Source: Aurantiochytrium sp. KH105 (Eukaryota; Sar; Bigyra; Thraustochytrida; Thraustochytriidae). From it: a stretch of DNA of 64,000 nucleotides. Position 1 is the first letter of the stretch. Each line of letters opens with the position of its first letter. The position numbers and the translations under genes were made by a program. A model generated the notes under the pieces. That model was not told the DNA's origin and ran no database searches. It saw nothing but the letters and a program-made list of their open reading frames with translations. The stretch lies in contig BGKB01000030.1 in assembly GCA_003116975.1 (NCBI GenBank), forward strand, positions 251,399 to 315,398, read 5' to 3'. Positions 1 through 64,000 of the stretch are shown piece by piece.

Positions 1-2745
1 GCCCCGAACGACTATGCAAGAAGGCAACAGCAGCACACTCAGCAGCAGCAGCAGCGACACATTCCCCATCCCCATTCTCAACAGCCACCGCAACAGCAGC
101 ATCAGCACCAACGACAACGACAACAACAACAGCATCCGCAGCACCAACAACAGCAGATCCGGCAGCAACAGCAACAGCAAAAGCGGCAGCAGCAGCAACA
201 GCAACAGCAGCAACAGCAGCAACAGCAGCAACAGCAGCAACCATCCTTTCAGGTACCGCGAGGCATGCCTCCACGCGCGTACGAAAACGGCAGGAATTAT
301 CTGCTGGTGTTGCTCCGCTGGCTCTACATTTACCGCAAGGAAAACTACCCGACCAGCCTCAAGGATACAGCGTCTCGCCACGTTGTGGAGAACCAAATTG
401 AGCAGGCCAATGATGCGCGTCGCAAGCTCCAGATTCTGATGCGTTTTCAATCAGAAGCCGGAGTGACGCAGTTCTTCAAGGACTATCATACGTGGAATCG
501 CCAAATCATGTCGTACTATGTGGCCTTTTGCACCAAGTATCTCGCCAATCAAACAGCACTCGTTAATGCTGTGAAATCCGTCGAGAAACCAGCCGGCGTC
601 TTTGATCTCGAGAATGCGGCTCGCAGGGTGGCTCCTGTCGAACTCGTCGGCAAGATTCAACATAATGTCGTCAAGAGTGTCGCAAAAATGCTTGAAAAGG
701 CACACATGAAAAAGAAAGAGGAAAAGCGTCAGCAGCAAATGCAGCAGCAACCGCCGCCGTCAGCCCCATCGCAGACGCCGCAAACCTCGCAGCCGCAGAT
801 GCAGCATCACGCGCCGCATGCGCCGCAACCTCACGGGCAGCATCCAGCCCGACCCGTTCCTGGGCAACCGCTCAAGCAAGAGCACCACCAGCAGCATCAA
901 CGCTCCGCAGGAATGCCGTCTCAACCTCCAGGCCCGCAGCAAGCTCACGCGATGCCCAGAAATGGGGCCCCTCGGCCGCCATACGCTGGTAACGCGGGGC
1001 CCGTGCGAGGGCCGAGGCCTCCGATGGCACGCAGCCCTTCGAATGCAAGCGCCTCTTCAAAGCAATCCGCAAAGTCCAAGAAATCATCTGCGACAGGTCC
1101 CTCCGCGGCCACTGCGGCCAATGCTGCCGCATTGCGCGGACCGCGGCCAATGGCGGCCCGACCCATGCATGCAGGCATGGCCCCACAAAAGGGCGTCCAT
1201 CCGACCGCGGCAGGGATGCCCCCACCTCAAATGCAGCATATGCAGCCCCAGGCACAGTCGCAGGCCCCACCGCGCGGAATGCCCACGACCTCCAAAAAGG
1301 CATCTCGCCCAATCGGACGTCCCCCTGCTGCAACCAAAAAGCAGCAAATGGTCAAACCTACGCCCCAACAGCAGCAGCAAATGCAACAGCAGCAAAAGCA
1401 AATGCAGCAAAAGCAACAGCAGCAAATGCAACAGCATCCGCAACTCATGATGCAGCAGCAACAGCAGCAGCAACAAGCTGGCGCGCCGCCGGCTAAAATG
1501 AAGCGCACCATCTCAAAGGCTTCCTCGACAGGCTCGAACGCATCGAAAAAGAAAAAAGCCAAGACCGCCGCGAGTGCCGCCGCCAATGGGGCAGAAAAGG
1601 CGAGCAAAACGAAGAACACTGCGCCAACCGCAGCATCCTTGGCGTCAATGCAGAGACCTCCCATGGCACGCGGTCCCAGCAGCTCGGGGATGCCCGTTAA
1701 CAGCGCCGCGACCGCAGCCGCTGCATCAACAGCAGCTCGTACGGGCTCTCCGGTGCCACCAGGAAGGGGTCCTTCGAGCCCGGTGCCCACCCCTGCAAGC
1801 AAGCTGCACAGCACTGGCAGCGACAAAGCCTCTGCCGCGGGCTCGGGGGCCTCGCGCGGTGGTACGGCCGCAAGCAAGTCAAAGCCTGTCAGCAAACAGA
1901 CCAAGCCAAGTCGGCAGGACTCGATGAGTTCAATGTCGAAGAACGCGGCTTCCAACAGCAAGAAGCCACAGCCGACGCTCAAGCTTGACCACGTCCCGTT
2001 GCCGCGCGAAATGGTTGCCCCTCTTGTGCGCGACCGCGTCAAGCACACGCTGGGGGCGTCTTTGGGCAACATGATGCAGGTCAAGGACCCGAACCCATGC
2101 GTAGACTATTTGTCGAGCGCACTCGCCAGTCTCGTGCAAGATTCGCTCGTAGAGCTTTTGGGGCTCAGCAGACATCGCGTAGAGGGCGAATATCAGCGGC
2201 GCGTGTACCCCGAGACCTCGAAGCCTTTTGGGCTCGGGGATCGGCTTGAAATGTTAAAAAAACGCAGGCTCGCGCTCGCTTCAGTGCGCAAGCCAGAAGA
2301 GAGTCTCGAAGCGCTTTTTACAGGGCTCAACGAGCGCTCTGAAAAGGATCTCAGCAAGCCGGAGAAGAGCACCTCCAAGTCGCGCAAGGGAACCCAGGGC
2401 GACAAGAAAAAGCAGTTCCTCCAGAGTGAGATGAACAAGCCTGGCTCGGTCCACAAAGCTGTGTTGGCTGCCAAGGCAGAGTATCTGAATGAGCACCATC
2501 GCTCCGAGCGAGCATTCCAGGAGCACTTTAAGCAATCTGCTCTCCGCATTAGAAAGGGGCGCCGGACCAATGCGGCGGCCCGCGATCTTGCCCTTCTACC
2601 TATATTGTCACAGTCGCGCGGGTGCCGCGTTACCGTGTCGATGCCGGAATTGCAGACCTTTTTGAACACGGAGCCTTATGCAGCAGCGCCCAAAGTGCGC
2701 CAAGTTTGGGCAAAGTGCAAGTTTGTGCAGTCTCTCGAGACGTGA
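1..2745 (+). CDS. Q-rich nuclear/transcription-type protein, 5' end missing
   Basis: The frame is open from base 1, so the gene starts left of the window and the ATG at 265 is only the first internal Met visible. The visible N-terminus is almost pure Gln (mixed CAG/CAA, about 25-240). Then come a helical block of about 130 residues (265-720), a long low-complexity P/Q/A/S/K linker with a second polyQ run (about 1360-1480), and a helical C-terminus (about 1980-2745) containing a DRLEMLKKRR stretch. A helical block, a Q-rich linker and a C-terminal helical domain recall TAF4-like TFIID subunits, but the match is by general layout only. I do not recognise it with certainty. A transcriptional coregulator role is inference from composition. 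Confidence 0.75.
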   Translation, partial: APNDYARRQQQHTQQQQQRHIPHPHSQQPPQQQHQHQRQRQQQQHPQHQQQQIRQQQQQQKRQQQQQQQQQQQQQQQQQQPSFQVPRGMPPRAYENGRNYLLVLLRWLYIYRKENYPTSLKDTASRHVVENQIEQANDARRKLQILMRFQSEAGVTQFFKDYHTWNRQIMSYYVAFCTKYLANQTALVNAVKSVEKPAGVFDLENAARRVAPVELVGKIQHNVVKSVAKMLEKAHMKKKEEKRQQQMQQQPPPSAPSQTPQTSQPQMQHHAPHAPQPHGQHPARPVPGQPLKQEHHQQHQRSAGMPSQPPGPQQAHAMPRNGAPRPPYAGNAGPVRGPRPPMARSPSNASASSKQSAKSKKSSATGPSAATAANAAALRGPRPMAARPMHAGMAPQKGVHPTAAGMPPPQMQHMQPQAQSQAPPRGMPTTSKKASRPIGRPPAATKKQQMVKPTPQQQQQMQQQQKQMQQKQQQQMQQHPQLMMQQQQQQQQAGAPPAKMKRTISKASSTGSNASKKKKAKTAASAAANGAEKASKTKNTAPTAASLASMQRPPMARGPSSSGMPVNSAATAAAASTAARTGSPVPPGRGPSSPVPTPASKLHSTGSDKASAAGSGASRGGTAASKSKPVSKQTKPSRQDSMSSMSKNAASNSKKPQPTLKLDHVPLPREMVAPLVRDRVKHTLGASLGNMMQVKDPNPCVDYLSSALASLVQDSLVELLGLSRHRVEGEYQRRVYPETSKPFGLGDRLEMLKKRRLALASVRKPEESLEALFTGLNERSEKDLSKPEKSTSKSRKGTQGDKKKQFLQSEMNKPGSVHKAVLAAKAEYLNEHHRSERAFQEHFKQSALRIRKGRRTNAAARDLALLPILSQSRGCRVTVSMPELQTFLNTEPYAAAPKVRQVWAKCKFVQSLET

Positions 2746-4081
2746 GATCTCTTCGTTCTGTCTGGCACTCGCAGTAAGTCCTCGCCCGCGTGGGGAGTTC
2801 AAGGACGTGAAGGACGAATGGAACTTTGCTCGTTTGCAGGCAAGGAAGATTACCCGTTTCTGCGAGGGGGAGAGGAAATCGAAAAGAAAAATAGATGGAA
2901 CAGAATTTTGGCATTTTATGGATGTGCTTCGTAACCTTGCACGTATTGAAGAGCGGACGCATTCTGTTTGACTTGATCTCGCGAGAATTGATCTCGCAAT
3001 GGTTGCGAGATGCTATCGCTTGTTCAACTTATACGTGCATGCATGCGCATGCGCATCCCACCCAAGGTCCGTAGTACGTTGGCCTTGAGGCACATTGTGT
3101 ATTTTGTGCTTTGCCTTGGTCGATCTTGCGAAAACTGCGCAATGTAAGGCGCTGCTGCGCCACACTGAGCTTCCTTAAGCACACAGGAACTTCCCATTGA
3201 CATAAGAAACCAACCCCTGTTTGATATGATCTCACGAGTCGCTCCTCCAAGTCTGGTCGCTTGCCTTGTGTTCATACTTGCGCCTCGATATCCACTGTGT
3301 AGACTTTTGCCTTGCTCGATGAAAAGTGCGTAATGAAAGGCGCTGTCGCGCCCCATCAAGCTTCCCCATGCACGCAAGCCAAATCAAGGCTAGGTGTGGG
3401 TGATATCTTCAGCCCTGTCACCGCAAGTTCCAAGCCAGTGGTGAGACTTTTGTGTCGAAAAAAAAGATAAACAAGGAGACACGTGCTGGGCAAGCGTTGG
3501 AGAGGAAACTTTTTTCGATCGAAGCTTTTTGTTTTGTTTTCGTTTTTATAGACCTTGCCACCGCAACGAACGCCATCACAGTACATTCGTCCTTGACAAA
3601 GCCTGCCACCTGACTGTTGGGTCGCCCAGCTTGTTGTCGTGACGTACCAGCCGCCATGCGCGTGGACTGCTACCATAATGGCCGCTTGGACCGGACCCAA
3701 TTGCATTCTTCATCATGCACCGCCTTGCTATACCCCAAGTTGGCATTGCAGAGCAGCGCTTTGCTCATTCATTCGACCTCAACGCTCTTTCCGGCAAACA
3801 TCATTGGGAGAAATAAAGAAGATCCCCCCCCCCCCCTCTGAGGCTGCAGGAAAAGTAGCGAGACGTCAATCAAGACTGTCGGATCGAGTTTTACTACAAA
3901 TCTCTTCCCGTCGTGCAGACACATTAACACGCAGGCATGCAGGCCATCGTGCACTGCTTGTGCGCAGTTATCCCACATACCAATATCTCGTTCTCTGCTT
4001 CAATCTCCCTCACACGCGTGCGCGATCTAGGGAGCAAGAGATTGAGCGAGAGAGCGAGCGAGCAAGCGAGCGCATGGGCTC
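2746..4081. other. Intergenic, 1.3 kb, no gene recognised
   Basis: This lies between the 3' end of the Q-rich gene and the 3' end of the ferredoxin gene. It is AT-richer than the flanks and holds a diverged direct repeat (2966-3385), alternating GCATGC tracts near 3040 and a polyC run at 3825-3838. Only short unconvincing ORFs are present. Confidence 0.6.
2966..3385. repeat. Diverged tandem duplication, about 200-250 bp unit
   Basis: Blocks recur in the same order. One starts CTGTTTGA(c/t)(t/a)TGATCTC at 2966 and again at 3217. Another, containing TTTGCCTTG(g/c)TCGAT followed by AATG(t/a)AAGGCGCTG and CGCGCC-like bases, occurs at about 3108 and again at about 3303. Offsets of about 250 and about 197 bp show indels between the copies. 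Confidence 0.5.
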
Positions 4082-4816
4082 TTACTGCATGTTGGCGGTC
4101 TCAGCGGGGAGCCTGATCACGATGCCTTCCATGTCCTTGGTCACAATGACCTGGCAGCCGAGACGCGAGGTCTCGGTGAGGCCAAGAGCAAGGTCCAGCA
4201 TGTCCTCCTCCTCCTCTTCAGGAACGGGGAGCGAGTGGTAGGTAGCCTCGTCGAGGATGCAGTGGCAGGTCGAGCAAGCCATCTCGCCACCGCAGGCGCC
4301 CTCCATCTCAATATCGTGCTCGTGTGCGATGTCGAGGATGCTGTCGCCGATCTCTGTCCATGCGTCAAGAATTTTTCAACCATGCGTCAGTCGTCTGTTT
4401 CGAAATTTCCTCCATTTCCTTTTTTCCTCCATCATGCAGTCATCATGAAAAAGAACGCAAGCGTGTGTTACGTGCATCGCGTGCATGGGCATCACACTCG
4501 CCATCGGCGTTGGCGCCTGAGCAGGCCGCAAGGTTCCCAGCTCTGGCGCGAAACCTCTTTCCTCTTCGTCCCTTCCTTCCTTCTCTCTTTTTCTCTCGGG
4601 ACCGCACGTACCAGCGTCGACAGTCTCGGTGGCGCCTTCTGCGTCCATGAAGACAATCTTGACGGTGGACATATCCCGCACGGCCGACATGCTGGCGCCG
4701 CGGAACATGACGGGGGCCTGGGTCTTGGCGAGGCTGTTCGAGGCCGCCAGCGACGTCTGCCTCAAGGCCAGGCGGCTGCCCTGGCGGCCTGCCGAGCGGA
4801 GTACGGAGCCGAGCAT
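4082..4816 (-). CDS. FDX1: Mitochondrial [2Fe-2S] ferredoxin (adrenodoxin/Yah1 type)
   Basis: The gene has two exons: 4816-4612 (starts ATG at 4816) and 4353-4082, separated by a 258-nt GTACGT...CAG intron in phase 1. The joined product is 158 residues. The first 50 or so residues are rich in R, S, A and L with almost no acid, which fits a mitochondrial presequence. The mature part begins at STVKIVFMDAEG. The cluster ligands are visible as CGGEMACSTC (C-x5-C-x2-C) and the fourth Cys in SRLGCQV; the acidic EEEEEDMLDLA helix that docks ferredoxin reductase lies between them. Proteins of this family pass electrons from NADPH-ferredoxin reductase to Fe-S cluster assembly and heme A synthesis. The exon junction restores DAEIGDSILDIAHEHD, which is diagnostic for the family. 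It is transcribed away from SELENOK. Confidence 0.93.
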
Positions 4817-6026
4817 CCTGCCACGCTTTCTTTCTGTTGGTCTGCTGCTCGCTCGCGACGCGCAACGACGCAACGCAGAGCAGTGCAGTGCAGGGCGACG
4901 CGACGCGACGAGCCTTTCTCCGTGCGTGCGACCGCGCGACCGAGCGTCTGTGCGTCTGTGCGTGGGCTCCACTCCTGTTGCAGATTTGCGCGTCGCCGTC
5001 GCAGCCGCCGCAGCCGCCGCTTTTCCCTCGCCTCGCCGCGCCCTAGACCCTCGCTACGCGAATCCCTAGCCCCCCCCCCCCCCCCCGCCGCCCCGGGCGC
5101 CGCCTCGCGCAAGTGCGCTATCGCAAGTCCACAATGGCCGCCGCGCAAGTCGCGCAAACGCGCATTCCGCACTTGCGCGCCGCCGCCGCCCCTTAATCCC
5201 CGTCTTTCCCGGCGCCTCCTCGCTCTCGGCCTGAGCCCCGCGCAGTCTGGCTGACTAAACCGGCGCGCGAGGCCGCCCGCGCGGGCTGAAGCGAGGCGGC
5301 GCCCGCGCGCCAGACCAGCCGCGGCTCCGCCCTGCTGCGCCTGCGGCGGGCGGGCTAGCCGGCGGGCCTGCCGCTCTCGCGCGGTCTCTGTGCAGTGACG
5401 TGAGTGCGCGCGCGGGAAGACGGGGATTAAGGGGCGCCGACTTCACGCAAGTGCGGAATGCGCGTTTGCGCGACTTGCGCGGGCGCCATTGCGGACTTGC
5501 GGGCGGCGGCGGCAAGTGCGGCTTCCTCGTGAAGCAGCTGAAGTGGGAGGGGCGGGAAGGGAGGAGAAAAAAGAGAAAAGAAGAGGGAGAAACAAGGAAG
5601 GAAAAGCGCCAGAAAAAAACACGGCGCAGGAAACAGGGGAAATAACACGCGCCCTTCGCCTGTGCTTGCTTGCTTCTGCTCGCTCGCAGCGCCTGCCCGG
5701 CTGCCTGCCTGCCTGCCTGCTTTCCTGGCCACAGCAGGAGCAGGAACAAGCAACCCCGAGGCGACTTGGGACTGCCGACGCGTTGCGCCGTGCCGCCGTG
5801 TTCCTGCGCCGCCGCGGCTTTACTTCATCCGAGCCGCGGCGCAGCTGGCCAGAGGTGGCAGACAGGCCAGAGCGGATAGAAGACGCAGAAATGCCAGAGG
5901 AGCTGGGCGTTATAGAAGTTCGTGACGGAGGGTCCCAGAGGTTCTGGAGGTGCCAGCAGGGAAGGCGCGGACTCCGAGAGGAGCAACAAGCAGCAGAAGC
6001 CGGACGCCGAGAGCGCCGCCGCCGTC
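4817..6026. promoter_or_regulatory. Divergent promoter region between ferredoxin and SELENOK
   Basis: This is a very GC-rich 1.2-kb spacer between two divergent start codons. It holds a polyC run at about 5069-5086, the 93-bp inverted repeat described separately, several copies of a CGCAAGTGCG-like motif and a purine-rich stretch (5560-5640). No convincing coding sequence is seen. That it drives both genes is inferred from gene orientation. Confidence 0.55.
5121..5502. repeat. Large imperfect inverted repeat (93-bp arms, 197-bp loop)
   Basis: Arm 5121-5213 read on the minus strand matches arm 5411-5502 on the plus strand over almost its whole length. Both contain, in order, GACGGGGATTAAGGGGC, then CGCAAGTGCGGAATGCGCG, then TTTGCGCGACTTGCGCG and GCCATTG(t/c)GGACTTGCG. 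By eye the identity is in the high eighties percent. No transposase or target-site duplication was seen. Confidence 0.85.
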
Positions 6027-6918
6027 ATGGCGTACGTGCGCGGAGGTACGTGGGGAGAAGCGGCTGGGGCGGGCGGGCGGGCGGGCGGGCCGGCGCCGAG
6101 AGGCCTGCGCGAGAAGAAGTCGGATACAGGAGCGGGCGAAAGGAAGCAAGCGAAAGGGGAAAGAATGAAACAAAACGGGGGCGCGGCAACTCTCGCGCGC
6201 GCGCGGCGCACGTGACGGGACGTGACGTGGCGTGACGTGGCTGGAGCATAGACTGATGGCGAGAGGAATGCACGCGACGCGCGTACAACGTACACAGGTC
6301 AGGTCCATGCGCAGCCCGGGCTGGGCAAGCGCATCGTGGACGCTTTCTGGGCCCTGGTGAACCTGATTGCACTTTTGTACGTTATTTTAAATGACCCACG
6401 AGCTGGGCAGACAGCAAGGGAAGAGCATCCCACATCATTCATTCGATCGATCGATGCCTCCGTTGTACGAATGGATCAATTCACAATCAAACGTCGAATC
6501 ATATTCTGACACCAAATCAAAAAACAAACCCTTGCATTTGCTTGACGCGTCTCTTCATCGGTACACAGTTTCAAGACCATCTTCTCCTCGCCCGAAGAAC
6601 TCGAGGCTGAACGCAGGAGACGCGGACAGAACCCAGTCTTTCGCTCCTCAGGAACTCACTATGGAGGTGGTGGCGGTGGCGGCGGCGGCGGCGGTGGCGG
6701 TGGCGATGGCAGCTACGGTCGCGGCACTGGAGGAGGCAGCGGCGGCAGCAACATTCGCAGCATGAGCGACTATCGCCGCGGCGGCAGGCTCTCCGGGCTC
6801 CCCATGGTAAGTTTAATGAACCAGTGTCAGGCAGGCAGCAATTATGATTCTGACAAACAAAAATCTTTGCGCGCACGTTTCTTGCATGCAGGGGGGCGGA
6901 GGTGGCTGAGGTCGGTAA
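6027..6918 (+). CDS. SELENOK: Selenoprotein K (in-frame UGA = Sec)
   Basis: There are four exons: 6027-6045, 6298-6376, 6569-6806 and 6892-6918, all with GT...AG introns (252, 192 and 85 nt) and consistent phases. The product is 120 residues. It starts MAYVRGGQVHAQ, has one N-terminal membrane segment (about residues 21-38, VDAFWALVNLIALFFKT), then a basic and Gly-rich tail. The last exon reads GGG GGC GGA GGT GGC TGA GGT CGG TAA, i.e. ending G-G-Sec-G-R, exactly the SelK ending. UGA is at 6907-6909 (residue 118) and the true stop is TAA at 6916. SelK is a single-pass ER membrane protein linked to ER quality control and protein acylation. The Gly run (about 14 in a row) is longer than in animal SelK. 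A SECIS lies downstream at 7194. Confidence 0.92.
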
Positions 6919-7193
6919 AGCGTCAGGAGCACAACTTGTTTGTGTGTCTTTTTGTTTGTTTGTTTGATCTCACATTCATTCATTCATTCATTCATTTAGT
7001 CATTCAAATTTGCGACCTGGCGCCGCGCCTGATGTGCGGCGAGCTAGCTAGCTCGACGCACATTTTCAAATCCACCTTTCGTCTTTGGTGGCCGCCCGTT
7101 AATTGTTAGCTGGCTCGAGCTGCGAAGATCCGGAGATGACATTGGTAGTGGCACTGCTCTGACATGAATGCTCAAAGCCGTGACCCCCACTTG

Positions 7194-7245
7194 ATGACGC
7201 CTCGCGCAACGAAATACCGACTCTTGGAAAGTGCGCGAGGCTGAC
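7194..7245 (+). promoter_or_regulatory. SECIS element of SELENOK
   Basis: This is a 3'-UTR hairpin 285 nt after the UGA codon. A 10-bp perfect stem GCCTCGCGCA (7199-7208) / TGCGCGAGGC (7232-7241) closes a 23-nt loop that carries an unpaired AAA (7212-7214). The stem sits on the quartet ATGAC (7194-7198) / TGAC (7242-7245), which gives the tandem G.A pairs of a SECIS core. It is the signal for Sec insertion at UGA. The lower helix is weak by eye. An (ATTC)n run at about 6977-7001 lies between codon and hairpin. Confidence 0.86.
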
Positions 7246-7393
7246 AAAGCCTGTCTCTATACCTCCAACGCACAACAAATGTATCCCGCGCTGATGAGAT
7301 ACTGCGTTACTATGTACGTGAAAAAAAGTAAAAGTATCGAAAAGAAAGAAGAAAAAATGAGTTCACTTGCGACGGAAACGTCGTCTGCTGAGG

Positions 7394-8179
7394 TCAGTTC
7401 GCGACGAGCTCGCGGAGGACACCTTGGATATCGTTTTGTAGCCGTTTGCGAACTCGGCCCGGGTTTGATCCGCGCGTATTCGAGCAAGAAACACTCACCG
7501 ACTTGGAGAGAACACCCGCTAGATTGGACTTGATCTGGGCCTCGCACTCAAGGACCTTGCGATGATCCTCCTCTTCGGATAGCATCGAGAGACGCCAGAG
7601 ATTGTCGGCCTCCTTTAATAGAATTCGCGCACCCTTCCGCTCCGCGCACTGCAGGACTGCAATGGCGTCCGCTAGACGAGTGTCAATATCACGCTTCTTT
7701 TCGCGCAAAATCTCGCGTGCTTGCATGAGAGCACCGACGAGAACCGCCTCTGCGAGCGAGCCGCGCTGTTGAGCGACCTGCATTTCAGTGCACGACCGAG
7801 CAAGTTTGTGCTCGCGAAAAGCGTGTGCCCTCTGCGCAGCGACGCAAACAGCCGTCCGGTGCGTAATACCTCCATGGCTCGCTAAATTCCAACTCTTGTT
7901 CAGCTTGCCAGCCTTGCAACCATGGTAAGCCTTGCGCAGCTCCCTGGGTAGACCCTTGGTTCGTTGATGCTTCGCTGCCGCCTTTGCCGAGCTGCATATA
8001 GTTCTGTTACCCTCTCGACCACCTACATGATAGGCAGCATCATCCAATGGCTTATTGCGCGATGCCTCGAGATCGGTGCCATTGTAGAAGCGGAGCAAGA
8101 GCTCCTCGTCGTCATCTTTCACTTCCTCGTCATCAGGCATCGTCATCGTCGCGGCCGCCCCGCTCGTGCCTTTGTACAT
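7394..8179 (-). CDS. Unknown helical protein, 261 residues
   Basis: I do not recognise the family. The N-terminus is acidic (DDEEVKDDDEELLLRF) and the middle is basic. The last 110 residues are Ala/Leu/Glu/Arg-rich and look like a long helix or coiled coil. The frame is open throughout, but a good donor (TCG|GTGAGT, exon end 7499) and an acceptor (CCAAG|GTG, exon start 7422) would remove 76 nt. That would replace the C-terminus with a Ser/Arg-rich tail ending RRRFRRK at 7363. I cannot decide between the two forms. It is convergent with SELENOK. Confidence 0.6.
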   Translation of the reverse strand: MYKGTSGAAATMTMPDDEEVKDDDEELLLRFYNGTDLEASRNKPLDDAAYHVGGREGNRTICSSAKAAAKHQRTKGLPRELRKAYHGCKAGKLNKSWNLASHGGITHRTAVCVAAQRAHAFREHKLARSCTEMQVAQQRGSLAEAVLVGALMQAREILREKKRDIDTRLADAIAVLQCAERKGARILLKEADNLWRLSMLSEEEDHRKVLECEAQIKSNLAGVLSKSVSVSCSNTRGSNPGRVRKRLQNDIQGVLRELVAN

Positions 8180-9305
8180 GCTGCCTCCCTTGTTCGCTCA
8201 CTCGCTCACCAGCCAGACAGCCAGCCAACCCAGAGAATGAAATCGTCCAAGTACCACCGCCTCGCCCCGGTTTGCTTGTAAGCGCTGCGCCTTGGTCTTC
8301 CGTCTCTCTTCGTCCGCAGCCGGCAACATCGCGATCCTCACGCGCAGCACCGCGCCCAGGTCCGCGCCCACCCCAGCTCAGTCTGCCAAAACGGTGTGTA
8401 CTCGTGTTGTGCCTGAGCACCTGGGGTCCCCGCACGCACCCCCTCGAGAACGAGTGCGCACCTGTAATTTTGCGGTTACCAAATCGACTCCTTCGACGGA
8501 CTTGTGACGGCTCGTCCGGTTGGCCGCAGTCAAGCAAGTATTTTGAGGCATGCGTCAAGCGGGCGCAGCGAGAGCACCATCCGACGGTCCTCGTCCGCGC
8601 TCCATGGCAAGGCCTCCACCAGCCATCATCATCTTCTTCTTTTACTACTTCTTCTTCTTCTTCTTCTTCACCGCCACGGGATCGCCTTGCAGTCCCGGTT
8701 TCTGTAAATAACGCCGCCCGTGATGGTGTCTTCTTTCCATCCATTCTCGCCGCAAAGCTTCCGGGTCGAGGCGCAGCGGCGGCTCCTGGTAAATAACGTG
8801 CACGGTGCGCCTTGCAGTAAACAGGAGCCATGACTGGCTGGCTGGCTACACGCCGCGCCAACTTGACTGTGAAGCCACGAAGAGCAACGTCTCGCTCGAC
8901 GCATGCTGCTGGCCATGTGCGTTACGAGCGCGAGCTCGGATGGGTGGTCGCAGAAGCGCCTCGCCGCGACGTGACGGCCTCGACGCCGGCGCTCTCGGGG
9001 TCGAAGTGCTCGAGCTAGGCTATGAACACAGTAAAGTAGCCAGCCAGCCAGCCACAGAGGTCTCGGCGGCGCAGACGGGACGCGCGCCAGGCGTCCAGTG
9101 GGCGGCCGTCGAGGCGCAGAGGCTCGGCAGCGGCCGGACGTAGTACTGCAACAACAACAACAACAACCACAACGATAACAACCTCGCCGTCGAAGAGGCG
9201 AAGACGCACGCGCGCTCTAGCGCGCGAGCGAGCCGCCGCCGGCCCTCGCCCGCCCGCGTGCGCGCGTGCGCCGAGGTTCGAGGGAGGGGCCAAGACGAGC
9301 ACGCC
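8180..9305. other. Intergenic, 1.1 kb, possible hidden exon
   Basis: This is the shared upstream region of the unknown gene (-) and the VTT gene (+). It holds a (CTT)n microsatellite at about 8630-8670. On the minus strand an open stretch of about 170 nt ends at a stop at 8645-8647 and encodes a basic peptide with a Lys-only tail; it has no ATG in frame, so if real it is a terminal exon. Nothing else is supported. Confidence 0.4.
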
Positions 9306-10346
9306 ATGCAGACTGCCCAGGAGCAGCGGCACCTGGGTCACGTGACCGCCGTGACGCGGAGACCGCTCGGGTGGACGCTGCAGCAGGACAGCGGCTTCGT
9401 CGGCGACAAGGCGGGCCACGACGATGTGGAGTCGGGAGGACTGTCCGCGGTGCTGAAGGAGGCCGAGAGGACGCCCGCGCGCGCGGCTCTGCGCGTCGCG
9501 CGTAAGAGCGTCGCTCTTCTTGCGCCCGTCGTGGTCTTCGTGGTGGCCCCGGTGATCCTGCTGCAGCCGCTGCTGACGCCCATGCTCGAAACGATTGCCA
9601 AGGAGTTCTCGCTCGGATTAAGCATCTGGGCCAATTCCCGCTTCGTCGTCTTCATGTCTGTGCTGTCCATGGTGCCCGGCTTTCCCGTGCTGGCCATCGT
9701 TGCCACTCTTGGATCCATGCTTCCTTTTGGAGATGCACTCCTCGTTGGCACCTGCACGCGCCATCTCTCCGCCTGCCTCAGCTACCTCGTCGGGCGCCAC
9801 TTCCTGCGGTCGCGCAAGGACAGCCTCTTGCAGAAATGGTCTCATCTCAAGCCCATTGCGCACATGGCCGAAGTCCAGCCCTGGCGAATCACCTTTTTGT
9901 CTCGCTTTATCATGCTCCCAGAACAAGTGAAAAACTATTCGCTCGGAGCGCTCTCTGTGCAATTTTTTACCTTCTTTTGGATGGCTCTCTTGGGAGACCT
10001 ACAGGGCACCCTTTTCGCCGTTCTCATTGGCTCGCTTTCCGATGCCTCTGGCGTCGTTCCCGAGGTCGATGCGCTGTCGCGCGCAGATGCTGGAGATCTT
10101 GAGATGGAAAAGTTTTTGAAGAGTTCACTTTCTGTCGTCGGCACACTGGCCTCGATCGCCATGATGGCAATCGCATCGATCCACGTCAAGCGCATTCACG
10201 CGCAGTTCACACCGCGGGAGCATGCGACAGGGGCGGCGCACCGACACCCGCACGTCCATCGTCAACGTGCCCAAAGCGATCGTGAGTCCCAACCTTTTTT
10301 CCGCCAGCGATTGCGTCGCCATTCCCTGCTCGAGAACCTCGTCTGA
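9306..10346 (+). CDS. VTT/SNARE-associated (DedA/TMEM41-64-like) membrane protein
   Basis: The ATG at 9306 is preferred because upstream codons are not ATG. The protein has several hydrophobic segments: about residues 75-100, 115-150 (which includes the VPGFPVLAIVATLGSMLPFG stretch), and further ones at about 155-175, 225-250 and 280-300. The PGFP and ...PFGDALLVGT segments followed by SYLVGRHF fit the VTT domain of TVP38/TMEM64/DedA proteins, which reside in ER/Golgi membranes and in animals include lipid scramblases. The C-terminus may be spliced. A donor at 10281|GTGAGT joined to an acceptor at 10426|TAACAT keeps frame and would end at TAA 10558-10560 instead. Which end is used is undecided. 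Confidence 0.82.
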   Translation: MQTAQEQRHLGHVTAVTRRPLGWTLQQDSGFVGDKAGHDDVESGGLSAVLKEAERTPARAALRVARKSVALLAPVVVFVVAPVILLQPLLTPMLETIAKEFSLGLSIWANSRFVVFMSVLSMVPGFPVLAIVATLGSMLPFGDALLVGTCTRHLSACLSYLVGRHFLRSRKDSLLQKWSHLKPIAHMAEVQPWRITFLSRFIMLPEQVKNYSLGALSVQFFTFFWMALLGDLQGTLFAVLIGSLSDASGVVPEVDALSRADAGDLEMEKFLKSSLSVVGTLASIAMMAIASIHVKRIHAQFTPREHATGAAHRHPHVHRQRAQSDRESQPFFRQRLRRHSLLENLV

Positions 10347-10560
10347 ATCGAGTCTTTGTCCTCGCGCACCCTGAAGATCATCATTATGCGCATCTCTTGG
10401 CCAATTTGCCTTGTAGTCTAGTCCAGTAACATCTTTATCGATTTCAATTCGCGCACCAAAGGTATCGAGGTCAAGCCTCAGCCGCATGTGTCTTTCCGCT
10501 CGTTGCGAGAAAGACCTTCAAATCGTCTTTTCGCTCGGGAAAAAAAGTCTTCCGAGGTAA

Positions 10561-11800
10561 TTGTCTTGTGAACTCTCTTGTGGCTCTGCGGAGACTCTAC
10601 TGCCTCGACTACCGGGTCCGCGCCTTCGCATTACTAACAACGATCCCATCTCAAGTGATTAGCTCCGGTGAGGGCTCCTCACATTGAGAGATGATTGAAC
10701 TTGTTGGGGAACCAGGAGGGCGGGAGGGGGGGATCCAGTCTGCGAATTGCGGCTCTGGAAAAATAACGCTGCCAAGAAGGTACGCTAGGCTCGCTCTTCG
10801 CAGCTGTACATTCAATGTCAATATGGTGCATCGCAACGTGCTGTCTAGTCGTTCGATGGTCACTCACACGTCAAGCATGCTGGGTGAAATCTTCCTTCAC
10901 ATTACTTGACAATATTCGTCCGTCCCGCGAGTCGTCGAGTCGTACAATGCCTAGTGTCTCATTGGTCGCGCACATGCCTGGTTTTATGCGCACCACGTGC
11001 AAGTGCACCTGTGCCGTCCTGAGCTTGAAGCAGCGCAGCTCCCGCGTGGACAACACAGAGTTGCGGCTGCACGCGGAATTGCTGCATGCCAAGCGGAGCA
11101 GACCCTGGAAAGTTTTGCTGCCAGCAAAGTTGAAGAAAGGCCATCGATTATCGGATTCCTTCCGTACTCTTCAATTGTTGTGGTAATAGTTACTTCAATT
11201 GGACGCGGAAGAAGTCACCAAAGAACCTCAATTTTCTCTCAATTGTAAAACCATGGTATAGCAACATAAGTAAGGTGCGGTTCACTTCCCCTCCCTCGGC
11301 AATCTGATGGGGATTTGTTCACCAAAACTTTTCATCGAACATGTCGAGACGACTTTGTTGGTCGAAGGAGATGAAAGCTTCCGCATGGCCGATCGCCCCC
11401 GTCAGTGTTCGAACGACATCTCGCAATCCTCGAAGCTCGCCCCGAAGCGAAGATGTTCTGAGTCCTCGCTGCTTGGCCTAGCGGTCGTAGCATAGCAGTG
11501 TGCGATCGCACGCCGTCCGTCACAAGAAGCCGCGGCGTGTTCCCGCTCGAGCAGAACTCTGAGCGCCCCGCGCGGCCGCGTCGGCGCCCGCGGCGAGAGG
11601 CCGTGAGGCGTCTTTGCCCTGGCGCGCGCGGCTCCGGGACGGAAGGCGCTGCGCCCGCCGCGGGCGACGCGGCGGAGAGCGCGCGCGCACGTGAGCGAGG
11701 CTAGCGGAGGTACATTTAGGATCGTCGGAACGCTGCGGCGGCGGCGGGCGGACTCTGAGGACTTGCGCACGTGCGTACTTGCGACGGCGCGGCGCCCGCC
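10561..11800. other. Intergenic, 1.2 kb
   Basis: This is the upstream region of the DEP-domain gene. A minus-strand open frame at 10871-11092 (73 codons) has protein-like composition but no family match and no clear splice partners. The 40 bases before the ATG at 11801 contain ACTTGCGCACGTGCGTACTT, a tight cluster of the ACTTGCG motif seen elsewhere in this window. Confidence 0.4.
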
Positions 11801-14800
11801 ATGGACAACGAGCACGTGCAGGCGACGCCGGGCATGGCGACGGCGGTCGTGGTCACGGAGAAGAATGCCAGCCACCTCGTCGCCGCCGGCAACGCGAATG
11901 GGAACGCGGGCGCTGCGCATGGAAGGTGGATTCTCAAGGGCCGCCGAGCCAGCGTAGGCGGTGCCATGGCCTGGCCGACTGGCCTTCCGCTGCTCCATCC
12001 TGGACAAACGCACCGCCTCTTGAGCGAACAGCTCAAAAAGCGCACCATCAAGAACTTTGTGCATTCTTATGGCGAGTGCTTCACCGGCGAAGACGTCATT
12101 CAGTGTCTCGTGAAAGATAGGTACGTTCCTGGAAAAATGTGATACAGAGCGCAGTTTAAATGGCTTGGATGCAATGTCACCTTGAGCCTCCACTAACTCG
12201 TCTTGCACGCGCTCCTGTAAAACATATATAGAAACAACCAGGAGGTCCGAACACATGCAGCAGTTGTGCTCGATTTCCTCAACAATGTCGGCGTCCTCAT
12301 CCCAATTGGACATGCCAAAAAGCTAAAGAGCTGGCACCAAAGACTCTATCGCGTCACGGATATCCATGCAGCCTCACAAAATTACGGCGCTGTCTTTGTG
12401 CACGTCGAAAAGGCAAATGGTCTTATTGCCGAAAACATGTCTGGCACCTCCAATGCCCTCGCCGAGGTCCGACTCGGAGATGCAAAGATTTGCACCCACG
12501 TGATTCGTCGGGATCTCAATCCAGTCTGGAACGCCTGCTTCGTGTTCTTTGTACGTTTCGAGTGCTCCACGCGCCAGCAGCGACATCGCGCAGCCCTTGC
12601 TACGCGCGCCTCCGAGTCATCACAAGCCGACAGCGGCCTTGACTTTAGTCTGAGCTCCATGGGCGATGTGCTCGACCGCATGGACTCCCTTGAGAATCTC
12701 CCCCCAGGATTAAGCAAGGAGCCCTCGAATGTGGTTGTGGTCAATACAAAGGTGCCCGATGGTAGTTCTTCGCAGCAGGCATCACCCTCGCACGCGTCGA
12801 AGCGAACAGAGCTCGGCATCTCGGTTCACGTTTACGCTAGTCGCTCAGCGAGGGGGCGCACAGGTATCGGCAGGAGCTCTGTCATCCTTGTTCGCTCTGT
12901 ACGCCCCCAAAAGAAAACTGTCAACGAGATCGCCGCTGTACAGCAGCTCACCTTTAGTCTCCTTCGCACAAAACCTAAAGACACCAACGTTCTCTTGGCC
13001 GCACGGACAGGCTTCAAGCAGGGCAAAAATCCACTTGACGCCGTTGAAGACGGCGTGGCACGAAGCGCCAAGGCAGCCAAGCGTGATGCCGACAAGGCGC
13101 ATGCCCGTAATGTAAACGGAAGTGAATTGTCCGAGCTCCCCGACTTTGGCGGCGACTTCGATGACGATGAAGACGAAGATGATGGCGACGATGGTGACGA
13201 GGACGAAGAGACATCAAGTCTCGCCGACAAGGCCGCGCGCCGTGGTCTCGCGGCTCTGGGCGTATCGGGTGACTTCTCTAGCGGAGATCTGCACGAGAAT
13301 TTTAACGACAGTGACGTCGGTTTCTCCTCATTCAACGAGGACAACAACGAAAGCGACAGTAGTGATGGAGATCTTGGTTTTCTCCAAATTGGTCAGAAGA
13401 TCGCCCGAAAAACAAGTCGCGCAAAGTCCGAGGGCAACCTTAACGATGGCGCTCGCATTGCAGGCAAAGCTGGGAAACCCGAAACACGTGGCGCAAAGGA
13501 ACAGTACACGAATAGCAAACTTGGTCAAGTGGAATTGCGCCTTGCATGGGTGCAACTCATTCCTGAAACTCCTGCTGCTGCAGGAAACAAGCCCGCAGCC
13601 CTGGAAGCTGGTAGCCTCAAACCTCCCAATGCAGCCGTGATTACAACCGCAGCAGCGCCAGAAACAAGTGGCAAAGTGATCAAGCCTCCGATCATCTCGC
13701 AAAAGCCAGCATTCACAGCGAGCCCGCCATCGGTGATTCGAACCACAACCTCGCACGTTGAGCTAAGTGACATTTCATTGCCTGCAAGTATTGGGGCTCC
13801 AGAATCCTCGGAAGCGGCTGCAGCCGCTGCAGGGCAGGATGGTCAAGGTGGGAACTCCAACACGACACCTGCGTCGCCTTCTCCGCGCGTCAAACCGGGT
13901 CATTCAAGTTTGCCGCGCCCACGACTCTTCCGGCGCGAGTCCTCGCGGCCCGTCGACGATGTCTCGCAGTCCGCGCCAGCACTGGATCAAGACCGTCCTC
14001 ATGCAATGCGTCGGCAGACCTCGAAACTGAACCGCATCCTTGGAAAGAAACCCAAAAAGACACCCACTCCACCCGTAAAGAGCGTCGTGCTCGGTAGCAA
14101 AGCTGACCAGTGCGAAGTGTCCGAAATGGCTCGCTCACGCAAGGTGCAATACCTCGAGCAACGCCGCCGCGCGACCGCATGCCACGCCGAACGTCGCGCC
14201 GCCATCAAGAGCGCGCTCGAGCAGTACAAGGCAAACAGCCGGGCTGGCAAGCAACCCGCACAGAACGCGAATGAAGAGAAAAGGAAGAGCATCGGCAAGG
14301 AAGTTGCCAATGAGGCGTCTTCAGCGGCGACGGCGCGGCCTGCCAAAGAATTTGCCGAGGATGCAGAGGTCGAGGCTGCAGTCAAATGCTTCGTTTTTGA
14401 CTTCCCGGAAAAGGCTTTTCAGCTTTTGGCCGGTGATGATCAACAAATCGTGCGGGCCATGTGGCTCACTCTTGCTCCGTTTTTGCCGCCGCTCTGTCAC
14501 ACCCTCAACGCGCACGAAGTCTTTGACGCTCTCGTTCTTGCCCAATTTGGCAACAAGCTCAACCGCACCATGGCCATGAGTAGCCAGGTGCGGGCTCTTC
14601 ACTATCCGGTCTTTGAGCTCTATGTGCGTAGCCTCAAGGCGTCCGCAATTTCTACAGAGAGGGCGCGACGCAAAGCCATTCTCGACTTTCCCGCCTTACA
14701 GCAATATTTTTTCGAGGGTGAGCGCGTTGTCTGCATCATGGACAAAGTGCGCGGCGGAAGAACGCAGGAGACGGCGTATCGTCGGTCCCAGTATGGTGGA

Positions 14801-17002
14801 CGACTCATTGTTACAACGCGCGCCGTCTACTTTGCCAAGAAACACACGTTTAGCTCGAACGAACTTGTACGGGAGGATCTTTGGCATGCGCTGCAGGTCT
14901 TGGAGAGCAATGGATCCGTAGACTTTGGTCTCATGATTGGGTTTGCGAACAAAACCGAAAGTTCGAAACCCACCACACCCGGCGGAGAGGCGCCCGTCCC
15001 TTCCCTCTTGCCGGGCTCGCCACCAACTCCTTCACCTTCCGAGACAGATCTCAATCAAGATATCCGCGCAGACCTTGCTGGCATTGACGAGCTATTTTCG
15101 CGTCTCGCTGCGGACGGTAGCCTTGACGACGAAGACGAGGACGAGGATCCAGATGGCGACAACACGCGCGGAATCCAACGCACCACGAGCTCGCTAGGAA
15201 CGACTGCAGGGGGGCGCCCACTCTCGACGTCATCGGCATCAGCCACCATGGCAGCGGCAGCGACAGCGACCACAGCATCGCCTCATCCGAAAGGGCGATT
15301 CGAGCTTGTCTTGCCGCGCAAGACCATTGCACGCTATGTAGTGTTCAGGTTCCCTTCGTATGGAACATGGCGAAAACGTGACGTCGATATCCTCAAGCTT
15401 CGCGCGCTCATTGCATTGCGCATCTTCTCCGAGCACGTACTTGGTCCGGTGGTGGAAAAGTACGTCATCAAAGCGGAACAAGCCCATATCGAAGCTTCTG
15501 CTGCTCCTTCTTCTTCTTCTTCTTCTTCTTCTTCTTCTTCTGTTCCTGCTGCAAAGACTGCGGCTTCGGCTGCAGCTGCGGGCGCTTCGAGCACCTCCGA
15601 AAAAGAGCTCTTGCTCGCCGCAAGCCGTGAAGCTGCCGAGGCTGTAGCACTTGCCGACCTTCAGAGCTTCAAGGCCTTGGTCCGTATGTCGGAAAAACGC
15701 GACTGGGACTGGCTTAGTGGCGTCGATACTTTTGAGGCATTTGGAGACAAGTGGTCCTGGAAGCGATGGTGCCCGTTGGCCTTTATTAATCTTGTGTGCT
15801 CGGCTGTTCAGCCCAATTCTCGACGGAGCGAGACGCTTCGCGCTCGTGCCAATGAAAGTCTCTTTGTCCTCGCCGTGCAGCTCATCAAAGAAGCTGCTGC
15901 AACGCAACTCCTAACCATTACTTGGGCGCGATCGCTGCGAAGAGACATGTTACGCCCTTCGTCCGAGCGCACCATTTCGACGGAGCCAGTTGCCTCAAAG
16001 ACGGATAATGCTTCTACGAGCACGCCATCTCCGGGTCAGGGCACCGATGAGACAACACAAACAAAAGACAGTGAGACCACATCGCTCCTTCCCTGCCTTG
16101 ATGAGGGCGGCGCAGCCAGCTTTAGCGGGGAGACCCCGAAGGCAACCTTTGACGACGGCCCGGAGGCGGTCTACAAGCCAGAGCTCGCAACCTCGAGATC
16201 GTCTGTTACATCTCAGTCGGATGCCTCATCAGCCACGGGGACGGGATCTCTCGCACCTGATTTGTCCGAATCAACGCGAACGTCGACCGTCTTGCTCGAA
16301 AGTGTCGACAAGTGGTGGCTCGAACACACAAAGCTTCTCCAGTCAGACATGGTGCGCTCCGCAACACGGCTCAAGAGTCTCGGGCAAAATATCGATCTCC
16401 TCGTTAATGTTCTTATGCCAATCAAACAGATTGCGGACGAGTGCAAGGAAATCTTCCACGCCATAATCACCTGGGAGAGTCCCCGCTTCACGGTGGGCCT
16501 CGGACTAGTAAGTCTCGTTCTGATTCTCCTTGGTTACACGGCTTATTTTTGTGGCATCCTCGTGGGGGCCATGGCAATGTATCTCATGCACATGCGTCAT
16601 GTACGCGACGATCAGGGCTTTCGCAAACTCTATGTTCCCGCCAAAAAGAAGCGGACCTTGTTGGAAAAGTACCGTGGCATCAAGGAGAAATACCAAGTGG
16701 CGAAGAAGGTTTTGCAACGTGTAAATCTGAATTTGCTGCGAGCGCGCTCCATTTTAACGTGGGAGAACGAAAAGACAAGCTCGCATGTCGCCCTATGGCT
16801 TGTTGGCATCGCCCTTTTCCTCACTTTTACGCCAAGAATGGTTTACGAGTTGGCCATTTGGGTGTACATTTTTACGAAAAAGTTTCGCAGCGGAAAGATG
16901 CGACGACGCATCGTGGCATACATGGACGCGCTCTGGAACGAAGTCCCACCAGCACCCCTTTGGGAAAAGGTCGACCAGCATCAAGCTCAGCATCAATCTT
17001 AA
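11801..17002 (+). CDS. DEP-C2-GRAM-like-DUF639-like membrane protein, 1,696 aa
   Basis: There are two exons, 11801-12120 and 12232-17002; the 111-nt intron (GTACGT...TATAG) interrupts the DEP domain in phase 2 and the join restores CLVKDRNNQEVRTHA. Domains in order: DEP (about residues 70-150, FTGEDVIQCLV then VGVLIPIG and RLYRV); a C2-like segment (about 155-290); long low-complexity linkers, including a D/E run (about 413-435) and a Ser run from TTC repeats (15509-15540); a GRAM/PH-like strand cluster (about 925-1000, IVTTRAVYFAKK); and a C-terminal region with two pairs of membrane segments (about 1520-1560 and 1625-1660) ending WNEVPPAPLWEKV. That C-terminus resembles plant DUF639 proteins. 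DEP, C2 and GRAM domains suggest lipid or membrane-contact work, which is inference. Confidence 0.85.
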
Positions 17003-17126
17003 ACTCTAAAAAAAACAAGGTAGTATTACACAGTCTTTTCATTCTTCTCTTTTTAGCGAATCTTTTTTTCCCATTTCTTTCGGCTTCATTCTTTATAATC
17101 TTCTCCTTTTGGGTTGTGTCTGCTAG

Positions 17127-18158
17127 CTATTTGCGGTTCTCCATGTCCTTGTTTGCTGGAGGCGCGCGCCGATACATTGGAAAGTCAAAAGAGTCGGCGC
17201 AAAAGACCTCCTCAAAGGGAAATCGCGGGGACGCGTTGTCCTTGCTGTCCTCTGCGTCGGTGACGATCCCGTCGTCAGCTACGCCGGCCGAGATGATGAG
17301 TGGAACGCTGAATCGATCTTCCGGCACGGAGAGGGCTTCCTTTACACGACGAGCATCAAAGCCTTCCATTGGGCTCGTATCGTAGCCGTGCGCCGCCATT
17401 GCGAGCATAAAGTTTTGGGCTGCAAGCATCGAGCTCTTAAAGGCCCATGCCTCTGCGCTGCTATTGATTGTTGGCGTCTGTGTAATGTGAGAGAGCGCTT
17501 GCATCAGGCCGCGCTTGAGACCCATCTCAGCAGTCTGCGCAGCGCCACCCAAACGACCAAGTTCTTCATCATGGCCGCGGAAGATGGTGTCAAAGGCAGC
17601 TTTGGCGGCGGCAGCAGGCTCTGCCTCTTGATCGCGAGAGGCCGAGGCCCCGCGCCATCCGACAAAGAAGCTGGCATCAGAGCGCAGGGCCGCGAGTTCC
17701 ATCTCCGTCTTGCCTGTCTCACGTTCGAGGTCCACGACGCGATCAAGCAGCCTCCACGGCTCGAGATCTGCGAGAAAGACCACATTTACTGGGGCGCGCA
17801 GCACGCGACGGATGTTGCCTCCCAACATCGAGTACGCCAGCTCCTTGCGCACATATGCATCTTGCACCACGACAACGCGGTACGGCTGCAGGTTAAAGCC
17901 CGAAGGCGCTCGCGCGCTCAGCGCCAAGCACTCGCGGAGCACGTCGCCGGGCACCGGCTTATCCGGGTCAAAGCTTCGCGCCGCACGCCGCCGCCGCACG
18001 ATGGCCGCCAGAGCCTCGGCATGCGGCGCCGCTCGCGCGCCGTTAGCGCCGACGCCCCCGCCGCCGCCGGACCGCGCCGTGCTGTGCTCGCGCCCTCCTA
18101 GCCACCGCTGCAGACACCTCCACGCCCGCATGGCGCTTGCCTCCGCGTCTCTGCGCAC
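17127..18158 (-). CDS. FMN-dependent nitroreductase family protein
   Basis: The product is 343 residues from ATG 18158; ATG 18131 would give a form nine residues shorter. The nitroreductase fold starts at about residue 48 with RRRRAARSFDPDKPVP, followed by the ARAPSGFNLQPYRVVVV motif (FMN phosphate and isoalloxazine contacts). It ends with NFMLAMAAHGYDTSPMEGFD and the VPLIISAGVA strand, all typical of NfsB/YdjA-like flavoproteins that reduce nitro or quinone compounds with NAD(P)H. A poorly conserved insert rich in Ala lies in the middle. The N-terminal 45 residues are basic and Gly-rich; they could be a weak organelle targeting peptide, but this is not clear. It is convergent with the DEP gene (124 bp between stops). 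Confidence 0.88.
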   Translation of the reverse strand: MRRDAEASAMRAWRCLQRWLGGREHSTARSGGGGGVGANGARAAPHAEALAAIVRRRRAARSFDPDKPVPGDVLRECLALSARAPSGFNLQPYRVVVVQDAYVRKELAYSMLGGNIRRVLRAPVNVVFLADLEPWRLLDRVVDLERETGKTEMELAALRSDASFFVGWRGASASRDQEAEPAAAAKAAFDTIFRGHDEELGRLGGAAQTAEMGLKRGLMQALSHITQTPTINSSAEAWAFKSSMLAAQNFMLAMAAHGYDTSPMEGFDARRVKEALSVPEDRFSVPLIISAGVADDGIVTDAEDSKDNASPRFPFEEVFCADSFDFPMYRRAPPANKDMENRK

Positions 18159-18485
18159 AGATTGGGCTCTGGTGCTCGCAGACTCGCCGCAGCACCACCA
18201 TCATCATTTCATCATATCGTCATCACCAATCCTCCCGTGCATGTCATCGTGGCAGGCCCGTGCCTACAAGTCCAATGAAGCGGGTCTCTAAGTTCACGCC
18301 GACGTCCTTGCCTGCCTGCTCGCTACGATACGCGCGGCAGAGCTTCGTTTGACGGCAGATGCAGCGATCTGGGACGTGCGTGTATCAAAACAGCGGGAAC
18401 GGGGTCCCTGCGACCGAGAGCGACAACAAGATTGAGATCTGTTCGCAGAGCTTTTTCAGAAAATGGTTATTGTTTGGCGCAGCGA
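18159..18485. other. Intergenic, 327 bp
   Basis: This is the upstream region of the nitroreductase and the 3' side of SPCS3. I see only a CAT/ATC-rich patch at about 18195-18230 and no coding sequence. Confidence 0.5.
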
Positions 18486-19364
18486 CTACGTGTACACGGT
18501 GGGGAAGCTGTAATTGTAAGTGATCTTGTGCTTGGGCAGCTCGGGAATGAGCTTGCGGCCCGTGCCATGCAAAGACAAAGGGCCAAAGAGGGGATGCACG
18601 TCATAGCCTAGCCTCAGCGTAATGGAAACGTCACGGAGATCGTCTACGGAATCCTCTAATGGGTATTTAATGAAATCTTGGCCTGAAATGCGGCCCATGT
18701 CCTTCTCGGTGATGATTGCATCAAAGAGCACCACCCCGTTACGAATCTGTTGAGCGCGTGACAACAGGTCAGGTCATTTCTTTTCCATGATCACCGTTTA
18801 GATCGCTCGCTCTCGCGATGGCTCATAGAATGAAGGTATGAAAAACGAGAACAACAACGTACATGTTTTGTCCCTCGATAGTCTGCCATGACAAAAAGAA
18901 AGATCTGTCGAGTATTCCAAGTCCACACCGGAGTCATGTCTAGAAGGCAAAAACATCACATTGTCAGCATTTTGTGAGACTCTTCGGAATCGATTATCAT
19001 ATAGAAACGTACCAACATCAAGACTGAATGTCAAAACTGCACGGTCAGAGCCACGAAAAGGACTTCTGTGAAGTTTGCATAAAGGACATAAATCCCACCC
19101 TCTCATGTCAATGTATGGTCATCTTTATCATGGAGAAAATAGGTCTGGCGCAACGTACAATCGGCGGAGCTCATGGACTTCAAAGGTTTTCACTACAGGT
19201 GGGAGTTCTTTCACCAAAGATGTGCTACGGCCAATATCCGTTTCATGTCAGCAAGAAGTTCAGATTCTCATGGGAGCGCTAAAAACGTACCTTAACACGT
19301 TGAGCGTTGCCAAGAGCGCAAGCGCTCCAAGGCCTGTGCATTCCACGAAAAGATCAGGTTCCGC
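18486..19364 (-). CDS. SPCS3: Signal peptidase complex subunit 3 (SPC22/23), first exon unresolved
   Basis: It is spliced from at least five exons: (?)-19291, 19224-19159, 19065-19013, 18939-18863 and 18746-18486. All introns are GT...AG, four of the donors read GTACGT, and phases agree. The joined product has a membrane segment (GALALLATLNVLSTS), then VVKTFEVHELRR, SDRAVLTFSLDV, the family hallmark DMTPVWTWNTRQIFLFV, and the C-terminal RNGVVLFDAIITEKDMG...VSITLRLGYDVHPLFG. SPCS3 is the lumenal-facing type II subunit of the ER signal peptidase, needed for its activity. The frame of the membrane-segment exon is open up to 19364 but has no ATG. A short upstream exon carrying the start must exist and was not found. 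The gene lies head to head with the F-box gene. Confidence 0.85.
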
Positions 19365-20103
19365 TCATACTCGTCAGCTCCTCTTCCGGCCCTTCCCTCG
19401 CGCGCAATCGCTTCATACGCGCACTCGGCGGCCCGCCTTGCTTCGCCGCATTGTCTCGCCGTTGGGGCCATCATCATCCACCCTGCCCTTCCAGCTCTCC
19501 TCGACGACCTCAGCCCAAGATATCCACGCACCAAAGAAAAGAACCGCGTTCGCGCGGATCCAGAAGGAGTGCATCCTTCCCTCGCGCAGGGAGCGGAGGG
19601 CTCGCTCGCTCGCTCACGAGCCGCGCCGCCTCGCTCGCCCGCTTTCCATCACTGCGGCGTGTGCTCGCCTAGTTATCTTCTCCTCCCTCCCCCCTGCTGC
19701 GATTCGGGTGCCCCGGCGAGAGACAATCAGGGGCCCGCCGGCCTCCCTTTCTTTCTTCGAGTTGTCGCAGCATATTCATTCCTTCCCGGGCAGCAGCAAC
19801 TTGAAGCAGTCCGCCAAGGCCTGCCTGGCCGGGCACCTCCGCGCCGCGCTGGGGCGAGACCAGATCGAGACCCGGCCGCGGGGTCTTCCGCTGTCGCGAG
19901 CTCGCCGGTTCGGCAGAGCGAGCGAGCGAGCAGAGCTGAGCGGAGCGGACGCCGAGACATCTCGCCGGCGTCGCAGGTTCCAGAGCCCGTCGCAACGACC
20001 GACGTGGCACGACGTGGCACGGCGAGCTCGAGCGAGCACGGCGAGCACGAGCGAACCCGTGCTGGGGGAGACGTGGTCGACGAGATCTTGGCGTGGTGGA
20101 AAA
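19365..20103. other. Spacer between SPCS3 and F-box gene
   Basis: This is a divergent promoter region, GC-rich from about 19560 on. A plus-strand frame is open through it into the F-box gene but is Arg/Ser-rich with no domain. The SPCS3 start exon is expected on the minus strand here. Confidence 0.45.
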
Positions 20104-20622
20104 ATGCTTGGCATGGTGCTTGACATGCTAAAGACGCCGTGGATCGAGCTGGTCACGTTGTTGGAATCCTTCGCGAAAACACCAGTGGGGCTCATGCGGA
20201 GCGTCCTTGCTGGGGTGTTTGGCAAGAGCAAACGGAAAAGCATGCACAAAGAGTCTCGGGCGCTCATCGTGCACGAGCGCTTTCGCTGGCAACTTCGCAC
20301 AAAGCCCGTGCATCCACCGAAGCCAACCTTGCCGGACGACCTCGTACCAAATGTGCTTGACTTTCTTGGGGCAGCTGACCTTTGCACAGCAGCTTCAATC
20401 AACACACTCTGGTTCTTTCACGCCTATGCAGATAGACGCTGGGCACGGCTTTGCGTGAAGGACTTTAGCGTCGAGCCAACTTCGGTTTCCGGCTATCAAT
20501 CCAAGCACATTGCGGCTCGCACATTGTATAAATCCATCCTAGACTACCGCCACAGCCACTTTGGCGGTGCTGGCATCGACGTCTCCGCTCTCCCCATACT
20601 ACCTGTCGTTTCCGACTTTTGA
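20104..20622 (+). CDS. Short F-box protein, 172 aa
   Basis: The ATG at 20104 is chosen because upstream in-frame sequence is low-complexity. The N-terminus (MLGMVLDMLKTPWIELVTLLESF) is amphipathic. The F-box is at about residues 78-125: LPDDLVPNVLDFLGAADLC, then AASINTLWFFHAYADRRWARLC. F-box proteins bind SKP1 and bring substrates to SCF ubiquitin ligases. No substrate-binding repeats follow; only about 45 residues remain, so the target is unknown. Confidence 0.8.
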   Translation: MLGMVLDMLKTPWIELVTLLESFAKTPVGLMRSVLAGVFGKSKRKSMHKESRALIVHERFRWQLRTKPVHPPKPTLPDDLVPNVLDFLGAADLCTAASINTLWFFHAYADRRWARLCVKDFSVEPTSVSGYQSKHIAARTLYKSILDYRHSHFGGAGIDVSALPILPVVSDF

Positions 20623-20694
20623 ATTTCCTCTCTACGTTACTGTTAGTTTGACAACTTCTTTGTGAGAGCACGAGCAAGCAGCCAGCGACTTAAC

Positions 20695-20880
20695 TTAGCG
20701 CAACTTGTCATACACCTCATGTTCACTCTCTTTTACCGTTGTAGGCTCCCCCCGCTGCGTCACTGGCACGAGCCTTTTTCTCCCTTCCTCCTTTCTCGTG
20801 TTCAACAACCCCTTCCACTTCAAGAAGCGCTGGTACGCTGATGTCTCGCAGTCGCCCTGCCGAAGAGAGACGAGGTACAT
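20695..20880 (-). CDS. Possible small basic protein, 61 aa
   Basis: This frame has high GC at third positions and protein-like composition (YQRFLKWKGLLNTRKEEG, then TVKESEHEVYDKLR at the end). It ends 72 bp from the convergent F-box gene. The ATG at 20880 gives 61 residues, but a good acceptor (CTTCGGCAG|GGC) within the frame suggests it could instead be the last exon of a longer gene whose upstream exons lie towards 21100. I do not recognise the family. Confidence 0.35.
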   Translation of the reverse strand: MYLVSLRQGDCETSAYQRFLKWKGLLNTRKEEGRKRLVPVTQRGEPTTVKESEHEVYDKLR

Positions 20881-21339
20881 CCTCCCTCCACACCATCGTC
20901 GACACCGGCACGGCATCATCGAACATGACGCGTAAGCACATTTGCTTCGGCCTCACACAGCCAGCCGAGTTGGCCAGCCGCTCCTCATCCCACGTGTGGC
21001 CTCGCCACAGCCGACCGCAATTCGGGCCCGGTTCGGGCCGCGCGTGGACTTTCAACGGCTATAGGCGCTTTGTGGTTGCAGTCTCACACGATCCTTCTTG
21101 AAAGTCCTTGTGAAGTTTCGGGCGGTCCAACTGGCTCGCTTTACTTGGACAAACGAGGCCGGGCCTAAACTCGGGGTTTGTCTGCGCGCAGACCCGCTGC
21201 CGCCGCCGCTGTCGGTCGCCGCCGCCGCCGCTGCTGCCACTGCTGCTGCCGCTGCTGCTGCTGCTGCTGCGCGAGCCGGGCGGTCGGCCCCGCGCGAGCA
21301 CAGACCTGCGGCAAGAGGACGGTGCGTCCGGTCCGGGCG
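20881..21339. other. Upstream region of LRR gene
   Basis: This is a GC-rich spacer between a possible minus-strand small gene and the LRR gene. It contains a (GCT)n/(GCC)n tract at about 21193-21280. No further feature is seen. Confidence 0.4.
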
Positions 21340-23721
21340 ATGAAATTCGGGGCACCGACGCCGCAGACGCCGCCCGTGAGCCGGCGAAGGCTGCGCAACG
21401 TGTATCAGCACCCGAGCCTACTACGCCACGAAGGCCCGAGCCCTGGCACGGTAAGCGAGGCGCGGGCGCTCACACCTACGCGAGCGCTTTATGCAGAATC
21501 AAATGCCAAGAAAAGCTCGCGCAGAAGAGGCGAAGGCCACGACAACGTCGAGGAACGGCAAGATTCTCGCCAGCGACAAGGCGGGCCATACGCGCAAAGA
21601 AAATCGTCCACGAAAAGGTCAAATTTGCGGTCAACTCCGACAAAGTCTCTTGCTCGTGAAGATCTCGAACGGCCCTGGACGAGCTCGCCCCGAACGACGC
21701 GCTCTCGGCAGCTCTCAGACTATATTCAATGGATCGCTCACGAAATGGATGGAACCGCTTCATTTGCCTCTGGCTCAGAAAGTCTGCCCGATAACCAGAC
21801 GTTTGCCGGCTCGGGGACCCTGTCCACCTTTTCAGCCTCTGCGTCATCAACAGCTTCCTCTGCAATCTACGAAGAAGAACAGCGATCGCTCCAGCTCACA
21901 GATCTCTCGGACTCAATAAGCAGAGACGACTTCATGCTTCACCTACAGGAGGATGTAGAAGACGATGATGAAGAAGAAGATGACTACGACGAGGAGGATG
22001 CTGATGAGGATGGTTCTGCATACGAGAATGGTAACGAGGACGACGAGACCCGGAGAGACCTTTCCAATTTGCGGTCCCGTGGCCTCGTTGATGACGACGA
22101 TGCTCGTATCATGCGTCTCGTCGGAACGGTCAGCGACTCGGTGCTGGAATTAAGTCTGAGCGGAAATGGCTTGCGCCAAATTCCGTCTCTTCCTGCGCGT
22201 CTCTGTGTGCTTTCCTTGCGCGGAAATGCCCTGGATTCCCTCCGCGATCTGGATCATCTCATGTGTCTTGAAGAGCTTGATGCGAGCGAGAATCAGCTCA
22301 CCAGCTTGGAAGGGCTTTATTCGTGCGCGCAAACTCTGCGAACGCTCAACGTTCGAGGCAATCGCTTGCGCCGTGTGAGTGGACTCGAGATCATGGTGGC
22401 TTTGCAGCACCTTGACCTTTCGCAGAACCAACTTGGACGATTAAGCGACTTGCGCAGTCTCTCTTGCAATGTAAATCTGACTGAACTTCGACTTGCAGAC
22501 AATCCGGTTGCCGCGCTGCCTACATTTCGCCAACTCGTGATGGACATGAACCCGAGCGTGCGCATTCTCGATGATCACCTCGTCAGTAGCTCACCTCAAG
22601 TCGGAGGTGCAGGACCGAAAGAATGGACGTACGGAAGTCTGCACGCTTCCCGTCTCGCAGCGCGTAAAAGCGCTGCGAGAACGGGTGCACGCTCTACTTT
22701 GGCCGTCAATCACGCGCACTCTTCTTCATCGAAGACCACTGCTCACCCTGGCACCCCAAAACAAAAGCACGCCGCTGCGCTCTCACGTAATGGAAAGCGC
22801 CAAACGAGCACGTCACAGCAGCAACGAGTCGCAGAAGGCGAAAGGCGGCACATCGGCGCTTCGTTGTCTTTGAACCCAGCTCGTGTGCCAAAGCCTGCGT
22901 CATCTTCCAAGCCTCGTGGCAGAGACACAGATGGCGGTGGAAGGGAGGTGCGTCGCAACAAGACAGACACGAGGAAACAAACTTTGCGAGGTGCGACGAG
23001 CGACGCCCAAGGTGACCCGAGGAGGATTAGAAGGATATCAGCTACCCCGGAAAAGGCGAACCGAAGCGGAAAACAAACCTCTCAGGAGAAGCAAAGAAAG
23101 AAATCGCACCACCACCAGCAGCAGCGTCAGCAAATGCCAAAACACGGATCTGAGCATCACCAAAACACGGATAATCTGTCGTCAAGCAAGCTGGATACGA
23201 TTGGGAAATCGCGGCCTACTCTGGCCAAGGTCGACGATAAGAGTGAGGTTGCTTTTGACGACTTTTTCCAGGAAACAGACGCGCGGCGTGTTATTGAGCG
23301 CATGCGAAACGCTTCGCGTCTCCATCGTGGCTCGTATCAGTCTCGCACTCTGTCTGAGACCTCCCCAGTCACCTCGCTTGATCATGTTGATGAGCCCCGC
23401 GAAGTCCGTGGTGCGAATCAGGCCATGTCCAGAGCCTCGCTGCTCGAGGAGCAAAGTGGTAGACGCCACTCAAAGGACTGGATCGGTTCTTCGTCTCATT
23501 CGCACAGAAAGGCACACGATCGTTTCGAGAGCGCAGGCAATCGTGGTCTTAAGGGCGAATTCGACAACTCTGGAGACTATTATTATGACGATGAGCCCGA
23601 ATCTGATGATGAAGATGATGTGACGAAACGAATCCAGCAGCTTTTGGCGAGAAAGCGCCAGAATCTGCAGGCTTTGACAAACGCGCTGCGCGAAAGTCGC
23701 AGCGAGCGCGGCTCGAGATGA
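21340..23721 (+). CDS. Leucine-rich repeat (SDS22-like) protein, 793 aa
   Basis: The first true ATG in frame is 21340. The N-terminal 190 residues are basic and disordered. An acidic D/E run follows at about residues 205-240, then five or six LRRs at about 265-400 of the SDS22 type: LELSLSGNGLRQIPSLP, LCVLSLRGNALDSLRDLD, LEELDASENQLTSLEGL, LRTLNVRGNRLRRVSGLE, LQHLDLSQNQLGRLSDL, LTELRLADNPVAALP. The repeats close with an LRR cap-like VMDMNPSVRILDD. The rest is disordered and Ser/Arg/His-rich with a second acidic patch near the end. LRR proteins of this shape are often centrosomal, ciliary or phosphatase-regulating, but no specific assignment is possible. Confidence 0.85.
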   Translation: MKFGAPTPQTPPVSRRRLRNVYQHPSLLRHEGPSPGTVSEARALTPTRALYAESNAKKSSRRRGEGHDNVEERQDSRQRQGGPYAQRKSSTKRSNLRSTPTKSLAREDLERPWTSSPRTTRSRQLSDYIQWIAHEMDGTASFASGSESLPDNQTFAGSGTLSTFSASASSTASSAIYEEEQRSLQLTDLSDSISRDDFMLHLQEDVEDDDEEEDDYDEEDADEDGSAYENGNEDDETRRDLSNLRSRGLVDDDDARIMRLVGTVSDSVLELSLSGNGLRQIPSLPARLCVLSLRGNALDSLRDLDHLMCLEELDASENQLTSLEGLYSCAQTLRTLNVRGNRLRRVSGLEIMVALQHLDLSQNQLGRLSDLRSLSCNVNLTELRLADNPVAALPTFRQLVMDMNPSVRILDDHLVSSSPQVGGAGPKEWTYGSLHASRLAARKSAARTGARSTLAVNHAHSSSSKTTAHPGTPKQKHAAALSRNGKRQTSTSQQQRVAEGERRHIGASLSLNPARVPKPASSSKPRGRDTDGGGREVRRNKTDTRKQTLRGATSDAQGDPRRIRRISATPEKANRSGKQTSQEKQRKKSHHHQQQRQQMPKHGSEHHQNTDNLSSSKLDTIGKSRPTLAKVDDKSEVAFDDFFQETDARRVIERMRNASRLHRGSYQSRTLSETSPVTSLDHVDEPREVRGANQAMSRASLLEEQSGRRHSKDWIGSSSHSHRKAHDRFESAGNRGLKGEFDNSGDYYYDDEPESDDEDDVTKRIQQLLARKRQNLQALTNALRESRSERGSR

Positions 23722-24315
23722 TGTGTCCGTAAAAGATGAAGACCAAGAATTGATAAATGAAGGTGTTGATTGAAAAGGAGCGAAACAGATTTTTTTGTGT
23801 GCATGTGTGAAATTAAGGTTCGCGGACAGGTCAGCATTCGTATCAGGCTAGAACTGGAGAAAGCACTTGCATAAGAACGAATGGAAAAGATATTTTTGAC
23901 GCCGTCATTGCTGTCGTCGTCGTTGTCAAGGAGGGCGTGCCGGAAATCCGTCAATGACAAATGAGGCTTCCACATTTTGCTACAGTTCGTCCGCCCCCAT
24001 TCCATTCGCAGCAAAGGCGTTTTATGGTTAAAGGGACATAGGGTTACGGAAGGATGAATGCGCATGGCGAATCGTGAGTGTCTAATGGTTGAAAGGTTGA
24101 AACCTACTCTACGAAAAATCTAGAGCGAACAGCATGCGGCCCCAGTTAGAATAAAATTCAAAAGCTAAAGGCGGGGCGCGATGAAATTGCGTGCTAATAT
24201 GATTGCGCGAGGTTCCCTTTAGAGCATCCGACTATGATGTCACATGAAAGTTCTGCTAATTATCGGGTTGGATCAGGTCAGGGTGGGTCAGGGTGGCATG
24301 CGAGAAAAAGGAAAT
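23722..24315. other. Convergent 3' spacer, 594 bp
   Basis: This lies between the stops of the LRR gene and the PX gene and is AT-richer than its flanks. No gene is seen. Confidence 0.5.
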
Positions 24316-24759
24316 CTAAATGAGCCCCAGAAATTTGCGCGTGAGGTCGAGTTGCAGAACGTCTTTGCTCTTGAGCTGCTCGAAAAGCCAGCCCTCAAGA
24401 GCACCCTGACGAGTGAGGAGAAAGTTCTCGTCATTGCGGTTCCAGGGCCATCCCTTGGGCGGGAACTCGCAGGCGTCCTCGCAGAGGAGGCCGCGCTTCT
24501 TGAGCTCCCCGCGCAGTTCGAGAAACTCGTTATATCTGTGTTTCCGTGTCCACTGCTGCGAGCCTTGGATCGCGCTCGCCGCCTGCTGCGTCTGCGCGCC
24601 GCCTTCCGTGACGTCGCCGTCGCCGCGCTCGACCTCGAGCACGTACTCCACGAAGCCGCCCGTCGCGACCTCGTGGCCCACGCAGCGCACCGTGAAGAAG
24701 TTCCTGCCGAATCGCCGCGACCATTGCTTCGGCGTGAAGAACACCGCGTCCTCCGGCAT
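24316..24759 (-). CDS. PX (phox homology) domain protein, 147 aa
   Basis: The start at ATG 24759 gives a protein that is little more than one PX domain. FFTVRCVGHEV begins the beta strands, RKHRYNEFLELRGELKKRG holds the phosphoinositide-binding Arg-Tyr pair, FPPKGWPWNRND is the Pro-rich PPK loop, and LEGWLFEQL is the final helix. PX domains bind phosphatidylinositol 3-phosphate on endosomes. An Ala/Gln insert (about 60-75) separates strand 3 from the RKHRY motif. The frame is open further upstream, but that part is low-complexity. Confidence 0.85.
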   Translation of the reverse strand: MPEDAVFFTPKQWSRRFGRNFFTVRCVGHEVATGGFVEYVLEVERGDGDVTEGGAQTQQAASAIQGSQQWTRKHRYNEFLELRGELKKRGLLCEDACEFPPKGWPWNRNDENFLLTRQGALEGWLFEQLKSKDVLQLDLTRKFLGLI

Positions 24760-25388
24760 CGTGTCTCGCCGCCCGCCGCCCGGGCCTGCGCCGCCGCGCC
24801 CTGCGCTGCTCCGCCGCGGCCTGCTCTGCCCGGCCGCCGCGTCGCTGGCCGCTTGCCCGTTTGGACCGCGCGTCGAGGAGGCCCGTGACTCCTCTCGGCT
24901 CCGAGCCCTCTTGGAGAGAGGCTTTGCTTTGGTCTGTTTTGCTCTCGTTTTGATCCACGAGAGCGAGGCCGAACAGCCCGGAACATCCACACCAGCCCAG
25001 ATCATCGTGAGACCAACTGATGGCTGGACCGACCTCCATCGAGCACCGTCGTCTTCTTCCTCTTGCCCTTCTTCACGTCGGAAGGGGATGAGGGTCACGG
25101 AGCCGCGGCGTTGCGCGAGCGTGCTGACCGACGGCCGTATCATAAAGTTGAAGCAAGCATTGGCATGACTAGGAAGGAGCAAGCAAACGAGCGACCCGAT
25201 GAGGCCAAGTCTGTGGCATACGTGGAAAGGACGTAGGCCTAGTCGTCTTTCAGGAATGGAAACTCGTAGTAGCAGTATAGTATACTTGGTGGCCGACGGA
25301 CCATGTGATCATAGTATGTATGCACACAGGATCATCGGCCAACGAGAAATGGCAGGTTGTGCAGAATCAAAAAATGACCTAGTAAATG
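24760..25388. other. Upstream region of PX gene, 629 bp
   Basis: GC-rich near 24760-24900, then AT-richer. The next gene (PCID2) ends at 25389 on the same strand. No coding sequence is supported. Confidence 0.45.
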
Positions 25389-26744
25389 TTACCCTTCAAT
25401 CGGATTCACGACACTCAATTTCGGAAAGGGTTCCTTCGGGGAAAGAACGAGCATCTCCTTTTCATGCGACATGTACCCCTTTACAAAGCGCTCGTAAATG
25501 AGGTTCGAAAGAACACATTTGACGTGCTCCATGAGTTCAGATTTGGCGTCACCGCCCGCGTCAGCAGAACCCGCGTCTGTGAGCTGCGCGAGAGGGTCCG
25601 GCTCTCGATAGAGCTCAAAGGGGCGAAGGAAAAGATCCAAGGGGACGCGCGTCTTTTGCCGCTCTTCGGCCTGAGCCTGGTACAATGCAACAACGTTGCG
25701 AAAGAGGTTCCGGTACGCGATCACCTTGAGCTGATCGAGCGCGAGAAAGAGACCACGCGCGATAAAGTGATCCTGCTGGTCGTCAATGAGAGCAGAGAGT
25801 GCGCGCACATTACCATTACGCACATGACGCATGAGGTCTGAAAGGTATCCAATCTGATATTCGTCGAGGAGCTTTTGGGAAGGCGCGCGACCGCAAAAGA
25901 GGCTAATAGGCACAAGATACTCGAGAATCAATCGACGGTTTCGGCGACATTGCGGTGGACAGTTGTCGAGGGCAAACTGCAACGCGCGACGCGCATCGGT
26001 CACCCGATCATCAAGGATAAGCAGGCGCCCGCGATAGTACTCATACATGACCTGCTGGTTGAGAGGAAAATCCTCAAGGTTGGGAAATGTTGGCATTTCC
26101 ACGGAACGCACTAGGTTTCGACAAAGCTGCAAACTCTTGAGGGCAAAGAAAACCTTGAATTGGTGATTCACAATGTACAGTCCAACCATACGTTTGCGTT
26201 GCGCGTCGTCCGTCATGGCGCGACCCATGGTCGTCTGACGGAAACAGGTCTCCAGCAGACTCTTCGTTTCACGTAAATGTTCCGTGTGTGTTTCGCTCGT
26301 CTCGCTGTCTGCCCAGACTGCAAGCGAGCGGGTGTCATGAATCAAGGTCATCATCGTCTCGACGAGCCAGCTACTGCCGTCTTTACGAAACAGCTCGAGG
26401 AACTTTTTGAAGGCTTGCGAGTGGAGCCGAAAGGCGGTATCCAGCTTTTCGCGGCGCGCTGGGCCCGCATCGCATTCGTGTGCCGCTGCGAGGGAGCCCA
26501 CGGTGGCAAGGTGCAGCCCGCACAGCGCACTAAACTCCCCGAGCCCAACCGCCTGCGCCTCGGCCTCGCTGGCGCGCGCAAAGTCGTCGGCGGACTTTCG
26601 CTCGCGCATTTTCGCGAGCACGCTCTGCTGCACGAAGGCCCAGCCTCCCGGGTGCGCCGACTCGTCCAGCCGCAGCAGCTTCGCCGTCGCGGGCCCGTCC
26701 CTCCGCACCACGGCGGCTGCCAGCGTCTCCGCGTACGCGCTCAT
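25389..26744 (-). CDS. PCID2: PCI-domain protein PCID2/Thp1 (TREX-2 complex)
   Basis: ATG 26744 (MSAYAETLAAAVV) gives 451 residues, close to the usual length; the open frame upstream is low-complexity. The helical N-terminal half leads to RMVGLYIVNHQFKVFFALKS and the family block FPLNQQVMYEYYRGRLLILDD, then NCPPQCRRNRRLILEYLVPIS. The PCI winged helix lies at the C-terminus (LFLALDQLKVIAYRNLF ... VKCVLSNLIYERFVKGYMSHE). PCID2/Thp1 pairs with the Sac3/GANP scaffold and DSS1 in TREX-2, linking transcription to mRNA export at the nuclear pore. It is intronless here. Confidence 0.92.
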   Translation of the reverse strand: MSAYAETLAAAVVRRDGPATAKLLRLDESAHPGGWAFVQQSVLAKMRERKSADDFARASEAEAQAVGLGEFSALCGLHLATVGSLAAAHECDAGPARREKLDTAFRLHSQAFKKFLELFRKDGSSWLVETMMTLIHDTRSLAVWADSETSETHTEHLRETKSLLETCFRQTTMGRAMTDDAQRKRMVGLYIVNHQFKVFFALKSLQLCRNLVRSVEMPTFPNLEDFPLNQQVMYEYYRGRLLILDDRVTDARRALQFALDNCPPQCRRNRRLILEYLVPISLFCGRAPSQKLLDEYQIGYLSDLMRHVRNGNVRALSALIDDQQDHFIARGLFLALDQLKVIAYRNLFRNVVALYQAQAEERQKTRVPLDLFLRPFELYREPDPLAQLTDAGSADAGGDAKSELMEHVKCVLSNLIYERFVKGYMSHEKEMLVLSPKEPFPKLSVVNPIEG

Positions 26745-27689
26745 GTTCTTGTAGCCTCCTGGATCCACGATGCTTGCGCGCCTCTGGCTCCTGCGCCGCC
26801 GGCCGACCGCGGGCTCGCCGCTGCAGCCTCTGCCGCCTCGGCCCCGCCCGCCCGCGCGCCCCGGCCTCTGCAAATGCAGCGCGCAGTCGAGCGCGCTTGC
26901 CGCTTTGGCGCTCTTTGGGCGCTCTTTTGGCGTGCTTCGTTGGGCGCTCTTTTGGCGGCAGGAGGCTTGACCATCATAAATGTCACTTTGCCTTGCGCGC
27001 AGAAGGCGAGGCGAACGCGTCGTCGTCGTCGAGGAGCGTGTGCCGAAAGCTGAGCAAGCTTGTCGACCGTTGAGGGATGTGATGTATGTATACGGATTGC
27101 TGTCTTGCACACGACTTGCACATGGATTGTCTCTTGCGCACGTTGATGATCGTCACTTGCAAGTTTATTGTCTTCTGCGTGCATGCATGCATGCATGCAT
27201 GCCAGAAGTTCAAAATACTTCGCGAGGGGCACACCGTGACCTTCAGCACAGTTTTGTTCATTTCTCGTTCGTGATGCTATTTCGATCGGAGTCTTTGCTG
27301 GAATACCTCCATTTTTGCTGGAATTACAATCACCAGTGCATTTCTGCCTGAAATACAAAGCGATTTCCTCTGCTGTCCCATTGTGATGCTTACCATGCTG
27401 ATCTTCAATCCATGAAAGCCGACCGGAGATAGGCCTATCGTTCGTGAAGATGGCTCGTGCGACGGCAGGGATGTAGGCTGTGGGCTGTGATGAATATGAT
27501 GAGAGCAGCAGCCAGCCAGCCAGCCATGGGTTTTGGCTTCTCCGCTCCGCTCGACTCCGCTCGACAAAAACACTTTTGCTCGAACGAAGGAGCGAGCCCC
27601 TCGGGCCAAGGCGCCTCGTGCGTGCGGCCAGGGTGGACGGGCCAGGGAGGGATCCGGGCAGTCGGGACGACAGCCACCGAGCGTAAACA
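26745..27689. promoter_or_regulatory. Divergent promoter region of PCID2 and LysRS
   Basis: This 945-bp spacer between two divergent start codons has a run of GCAT repeats at 27181-27201, which is self-complementary. A minus-strand frame is open across the whole spacer and into both genes but is probably chance (see rejected items). Confidence 0.5.
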
Positions 27690-29444
27690 ATGCGGCGCGC
27701 AACGACGCTCGTGGCGGCTGCCGTGCGTGGCTCTTCCGTGCGGAATGCCTTGGCAGCAGCGAGCGGCGTCCACGCACGACGAGGCCTTGCAGGGCCGGCA
27801 GAGGCAGCGTATCCGTCGCTGACGGCTGCGTGGAAGCCAAGCATGTCGGTGGCCGAGTACAGAAAGAAATTTGCGGATATCGCACACGGCAGCAGACTCG
27901 ACGAGGAAGACGAGGTGGTTCTCTGCGGCCGCGTTGCGTCAGCGCCACGAGAGGCGAGCAAAAAGCTCTTCTTCACACACATTCAAGCCCAAGGACAACG
28001 TGTGCAGGTTCTCTCTGAGGTTGCCTTTTATGAGGCCGACAAGGACGCCTTCGCAAGTCTACATCGATCCTTGCGCCAAGGCGACGCCGTGGCGGTGCGT
28101 GGCTTCCCGGGTAGCAGCAAAAAGGGCGAACTGAGCATCGTACCGCGCGCCATCAAGGTCTTGGCACCCTGCCTTGAAGATATTCCTAGCGGCCGTGGGG
28201 ACGGCAAGTTTGGACTTCGCGATAAGGGTGTTCGCTATCGGAACCGGCATTTGGACCTTTTGGCCAATGGTCAGGCGGTAGCCGCGCCTTTTCAGGTGCG
28301 CGCCCAGGTGATGCGATTCCTGCGAGACTATTTCCACCAGCGCAACTTTCTCGAGGTCGAGACGCCCACGTTGGTGCCAAGCGCTGGTGGAGCGCTCGCA
28401 AGGCCCTTTAAAACACGCGCCGTAGCCCTCGATAATGCGGAGGTGAGCCTTCGCATTGCCCCGGAGCTTTATCTGAAGCAACTTGTCGTCGGAGGCATTG
28501 ATCGTGTCTTCGAGCTCGGTAAGGTCTTTCGCAACGAGGGCGTCTCTGCCGTGCACAACCCAGAGTTCACCACGCTCGAGCTCTATCAAGCTTTCGCCGA
28601 CTATGAAGACCTCATGGCCATGACGGAAGATCTCTTTGCGAATCTTGACATCCAGATCGGAGATGATGCTCGTGCTGCAGCTGCAATTGGCGAGCATCTG
28701 GGTGGAGATGGCCTTGGTCTTAGCTCCGAGGACTTGCGGGGTCCCTTTGCACGGCTGCCTGTTCTCGAGGGCCTCGAGGACCACTACAACCTCCCTCGCG
28801 GCTCCTTTCCTGACGTCAATGACGAGACACAGGTGCAGCAAGTTGGTGACGCCTTGCTTGATCTTCTCCGTCGCGATGACGCCGGTCTCACTGATGTCCA
28901 ACGTTCCGATTCCCACTCGGTCGCGAGCAATTGCAAGCTTGTCGACACGCTCATCGGCCGCCACCTCGAGCCAAAGTGCCATCGTCCAACATTTCTTTGC
29001 GATCATCCGATTGCCATGAGCCCACTCGCAAAGGCGCACCCCGATCGACCTGGCCTTTCTCAGCGCTTTGAGCTTTTTGTACGTGGCAAGGAAATCGTCA
29101 ATGCATACACGGAGCTCAACGATCCCGCGGAGCAGCTACGGCGCTTTCAGTTGCAGACCCAAGGTCGCGACGCCTTGAGGCCACAGGACCGTCCAGGTTC
29201 GTCTTCTGGCACCACCGACGATGATGACGACGACGAAGACGTGATGCCCGTTGACGCTGCTTACTGCAAGGCTCTTGAATACGGCTTGCCGCCTACGGCT
29301 GGCTGGGGACTCGGTGTCGACCGCCTTGTCATGATGCTCACGGGTCGCTCGTCCATCCGTGACGTCATTGCTTTCCCTATGCTTGCCCCAACGACATTGA
29401 CATCATCCGAGAACTCGACATCCTCAGAGGATGAGAACCCCTAG
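27690..29444 (+). CDS. KARS: Class II lysyl-tRNA synthetase, organellar form
   Basis: The product is 584 residues and charges tRNA-Lys with lysine. The first 40 or so residues (MRRATTLVAAAVRGSSVRN) are Arg/Ala/Ser-rich without acid, a mitochondrial presequence. The OB-fold anticodon-binding domain follows (about 70-180, VVLCGRVASAPREASKKLFF), with RYRNRHLDLLANG at the hinge. The class II catalytic core shows motif 1 (FLEVETPTLVPSAGGA), motif 2 (VFRNEGVSAVHNPEFTTLELY, about 280-300) and motif 3 (GWGLGVDRLVMMLTG, about 539-553). An Asp-rich insert (about 511-520) lies shortly before motif 3. A presequence on the only LysRS gene in view implies a separate cytosolic gene or dual targeting. Confidence 0.93.
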   Translation: MRRATTLVAAAVRGSSVRNALAAASGVHARRGLAGPAEAAYPSLTAAWKPSMSVAEYRKKFADIAHGSRLDEEDEVVLCGRVASAPREASKKLFFTHIQAQGQRVQVLSEVAFYEADKDAFASLHRSLRQGDAVAVRGFPGSSKKGELSIVPRAIKVLAPCLEDIPSGRGDGKFGLRDKGVRYRNRHLDLLANGQAVAAPFQVRAQVMRFLRDYFHQRNFLEVETPTLVPSAGGALARPFKTRAVALDNAEVSLRIAPELYLKQLVVGGIDRVFELGKVFRNEGVSAVHNPEFTTLELYQAFADYEDLMAMTEDLFANLDIQIGDDARAAAAIGEHLGGDGLGLSSEDLRGPFARLPVLEGLEDHYNLPRGSFPDVNDETQVQQVGDALLDLLRRDDAGLTDVQRSDSHSVASNCKLVDTLIGRHLEPKCHRPTFLCDHPIAMSPLAKAHPDRPGLSQRFELFVRGKEIVNAYTELNDPAEQLRRFQLQTQGRDALRPQDRPGSSSGTTDDDDDDEDVMPVDAAYCKALEYGLPPTAGWGLGVDRLVMMLTGRSSIRDVIAFPMLAPTTLTSSENSTSSEDENP

Positions 29445-29654
29445 ATAGATAGAAGTGGCCGTAAATCTGGCCCTGATGCAAATAAACAAACAGACAACCA
29501 ACCAAACAAACAATTGCTAGTCAGCCCCTCCCCCCCCCCAAAAAAAAATAATAACAATACGAAAGGAGATCGCGCTCAGCATTATGTCGCACTGTAAAGC
29601 TGACTTTGTGCTTTTGAAAACAGCATTCGCTTGAAAACCAGATAGTGAAACCCC

Positions 29655-30869
29655 TCATCGCATCGCTTTCTGTTCGACGTGCCCGCGGATTCCACGAAGA
29701 AGTACAGGAATTGAACCTTGAAAGAATCCTGCAATCGCCTCCGCGCCTTCCGGCCCAATGTTATTGTCCACGACAATAATCTCGTTGATTTCGCGATTCA
29801 CACGAAGTGCATCCGCTAGTGCAAACGCACCGGGTGGGCCCATCGCATTGGATCGAAGGTTGATCGATTTAATGGAACGATTTACCTTGAGCATTGCCGA
29901 CACTTCGTGCGCTCCAGCAGCGCGAAGATCGTTAAAGGACAAGTCTAAAGACTCTACGGACTGATTCTCACTCAAACCCGCGCATAGTGCTGCTGCTCCT
30001 TCAGCTCCTAATTTGTTGGCGCTCAAGTTGAGATGTCTCAATCGAGTACAGCCAGAGAGAGACGCTCCAATGGCGCGAGCACCACGAGGCCCAAAGGAGT
30101 TCCAAGCTGCGATAAGTCGTAGACATGAGTCGAGGCGCAGAATGTTTCCAATCTCTGCTGCTTCTTTCCAAGAAAGTCGATTCCACGACACATCAAGCTC
30201 ATCGACGACGCCTGTCTCAAAAAAATAGCCGAGAATCTCAAGTTCGTACAAGGTCAAACGTTGGTTGACCAGCCTGAGTGACCGCTGAGAACATGGCGTT
30301 TGTTCGATCTTGCTGCTTTGTCCACCCGAGGCGCTTCTAGTCGACTCACCGCTCATTTCCTGGTCGACTTGCTTCGCTTCTCCAGCATCATTCTCCGAAT
30401 CTTCGTCAAGCTGGCATGGGCCCCAGCCGCTTTTCTGAATGAATTGGCGAAAGTCGTCCGATTTGCTGCCTACACGCTGAAGCACCTGCTGCATGAGCTG
30501 CTTTCGACCGAGGTCATCGAGACGAGGACCAAGTCTTGTCGCTGACATGGCTGGAACTCGATTGAGAACGCCCAGGGTCAGCATTCGCACACAGAGCGAT
30601 GCGAGTGAAAGGGTGCCTACATCGGCCTCCGGTTTGTTTGTTTCATTCAGATCATCAACGTTCTGTGCGTATCGCTCGTTTATCTTGAGCAGGAGAGGCT
30701 TTGTTCTCGCCCTCTTTTTGCTGTTCTTGCGGCAGTCCTCGCACAAATTGTAGCCTCGAGCTTCGCGGCCCCGAAAGGCTCGATAAACGCAAAGCGTGGT
30801 GGATCGCCGGCGCACTTCGCATCCATCGCATGGCCTTCCTGCCCAAGCGAGCTCTGCCTTTGCTGGCAT
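29655..30869 (-). CDS. Zinc-ribbon plus ribonuclease-inhibitor-type LRR protein, 404 aa
   Basis: The N-terminus has a Cys cluster CDGCEVRRRSTTLC ... YNLCEDC (about residues 14-46) that could bind one or two zinc ions. A linker follows, with a Ser/Gln/Glu-rich disordered part (about 150-200). Residues 205-395 hold LRRs of the RNI/NLRC type with about 28-residue periodicity: VDELDVSWNRLSWKEAAEIG, LRHLNLSANKLGAEGAAALC, VESLDLSFNDLRAAGAHEVS, IKSINLRSNAMGPPGAFALA, INEIIVVDNNIGPEGAEAIA. Such repeats are protein-binding surfaces. No effector domain is present, so its role is unknown. It is convergent with LysRS. Confidence 0.85.
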   Translation of the reverse strand: MPAKAELAWAGRPCDGCEVRRRSTTLCVYRAFRGREARGYNLCEDCRKNSKKRARTKPLLLKINERYAQNVDDLNETNKPEADVGTLSLASLCVRMLTLGVLNRVPAMSATRLGPRLDDLGRKQLMQQVLQRVGSKSDDFRQFIQKSGWGPCQLDEDSENDAGEAKQVDQEMSGESTRSASGGQSSKIEQTPCSQRSLRLVNQRLTLYELEILGYFFETGVVDELDVSWNRLSWKEAAEIGNILRLDSCLRLIAAWNSFGPRGARAIGASLSGCTRLRHLNLSANKLGAEGAAALCAGLSENQSVESLDLSFNDLRAAGAHEVSAMLKVNRSIKSINLRSNAMGPPGAFALADALRVNREINEIIVVDNNIGPEGAEAIAGFFQGSIPVLLRGIRGHVEQKAMR

Positions 30870-31254
30870 CGTGGCGTGACGACCAAGTTGTAATGGTCTT
30901 GTTGACGAATTGCTATCACACCATCAAAACAAACTGGAAAGAGGTTTTTGCGTTTGTTTCTTACTAATTTTCTGTTTTTCTTTTCAGAAAAGTTGGTGCG
31001 AGAGGGCGATGGAGAGTAAAAGAGAGAGAAGGCGGGGGAGGCGGGGAGTCACTCGATATCCGTGATGATCGTTCTTTGCGCCAAACATTCGACGTCTAGT
31101 GAGTCAGGGAACTTGAACTTGAAAGCCAAAAGCAGTATAATCAAGAATTTTCTTTATCGTAACGGCTACTTTCAATGGTTCCGTGAACAATGGACTTTTT
31201 GCATCCGTATAGGCCCTACTAGAGAAGGAGAAAAAAGCTGAGTCATGGAAAGAA
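30870..31254. other. Spacer, 385 bp
   Basis: This lies between the start of the zinc/LRR gene and the stop of the MscS gene, both on the minus strand. It is AT-rich in the middle with no recognisable element. Confidence 0.45.
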
Positions 31255-34248
31255 TTAGTCCTGCGAGCCCGAACGAAGACCAAAGCCGCGGCGCAGGATT
31301 CCAGCGAGACCGGCATCGTAGGTTTGCGAATCTGCGTCGCCATCGACTTCATTGTCGGATTCACCAGCGGGTTGCTCAGGCTTGAGAGCGGTGAGCACGG
31401 GCTTGATCACACCCATACGCCGCAAAAGGCCAGCAACAAAAACGAGGAATGCAGTGCGGGCAGCAAGCACGCGCATAATGTCGATCAGAGGACACGCAAA
31501 GGCGACCCAGAAACTAACGCGCAAATGCGCCGGATGAGTTCCCTCAGCGTTGAGGCGACCGTGCGCATCAAGGGGATGCTTGATCTCGGGCACATAACAC
31601 AGAATAAAGTTGTACTTGTCGCGATGAGCCGAGGCGAAATCGTTGATCTCCCGCAGGAGATCCTCCATGAACGCCTCCGTCACGTCGGCCGCAGGTATGA
31701 GTGTGGTGAACTCTTGCGCGTGATTTTCCGAAGTGGACAGGTTGATCAGGTTCTGTCCGCGCACAATCTTGTTCGCGCGTCGAATCGCGCTGCCGTCATT
31801 GCGCACAAAGTCCGTTGTCAAGAGCCTGATGCGCGCGACTTGAAGCTTTTGATCTTCAATGAGAACGGTGTCACCCACGTCATAGGGGTGCATGCCAAAG
31901 AGGAAGATGACATTGTCAAAGGCTTCCTGCACCGAGCTGCCGAAAATGAACGAGTATCCCACAATGACCGTGCCAAAGCTTGCGAACAACGAGACGAAGT
32001 TGCTCGAGTACAAGGAGAGCCCAATGATTAGCACGACCATGGAAAGAAAAGACATGATGAGTCCGTCCATGCTGCGAATGACGGCTTGAGAATCGAGCAG
32101 GGTGAGCGCCAGGTTCGAGCGGGACTCAAACATGTCCAGCATGCTTTTGCGAAAACGTTGCCACGTAATGAAGCCTACCGACTCTGGATCAAGATAGTCC
32201 TTCCAGAGCTTGTCCCAGGGCACGGTGTGATCAACCTTGGACATGACTTGCACAAAGTCTGCAGCCGGAATCATTCGTAGCGCCACGCGGGTCGTGCTAA
32301 TGCTTGGGATGCTCGGCTCGCTTACAGTATGCTTGATTTCTGCTGGAGCGCTTGTGGGCGCCTCGGGTTCGGTGCCGAGATTGCCGCGCCGCAAGCTCGG
32401 TCGCTGGCGCATCATCTTCGTCAGCCGCCGCGTGTCTCGCGCGAGGTCGTCGTCGTGGATATCCATTGCTGCGCGGTTCAAATTGTACAGGCTGCTTTGA
32501 CGCACAAGGGGCATCTTGCGCCGAAGACGTTGCCAGTTTGCGCGAGGACGAGATTTGGGCCCAGACTCCTCGGTAGGGTTGCCATCAGGAGCCTCCGTGG
32601 TCGTGTTGTCTGCAGCATTGTCTGCAGCAGCTGGAGCATTGGCGTAAGAACTGCTCGCTTCGGTGGGAAGGGCATTGTTCTCGTCGGTGCCCTGCTCGCC
32701 GGAGGCATGGTCGTTTTGATCCGCGATCATCTCCTGCTGTTCCTGCTGTTGGCGCTCCTGCTCCTCGCGGGAGACTTCCACCGTAGGACCAAACGAGAGC
32801 GGGGCACTCATCGGCTCCACAGGAGAGTCTTGGGCTTCGTCGATTGCAGGGACTCGCATCTCCTGCTTGCGACGATGTGCATCTTCCTCGAGAAGGCCGA
32901 GAATGCGCGCAAAAATCTGGATCGCCACCGGACGCGCGCGCTTGACGAGCTTGACATCACGACCTAGCTTTTGCGGATTGTGGAATCCCGACGGCGGCTC
33001 GGAGCCGTCGACGTGATGAGAGTTGACGTACTGCGTCAGCGTCTGCCACACTTGCGGATCAACGCTGCCCTCCAAGGACATGGCGCGAGAAGTGTTGTAC
33101 AGGGTGTGGAAGAAGGGACTTCCGGCCGTGCCTCGCAGCCTGGTGATAAAGTGTTCCTGGGCGATTGACTCTTGGATGCGCGGGCGAAAGGAGCGCACAC
33201 CGAAATCCTGCGCCATCCACTGTCGAAGCAGCATCGACGCCATCATGGCAATGATGAGCAGCGCAAGGATTCCGAGCAGCCTCGGGACATGGTAGTATGC
33301 TCGAGCCCACGACTCGGCCACAGAGCCATCGTCCTTTCGAGGAACCGCCACGGCAAACGCAATGATCACGAGGAGCGTCCAGAACAGTCGACTGAGGCTG
33401 TCGCGTACAGTGGAAAAGTAAAAGGTGAGAGAGGTGAAGCGGTGCTCCATACCACTATTCGCTGATGACATGGCGATGAAAACGTCAAGGAGCATTCGCA
33501 AAAGAACGACAATGATGTCAGAGATCATGCCGCAAATGAAGACTGCCGACATGAAAAATAAGGTGCGGTAAAAGTAGCCCGAGTCGATCTTCGTGAAGAA
33601 GAGCACAATGAGCCCCGCCGCGAGGCAGATAACGCCTAGCAGGAAGAGCGCAATCTTGAACTTTCGATACTTGAGAAAGGTGTAAAGCGCGGCGCAGCGC
33701 GAGTGCGAGGCGGACTCGTCACCCACAAAGTCCTCAATGTCGAGGGCATCATCGAGCCAGGAATCTTCAGAGTCGTATCCGTCGGCTTCAGGCTCACTGT
33801 CGCCGCCTGCGCCGCCGCCTACAGTCGATAAATCCAGGGATCGAATGCTTCGTTCTGCGGCGTCAGCGTCACCTACAAAGCCAACGCGAAGGTTAAGAGA
33901 CCGGCGTGCGGGCTTGGCCTCTGGCTCGGGAGGCGGGGGAGCCACAGAGATGGAGGTCGTCACGAGTCCGGGTGCCCCTGAGGCAGTGTTGGCTCCTGGA
34001 TTGTAATTTGCTTGTGTGGACGCAATGGCTGCCGATGTCGCGTCCCTGAGCACAGTGCTCAGATCCACCTCCTCGGTCGCGCTCAAGGCGCGCGCAGACT
34101 CGACGCGCGTCTGCGCCGCGAGCTCGGCGGTCTGCGCATGACTCGGTTCGGGGGGATCGCAGATCACCTCGACCTGGTCCGCGCTTTCCACGAGGCCGGG
34201 TCTCTGCAAGAGCGGCGCCGTAGCCTGATTGTCGCGGTCGTCCTGCAT
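31255..34248 (-). CDS. MscS-type mechanosensitive ion channel, 997 aa
   Basis: ATG 34248 (MQDDRDNQATAPLL) is preferred; the open frame further upstream is Arg/Ala-rich and GC-driven. Membrane segments are seen at about 203-225, 230-265, 290-315 and 340-365, then a long cytosolic linker. The MscS core sits at about 705-830: two hydrophobic helices, then FASFGTVIVGYSFIFGSSVQEAFDNVIFLF (pore helix) and HPYDVGDTVLIEDQKLQVARIRLLTT, the classic MscS beta domain. A segment just before the core (YLDPESVGFITWQRFRKSML) resembles a degenerate EF-hand, the position where fungal Msy and plant MSL channels carry one. The family opens under membrane tension to release ions. The pore-lining helix is more polar than in bacterial MscS. 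Confidence 0.9.
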   Translation of the reverse strand: MQDDRDNQATAPLLQRPGLVESADQVEVICDPPEPSHAQTAELAAQTRVESARALSATEEVDLSTVLRDATSAAIASTQANYNPGANTASGAPGLVTTSISVAPPPPEPEAKPARRSLNLRVGFVGDADAAERSIRSLDLSTVGGGAGGDSEPEADGYDSEDSWLDDALDIEDFVGDESASHSRCAALYTFLKYRKFKIALFLLGVICLAAGLIVLFFTKIDSGYFYRTLFFMSAVFICGMISDIIVVLLRMLLDVFIAMSSANSGMEHRFTSLTFYFSTVRDSLSRLFWTLLVIIAFAVAVPRKDDGSVAESWARAYYHVPRLLGILALLIIAMMASMLLRQWMAQDFGVRSFRPRIQESIAQEHFITRLRGTAGSPFFHTLYNTSRAMSLEGSVDPQVWQTLTQYVNSHHVDGSEPPSGFHNPQKLGRDVKLVKRARPVAIQIFARILGLLEEDAHRRKQEMRVPAIDEAQDSPVEPMSAPLSFGPTVEVSREEQERQQQEQQEMIADQNDHASGEQGTDENNALPTEASSSYANAPAAADNAADNTTTEAPDGNPTEESGPKSRPRANWQRLRRKMPLVRQSSLYNLNRAAMDIHDDDLARDTRRLTKMMRQRPSLRRGNLGTEPEAPTSAPAEIKHTVSEPSIPSISTTRVALRMIPAADFVQVMSKVDHTVPWDKLWKDYLDPESVGFITWQRFRKSMLDMFESRSNLALTLLDSQAVIRSMDGLIMSFLSMVVLIIGLSLYSSNFVSLFASFGTVIVGYSFIFGSSVQEAFDNVIFLFGMHPYDVGDTVLIEDQKLQVARIRLLTTDFVRNDGSAIRRANKIVRGQNLINLSTSENHAQEFTTLIPAADVTEAFMEDLLREINDFASAHRDKYNFILCYVPEIKHPLDAHGRLNAEGTHPAHLRVSFWVAFACPLIDIMRVLAARTAFLVFVAGLLRRMGVIKPVLTALKPEQPAGESDNEVDGDADSQTYDAGLAGILRRGFGLRSGSQD

Positions 34249-34302
34249 GGCCACGGCGCCGCTTCCGTCGCGTCCCGCCTCGCAAGGAGGTAAGCCCCTC
34301 TG

Positions 34303-34334
<32 letters not shown>

Positions 34335-35232
34335 AGCTGCGCTTCGCCGGCGCCTCTTCGATGTCCAATGTCGCCGCGCCGCAAGCGCCTCTGCCTCCGC
34401 CTCCGTCCGCTCCGTCCACCTCCTCGTCCGCGGCGCGCGTCGCGCGCAGGGGCGCGCGCTGTCTGCGTCCGCGCGTCGCGTGCCGCGCCGTCGGGCCGCG
34501 TGCGCCTGCGCGTCGTCTATCTTTCGCCTCCCTCGCGAAGGCGGTTTGCTCTGCGCGAGAGTCTCGCCGCCCCCGAGTCCCTTCTTTCCCTCTCTCCGGC
34601 CGGGTCACAAGTCTGCCCCGCGAGGCGGACTCGGGAAGCCCGAGCTCGCGGAGCACGGCTCGGCTCGGCTCGGCTCGGCCTGGCACTGCGTGGCGCCAGC
34701 AGCGCAGGCCCAGCCGCTTCGCGCGGGCGCCGCGAGGAATGTCGACGTCGACGTCGATACCGGAATCAGAATCGGCGCCGCGACCGCCGTGGTGGCGGCG
34801 GGTCCGGCACGTGCCCGGCATGTTTTCTCGGCAAGCTCGTGGCCAGCCAGCCAGCCAGCCAGCCAGCCGCTGCGAGCAATGACCGGTCGATGCGGATGAT
34901 TGGATGGATGACTTCGGGGCGCGTGGACGGAGGCACGGGTTTGGCTGGCTGTGGCTGGCTGCAAGCGACGCAGCAAACGCTGCCGCGATTGGCAGCGGCA
35001 GCGGCCGGCGGTGTTGTGGTCGAGGCGAATTACGCGAGCAGACAAGAAGATGTAAGTATAAAGCAAACGAAAAGAGAAGCTCAAATTTGATTCTTGTTTG
35101 TCATTGGTTTTCGGAGAAGTGGATGTGATGTCGCATGTGAATCTACTACATGTTTGATGCACCGCAACATTACATAAGAGATGTGCCACGGGAGGACTCC
35201 GTTTTCAGCAAAAAGGAAAATAAAAAGGCGGG
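34249..35232. other. Upstream region of MscS gene, 984 bp
   Basis: GC-rich with short repeats: (CTG)n at about 34297-34335, a (CTCGG)n patch at 34660-34677 and (GCCA)n at about 34838-34866. The MscS frame is open into it, but only with low-complexity sequence. No gene is supported. Confidence 0.4.
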
Positions 35233-35258
35233 CTATGTCGCCTTTGCGTTGCTAAAAG

Positions 35259-35295
<37 letters not shown>

Positions 35296-37215
35296 GATGA
35301 TGATGTTGTTGTTGTTGTTGTTGTTGTTGATGATGATGGTGTTGTTATTTTTGACTTTGTTGGGCCCATTCGTATTGTTTGTCACGTTTGAAATCGCAGT
35401 CTGGGCGGATGCAAGCTTTGGATCACTAAAGACTGCTCCCGCGAGTGGCGGAACGTTGCCGCTAAGCACGCGCCAACGCACACGCAGCTCGTCTCTCGTC
35501 ATGTGGAAGCCATCGGACCCAAGTCCTGAGCTGTCATCATCCTCGTCCTCGTCCTCATCCTCATCATCGTCCTCTTCGTCGTCATCATCATCATCGTCGT
35601 CGTCATCATCGTCATTATCGCAGACGTCTCCATCCTCGCATGCATCGCTTGCATCGGCGCGACCAAGGTCGACAGCAGAAGCGCTCCCCACTTGGTCGTC
35701 TTTGCCAGCGCCATCTGTTCGTGTCAATGCTTCGTCGCTCAGATTACGCACAGAGCCCGAGGCGAGTACGTCTGGTGCGCTCTCGTTGCTGTCCGATGAA
35801 CGTGAAAAGACATTGAGGCGCGGAGAGGACATGGAACTGACCCGGGGACGCCGCGCACGTGCAACCGCTGAGGATGCCGAGGACATGAGGGAAGAAACGG
35901 GAGCCGCTGTGCTCGGGGGGCGTGCGTAGGTCCCTTGCGTCGCCGTAGGGTCAGATGATGACGAAGCGGGAGATGGTCCGGTACCCGTGCTACCTGATCC
36001 GTTCAAGGACGAGATCGCTGCGGATGCACCCTTTTCATCCTTGGCCTTTTTCTTTTTCTTCTTGTTGTCTTGAAGACGGACCAAGCGTTGAAAGTCCATG
36101 AGGCTCTCTGTCAAGCGAAACTCGTGTTGCAGCAATCGTACGGCTAGCTTGCCTTGCACGAAACGTTGTCGCCGACGCGAGAGATCCTCTCTGTGTTCCA
36201 AGGTAAACCATTGCTCAGTCTTGAGCGGCATTGCGCGCATCTGCTCACCCGAAATGGTAACACGGCCTAGAAAGTCGTCCGTAGAGAACATGTCATGGTC
36301 AAAAACGTCCAAAGTGAGCTTGTCATCGTCTTGAATAGCACTCGGAAAACCAAGGTACAGCTTTTGGTTCCACTCTGGCTCGAGTGTGCGACGCTCCACA
36401 TGCGTATGGCCAAGTCGGCTTCCATTGAGCGAAATAACACAATACGGATCGGAACGCCCAAAGCGATCGGCGCGCGCAAGTCCCGTTGCACGCACCACGT
36501 GAATAATGTTTGTCTTCACGGTGTGCACCGCCTCCTCCTCTAACGAGTCGACGGGCCACACGGACACATTGCGCGCAGGGAAGAGAGGCGTCAGTCGCCG
36601 CTGCCGCTGAAAGGCTTGGCGAACGAGGGCGTCCCGGAAATGGCGATCCGAGCAGACCCACTCCTTGCCGTTGCGACCAAGCAAGTGAAGACTGATGCGC
36701 GGTCCATTTTCGAATTTGCGCACAATGAGCTTGTACGTGCCGCTATTCTCGACGATCAATTCGGCAATGACGGCGAATCGTCGCGGGCGCTCTCCATAAT
36801 GTGCAGAGAACTCCTCCAAGAGCCGAACTCTGACGCCTGATTCCAGGTCAACTTTGCTGTTGCTGCCTATTGGCAATGGTGCGTTTCGGCGGACGAGAAC
36901 GGATCGTCGCACCGCCTCTGGATTTGCGCGCCCCGCGCATGATCCGGCAAAGAGCTTGTCATTGGTCGCTGTCTGCTTTGCACCTGCCTTCTCCCCACCC
37001 CCTGCGCGCGGACTTGAGCGAGGGCTTGAAGTATGCCCGGAGGCGCCTTTGCCAGGCACTGCCTCCTTGGCATGCTCGTTTGCGCCCGCCAAAGGTGCGC
37101 TCGAGGTTTCGGGAAAGCTTTCAGAGGCCTTTTGGTCCAAGGTCGTACTCGACTTTTTCTCTGAAGCAGTCTCTTGCTTTGGTTGGTCTCGCTCTTGTTG
37201 TTGTTGTTGTTGTTG

Positions 37216-37256
<41 letters not shown>

Positions 37257-38829
37257 CATTGCAGACGTTGGCGATTTCTAAATAAAGAGCATTCGTGTTG
37301 ATGTCCTTGGAGACCACCATGTTGTTGCCTTTGTCGCCACGCAGCACACCAGCCTGGACTGCGGCCCCCAACGCAGCGATATGAAGATTCGGGGTCCATT
37401 TTGGATAAAAGACTTGTGCGCCGGATGCCTTGACGGCTCCAAGAATGGCTTTGTATACGCCAGGAAGCTGAACGCCACCGCCAACAACGACCATCTTGTC
37501 CAAAACGACCTCGCTAGAGCCTAAGACCTCCTTGATGACAGACGCCAACGTTTCATAGAGATGCTGGTTGACACGCTTGAACCACTCGAGTTGCTGCCCC
37601 AAACGCCGCACCTGGGGGTCCGTGGAGCGAGGGTCCACCTTTGCTGCCTGATCAAGCAAGTCGAAGCACAAGCGTCGGCTTTCCTCTTCAATTTCCGGGT
37701 TGCCAACGTCAATGTCTTCACCTCTGGAGCGTCGCTGACGCACGAGCGCCTCGCTGACGGCTGCAATAAAGGCCGCATTCGTGACGAGCTTGGTGGATAG
37801 AGTTGACAAGCTCGCGAATATTTCTTGCGCATGGTAGCCCGCGCAGCTGATTTGTACAAGGCCAACGCGAGTCGCACCAGCACCAACGTCGACGACTAGC
37901 ACTTTGCGCACACGAGTCCCATACGAGGAGCTCGTTCTTGAGGACGAGGATGCCGTTGAAGAAGAAGGAGAGGCGAGGGACATGCCAAGAAGATTCGGCG
38001 TTGAGGCGCTTCCTCGCATGGATGGATCTCCGCGAGACAGCTTCCGCCGTGAATCTGTGCGTTGTTGTTCAGCCCCAAAACTGGTTTGTGAGGATGAGCC
38101 GGAAACTTCGATTGCGCCCCGAGCTTCACTCACAAGTTCGTGCTCGCGCGCCGCAGCTTCTACCCCCGCAGAGGCTGCCAATGTCTGTGAGGGCCTTGCG
38201 CTCGTCAACGTCCGTGCTGATGGCGATGAAGAAAGTGATGATGACTGCGCAGATGCAGAATGAGATGGCGATGATGCCGCTGCATTCGTGTTTACATGCG
38301 GCGCAGACGAGGAAGACGAGGGCGTCGAGGCCTTGTGGCCTGCCAATTGGTAGGCCCACTCACCCAGACAAACGGCCAGCGGCGTTGTGATAAAGTGGGT
38401 GACAGCAAAGTTGGCTCCGCACTTTGACGCTGCGTCTTCGATGGCCATACGATAGTATGACTCGCTGCTTGACGTCGTGACGACGACTTTGGAGAATTCG
38501 AGCGACTCGGCATCTCGGCTGTAGTGTGAAGCCACGGCGCTCCGTACCTGCGCAAAGATGGCGGCGCATTTCGCCACGAACTCTTCTCGCAATCGTTCCC
38601 AGGCGTTTTCGCCGAGGTCGTCAATGTCTGCGTGCAAAAAGGCGATGCCGGGTCCTGCCACGGCGTACTCCTCGCTGGCGCCACCTTTGGCCCGTTTGAG
38701 CGCGAGCACGTGGGCACGTTTCCTGGACCCAGACCAGACGCAGGCCCGGACAAAGTCCGAGCCCAAATCAATGCCCAGCGCCACGCGCTTCCGCCGCATG
38801 CTTCCCAGCGCACGGAGCCGCGCCTCCAT
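35233..38829 (-). CDS. HSP70-type ATPase domain fused to a C2 domain, 1,198 aa
   Basis: ATG 38829 gives MEARLRALGSMRRK; Met 11 is an alternative. The actin/HSP70 ATPase fold spans about residues 14-500: phosphate-1 loop VALGIDLGSDFVRACVWS, connect segment VLVVDVGAGATRVGLV and adenosine motif MVVVGGGVQLPGVYKAI. It is broken by a Ser-rich disordered insert (about 165-310). No HSP70 substrate-binding domain follows. Instead come a polyQ run (about 524-545, from CAA then CAG codons), a beta-rich segment (about 670-750) and a C2 domain (about 770-900) with DRFGRSDPYC, LEPEWNQKLYL and VFDHDMFSTDDFLG supplying Ca-binding Asp residues. The tail is disordered with a D/E run (about 1068-1098) and poly-Asn (about 1163-1195). 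The membrane-directed, chaperone-like ATPase idea is inference. Confidence 0.85.
35259..35346 (+). repeat. (GTT)n / AAC microsatellite coding poly-Asn
   Basis: Nearly continuous GTT triplets, interrupted by two or three GATGAT blocks, lie inside the last 35 codons of the HSP70-C2 gene. They encode Asn with a few Ile. Confidence 0.85.
37197..37256 (+). repeat. (TTG)n-(CTG)n microsatellite coding polyQ
   Basis: About ten TTG then nine CTG triplets, read as CAG then CAA on the coding strand, give an uninterrupted Gln tract in the HSP70-C2 gene. Confidence 0.85.
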
Positions 38830-39804
38830 CGTCGCGCCCCTTACCTCTCCCGCCCGCCGCGCGCGCGCGAGCCGCAAGGGGACTCTCGCCTCGTGCTCTT
38901 GATCTTCTTCTGCTGCTGCTGCTGCCGCTTCTTCTTCGCGCCAAGTCGGATCGCTGCTCCCGCTCGGCGCTGCCCCGCTCTGCGCTGCGCGGCCTCCGCG
39001 GCGCAGGCCTCCGCCCGGACGCTCGCTGCCCGGGCCGCCGGGGCGCCGCGCGCGAGGCCTCCTCGGCTTCGAGCTCGTTTGTTTCTCAAGTTGGTTGTTT
39101 GTTTCTTTCTTTCTTTGTTTGTTTGTTTCTCTCTTTCTTTCTTTCTTTCTTCAAGTTTGATTTGTTGTGTCTCGTTCTTTGGCTCAACTTGTTTTCTTTC
39201 TTGCCAGTCTTGTAAGGCTTGCTCGTTTTGGCGCGAGCAACACGCCACGCCCGCGGCGACGCTTTTTGCAAGGATGGCTTGCTTTCTGCTTGCGATGTTT
39301 CTGTAGGAAGCTAAAGTCTCATCTGGAGAAGAGTGAGTTCGGACCTTGTTTCGTTCATTCAACTCGAGTGGCGAAAGAAGCAACGTTGAAAAGTATGCTC
39401 TTGGCTTGAACGATGTCAGCAGCTGCTACCAGAGAGACAAACACAGTTTGCAAAAAGATGAGCACATGCGGGCAATTTGCTAAGGTTTCACAAGTGATGG
39501 CAAAAGAAAGCTTTTCAGGAAAGGCTGAGCTACGCGTCGCTTCGCTCTCGCTTATCACCTTTTTCAAGATGAGCCACGTGCGCGCACTCGCTGAAGAATT
39601 TACATTCTGGCCAAATCTCGACCTTAATGTGTAGTATGTGTCAAAGCAAACGCTGAGGAAAAGGACTCGGAGAGTGGCCAAAGCACGCAGACCCTCAAAA
39701 GAGCACAACAAGATTCTCGAAGCAACACGAGCAAGAGCTATTCTTATAAGTTGTATGGGGTTAAAGAGGATGAAGAAAAGCACTCATCAATCTCGACACA
39801 GTCT
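38830..39804. other. Spacer, 975 bp
   Basis: This is the upstream region of the HSP70-C2 gene. It has a GC-rich part (38880-39070), then (TTTC)n and (TTTG)n tracts at about 39090-39150. A plus-strand ORF at 39413-39634 (73 codons) looks mildly protein-like but has no match or neighbour support. Confidence 0.4.
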
Positions 39805-41545
39805 CTACGCCTCAGCCTCCGTGAAGAGCGTGCCGTAGAGCTCGAGAAAGCTAAGGACGAGGAACATGGTGCCCGTCGATGTCGGGCCTGTCTGCATCAC
39901 GCGGAAAAAGCGAAAGGGCCCCGCCTGGGACACAGCCCGCTCGGGAACACGCCAGGTCGCCAGATGCATCTTGCCGTCGAGGGCGGTATCATTTTCGTGC
40001 ACCTTGAGGGTCGCCCAGTTGGTGTTGTCCTTGCTGCCTTGCAAAACCCAGTTGCGAGGAATGTGATCCTGGCCATTGACATAGTACCCCAAAGTATAGT
40101 GAGAAGGGGCCATGGGACTCGGCAGCTCGACGGACACCCAGCTCGAAAGAGCGGAATCCGTCTCAAAAAAGGCTCCGTCATGGTGCTTAAAGGCAGAGAG
40201 ACTAGCGAGATCACCTTCGATGCGGGAGCTGGCACGAAGCACGATCAAAAACGGGTCGTCGGGTGAAAAGAGGGCAGGGTTCGAAAACACCTGCGTGTTG
40301 CCCCGCGTGCCCAAATAGTGCACGACTCCACGTTGGTCTTCGTCATCCTCAAAAGGAATGACCGCCTTGATTTTGTAGGTGTGCGCGTGTCCACCATCCG
40401 CGGCCCCATTGTTGTCCATTTCACCGCTGAATCTTCGGGGCGAGGCGCTGGGAATACCTTGCTGTTGCGCATGATGGCGCTGCTGCGCGTGTGAGTAAGG
40501 AGTGCCGAGCGCGCTCGCACCGCCGTCGATTCCGAGCCCAGCAAAGCCGCCAACGGGATCTCCATTACTGCGCGGGCTCGCGCCACCTTGGCCGCCAGCT
40601 CGCGAGGCAAAGGTCGAGCCGTTGGCGCCATTTGCGCCTGCACTGCCATCGCGGAGAAGACGTCGGCGTTGCGCCTCCTCATCGACTGCCGCGGGCGTTC
40701 CCACGAGCACTACGGGAGGAGCGGCCTGATCAAAGTGCACCATTTCGATGCCTTCGATGGCACGCTGAATCTCCTTGTCTTGGCAAAAATAGAACTTGAC
40801 GCCGCGGTCCTCGCCGCCGCCAGGGACTACCACAGTGCCCTCTGTGGCTTCTCCCGAGCCGGAAAAGCGTGCAGCATCCTGCTGTGCCAGGTCGTCCTCA
40901 CGCTCAATGGCTTGGGCCGAAGATTCGAGGGCTTCGAGAAGTGCATTGAGCGGTTCATTGAGCGCTCCCAAGGTGGCATTGCCCGTGCCTTCGTTGAGGC
41001 CCTGGATTGCCGCGCACGCCTTGGATAGACGCTGACCCTCGTGCACGAGTTCTTCGAGGCGACCATTTTGATCGTCGTCTTGCACCTCGTAAACGCCCTT
41101 GCAGTCGCGAAGGAGCTCGGCTTCCTTTGCGCGCAGGACTTCGTGGAGGTTGTGAAAGTACGCCTTGATTTCCTCTTGCGCGCGCGTGCGCTCAGCAGAG
41201 CTCCATTCGCGACCGCGCTCGAGACGGGCGATGGCGCCACGCAGGCGCTGGCCCTGCTCATTTGCCTGCGCGAGTCCAGCGTTCAGAACCTTGCCAGTCT
41301 TGCTGAGTGTCTCGGCGACCATACGAAGGTCCTTCTCCGCTGCTCGCTCCTTTTTCTCCTTGGCGCGAGTCATGGCACTCATCGAGTTCCCATACCCGGC
41401 GCCTTGGTACTGCTCGCCGGCGATGTTGTTGTTGTTGTTGTTGCTGCTGCCGCCGTAGTCTTGATATCTCGGCGAGCTCCCTGCCGACCCGCTCCCGGTA
41501 TATCTCGGGCTGGCACCAGAGCTGCTAGCGTGCACGCCGCCGGCC

Positions 41546-41597
<52 letters not shown>

Positions 41598-41676
41598 TCG
41601 CCGAGGCCGAGGGAGGCGGGTCATCGGGCGGTGGTGGCGGCACCATGTACCCGTTCCCGCCGAGCTCCTGCTCCAT
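39805..41676 (-). CDS. Coiled-coil protein with C-terminal discoidin-like (F5/8-type) domain, 623 aa
   Basis: ATG 41676 (MEQELGGNGYMVPPPPP) is chosen. The N-terminus is Pro/Ser/Gly-rich with an uninterrupted polyGly tract from (GCC)n codons (about 41540-41600). A coiled coil follows at about residues 115-270 (AKEKKERAAEKDLRMVAETL ... REWSSAERTRAQEEIKAYFH), then a disordered linker. A beta-sandwich lies at about 460-620: GVVHYLGTRGNTQVFSNP, LSSWVSVELPSPMAPSHYTL, NWVLQGSKDNTNWATLKVHE and FRFFRVMQTGPTSTG, ending SFLELYGTLF. This matches the intracellular discoidin-like domain found beside BTB or HECT domains in plants and animals. No signal peptide is seen, so a cytosolic scaffold role is likely. 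Confidence 0.85.
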
Positions 41677-42215
41677 CGCACGTCCTTGGATCGGCGCGCG
41701 CGGGCTCGGCTCCGCTCCGCAACCGCCCGCTCCGCCGCGCTGCGCTGCGCTGGGCCGTGCAGCTCCGCCCGCTCCGCGCAGGCAGGCAGGCAGCCTGGCA
41801 AGCCTCGCGCGCCAAGTGACTCTGCTCTGCTCTGCTCTGCTCTGCTCGACAGAAGAAGGCAAAAGCAAATCGAGGTCAACAGCACGAAAAGGGATCCCTC
41901 GCCGTCAGTGCGCTATGCGCGCCGCAAGTCGCTTATACCGCCCCGCGCAAGTGCCCCTTGCCCGCTGCAAGTGCGCCCGCCAGACGTGCGTGCACAACCA
42001 ATTTTTTTTAAGACCGTCTTTTTATAAGAGCAGGAGCAAAAATATACGGAGATTTGACAGACCCGAAAATCCGCACTTGCGTTTCGCAGACCGCGGCGAG
42101 GACGCCTGGCTTCGGCTTGGCCTGGAGAGCGCGAATCTGGTCTTTTCGAGCCACGAAATTTCGTAGACGGAAAGTTATCGCGTTTGCGGGCCGCGTGGGG
42201 TGGTGGTAATAGGCG
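41677..42215. promoter_or_regulatory. Upstream region of discoidin gene with CGCAAGTG motifs
   Basis: Between 41920 and 41980, and again near 42073, the sequence carries CGCAAGTCGC, GCGCAAGTGCC, TGCAAGTGCG and CGCACTTGCG. These are the same motif as in the ferredoxin/SELENOK spacer. A (CTCTG)n patch is at about 41822-41845. Promoter function is inferred from position. Confidence 0.45.
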
Positions 42216-42517
42216 CTAATATGGGCAGAGAGTTCCCAGTCGTAATAGGGCAAAGGTAGACGCAAAAGCGCCAAATAAGGTACCAATGACTGTTGAAATT
42301 CCCAGCATCCTGAACAAGCTCCTGGTGTAGTGAGCGATGACGTCTTGTTCGAGGGACCGCTTTGGGGAGTACACTTGCTAAATGTGTTTTGTTGTGGCAC
42401 ATTTCTTGGTCCTCGTCGGCCTGGGCGTCATGCTTCAACGAGCGGTGCANCCTTATGAGGAACGCATCAAGTTGCTCATCGGGCAGCTCAGCACTCAACA
42501 GAAGGCTCGAGAGCAAG
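42216..42517 (-). CDS. Possible C-terminal exons of a small membrane protein
   Basis: Exon 42517-42401 (begins after an acceptor TTTCAG; reads SAELPDEQLDAFLIR...HRSLKHDAQADEDQE) is joined by a 79-nt GTGCCA...CACCAG intron to exon 42321-42216. The second exon reads SLFRMLGISTVIGTLFGAFA then STFALLRLGTLCPY and stop, and would form one membrane helix. Frames agree across the junction. The one undetermined base (N at 42450) lies in the first exon. No start was found, and a competing plus-strand ORF (42382-42714) covers part of the same DNA, so confidence is low. Confidence 0.3.
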
Positions 42518-43834
42518 CTGAAAGACTGGCAAGGGCAGCAGAGCTTGCACCGAAGGACGCAGCAGCTGCAGCAGTTATACAGTCTGGGTCATCAGGAACA
42601 GGGCGAAAAGGCATGGAAGCCAAATCTGCCAGCGAGATTCAACTTCTTACGGTCACGAACCCAAGCAAGACACCCAAGCAAGACCCCCAAGCAAATCATG
42701 CAGACTTTTCTTGATCAACACGTTGAGCCCAAGCCAGCTAGCTTCCCTACAGAGACCCAGATCAAGGCAAAGATTGTCAACGTGAAGACCAAATTTCGCA
42801 AAATGCAAGCAAAACCGACCAACAACGATATTTAACAGCAAGTTTGTCTTCTCCACGCGTTTCCTTGCCTCTGCCTGGCATCTAGCCCAGCTGCGCGGCA
42901 GTCTCCTCCGCAAACACGGTCGCAAAGCCCGCGCAAAGTCGCCCTTTCGCGCAGTTCTGCGCTGGTCCATCGTCGATGATTAGACGCATGAGGTGAAAAA
43001 AGGGGGGTGACACAACTTTACAACGAAGGCTTGCACGGCCGTGCCGCCGGGTGTTCTGGGCAGCCAGGCGGCGGCGGAGCGAGCCTGCGCGCCGGCGAGG
43101 CGATTGGCTGAAGTGCGGAATATCGCGAGTGCCAAATCTCCGTACACCAATATGGGAAATCGTCTCCTGGTCTTACGTGGAGACGGTCTTAAGTTTTTTT
43201 TTTTTTTTTTGCGGCGCTCGCGCGAGCTCGAGCACGTTCGCACGAACCAGCTCTGCGGCTGCTGCGCTCCGTGCCGCCGCGGCAGCTCCCTGCCTCGCTC
43301 GATCGCTCCGCCCCCGCGTCGCCGCGCAGGGGAAGGCAGCGGGCGGGGCGGCCGCCGGGCGCCCGACGGGCCCGCGCCCGCTCGAGGAAGGCGGGGCGCG
43401 GCACGCGCGCCGTCGTGCGGCAGGCAGCTGGAGCGAGGGCGCTGAAAAGATATTTTCGTTCTCTCCGTTCTTGGGGGCGTTCCTTCTCTGACGTCAAGGC
43501 AAACAAACAAACAAACAAACAAACAAACAGCAAAGCGCGAGGCCGGAGCCCGACGGCGAGGTCGCGCGCGCACGCTGCGCGCGAGAGACGCGGCGGGGCG
43601 TGAGGACGGCGGCGGCCGCGGGCGGGGCCGAGACGTGGCCGTCTGATTCGGCGAGGTCGGTTTCTTGGCTGGGCAGCAGTGCTAGCAAGAGCGCAGCGCC
43701 AAGGGGCCCAACGACCGCCAGTTGGAGGGACTTGAAGAGGGCACGAAGAAGCGCCGTCGTGTCTTGCGCAGGCGTGCGTCGAGGGCCTTGCCAGGCGGCG
43801 AGCCTGCTTATCTGCTGCGCGATCATTGCTCACG
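42518..43834. other. Upstream region of VPS72, unresolved, 1.3 kb
   Basis: The segment 42640-42835 on the plus strand has protein-like codons (KTPKQIMQTFLDQHVEP ... TETQIKAKIVNVKTKFRKM, stop at 42833-42835) but no start or family I can name. It may be a gene remnant. Further on lie a T16-17 run at 43194-43210, a very GC-rich block (43215-43440) and a (CAAA)n repeat at about 43499-43529. Confidence 0.35.
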
Positions 43835-45061
43835 ATGGCGAACCAAGATAAAGAAGACGCCATGGACGTGGAAGATGGCCCAAACGATAGCGAAAAAACG
43901 AAAAAGGACGAACACGACAAGAATGACAAAATTGCAAGCAATGATAAAGACGAAAACAATAAGGACGACGATAACGACGACGGAGAGAAAGACGACGAAG
44001 CTGAGGAGAATGAGAAAGAAGAAGAAGAAGAAGAAGAAGAAGAAGAAACGCCTGAAAAGTATGTGGTGCCTGCGCGGTCAACGCGCGGTAGACGCATGAA
44101 CGACCTCGTGGGCGAAGCTGCAGAAGCCGATGCAGAGTTCTGGAATCAGGACGCGTGGAGAGAACTCGAGGAAGATGACGACATTCTCTCGGATGAGTAT
44201 GATTCGGACGAGAAGAAAGACATTGAAGACTCAGACTTTAGCGATGTGGACGAGGAGCAAGAGGAGCGCGAACGCATTCAGCAAGCCCTCGATCACGAGG
44301 AGCAACAAAAGAAAGACCGACGCCGAGAAAAGGCCAAACGTCGGAAAGGTATCTACGTCGACCCAGCGCTCAAAACGGCGTCTTCTTCCACATCAAAAAG
44401 TGTCGCTGCAGACAAATCGAAGACTAAAAAGCGACCCCGCACAGAGGCCAGTGGCGATCGACCGCGGAATCTTGCCATTCCGCGGCGGCGTAGCGTGCGA
44501 GAGACCACCAAACAACAGAGCAAAGCCACAGAGAATCTGAGCAAGCAGCGCACGGAACGCGCCAAGGCTGCGCCGCCAAAGGCTCGCGAGCCGCTTGTAC
44601 GTCTCACCCAACAGGAACTGCTCGAGGAGGCAGCGCGAACGGAAATTAAGAACAAGCGCTCTCTTGAGCTCATGCTCATTTTGCAAGAAGAGAAGAAACG
44701 CGAAAAACAGGCCGCGGACAAACAGGCCTCCAAACGTATCATTTACTATTCATCTGCGCGCAATGTCAAGATCGGGGCGGATCATCGTCCCGTTCCGCCA
44801 CCCGTGTCAACGCTCACTTTTACCTATGTGGACCGTGTGCCTTCTGCGATCAATGCTGCTCCAAAGCCTCGTCCTGAACAGCCTATTTGTAGCGTGACTG
44901 GCCTTCCTGCAAAGTATCGCGATCCAGTCACAGGTATTCCATTTCGAACTGTCGAGGCCTTTAAAGTGTTGCGGGGCGAGGCAAAGGCAGCAGCAGCAGC
45001 AGCAGCGGCAGCTGCCGCCGCCGCCGCCGCTACAGCTGGTACGAGCAAACCGAAAAGCTAG
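43835..45061 (+). CDS. VPS72: VPS72/YL1, SWR1/SRCAP chromatin-remodelling subunit
   Basis: ATG 43835 gives 408 residues. The N-terminal 75 residues are extremely acidic and Lys-rich, with an uninterrupted Glu run from GAA repeats (44019-44045). The YL1 block follows: KYVVPARSTRGRRMNDLV, then EDDDILSDEYDSDEKKDIEDSDFSDVDE, the H2A.Z/H2B-binding region of YL1/Swc2. A basic middle (KKRPRTEASGDRPRNLAIP) leads to the YL1_C domain at about 350-380 (CSVTGLPAKYRDPVTGIPF, RTVEAFKVLR), which is diagnostic. The protein ends in a polyAla tract. VPS72 delivers H2A.Z-H2B dimers for exchange into nucleosomes. Confidence 0.93.
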   Translation: MANQDKEDAMDVEDGPNDSEKTKKDEHDKNDKIASNDKDENNKDDDNDDGEKDDEAEENEKEEEEEEEEEETPEKYVVPARSTRGRRMNDLVGEAAEADAEFWNQDAWRELEEDDDILSDEYDSDEKKDIEDSDFSDVDEEQEERERIQQALDHEEQQKKDRRREKAKRRKGIYVDPALKTASSSTSKSVAADKSKTKKRPRTEASGDRPRNLAIPRRRSVRETTKQQSKATENLSKQRTERAKAAPPKAREPLVRLTQQELLEEAARTEIKNKRSLELMLILQEEKKREKQAADKQASKRIIYYSSARNVKIGADHRPVPPPVSTLTFTYVDRVPSAINAAPKPRPEQPICSVTGLPAKYRDPVTGIPFRTVEAFKVLRGEAKAAAAAAAAAAAAAAATAGTSKPKS

Positions 45062-45546
45062 GTTCAAGCCTAAATACTAATACCTTTTTGATCACGAGAT
45101 GTATACTACACATGAATGCACGTGCTCATTTCACGCGCACTTTGCCAGAGTCCTCCAAAGGGAAAAAATATGGCACGCTTTGCCTTTTCTTTCATGGCAG
45201 GCTCGTTGTCCTCTTTGCGCGCTGCGAGCTTGATCGCGCAGCGGCCTGTACACACCAGTCCGAGCCTACGAGTGATACTTCGCCTGATTGCTCCACCTTC
45301 TCTTGCCTCAGGATGCGCGTATGATTGCGTGGGACCTTTTTCTTGGTAGCCGAGGTCTAGGCTTGGTTTGGAAGTAAGTACTACGGCCCAAAATGGATGT
45401 GCACCAGACCGATGCACCAAACCCAAAAGTAGTCCGCCGGACAGCGTCAAGAAGAAGAAGAAGAAGAAGAAGAGCTCGCAGCCAGAGGGTCGAGAGCGGT
45501 GGACGCGGCGCGACGCAAGAGATTGAAAAAAAACGTCCAAGGAACG
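45062..45546. other. Spacer, 485 bp, VPS72 to thiolase
   Basis: Both genes are on the plus strand. It contains a (GAA)n run at about 45448-45473 shortly before the thiolase start. No gene is seen. Confidence 0.45.
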
Positions 45547-46815
45547 ATGGGACGACGCGTGTTTGTCGTTGGCGTGGGCATGACGGCCTTTGAGAAACCC
45601 GGTGCTGGGGACGACGATTACCCGGAGTTCGCCGCCAAGGCGGGACGGCGTGCGCTCGAAGACGCGGGCGTCGAGTACGATGCCGTGGACCAAGTGGTGA
45701 CCTCGTACTGCTACGGCGACTCGACGTGCGGACAGCGAGCCGTGTACGAGATTGGTCTGTCGGGCGTGCCCATTTACAATGTGAACAACAATTGTGCTTC
45801 CGGGAGCTCGGCGCTTTTCATGGCCAAGCAATTCGTCGAAGGCGGCCTCTCGGAGTGCGTCATGACGCTTGGATTTGAAAAAATGCAGCGCGGGTCGCTT
45901 GGGTCCAACTTCCAGGACCGAACAAACCCGATGGACAAGCACATGATGAAGATGATGGAGCTGCACGAGTTTGCGCCGGCGCCTCCTGCTGCTCAAATGT
46001 TTGGCAACGCCGGCAAGGAGCACGCCGAGCGCTACGGGACCAAACCGGAAACCTTTGCCAAGATTGCGTACAAGAACCATAAGAACAGCACTCGCAACCC
46101 GTACTCGCAGTTCATGGACGAATACTCGCTGGACCAGATTATGAAGAGCCCGCAAGTGTATGGCCCTTTGACCAAGCTGCAGTGCTGCCCTACTTCGGAC
46201 GGTGCTGCGTCCGTGATTGTGGCCTCAGAAGACTTTGTCAAGAAGCATGGTCTCGAGGGTCAGGCGGTAGAAATTGTCGGCATGAGCATGGCCACCGACG
46301 CCAAGGACGTCTTTGAGTCGGGCAGCATGATGAAGATTGTCGGTTTCGACATGAGCCGGAACGCTGCTGACGCCGCTTACAAGGCTGCTGGCGTGTCGCC
46401 AAGCGATGTCAATGTTTGCGAGCTCCACGATTGCTTTTCGGCCAATGAGCTCATCACCTACGAGGCCTTGCGCTTTTGCCCGGAGGGCAAGGCCGAAGAC
46501 TTTGTGCAGTCTGGCGCCAATGACTATGGTGGCCAGGTCGTCTGCCAGCCGAGTGGCGGTCTCATTTCCAAGGGTCACCCACTGGGCGCCACGGGTCTTG
46601 CGCAATGCTGCGAGATCTCATGGCAGCTTCGTGGCGAAGCTGCAGATCGCCAGGTCAAGGATGCCAAGATTGGTATGACCCACAATCTTGGTCTCGGTGG
46701 CGCCGCTGTCGTCGGTATTTACAAGCGCCCCACCGAGTGGCTTTCTAAGAGCCCCAAGCGCAAGGTCTCCCTTGCCACGGGTCCTCCCGACCGCCAGACC
46801 ACCGCTCGCCTGTGA
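45547..46815 (+). CDS. SCP2-type thiolase (SCPx thiolase domain), probably peroxisomal
   Basis: ATG 45547 gives 422 residues. Catalytic features: the nucleophile Cys83 in [13 protein letters not shown], the SCP2-thiolase signature [17 protein letters not shown], and the C-terminal [17 protein letters not shown]. The family cleaves 3-ketoacyl-CoA, including branched and bile-acid-like chains. The C-terminal tripeptide ARL fits the loose PTS1 consensus [SAC][KRH][LM], so peroxisomal import is likely. Unlike animal SCPx it has no fused sterol-carrier domain. The gene is intronless, and the upstream open frame is not used because it lacks an ATG. Confidence 0.93.
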
Positions 46816-47204
46816 TCTTCTCTCTAAATATTCAAGTATTTTCATTTCATTTCATGGAGATGAGGATTCCGAATTGAGAAAGAGAAAAAGAATCCGAAAC
46901 GCTACATTACTTTGGTGACCCTTGTTAATCGCAATTGTGACGCCCCCTTCCGTTACATTGACCAGGAAAACTTGGTTGTGGTCACACACATTGTCAAGAT
47001 CTGGATCTCGAGCACTTTTGCAACGACGAAGCGAGTCTTGCGCCTTGTTGTCGGTGCTTTACAAAAAAGAAAACATTTGACATTGGATTTTACAACGGTA
47101 TATAGGCAAGTCAGAAGGGCCGTGAGAGGGGAAGAACAGTATGCCAGTGCGCACTTGCTCTTTTCTCTCCTTCTCTCTCTTTCTGTCTCTTTTGCATTGA
47201 TCAC
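46816..47204. other. Convergent 3' spacer, 389 bp
   Basis: This lies between the stops of the thiolase and of the coiled-coil gene. It is AT-richer with a CT-rich stretch at about 47159-47190. Nothing further is seen. Confidence 0.45.
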
Positions 47205-47894
47205 TCAGTTTGACACCACATGGTTGTGGTCACACATTGTCGAGACCTCCAGGAGTTCCGCAAGACTCGCTTCGTCCGCAAGACGCCAACCTACTATTGA
47301 CTCGTCACTTTGTTTGGAGGTCGTTTCGCAGTGCTCGGAAGTGGCTAGCGTCGAGACGGCAAGGCGACGTGCCTCGAGTCGTGCTGTTGCAGCTCGCAGC
47401 TCAAGCTCGCGCGACTCGCCACGCTCGACTGCACGGCGCAAGTCGGCCAAGTCGATCGGAGCGAGCGTACTATCCCTCGCAGCTTGAATCGCTTCTTTGG
47501 AGGCATTCATATGTTCCAGCGACGCGCGAGTTTGTACGAGGCGCGCAAATGCAGCTTGATGTTGAGGACTTACAGCCACACAGGACCCGTCTCTAGCGCG
47601 CTGCAATTTGTACATGACGTCGGCTTTACTCGCCAAAAGGTCGTCCACAAGAGCGCCAACCTTTGTCGCCGCGGCTTGCGTCCGCGCAGCCTCGCTGGGG
47701 TTGAGAGCCCACGCCTCGGGTCCTTGGCGTCGCGCGGTGCTTGCTTGCTCGCGTTCCCTTTTCCTTTTCACGTCGAGCGCCGCGTCCAAGGCACGAAGAC
47801 GTGCGACGAGCGGGTCGCTCGCATCCGTCTCCAGCTTTGCGTGCGGCTCTGTCACGTCAAGCTCGGCCGCGCGCCAGGCCACGAGCGTCTCCAT
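47205..47894 (-). CDS. Unknown coiled-coil protein, 229 aa
   Basis: ATG 47894 (METLVAWRAAELDVTEP) is the most sensible start; the upstream open frame is Arg-rich and contains a 21-bp repeat. The protein is almost wholly helical with Ala, Arg, Glu and Leu heptads (PLVARLRALDAALDVKRKRE, ATKVGALVDDLLASKADVMY, then LADLRRAVERGESRELELRA). It has no Cys-rich, catalytic or membrane feature. The family is not recognised; a structural or adaptor role is possible. Confidence 0.65.
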   Translation of the reverse strand: METLVAWRAAELDVTEPHAKLETDASDPLVARLRALDAALDVKRKREREQASTARRQGPEAWALNPSEAARTQAAATKVGALVDDLLASKADVMYKLQRARDGSCVAVSPQHQAAFARLVQTRASLEHMNASKEAIQAARDSTLAPIDLADLRRAVERGESRELELRAATARLEARRLAVSTLATSEHCETTSKQSDESIVGWRLADEASLAELLEVSTMCDHNHVVSN

Positions 47895-48528
47895 CTTTTT
47901 GCAACGGGCGCCGCTGTCGTCTGTGTCTTCCCCCCGATTCACGCCGCGTGAAGGCTGTAACCCTCGACAGCGTCTACACCTTGGTCGCTGCAGGCGCCCG
48001 TCGCGCTCGTTCGGCACCGCGGCGGCCAGTTCATGCGAGAACGCACCCTGGGTTTGCGCTTGCGCGCCTCGCCCGAGACGCTCGGCACGTTGCCGATTTG
48101 GGCGATTTGGGCGATTTTGCGGCGAGCCGAAAATGGGTTGCGGCAAATGGAAAATGGGTTGCGGCAAATGGAAAATGGGTTGCGGCGGATAATTAGGGTT
48201 GCGCAGGTCGCACGGGATAGTTAGTTGTTGAGTAGTAGATGCCAGGCAGGCAGGCAGGCAATGAGCTCACCAGTTCGCCTTGGACTCCGGCAGCAACAGC
48301 GACAGCAACAGCGACAGCGACAGCGACAGCGATAGCGACGTGGCCAGAGACGACGAAGAGAGAGGGTTGAGCCGAACGATCTGCTCGAGCTCGTGTGCTT
48401 TCTTCGCTCGCGGCCTTGGAAAGAGAGGGAGAGAAGCACATCCTCCTCCGCCGGAAGGAGAAGTACCACCAGGTTGGCGAGCGAGTCGAGGAAAGAAAGA
48501 AGGAAAGGCACAGCCCCGTAAAGCACTC
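47895..48528. other. Divergent spacer, 634 bp
   Basis: This is the shared upstream region of the coiled-coil gene (-) and the secreted-protein gene (+). It holds a 21-bp tandem repeat (48130-48186), a (GGCA)n patch at 48244-48260 and an (ACAGCG)n hexanucleotide run at about 48292-48340. Confidence 0.5.
48130..48186 (+). repeat. 21-bp tandem repeat, 2.7 copies
   Basis: The unit AAAATGGGTTGCGGCAAATGG plus a partial third copy (48130-48150, 48151-48171, 48172-48186) is perfectly conserved. It lies about 240 bp upstream of the coiled-coil gene start. Confidence 0.95.
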
Positions 48529-49035
48529 ATGCAGACGCGAGGCGCGATGCTGCGCATGGCGATCTGTGCGATTGCCATGGCGCTGCTGACTGTTGCGACC
48601 AATGGCCAATTCGATCTGGAGTCCATCCTGAGCAAGATGGACAAGCCACTTCCCGCCGACGCTCTCGGGTACGCCAAAAAGGCAGGCCCATACGTGAAGA
48701 TTCTGACGAGCAACATCGAAAACGAGCAGTGCAAAACAAACTGGGAAGGCCTGGCCGATAAGGTCCTTGCGGGCGCGGAAAGCACCGACGAGTTCACCGT
48801 TCTCCAGCTGGTCAAGCAGGTTTGCACCGTTGGCAGCGAGTGCTTTACAGAAGCGATCGCCAAGTTGCAGAGCATGGTCGAAGGCAACGCTTTGATCAAG
48901 GGCGCCGCCGAGGCGCAGCTTAAAAAGTATGGAATGAGCGTAGAGCAGATCGCGACCGGCGCCCCTCTCATTTTCGAGACGGCCTGCGCGCAAATTTCGT
49001 CCTTTTCCGGTGGCGTTGCCGAGAAGGAACTCTAG
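48529..49035 (+). CDS. Small secreted Cys-containing protein, 168 aa
   Basis: ATG 48529 opens a clear signal peptide (MLRMAICAIAMALLTVATNG, cleavage expected near residue 26). The mature part of about 140 residues is helical with four Cys: NEQCKTNW, KQVCTVGSECFTEA and ETACAQIS, spaced for two disulfides. It carries no transmembrane segment or retention signal. The Cys-helix-Cys pattern is faintly like small helical secreted proteins of oomycetes, but the spacing does not match elicitins, which have six Cys. Function unknown. Confidence 0.75.
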   Translation: MQTRGAMLRMAICAIAMALLTVATNGQFDLESILSKMDKPLPADALGYAKKAGPYVKILTSNIENEQCKTNWEGLADKVLAGAESTDEFTVLQLVKQVCTVGSECFTEAIAKLQSMVEGNALIKGAAEAQLKKYGMSVEQIATGAPLIFETACAQISSFSGGVAEKEL

Positions 49036-49377
49036 AAAGTTTAAAAACATAACATCATCATCTCCTGCGGCCACAGCCATCGATAAAGAGGCGATCACCG
49101 CGCCGCGCCGCAAAGAATTTCGCAGCAGCATCAAACTCGACGAAGAAAAAAAATCTCTTGATCGATCTACCTAGCAATACGGAGCATTTTGCAACAAAAA
49201 TCAGAGGGGCAAGACGCTCATCATCATTTCAGAGAGGGGGAAAGAGAAAAGTAAAAGGAAGAAAAGAAGTGAAGAGGAGAGGAGCGAAGCGGAGAGAAAA
49301 TGAAGAAGGAAATGGACATACATGAAGTCTTGCGCGCAGAGCGTCTCCCCGTCAACGCCACCGGCGGAGACACGCAA
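49036..49377. other. Convergent 3' spacer, 342 bp
   Basis: This lies between the stops of the secreted-protein gene and NIP7, with a purine-rich (GAGAGG-like) stretch at about 49230-49310. No gene is seen. Confidence 0.45.
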
Positions 49378-49920
49378 TCAGTTCATCTCCTGCTCCGCGC
49401 GAAGGTATTCGCCAATATCAGCTTGGTGCAGCACCGCGATAGCAGTGGGCTCCAAGTTTGCCATTGTTGAGGTCGACTGCGCGGCAAGCCCGAAACCAAG
49501 CGGTACGCTTGACAAACTATACACAACGACACCCGCATACTGAGGCGTCCCCTCGGTGATCTTACCCAAACCGGTCTTCGTGACGTGATGTCCGTACAGA
49601 AAGCTCATCTCCGAGTTGGCCTTGACCCAGACCTTGTACTTGGCGTACTGTGCCACAAAGTCGAGGCAGTGAATCGTGAGATGAAACTTGCCCGACTTGG
49701 TGAACTTGCCAAACAGCGTGCCGAGAGCGACAAGGTTGTCCCGGCTCACATTTGACGCACTCTTCAGCTGTGACTCGCTCAGATAATAGACGCGTTGTTT
49801 CTGTAGCCTGAACACGTGCCTCTCGTCCTTGCGGTCAAGCAGACGTGCCACGTCCTGGCCCATGTACTTGGTCAACTTCTCAAAGACCGCCTTGGTCTCA
49901 TCGTCCGTGAGGGGCCGCAT
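49378..49920 (-). CDS. NIP7: 60S ribosome biogenesis factor NIP7
   Basis: ATG 49920 gives 180 residues, the standard length. Starting MRPLTDDETKAVFEKLTKY, it runs through RVYYLSESQLKSASNVS, LGTLFGKFTKSGKFHLTIHC, YAKYKVWVKANSEMSFLYG and HHVTKTGLGKITEGTPQYAG, ending VPLGFGLAAQST and IAVLHQADIGEYLR. It has the N-terminal NIP7 domain and the C-terminal PUA RNA-binding domain. NIP7 acts in the nucleolus in late 27S/pre-60S processing. It is intronless. An in-frame ATG nine codons upstream (49947) is less likely because the conserved start is at 49920. Confidence 0.95.
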   Translation of the reverse strand: MRPLTDDETKAVFEKLTKYMGQDVARLLDRKDERHVFRLQKQRVYYLSESQLKSASNVSRDNLVALGTLFGKFTKSGKFHLTIHCLDFVAQYAKYKVWVKANSEMSFLYGHHVTKTGLGKITEGTPQYAGVVVYSLSSVPLGFGLAAQSTSTMANLEPTAIAVLHQADIGEYLRAEQEMN

Positions 49921-50488
49921 CGTGACCTTGGCCGCGTCGACGTGCAAGACTCCCTCTCCGGCCTTGCTCCGGCGGCCTGACTGCTCTCCTCGCGTGCCCG
50001 CTCACCCGCCCGCGTGCCTGCCTCGGCCGCCGCTCGCAACCTGGTTCTGGCGGACCCGCGCCACCCACCACCAGTGCCGAGCTCTCGGCTGAAGCGGCCT
50101 AAACGCGCTTAGGCCACTTGTTTCGCTCGAGCCCTGGCTGCAGGAAGTCCTGCAGGACTTTGATTTTAGCTGAAAGAGCGTCGCGGGAGATGAACTTGAG
50201 TGCGAGCTTCTACAAGGCCAAGGAAGGAAGGATAGAGATGGCAATTTTTGGGGGTGTGACACCACAAACCCCTTTTTGAAGCTAGCTGTACGTTATCAAA
50301 ACAAGGGGTAGAGTCTCGAAAAGCGACTCGATGCACAAGCGGAGCCTCGTTCTAATTTTTCTGTTTGAGAATGGCAACAAATTATAAAATTCTTCAGCCG
50401 ACACAGCTTCCTAGGCCTAGTTGCGACTCTAGAAGAGTACAATTCCGTCTGGTCTCTCTTTCTCTAGGAGCCATGTCGGACTTTCTCG
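49921..50488. other. Spacer, 568 bp, upstream of NIP7
   Basis: This is the NIP7 promoter side and the 3' flank of receptor gene A (both minus). A 19-bp palindrome-like GCAGGAAGTCCTGCAGGAC lies at 50140-50158. No coding sequence is seen. Confidence 0.4.
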
Positions 50489-53400
50489 TCACGTCTTCGA
50501 GAGACTCAAGGTTTTCTCGGAAGAAAAGTGCGCATCCTCGGAAGCATCTTCTTCCCACATTGCGACTTGTCGTGGCTCGGGACTGTTAGGAGGGGCTATC
50601 GTCACGAAACGATCGCTTGATCCGAATCCGGACATGGTGAGTTCAATCGAAGGCATCTCAAATGATGTGTGGTTGTGATTTTCACCTGGTTCCCGGGGCT
50701 TTTCCACCGCGCTCTCGACGTTGCTTTCGGCCCCGTCGATGTCGCCTTCATCTTGAACGCCGTCGTGCGTACTGTTTACAAGCGTTGACACCACAAAGGC
50801 GGCTATTTCAAGGACACAAACCCATATGACCACAGGTGATGTTTGAGATGGGGTGATAGAACTCACTCTTGTCAGGGAGTTGACGCCGAGCGCCAAAACA
50901 ACGAGCAGCACGTGCGAGATGATCTCGAAACACTCGTCGTCCTCACGGGTATAAGGTTTGAAGTACAAAAGCACGCTTAAGAAAAACATGCTTGTCGCGA
51001 TCAGGTAGTTTGATGCCAGACGAAAGCTCACGAGCAGCATCAGGAGGAAACCAGAAGTCAGCATCAACCGACGAAAGAGCTCCAGACAAGCATACCAGCC
51101 AAGTCCTCTTCGATATTTTTCCTGTACAGACCGTGCCGCCGTCACAAGGGAGCTTCGCCAGCCACGCACTCGGGGCTTTCCCGCATCAGAGGTCTTTTGC
51201 ATGTGAATGCCCGTCGCCAAGAGCAGCACCACGCCAATCGGGTAAATTGCAATCATCACGCCCGCGTATACACGCATGGCCTGGCTGACATCGCTGTCAA
51301 AATCGATTGTCGGATCCCGCTGAAGAACACGCAAAGGCCGCGGATCGGGATTGCCGTCTGCGTCGCGCTCGAAATAGGCAATGGAGTCGTACACAAAAAC
51401 GGACAAAATCGACGCCGAGATGCCCGGATACATGAAGACGATGAGCTCTGTAAACACGCGCACTGCCTGGTCTCGGACAGCATCTTGGTCAAGACCCATG
51501 TGTTTGCATATGAAGACTGTTACGAGCAACACGAAACCGCACAGCATCGGCCATACCGTGACCGCGAAAACTTTTGCGTAGTAGTCCACATGTACAACGC
51601 ATCCCATCGAAAAAAAATGAAGAAGCGAGCCGACGTTCACGTTAAGCACAACCGTCGCACTTCCTCCGCCGTAGCTGATGATGCCCACAATTATGCCGAC
51701 TTCAAAGACAATCTGGGCAAACTTGAGAAAGATTAGTGCCTTCCCACGAGCCGCTCTCATACAACGCTGCAAGAATGAGTCAGAGGAGCTGGACATGAAA
51801 TGAAACGAGGGAAAGCAAGATCTTCTCGGGCAAAACGAACAGCGCCGTCGTGACATGCTTCTCGCGTTTGAGCGTTGTCGAGTGACTGAAATTGCCACGA
51901 CGAAGATTGCAGGCACCAACGTTAAAATTAGCACGATAAAGGCCCAGATGACGACTTTGGCCATGTCTTGTGAGTTTCGAGCAGCGCTACACTGCTGGCA
52001 CCGAGCAAAGCCGTCGAGCGCAAAGCCCATTTCGCAGCTAGCGCAAAGTGTACCCGTATGGTGAGGAGAACAATATGGATCTTGCGGTGAAGCAAATGCT
52101 GAGTTCGATCTTGCTGAGGCTGCTGGTTCGCAAAACGCAGGTTCAGGGCAGGCCCGCACATCCAAGCTGGTATTGGCGATACGCCAGAAATGCTGCTTGA
52201 TTGGCAGCATCTCAATCACAAGACCGTCTTCGGTACAGTTTGCACCAGCACGTAGCTTTTCGTAGGCGTCGCAGCTGAGTGCAGATGTCTCGTTCTCGCT
52301 CACGACGAATCCGATGCCAGCCACACACTCACTTGACCGGATTGTCCCCGTTGACGCCGTGCTGCCACGATCTGCTGGGCAAGGATAGCAGGCCGTTGCC
52401 GTGGGATCCTGACGGAAGTAGCCTCGAGGACAAGGAACGCAAACTTGAGCATTCGGATCGCGTTCATAGCCAAGCTCGCAGTACTCCGCTTCACAATCGG
52501 TCTGCCCGGAAGAAAAGGTGGTGAAGCCTTTCGGACATTTTGCACATGATTCAGCACCGAGTGAAGACTTGTTGTGACCAAGTCTGCATTCTCGGCAAAT
52601 GTTGTTGCTTGTATCAAGCTCAAAGCCTGGGCCACACGTGCAGGCGTCTTCATGGACCTCAAACGTCGTTTCACACTTGCACTGCACCTTGCTGACGGCC
52701 CCAGGCTCGGTTGTGTCGGACCAATTCGGACAGCGAGCGCAGGCGTTGAGGCCATACGACGGCTTGTAGAATCCACGCGGACATGACTCGCACGAGTTTG
52801 TCTCAGCCTTGAATGTGGTGCCGGGTGCGCATGTGCAATCGCCGATCTGGTCTTCGTTAGAGCTGGCCAGGTCGCGCACAAAGGTTCCCGTGCATCCGCA
52901 CTGGGACAAAAGCCTGGCTCCACTAATGTCAGTATCGGTTCTTTCTGGACATGGCGTGCAGGCTTGCAACCCGTAAAGAGACTTGTAGGTACCTCGAGAG
53001 CAAAGCTCACAGTCGTCTCTCTCTCCGCTGTAGTAGAAGCCGGGCGGACAGGTGCACGTGCTAACTGTGGAGCTCGCATCGCGCTCAAATATGCCTTCAC
53101 ACTCGCACTGTGACACGTCTGTAGCTCCTGCAATGGTCGTCTCAGTTCGCTCAGGACAAGCTAAACACGCGCCAAGACCGAGCACAGATTTGTAGGAACC
53201 TCGTGAGCACGGCTCACAAGTGTCCGTTTTACCATTGTATGATGAGCCAGCTGGGCAGGTACATGTATACGTATCGTCCATCACAAACGGCGAGAGGCAC
53301 GTACATTCCTCAATGGGTGGATAGAGAGGATAGATGAATGTTCCGGGCTGAAGACTGGTCGTTGAGCGTGGTGGGCAAGTGCTTGCGCAGTCAGGACCGT

Positions 53401-55759
53401 AGCGACCTGGCGCGCATTGCTCGCACGCGACGCCTTGGAATTGAGAAGAACAAACGCATGTTCCCGCTGCGAATGCTGCTCCAGAGAGACCCTGGGAATG
53501 CTGAGCAAGATGGTAAATATTGGATGTGCCTGCGTTCTCGCAGGACGCGCATTGGCCGCGTCCACCTGAACACTGAGACGCGCAATCTGAGGCCGTGTTG
53601 ATGATGGGTATGAACTTGCTACCCGTCCATAGAACAATGTCAAGATCTCCATCGCCGTCAAGATCAACGACAGCTTTTATATCTGCTTCAGGAATTTCCT
53701 CCGAGGAAGGAAGAGTGACTTCTATAAAGTCTCCATTGCTCACGCTCTTTGAGAGTCGGATATGAGGAGGCAAAGACGTGTCCGCATTGACAACGACTGC
53801 CTCCATGCGTCCATCGCTGTCAACGTCCCTGAACACGATACTTGAAAACTGGGAAATGTTGAGACTAAAGTCATTTACTTGCACGAACGCACCGAATCGA
53901 CCGTGCTCGTCCTTCTTTTGGATATACGTGTCTTCGATGTAAGTGAATGCGACAGAAGCTATGCGAACGACGAGACAAAATGCATAATGCTCGCCAGGAA
54001 ACGGGCTCGTGACAATCCCTGAAGTGCAATAACTAGGTTCGACGTCTCTGAATGGATACTCTTCCTCTGGTACCTGTATAAAAGCACCATCCACATTCTC
54101 AAAAAATAGCCAGTCGTCGCCAATCAAAACCAAATCAAGATCATCGTCGTCATCAAGGTCCACAAAAGACGCCCCTGTTGTTGCAGATAAGCTCGATGAA
54201 GAGATTGAACCCACCTCAAAAATTCCTGCGGGCGCCCCTTGAGATGACACAGGGCCTCCTGCCACGTGAACAAACCTGTGATAGTCCTCATTGCGAATGT
54301 ACGTGATGAAGCCATGCGTCTCATTAATATTGCCAACGCAAAGAAGGTCATCGTCTCCATCTCCATCGTAGTCCACAAAGTTCACCAAGTGATGACTGAC
54401 ACAATTCTCCAGGCCCCAAGGCTCGAGAAAATCGTCAATACTTGCATCATCCACGAAAGAGAACGATGCAAGTTCGGGAGCAGAACGTGAAAAATACCAC
54501 ACATTTTGATTGCTGAAAATGACAATCTCGTCGTAGCCCTTGCCGAAGATATCGGCAACGAAAAAAGAGTTTGCGCATACTGAAAGCAAGGAATTGGTAC
54601 AGTCTGGGAAACCCACAATGTTGAACACACGCTCAGGATTATCGGGAATTGCAAAAATCGGCCATGAAGACCTTCCAGCATTCTTCACAAGACGCACTCC
54701 ATCTTCAGCTAGGAGAAGCACATCAATGAGTCCATCTCCATCAATATCGCTCACAGTCACGTCAATCACGAGACCTGTGCTCGGTGCTGCCATTGCAAAG
54801 CCTTGTTCCCACTTCTGTCTGTCCGCTGTTCCAACGTTTGGCCAAAAGTGAATCTCACCGGAGGCAAGGACGAATACCAGGTCGTTGAGTCCGTCGCCAG
54901 TAAAGTCAGAGAACTGAACGCGCAATACGACATCGGCATTGTCGCCTGACCCACGACCCAAGTCGCCAATCACAAAAACAGCGTTGTCTTTTGGTCTCAG
55001 AACAATGCTCTCGCTTTCACCTTGTGATTGCAGCGGGTTCTCGAAGAAGCGAAGGACATTGTTTGATCCTTCGATGCAGGGCATAACCCAGTCCAACTCA
55101 CCATCACCATCGATATCAGCAAAGGTATGCAATGATTGGCAGCTTGACAGTAGATCATCTAGAGTGGCTATATCGTGTAGGCCTATGAACTCGAATCTAT
55201 CGCTTTCTCGATTGAAGGTGAAGCCAGAATAACCACCGTACGTTCCACCGATACGAAACATGTAGATTTCATTGTCATCGATGAGTACAGATGCAGGAGC
55301 ACCTTTTCCAGGATACACTCCAACGATTATGGATGTTTGAGCAAATGCGTTCGTCTCAGTCCTCACAAAATGCCCTTCGACTTTTAAGTGGCAAGGGCCC
55401 TGCGCGGTAGCGTTTTCGTGTCCGTCAAAACACGCGCCGCACGTCTCCCCGTTGGCGCTCTCTTCCCGGTGAAAGGAACTGCAGTCTGGCGTTGGGCGCA
55501 CGCATACATCCTCTTCCACGAGGCACGTCCAGTCGCCGCTCACGGGCTTCAGCACCGTACCGTCCTGCTCGTGGCACCGCGCCAGGATCGGCTGCTCGCC
55601 CTCGCCGCAGTCCGGGTCGCGCTCGCCGCAGCCGCAGTCGCAGCCGTCTCCGCTGCCTCGCCTCGCCTCGTCGCACGCCCACGTCGCTTCGCAGACGACC
55701 GCAGGGGCCATCAGGACCGCGACCAGCGCTGCCGCGGCCCGCCACGTCGCGCGCCGCAT
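50489..55759 (-). CDS. Giant receptor-like protein A: FG-GAP propeller, GCC modules, polytopic membrane domain
   Basis: ATG 55759 gives 1,756 residues. Order: signal peptide (about 1-24); Cys-rich module ([20 protein letters not shown], then CLVEEDVCVRP and CGACF); about eight FG-GAP/VCBS-like repeats (about 205-710), each with a Ca-binding DxDxDGxxD loop such as [66 protein letters not shown] and [11 protein letters not shown] plus one degenerate DIFGKGYDEIV. Then EGF-like and GCC2/GCC3-type Cys repeats (about 725-1170), about 8-10 membrane helices (about 1260-1660) and an acidic Ser-rich tail ending LSKT. It is a plasma-membrane receptor or adhesion-type protein by layout; the ligand is unknown. 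First of three tandem paralogs; it has four PCSRG.YKS.-type modules where gene B has one. Confidence 0.88.
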   Translation of the reverse strand: MRRATWRAAAALVAVLMAPAVVCEATWACDEARRGSGDGCDCGCGERDPDCGEGEQPILARCHEQDGTVLKPVSGDWTCLVEEDVCVRPTPDCSSFHREESANGETCGACFDGHENATAQGPCHLKVEGHFVRTETNAFAQTSIIVGVYPGKGAPASVLIDDNEIYMFRIGGTYGGYSGFTFNRESDRFEFIGLHDIATLDDLLSSCQSLHTFADIDGDGELDWVMPCIEGSNNVLRFFENPLQSQGESESIVLRPKDNAVFVIGDLGRGSGDNADVVLRVQFSDFTGDGLNDLVFVLASGEIHFWPNVGTADRQKWEQGFAMAAPSTGLVIDVTVSDIDGDGLIDVLLLAEDGVRLVKNAGRSSWPIFAIPDNPERVFNIVGFPDCTNSLLSVCANSFFVADIFGKGYDEIVIFSNQNVWYFSRSAPELASFSFVDDASIDDFLEPWGLENCVSHHLVNFVDYDGDGDDDLLCVGNINETHGFITYIRNEDYHRFVHVAGGPVSSQGAPAGIFEVGSISSSSLSATTGASFVDLDDDDDLDLVLIGDDWLFFENVDGAFIQVPEEEYPFRDVEPSYCTSGIVTSPFPGEHYAFCLVVRIASVAFTYIEDTYIQKKDEHGRFGAFVQVNDFSLNISQFSSIVFRDVDSDGRMEAVVVNADTSLPPHIRLSKSVSNGDFIEVTLPSSEEIPEADIKAVVDLDGDGDLDIVLWTGSKFIPIINTASDCASQCSGGRGQCASCENAGTSNIYHLAQHSQGLSGAAFAAGTCVCSSQFQGVACEQCAPGRYGPDCASTCPPRSTTSLQPGTFIYPLYPPIEECTCLSPFVMDDTYTCTCPAGSSYNGKTDTCEPCSRGSYKSVLGLGACLACPERTETTIAGATDVSQCECEGIFERDASSTVSTCTCPPGFYYSGERDDCELCSRGTYKSLYGLQACTPCPERTDTDISGARLLSQCGCTGTFVRDLASSNEDQIGDCTCAPGTTFKAETNSCESCPRGFYKPSYGLNACARCPNWSDTTEPGAVSKVQCKCETTFEVHEDACTCGPGFELDTSNNICRECRLGHNKSSLGAESCAKCPKGFTTFSSGQTDCEAEYCELGYERDPNAQVCVPCPRGYFRQDPTATACYPCPADRGSTASTGTIRSSECVAGIGFVVSENETSALSCDAYEKLRAGANCTEDGLVIEMLPIKQHFWRIANTSLDVRACPEPAFCEPAASARSNSAFASPQDPYCSPHHTGTLCASCEMGFALDGFARCQQCSAARNSQDMAKVVIWAFIVLILTLVPAIFVVAISVTRQRSNARSMSRRRCSFCPRRSCFPSFHFMSSSSDSFLQRCMRAARGKALIFLKFAQIVFEVGIIVGIISYGGGSATVVLNVNVGSLLHFFSMGCVVHVDYYAKVFAVTVWPMLCGFVLLVTVFICKHMGLDQDAVRDQAVRVFTELIVFMYPGISASILSVFVYDSIAYFERDADGNPDPRPLRVLQRDPTIDFDSDVSQAMRVYAGVMIAIYPIGVVLLLATGIHMQKTSDAGKPRVRGWRSSLVTAARSVQEKYRRGLGWYACLELFRRLMLTSGFLLMLLVSFRLASNYLIATSMFFLSVLLYFKPYTREDDECFEIISHVLLVVLALGVNSLTRVSSITPSQTSPVVIWVCVLEIAAFVVSTLVNSTHDGVQDEGDIDGAESNVESAVEKPREPGENHNHTSFEMPSIELTMSGFGSSDRFVTIAPPNSPEPRQVAMWEEDASEDAHFSSEKTLSLSKT

Positions 55760-57203
55760 CCTCGCTCGCTCCCTTCGATCCTTGCGCAGGCCCTGCCTCC
55801 TTTCGCCCCGCGCGAAAACCTCTGGCAGCGCCACCTTCCGCGCGACCTCGTTGCGGCCCTGCTCGCGCCGGCGGCGGTCGCCGTCGTCCCTGCCGCGGCC
55901 GAAGACACACAGCCGGCCGGCCTCACACCTTTCCCCCGCAAAAGGTTCTTGTTTTATTTGCGCCACCGAATGTGAAGCTTCCACTTCCGTTGTCGTCTTG
56001 TGTAGAACCGCCATGGCCGGTCATTTCATGGTTTATAAGAGCAATCGCAATAAGCCGCTTTTTGGCGCCAAAAGCCAAAAATTAATTAGAGCATAAGCAG
56101 GCAATAACGTAGACAATTGTTTACAAAAAGTTAATATTTCCGAGCGGCAAAATCGGGCATTCTTTTTGGGACTCAACGTCACGGTCCCTCCTTGCGTACG
56201 ATAAGACGTACGGTAGCGATGGCTAAGTTTATCCTAGTCTAATGACCACTCGGGCTGCCAGTGCCAGTGCAGGAGAATTGAGCAGTACAAGCAATGACTC
56301 TGCAAACGCACAAAAAACCTCGAACGATGACGCCACCGGCCGCGTGCACTGCCTGCAATATCTGCTTTGTCGATCGATTTGGAGCGCAGCTCTGCAATCC
56401 AATGCACTACAGAAGGATCATGTTTCTCTTGTCGTTAGGCTAGGAAATGCTAGAGTTCTCATGAGAACGTGGGTACACACCACAGATTATCCTCGCATAT
56501 CATATGGAGTTACCTTAAAGAAAATTGAAAGAAATTCTTAAAACCTGAGCCATGCTGCGCGACCGAAGCTTCCATTTCCGTTTGCGTGTGAGAACCGAAC
56601 TTTCTGGTTTTTGCAAGTTTGTTGCTGCACTGTAGAGTTTCTTGGAAAGTTGAAGATGGGTGTGTTACCAGAATGAGCGTTCATAACCGAAGGGTCGGTG
56701 AGATGATGAGCTTTGGCTCTCCTGATGACTTGAGGCAAAGTTGAAAGGTTTGGATCGTACGACGATGTGGGCTATGGTGATCGTGAAACTGCCCGGCGAG
56801 CGGACGAAGATCGGTCAGCTCAATCTACCTCGACGTGTCGCGCCACCTTCAGGAACAACATCTCGTCGTTGGCGCAGCGCGCCCCTTGAAACCAAATCGG
56901 ACCCGATGGCCAGCTCCTCGAAACAAAGAAGGGGTTGTGTGCTCATACACGCTTGACAACTTCTGGTGAATCTCGTCTTAGGCATTCATCTCTCCATGTC
57001 TGTCAACGCATACAGCACAAATTTCACCGGGGCGACATTCCGGTCCTTCCCCACCTCCACCAAGGCAATGGTGGTACACTTTCGTTTGTGTCAAAAAAGG
57101 AGAGGAGCGAATGCGTTTTGCCGACGAGACGAAGAATTCGTCAAGTTAAGCCATACACGCAAAGTATTTCACATCCAGTCACACATCAATCCAAGGCAAT
57201 TCA
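55760..57203. other. Spacer between receptor genes A and B, 1.4 kb
   Basis: It is GC-rich close to gene A's start (55760-55960) and AT-rich beyond. A plus-strand ORF of 99 codons (56242-56541) has a genuine ATG but no match. The 3' half shows no clear remnant of a further paralog by eye. Confidence 0.4.
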
Positions 57204-60200
57204 TTACGTTCTCGAAAGACTAAACACAGCACGCGGAGGAGACTCCGCATCTTCAGGACCTTGCTCTTTACACACGGATGCTTCTCGTGCTTCCGGGCTG
57301 CTCGGCAAGCCATCGCTTGACCCAGTCAAAACGAGCTCAATCGAAGGAGTCTTTTTGGATTCAGGATCATGACCGACCGATCGACTTTCTTTCCGCGCGT
57401 CCTCTACATCACTCACGTTTCTATCGACATCATCTTGATCTCGCACACCAGCAAAGGTACTGCCCAGAAGAGTTGTCAAAACGAACGCGACAAGCTCGAG
57501 TGAGCAGATCCACACCACGACAGATGATGTCGTGGTGGGAGTGATTGAACTCACCCCCGTCAGCGAGTTCACACCAAGAGCCAGAGCGACAAGCAGCACT
57601 TGCGAGATGATCTCGAAACACTCATCGTCTGGACACGCATATGGCTTGAAGTAGAGAAGCACGCACAAGAAGAAGACACTTGACGCGATCAGGTAGTTTG
57701 ATGCCAGTCGAAAGCTCGCGAGAAGCATCAGCAGAAACCCAGAGGTCAGCATCAAACGACGAATGAGCTCCAGACATGCATACCATCCGAGTCCACTTCG
57801 ATACTTACGCTGCACACAGCGCGCCACGGTCATCAGCAACCCCCGCCATCCGTGCATCTCCGATATTTCTGTGCCACTGTTCCGCTGCATATTGATCGCT
57901 GTCGCCAAAAGTAGCACCACACCCACCGGATACACGCCGATCATCACACCTGCGTATACACCCATCGTTCGACTTACATCGCTGTCAAAGTTGATCGTCG
58001 GGTCGCGCTGAAGCACCCGCAAAGGCCGCAGATCAGGATTGCCATCTGCATCGCGCTCATAGTAGCTGATGGAGTCGTAAACGAAGACAGAGAGAATCGT
58101 CGCTGAGATGCCCGGATATATAAAGACGATGACCTCTGTGAACACACGCACTGCAAGATCACGGACCAAGTCTCGGCTCCATCCCATACATCTGCATATC
58201 AACACTGCCCCAAACAGCGCCAGCGCGCACAGCATCGGCCACACAGTGACCACAATGACTATTACGTAGTAGTTCACCTCTGCAACGCAGCCCATCGTGA
58301 AAACTTGAAGAAGCGTACCGACATTAGCATTGATAATCGCTGTCACAGCAGTCCCGCCGTAGCTGATCATGCCCACAATAGTGCCAACCTCGAGAACGAT
58401 CTGCGCAAATTTGAGAATGATCAGTGCCTTCATGCGACTTGCTGCCACAAATCGCTGCAAGAACGAGCCCGAGGAGCCAGAAGCGCGAGTGCATGATCCG
58501 ATGCAAGATACGACCGTGCACGAAAAGCAACGCTGCTTTGTCTTTGCTTCCGTAGCGGCTCGCTGTCTTGCGATTGACGTAGAAATCACAAAGATTGCAG
58601 GAGCCAGAGACAAGATGAGCACGATGACCGCCCACGTAACAGCCTTGGCCATGTCCTGCGACTTTCGAGCAGAGTCGCACTCGCGGCATCGTGAGCCTCC
58701 GTCGAGCGCAAAGCCGTCCTCGCAGCTTGCGCAGAGCGTGCCAATATGATGTGGCGAGCAGTATGGGTCCTGAGGTGAAGTCGACGCTGCGCTGGCCCGT
58801 TTCAACGCCATCGGTTCGCAGAATACAGGCTCCGGGCAGGCTCGCACGTCCAAGCTCGTGTTGGCAATGCGCCAGTAGTGCTGCTTGATGGGCAGCATCT
58901 CGATCACAAGGCCTTCTTTGCTGCAGTTCGCGCCGATGCGGAGTTTCTCATAGCTGTCGCAACTCAGCGCAGACGTCTCGTTTTCGCTGACGACATACCC
59001 AATACCGGCCACGCAATCGACCAGCGAAGTAGATCCAGTCGAAGCGGTGCTGTCTCGATCTGCAGGACACGGATAGCAGGCCGCTGCTGTGAGATCCTGA
59101 CGAAAGTAGCCTCGAGGACAAGGGACACAACTTTGCGTATTGGGGTCTCGCTCGTAGCCAAGCTCGCAATGCTCCGGCTCGCATGAGGTTTGTCCAGTTA
59201 AAAATGTGGTCGAGCCTTCGGGGCACGTCGTGCATGGCTCCGTACCGGGACTCGACTTGTTGTGGCCGAGCCTGCATTCTCGGCAGACACTGCTGGTCGT
59301 GTCGAGCTCAAAGCCAGGACCACAGGTGCAGGCGTCTTCGTGGACCGCGAACGTAGTTTCACACTCGCATTGTGACACGTCTATAGCTCCTGTGACTGTC
59401 GTCAACATTCGTTCAGGACACGCTGCACATGGAGCGAGACCCAGCACTGACTTGTAGAACCCTCGTGAACATGGTTCACACGTGTCCAAATTGGTGTTGT
59501 ATGACGTGCCAGCTGGGCAAGTGCAAGTGTAAGACTCGTCCATTACAAACGGCGAGATGCACGCGCATGCGTCGATGCTCGGATAGAATGGATGGATGAA
59601 TGCCCCGGGCTTAAGGTTGGTCGTTGACCGTGCTGGACAGGTGCTTGAGCAGTCAGGGCCGTAGCGACCTGGCGCGCATCGCTCGCACGCGGCACCCTGG
59701 AACTGAGGAGAACAAACGCAGGTGCCTGCTGCGAATGCTGCGCCAGAGAGGCCCTGGGCATGCTGAGCAAGAAGGAAAATATCAGATGTGCCTGCATTCT
59801 CGCTGGAAGCGCATGTGCCGCGTCCACCTGAACACTGAGACGCGCAGTCCGTGGCCGTGTTAATGACTGAAATGAACTTGCTGCCCGACCATAGAACGAT
59901 GTCAAGATCTCCATCGCCGTCAAGATCGACAGCAGCTACGATATTAGAGCTTGGAATGCTCACAGTGGAGGGAAGACTGGCTTCCGTAAAGCTCTCGTCG
60001 TTGCTAGCTTTCCAAACCTCAAGCCGACGACTTGTCAAATCGCTGAATTGCAGAATCATTGCCTCTGCGAAGCTGTCATTGTCTAAGTCGGCGAGAAAGA
60101 GGTCATTGAACCATCCGAAAGCGCCTCGACCATTTTTAGCGCACCTGAATATCCCGAACCGGCCGCCTGTCTTCTGATCTTGCACGCAATCGATATCCAC

Positions 60201-62041
60201 ACTATGCTCTATTCCAAATCCACTGGTGATAAGGGCATGCAAATTACCGGGAGTTAGTATCCCGAATGCCAATTGGGTAAATGTGCTACCTTATCAATGA
60301 TATATCGAATCTCATTGTTGAGATATCGAAATGGATTTTCTTCGCCTGGAACTTGAATGAATTTTCCATCTGCATTCTCGAAAGCTCGAGCACGCCAAGT
60401 CCGAGTTAGTTCTCCATATACGATCATTTCTCCATATAGCATCATGTCAAGATCGCCATCGCCATCGAGATCTACAAAAGATACTGTAGCTTTACGATTG
60501 ATTTGCGTGGAAATTATGGCGCCCAGCTCAAACGTTTCCGCCGGCACTCCTCGTGAAGAAGCCGGAGATCCTGTCACACGAGCAAAGCTATGGTAAGCTT
60601 CATTGCGAATGTAAGTAATGAACCCGTGCGTCTCATCAAGCTGGCTCACGCAGAGAACATCATCGTCCCCGTCTCCATCGTAGTCCGCGAACTGAACTGA
60701 GAAACTGTCAGTGCAGCTTTCAAGCCCCCACGGCTCCAGATACGCGTCAATACTTGCATCGTCTACATAAGAGAATGACGAAAGCTGAGGAGCAGCTCGG
60801 GCAAAGTACCACACGTTTTGGCTACTTCGAATGATGATCTCGTCATACCCCTTATCGAAGATGTCAGTAACAATAAAGGAATTGGCGCAGTCTGAGAGCA
60901 ATGACTCGATGCAGTTTGGCAAGCCCACGATCTTAAAATCACGATCGGGGCTTTTTAGTGCAGTGAACTCTGGCCACGAGTGGTCGCCCACATTCTTCAA
61001 GAATCGAACTCCACTCTCATCCAGGATCAGCACATCAGTAAGCCCATCTCCATCGATGTCGCTTGTGGCCACATCGATAAGGAGACCTTCGCTTGTGACC
61101 GTCACCACAAATCCTTCCTTCCATTTTGAGCTGTTGTTTGTTCCAACGTTCGGCCAAAACTGAAGCTCTCCCGAGGCAAGGATGAAGACCAAATCACTCA
61201 GCCCGTCGCCAGTAAAGTCAGTGAACTGAGCGCGTAAAATCGGCTCGACGCTCCCATTGAGTTCTGAGCCAACTTCAGGGAGCTCCAAACGGGCTGGCGA
61301 TTTCACCTCCGAGTATACCTCGGACCCGATGAAAGTAGGCGTTTCGTAAAGCAGAAGAACATTTGTTGAGTCTTCGATGCAGGGTATAATCCAGTCCAAT
61401 TCGCCGTCGCCATCAATGTCCGCAAAGGAATGAAGACTTTGGCAATTCTCTGGAAAATCCACTTCGGAAATACGACCATAGTCGCTGATTGTGAAACTGG
61501 CGCTGCTTCGGTCCAGACTGTATAAAATCATACCTCTCATATCCATATCAATCGTGCAGAGGCTCTCTGTTGAAGATAAAGACAGAGGTCCGTCTTCTCC
61601 AGGATAAATCATATCATCAACCATGACTAGATTGTAAAAGGCTTCAGTCTCTACTTTGGAGAAAAGAGTCAATTTTTGCAATTTACAAGGTCCCTGCGCG
61701 GTGGCATTTACGTGTCCGTCGAAACACGCACCGCACGTCTCCTCATTGGCGCTCTCTTCCCGATGAAGCGCGCTGCAGTCTGGCTTTGGGCGAACACATG
61801 CATTCTCTTCCACGAGACATGTCCAGTCGCCGCTCACAGGCGTCAGCACCGTGCCGTCCTGCTCGTGGCACCGCGCCAGGATCGGCTGCTCGCCCTCGCC
61901 GCAGTCCGGGTCGCGCTCGCCGCAGCCGCAGTCGCAGCCATCTCCGCTGCCTCGCCTTGCCTCATCGCACGTCCACGCTGCTTCGCATACGAAGGCGATC
62001 AAGACCGCGACCAGGACCGCCACCGCCCGCGTCGCGCGCAT
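57204..62041 (-). CDS. Giant receptor-like protein B, paralog of A, one intron
   Basis: Two exons, 62041-60290 and 60173-57204, are joined by a 116-nt phase-0 intron (AAG|GTAGCA ... GATCAG|AAG, with TACTAAC inside). The join restores [14 protein letters not shown], which aligns with YIQKKDEHGRFGAF of gene A. The product is 1,573 residues. The layout is as in A: signal peptide ([19 protein letters not shown]), the same Cys-rich N-module, FG-GAP loops ([77 protein letters not shown]), a shorter GCC region lacking three of A's modules, the membrane domain (about 1090-1490) and an acidic tail ending SLSRT. The upstream frame (60290) and downstream frame overlap by 19 nt if unspliced, so an intron is preferred over a frameshift. 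Confidence 0.85.
60174..60289 (-). other. Phase-0 intron in receptor gene B
   Basis: The donor is AAG|GTAGCA (exon ends 60290), the acceptor is GATCAG|AAG (exon starts 60173), and a perfect TACTAAC branch-like heptamer lies inside. Gene A has no intron at this position. The choice of acceptor rests on agreement with A. Confidence 0.75.
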
Positions 62042-62517
62042 TCTTCACCTCGCTCTCGATCTCCGTGTCTGTCGTGTGCGCCGCCTCGCCTTGGCGCGAA
62101 TGCGGTCTGTACTCGAATGCTAAAGTCGACTGCAGAAAGCGCGTGCAAGTCTTGCAATGGAATTACGTGATTCAAAGGGAAGTCCACCGAGACCTTCCCT
62201 ACACTGACGAAGTGCGCGCGGCCGGAAATTATAGAGCACAATTGTTGGCCTCGACTAAACAGTGCCACATCTGATACACGCGCCAGCCCGTACGCTGAGA
62301 GAAGCGCCTTTGCCTCGAGATATGTTCCGCATGGTTTCTGGTGCGGACTTTCGAGTGAGAGGAAAAGGGCACTTCCACATGAATGAAGCGGTGATGTGAA
62401 AGCTTATACTGAATTATACAGCAGAACAAAAATAAACAGTTCTGTAGATCAGGATCAGTGCGCCCTCGCCAGTCAGTCTCATTTTTGAATCGGACCAAGA
62501 CATGATACACATTATCG
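62042..62517. other. Spacer between receptor genes B and C, 476 bp
   Basis: This is the promoter side of gene B. It is short compared with the 1.4 kb between A and B, with no coding sequence. Confidence 0.45.
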
Positions 62518-64000
62518 TTACGTTCTCGAAAGACTAAACGCAGCACGCGGATGAGACTCTGCATCTTCAGAACCTTGCTCTTCACACACGGATGCTTCTC
62601 GTGCTTCCGGGCTGTTCGGCGGAACAATGGTCACGAGGCCATCGCTTGACCCGGTCAAAATGAGCTTGAGCGAGGGTGTCTTCTTTGAGTCCGGATTAGA
62701 GTCAACCGCTCGACTTTCTTTCCGCGCGTCCTCCACATCGCTCGCGTTTCCATCGACATCATCTTGATCTCGCACACCAGCAAGAGTGCTGCCCAGAAGA
62801 GTTGTCAAAACGAACGCGACAAGCTCGAGTGAGCAGATCCACACCACGACAGGTGATGTCGTGGTGGGCGTGATTAAACTCACCCCTGTCAGCGAGTTCA
62901 CACCAAGAGCCAAAGCGACAAGCAGCACTTGCGAGATGATCTCGAAACACTCATCGTCCGCACGCGCATATGGCTTGAAGTAGAGAAGAACACACAAGAA
63001 GAAGACGCTTGACGCGATCAGGTAGTTTGACGCCAGTCGAAAGCTCGCGAGTAGCATCAGCAGAAACCCAGAGGTCAGCATCAAACGACGGATGAGCTCC
63101 AGACATGCATACCATCCGAGTCCGCTTCGATACTTGCGCTGCACACAGCGTGCCGCAGTCATCAACACCCCTCGCCATCCGCGTGCTTTCGAAATTTTTT
63201 CACCAAACCTCCGCTCCATGTGAATGCCAGCTGCCAAAAGTAACACCACACCCACCGGATACACGCCGATCATCGCACCTGCGTATACACCCATCGTTCG
63301 ACTTACATCGCTGTCAAAGTTGATCCTCGGGTCGCGCTGAAGCACCCGCAAAGGCCGCGGATCAGGATTGCCATCTGCATCGCGCTCATAGTAGCTGATG
63401 GAGTCGTACACGAAGACAGACAGAATCGTCGCCGAGATGCCAGGGTACATTAGAACGATGACCTCTGTGAACACACGCACTGCAAGATCACGGACCAAGT
63501 CTCGGCTCAGTCCCATACATTTGCATATCAACACTGTCACAATCAGCCCCAGCGCGCACAGCATTGGCCACACAGTGACCACAATGACTATTACGTAGTA
63601 GTTCACCTCTGCAACGCAGCCCATCGTGAAGACATGAAGAAGTGTACCGACATTGGCATTTACAATCGCCGTCACAGCAGTCCCACCGTAGCTGATCATG
63701 CCCACAATAGTGCCAATCTCGAGAACGATCTGCGCAAATTTGAGAAAAATTAGCGCCTTCCCGCGACTTGCTGCCACAAATCGCTGCAAGAACGAGCCCG
63801 GGGAGCCAGAAGCGCGAGTGCATGATCCGATGCAAGATACGACCGTGCACGAAAAGCAACGCTGCTTTGTCTTTGCTTCTGTAGCGGCTCGCTGTCTTGC
63901 GATTGACGTAGAGATCACAAAGATCGCAGGAGCCAGCGTCAAGATGAGCACGATACTCGCCCATGCAACAGCCTTGGCCATGTCCTGCGACTTTCGAGCA
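62518..64000 (-). CDS. Receptor-like protein C, paralog, C-terminal part only
   Basis: The gene runs off the right edge; the frame is open to base 64000 (reads [20 protein letters not shown] there). Only the polytopic membrane domain and acidic tail are visible: [80 protein letters not shown]. It ends SFSLSRT. The nucleotide sequence is nearly identical to gene B over the whole visible stretch and clearly closer to B than to A, so B and C arose by a recent duplication. ATG 63981 is internal, not a start. Confidence 0.9.
   Translation of the reverse strand, partial: ARKSQDMAKAVAWASIVLILTLAPAIFVISTSIARQRAATEAKTKQRCFSCTVVSCIGSCTRASGSPGSFLQRFVAASRGKALIFLKFAQIVLEIGTIVGMISYGGTAVTAIVNANVGTLLHVFTMGCVAEVNYYVIVIVVTVWPMLCALGLIVTVLICKCMGLSRDLVRDLAVRVFTEVIVLMYPGISATILSVFVYDSISYYERDADGNPDPRPLRVLQRDPRINFDSDVSRTMGVYAGAMIGVYPVGVVLLLAAGIHMERRFGEKISKARGWRGVLMTAARCVQRKYRSGLGWYACLELIRRLMLTSGFLLMLLASFRLASNYLIASSVFFLCVLLYFKPYARADDECFEIISQVLLVALALGVNSLTGVSLITPTTTSPVVVWICSLELVAFVLTTLLGSTLAGVRDQDDVDGNASDVEDARKESRAVDSNPDSKKTPSLKLILTGSSDGLVTIVPPNSPEAREASVCEEQGSEDAESHPRAAFSLSRT

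Follow-up and report, generated by a model that had tools for sequence, protein, structure and literature searches.

Is the UGA codon close to the end of a small spliced gene a stop, or is it read as selenocysteine (Sec)? This question is raised by a locus in the window analysed here (the whole stretch of DNA, 64 kb in length), in which a sequence-only reading had recognised a four-exon selenoprotein K (SelK) gene with UGA recoding and a Gly-Arg-stop ending. The predicted gene, its downstream region, a second copy elsewhere in the genome and the genes for Sec decoding were examined in turn.

A predicted selenoprotein K gene

The exons, the joined frame and the family match all agree with the four-exon model (Table 1). 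The three introns have GT-AG borders (3/3), and the joined exons form a 363-nt frame in which one UGA, directly followed by Gly-Arg-TAA, is the sole stop codon ahead of the TAA at 6916-6918. The translation has 120 residues, with the UGA as codon 118, and would end in Gly-Gly-Sec-Gly-Arg; this is the G-G-UGA-G-R-stop ending expected from the sequence-only reading, and it resembles the ending of human SelK. Residues 2-90 of the product matched the Pfam family SelK_SelG (PF10961) with E = 6.9e-9 and 36.6 bits, against a cut-off of 23.3. By eye, the translation displays a hydrophobic stretch near its N-terminus, IVDAFWALVNLIALFFKTIF, encoded mostly by exon 2; its Gly-rich, positively charged tail includes 14 consecutive Gly and little proline. 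SelK homologues are described, in excerpts of PMC10650576, as having a Gly-rich, positively charged region, for which proline is also named, and a Sec residue second or third from the C-terminus; here, codon 118 of 120 is the third from the end. The predicted SelK identity is supported by the Pfam match together with this position of the putative Sec.

Table 1. Features of the predicted SelK locus, in window positions
Feature	Position	Strand	Remarks
SelK coding exon 1	6027..6045	+	19 nt; ATG at 6027-6029; in frame, GT donor
SelK coding exon 2	6298..6376	+	79 nt; in frame, AG/GT borders
SelK coding exon 3	6569..6806	+	238 nt; in frame, AG/GT borders; basic stretch, then Gly-rich tail
SelK coding exon 4	6892..6918	+	27 nt; GGGGG-UGA-GR-stop
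In-frame UGA, putative selenocysteine	6907..6909	+	in both SelK copies
SECIS with ministem (type II)	7194..7245	+	AUGA / 10-bp stem / AAA / ministem CCGA-CUC-UUGG / UGAC

Other searches with this product were less productive. The 35 PDB matches were weak (E at least 0.0029), fell mostly on the Gly-rich part and included no selenoprotein, and none was retained as a structural homologue. PF10961 had no match in the whole genome (76.0 Mb, 367 contigs); this search is uninformative on the number of SelK genes because it missed the present gene too. Elsewhere in the window, a neighbouring frame (9147-10343, + strand) carries a VTT domain (E = 8.8e-15), and three large adjoining frames on the - strand (50489-62044), probably surface proteins, contain FG-GAP repeats, two of them with ephrin-receptor-like repeats and the third with a weak match to a Tc-toxin middle region, read as FG-GAP repeat similarity. 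ARAGORN detected no tRNA in the 64-kb window.

A SECIS-type hairpin downstream of the coding region

The hairpin had been described by the sequence-only reading as a 10-bp perfect stem with an ATGA/TGA quartet and an AAA loop, and this is what the downstream region contains. The stem GCCTCGCGCA (7199-7208) pairs perfectly over 10 bp with TGCGCGAGGC (7232-7241), is preceded by ATGA (7194-7197), encloses a loop with AAA (7209-7231) and is followed by TGAC (7242-7245). The distance from the end of the UGA to the ATGA is 284 nt; the hairpin is thus downstream as proposed, at a distance one nucleotide short of the 285 nt given before. Excerpts of PMC11227280 describe the eukaryotic SECIS as an AUGA_GA quartet below an upper stem, with unpaired A on top and a ministem in type II elements, and set their numerical limits for Asgard archaea. 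The SelK hairpin agrees with this type II description in its AUGA...GA quartet, 10-bp upper stem, unpaired AAA and ministem, and differs from known elements in having no Rfam match. Beneath the quartet the helix looks short, and it is missing from the predicted fold.

The RNA fold of 7185-7255 has a z-score of -3.6, none of 200 shuffled sequences being equally stable. A strict descriptor (RTGA, a perfect stem of at least 9 bp with at most 2 G-U pairs, AA on top, GA after) matched once in the two strands of the window taken together, at this hairpin, and, over loci L001-L034 (270,544 bases, both strands), in both SelK copies only. In 2.56 Mb of first-order Markov sequence it gave 2 matches at the composition of the window and 3 at the local one, never with 10 or more bp free of G-U, which corresponds to a chance expectation of about 0.0004-0.0006 per 480 nt. 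With a looser descriptor the SelK hairpin scored 10 and other places in the window 8.0 (43600, + strand) and 8.5 (33074, - strand); 640 kb of simulated sequence gave 6 matches of at least 8 and 0 of at least 10. The descriptor figures are biased towards the hairpin, as both descriptors were designed with it already in view. Rfam searches with 3.5 kb and with 141 bases gave no SECIS at the hairpin on the + strand at E up to 10, with a model that may not cover protists; four weak matches from the 3.5-kb search (E 1.1-7.5), far under their gathering scores, were taken as chance. The interval from the SelK stop to the SECIS contains an inverted repeat of 30 nt (7033-7062, arms of 15 with one mismatched pair), which is 4 nt shorter in the second SelK copy.

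A second copy of the gene

A nucleotide search across all 367 contigs (76.0 Mb) identified a second full-length SelK copy on contig C87, with 89% DNA identity. Of its 37 matches, 2 are the full-length copies, 34 fall in the part of exon 3 that codes for Gly, and the last is a self-match of the repeat at 7033-7062. The C87 copy keeps the frame, the splice dinucleotides, the UGA, the Gly-Arg-stop and the hairpin. Exons 1 and 4 are identical between copies (19/19 and 27/27 bases), and the codon differences amount to 9 synonymous and 2 nonsynonymous when the two-residue gap is placed according to the protein alignment, or 8 and 3 when placed according to the DNA alignment; the gap lies in the Gly run, which counts 14 Gly in both copies. 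The introns share 477 of 515 aligned bases, a difference of only about 7%, so an unchanged exon 4 counts for little as evidence.

The same limit applies to the hairpin. Its region (7194-7246) is identical at 49 of 53 bases, against 250 of 263 before and 78 of 84 after, so that conservation of the SECIS does not exceed that of the flanking bases and the support it draws from the second copy is limited. The four changes in the C87 copy are one stem pair (C-G to U-G), two apical positions, one of which adds a ministem pair in the predicted fold, and the base before the 3' GA.

Pairing extends beyond SelK: the nuclear families searched and the tRNA-Sec were found in pairs on different contigs (such as C30/C87, C78/C170 and C36/C17), and SelK and two GPx genes occur on C30 and C87 alike, at a distance of about 120 kb. 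These contig pairs may reflect separated haplotypes, a genome duplication or a hybrid origin.

Genes for selenocysteine decoding

The tRNA-Sec, EFsec, SBP2 and SPS, which the sequence-only reading had named as components to look for, were all four present on two contigs each in searches of this genome, SBP2 in the form of an SBP2-like L7Ae protein, as were SepSecS and a PSTK candidate. In the tRNA-Sec and SPS searches all 14 control genomes (14/14) matched at a loose threshold, so only matches over the cut-off were used, which left 5 controls for tRNA-Sec and 2 for SPS. The family scans covered one copy of each machinery protein.

The two tRNA-Sec genes, with anticodon TCA, scored 73.5 and 70.2 bits (cut-off 47); a third match on contig C366 (42.4 bits, under the cut-off) proved to be a tRNA-Ser of the mitochondrial contig. 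The sequence TATATAAG occurs upstream of the tRNA-Sec gene in locus L009 (1400-1500), in line with a gene that has an upstream promoter. SepSecS scored 407.7 bits with PF05889 and 553.6 bits with TIGR03531 (cut-off 224.85); the PF05889 control also matches Bacillus subtilis, and the SepSecS claim therefore rests on the narrower TIGR03531. Domain III of EFsec scored 101.8 bits (cut-off 27), and the best PDB match of the protein was a selenocysteine-specific elongation factor (E = 1.1e-131); with the bacterial-type selB model it reached 198.9 bits, under the cut-off of 242.25. Among 12 L7Ae matches, 6 were inspected and the pair with SBP2 features was chosen; the one of this pair compared with the PDB had SECIS binding protein 2 (7zjw) as best match (E = 9.2e-19). 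The PSTK candidates scored 54.9 and 53.4 bits, far under the cut-off of 382.35, and one of them had an L-seryl-tRNA(Sec) kinase as best PDB match (E = 2.2e-5).

The selD search gave one pair only (276 and 273.5 bits, cut-off 125), located about 66 kb from the tRNA-Sec gene on C78 and about 63 kb on C170. In this pair (C78 L014, C170 L015) the SPS is fused, in a single frame, to a bacterial-type pyridine nucleotide-disulfide oxidoreductase domain at its N-terminus and is, by eye, the Cys form. The fusion scored 419.6 bits with TIGR03169 (cut-off 310) and 272.8 bits for the selD domain (cut-off 125). It shares the combination of an N-terminal TIGR03169 domain and selD with the NADH dehydrogenase-like/SPS fusions known from bacteria and a few protists, and differs from them in also matching TIGR04369 (fusion_not_SelD; 443.9 bits, under the cut-off of 700). 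Oxidoreductase-SPS fusions are described for bacteria and scattered protists in excerpts of PMC4561486, where bacterial transfer is the explanation given.

The Sec-decoding gene set of tRNA-Sec, SepSecS, SPS, EFsec and SBP2 is thus present in the genome. The working Sec pathway implied by the sequence-only reading is supported at the level of gene content, with an SBP2-like protein in the putative SBP2 role.

Other candidate selenoprotein genes

In-frame UGA codons were also encountered in two other families. A pair among the six Rdx matches has one in-frame UGA within a SelT-like CTSU motif, and a pair among the eight GPx matches has one in NVATTU; no stop codon interrupts the matched part of the remaining 4 Rdx and 6 GPx matches. 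Downstream of all 14 loci, the looser descriptor matched only the two UGA-containing GPx loci, with scores of 10.5 and 11.5 against 0 matches of at least 10 in 640 kb of simulated sequence. Both descriptors missed the SelT hairpin, their best places in the SelT loci being elsewhere or paired otherwise; visual inspection of the two SelT copies, aligned over their 3' regions, revealed hairpins in which one pair changes from G-U to G-C between copies. Because it was found by eye and missed by both descriptors, the SelT hairpin is weaker evidence than the GPx hairpin. Markov resamples at least as stable numbered 5 and 1 of 200 for the GPx pair and 4 and 3 of 200 for the SelT pair; these hairpins are more stable than most resamples and less striking than that of SelK.

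The mitochondrial contig and the source organism

Contig C366 carries mitochondrial genes, recognised from their sequences. TTA is absent from 5 of 14 of these genes and, in the other 9, confined to the last 31 codons of the frame at most, where the first late TTA can be a stop. In 30,000 of the 30,955 bases of C366 (961 N), 20 tRNAs were detected, with tRNA-Leu anticodons CAA and TAG, and a tRNA-Leu with anticodon TAA was not found in the same bases. On C366, TTA thus apparently serves as a stop, as it does in the mitochondrial code of Thraustochytrium (table 23; PMC9866869, in excerpt). The TTA usage, the missing tRNA-Leu(UAA) and table 23 together make a labyrinthulomycete the most likely source.

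Reading of the UGA codon

Very probably, as judged from the sequence, the region 6027-7245 is an intact nuclear SelK gene of a labyrinthulomycete in which UGA is read as Sec. The proposed recoding is supported by the hairpin, the second copy, the machinery genes and the UGA-containing SelT and GPx pairs. The mRNA would be spliced from the four coding exons, and the SECIS in its 3' UTR would recruit, at the UGA, the SBP2-like protein together with EFsec bearing the Sec-tRNA (anticodon UCA), so that Sec would be inserted at residue 118 of 120 and translation would end at the TAA two codons on. The predicted product would span the ER membrane once and extend a disordered, Gly-rich tail into the cytosol, and the Sec near its C-terminus may be redox-active.

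If the UGA were an ordinary stop, the gene would encode a SelK homologue ending at residue 117, and the Gly-Arg-stop and the hairpin would be remnants or products of chance. The small divergence of the two copies, which makes their conserved last codons weak evidence, and the lack of an Rfam match for the hairpin leave some room for such a gene, yet it is highly improbable given a hairpin that fits the published eukaryotic SECIS description and is rare in simulated sequence, the Sec machinery genes in the genome, and the UGA, Gly-Arg-stop and hairpin kept in both copies. Even less credence can be given to a splice form that bypasses the UGA and yields another C-terminus: under the four-exon model Sec falls at the third-last position, in line with the SelK homologues described in PMC10650576 (excerpts), and the GT-AG borders of this model are all retained in the second copy.

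Relation to known selenoproteins

Read as a Sec-containing SelK, the predicted product resembles SELENOK (PF10961) in its family match, the N-terminal hydrophobic segment seen by eye, the Gly-rich tail with basic residues, the Sec third from the C-terminus and the SECIS in the 3' region, and departs from it in the 14-Gly run of both copies, the human tail being Gly/Pro-rich and not known to have such a run. Since SelK occurs in nearly all Sec-using eukaryotes (PMC2375036, in excerpt), the present gene is an expected member of a known family. In other sources, SELENOK ranks among the least widespread families across 36 algal genomes (PMC7539508), the stramenopiles show a scattered distribution of SPS and selenoproteins (PMC4561486), and a selenocysteine tRNA is reported in Hyphochytrium (PMC5795050). 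No report on labyrinthulomycete selenoproteins was recognisable by title in the full-text literature searched, a coverage that most subscription journals fall outside.

The mechanism of Sec insertion is already well known, and these data add a DNA-level record of Sec use in labyrinthulomycetes and a plain annotation example of a gene whose true end would lie beyond a UGA. Tentatively, and with more doubt than for the gene itself, labyrinthulomycetes might combine eukaryotic-type decoding (EFsec, SBP2, type II SECIS) with selenophosphate made only by a bacterial-type oxidoreductase-SPS fusion, and might have rebuilt the SelK tail as poly-Gly. As labyrinthulomycetes are cultivated for DHA, their selenium need may be of some practical interest.
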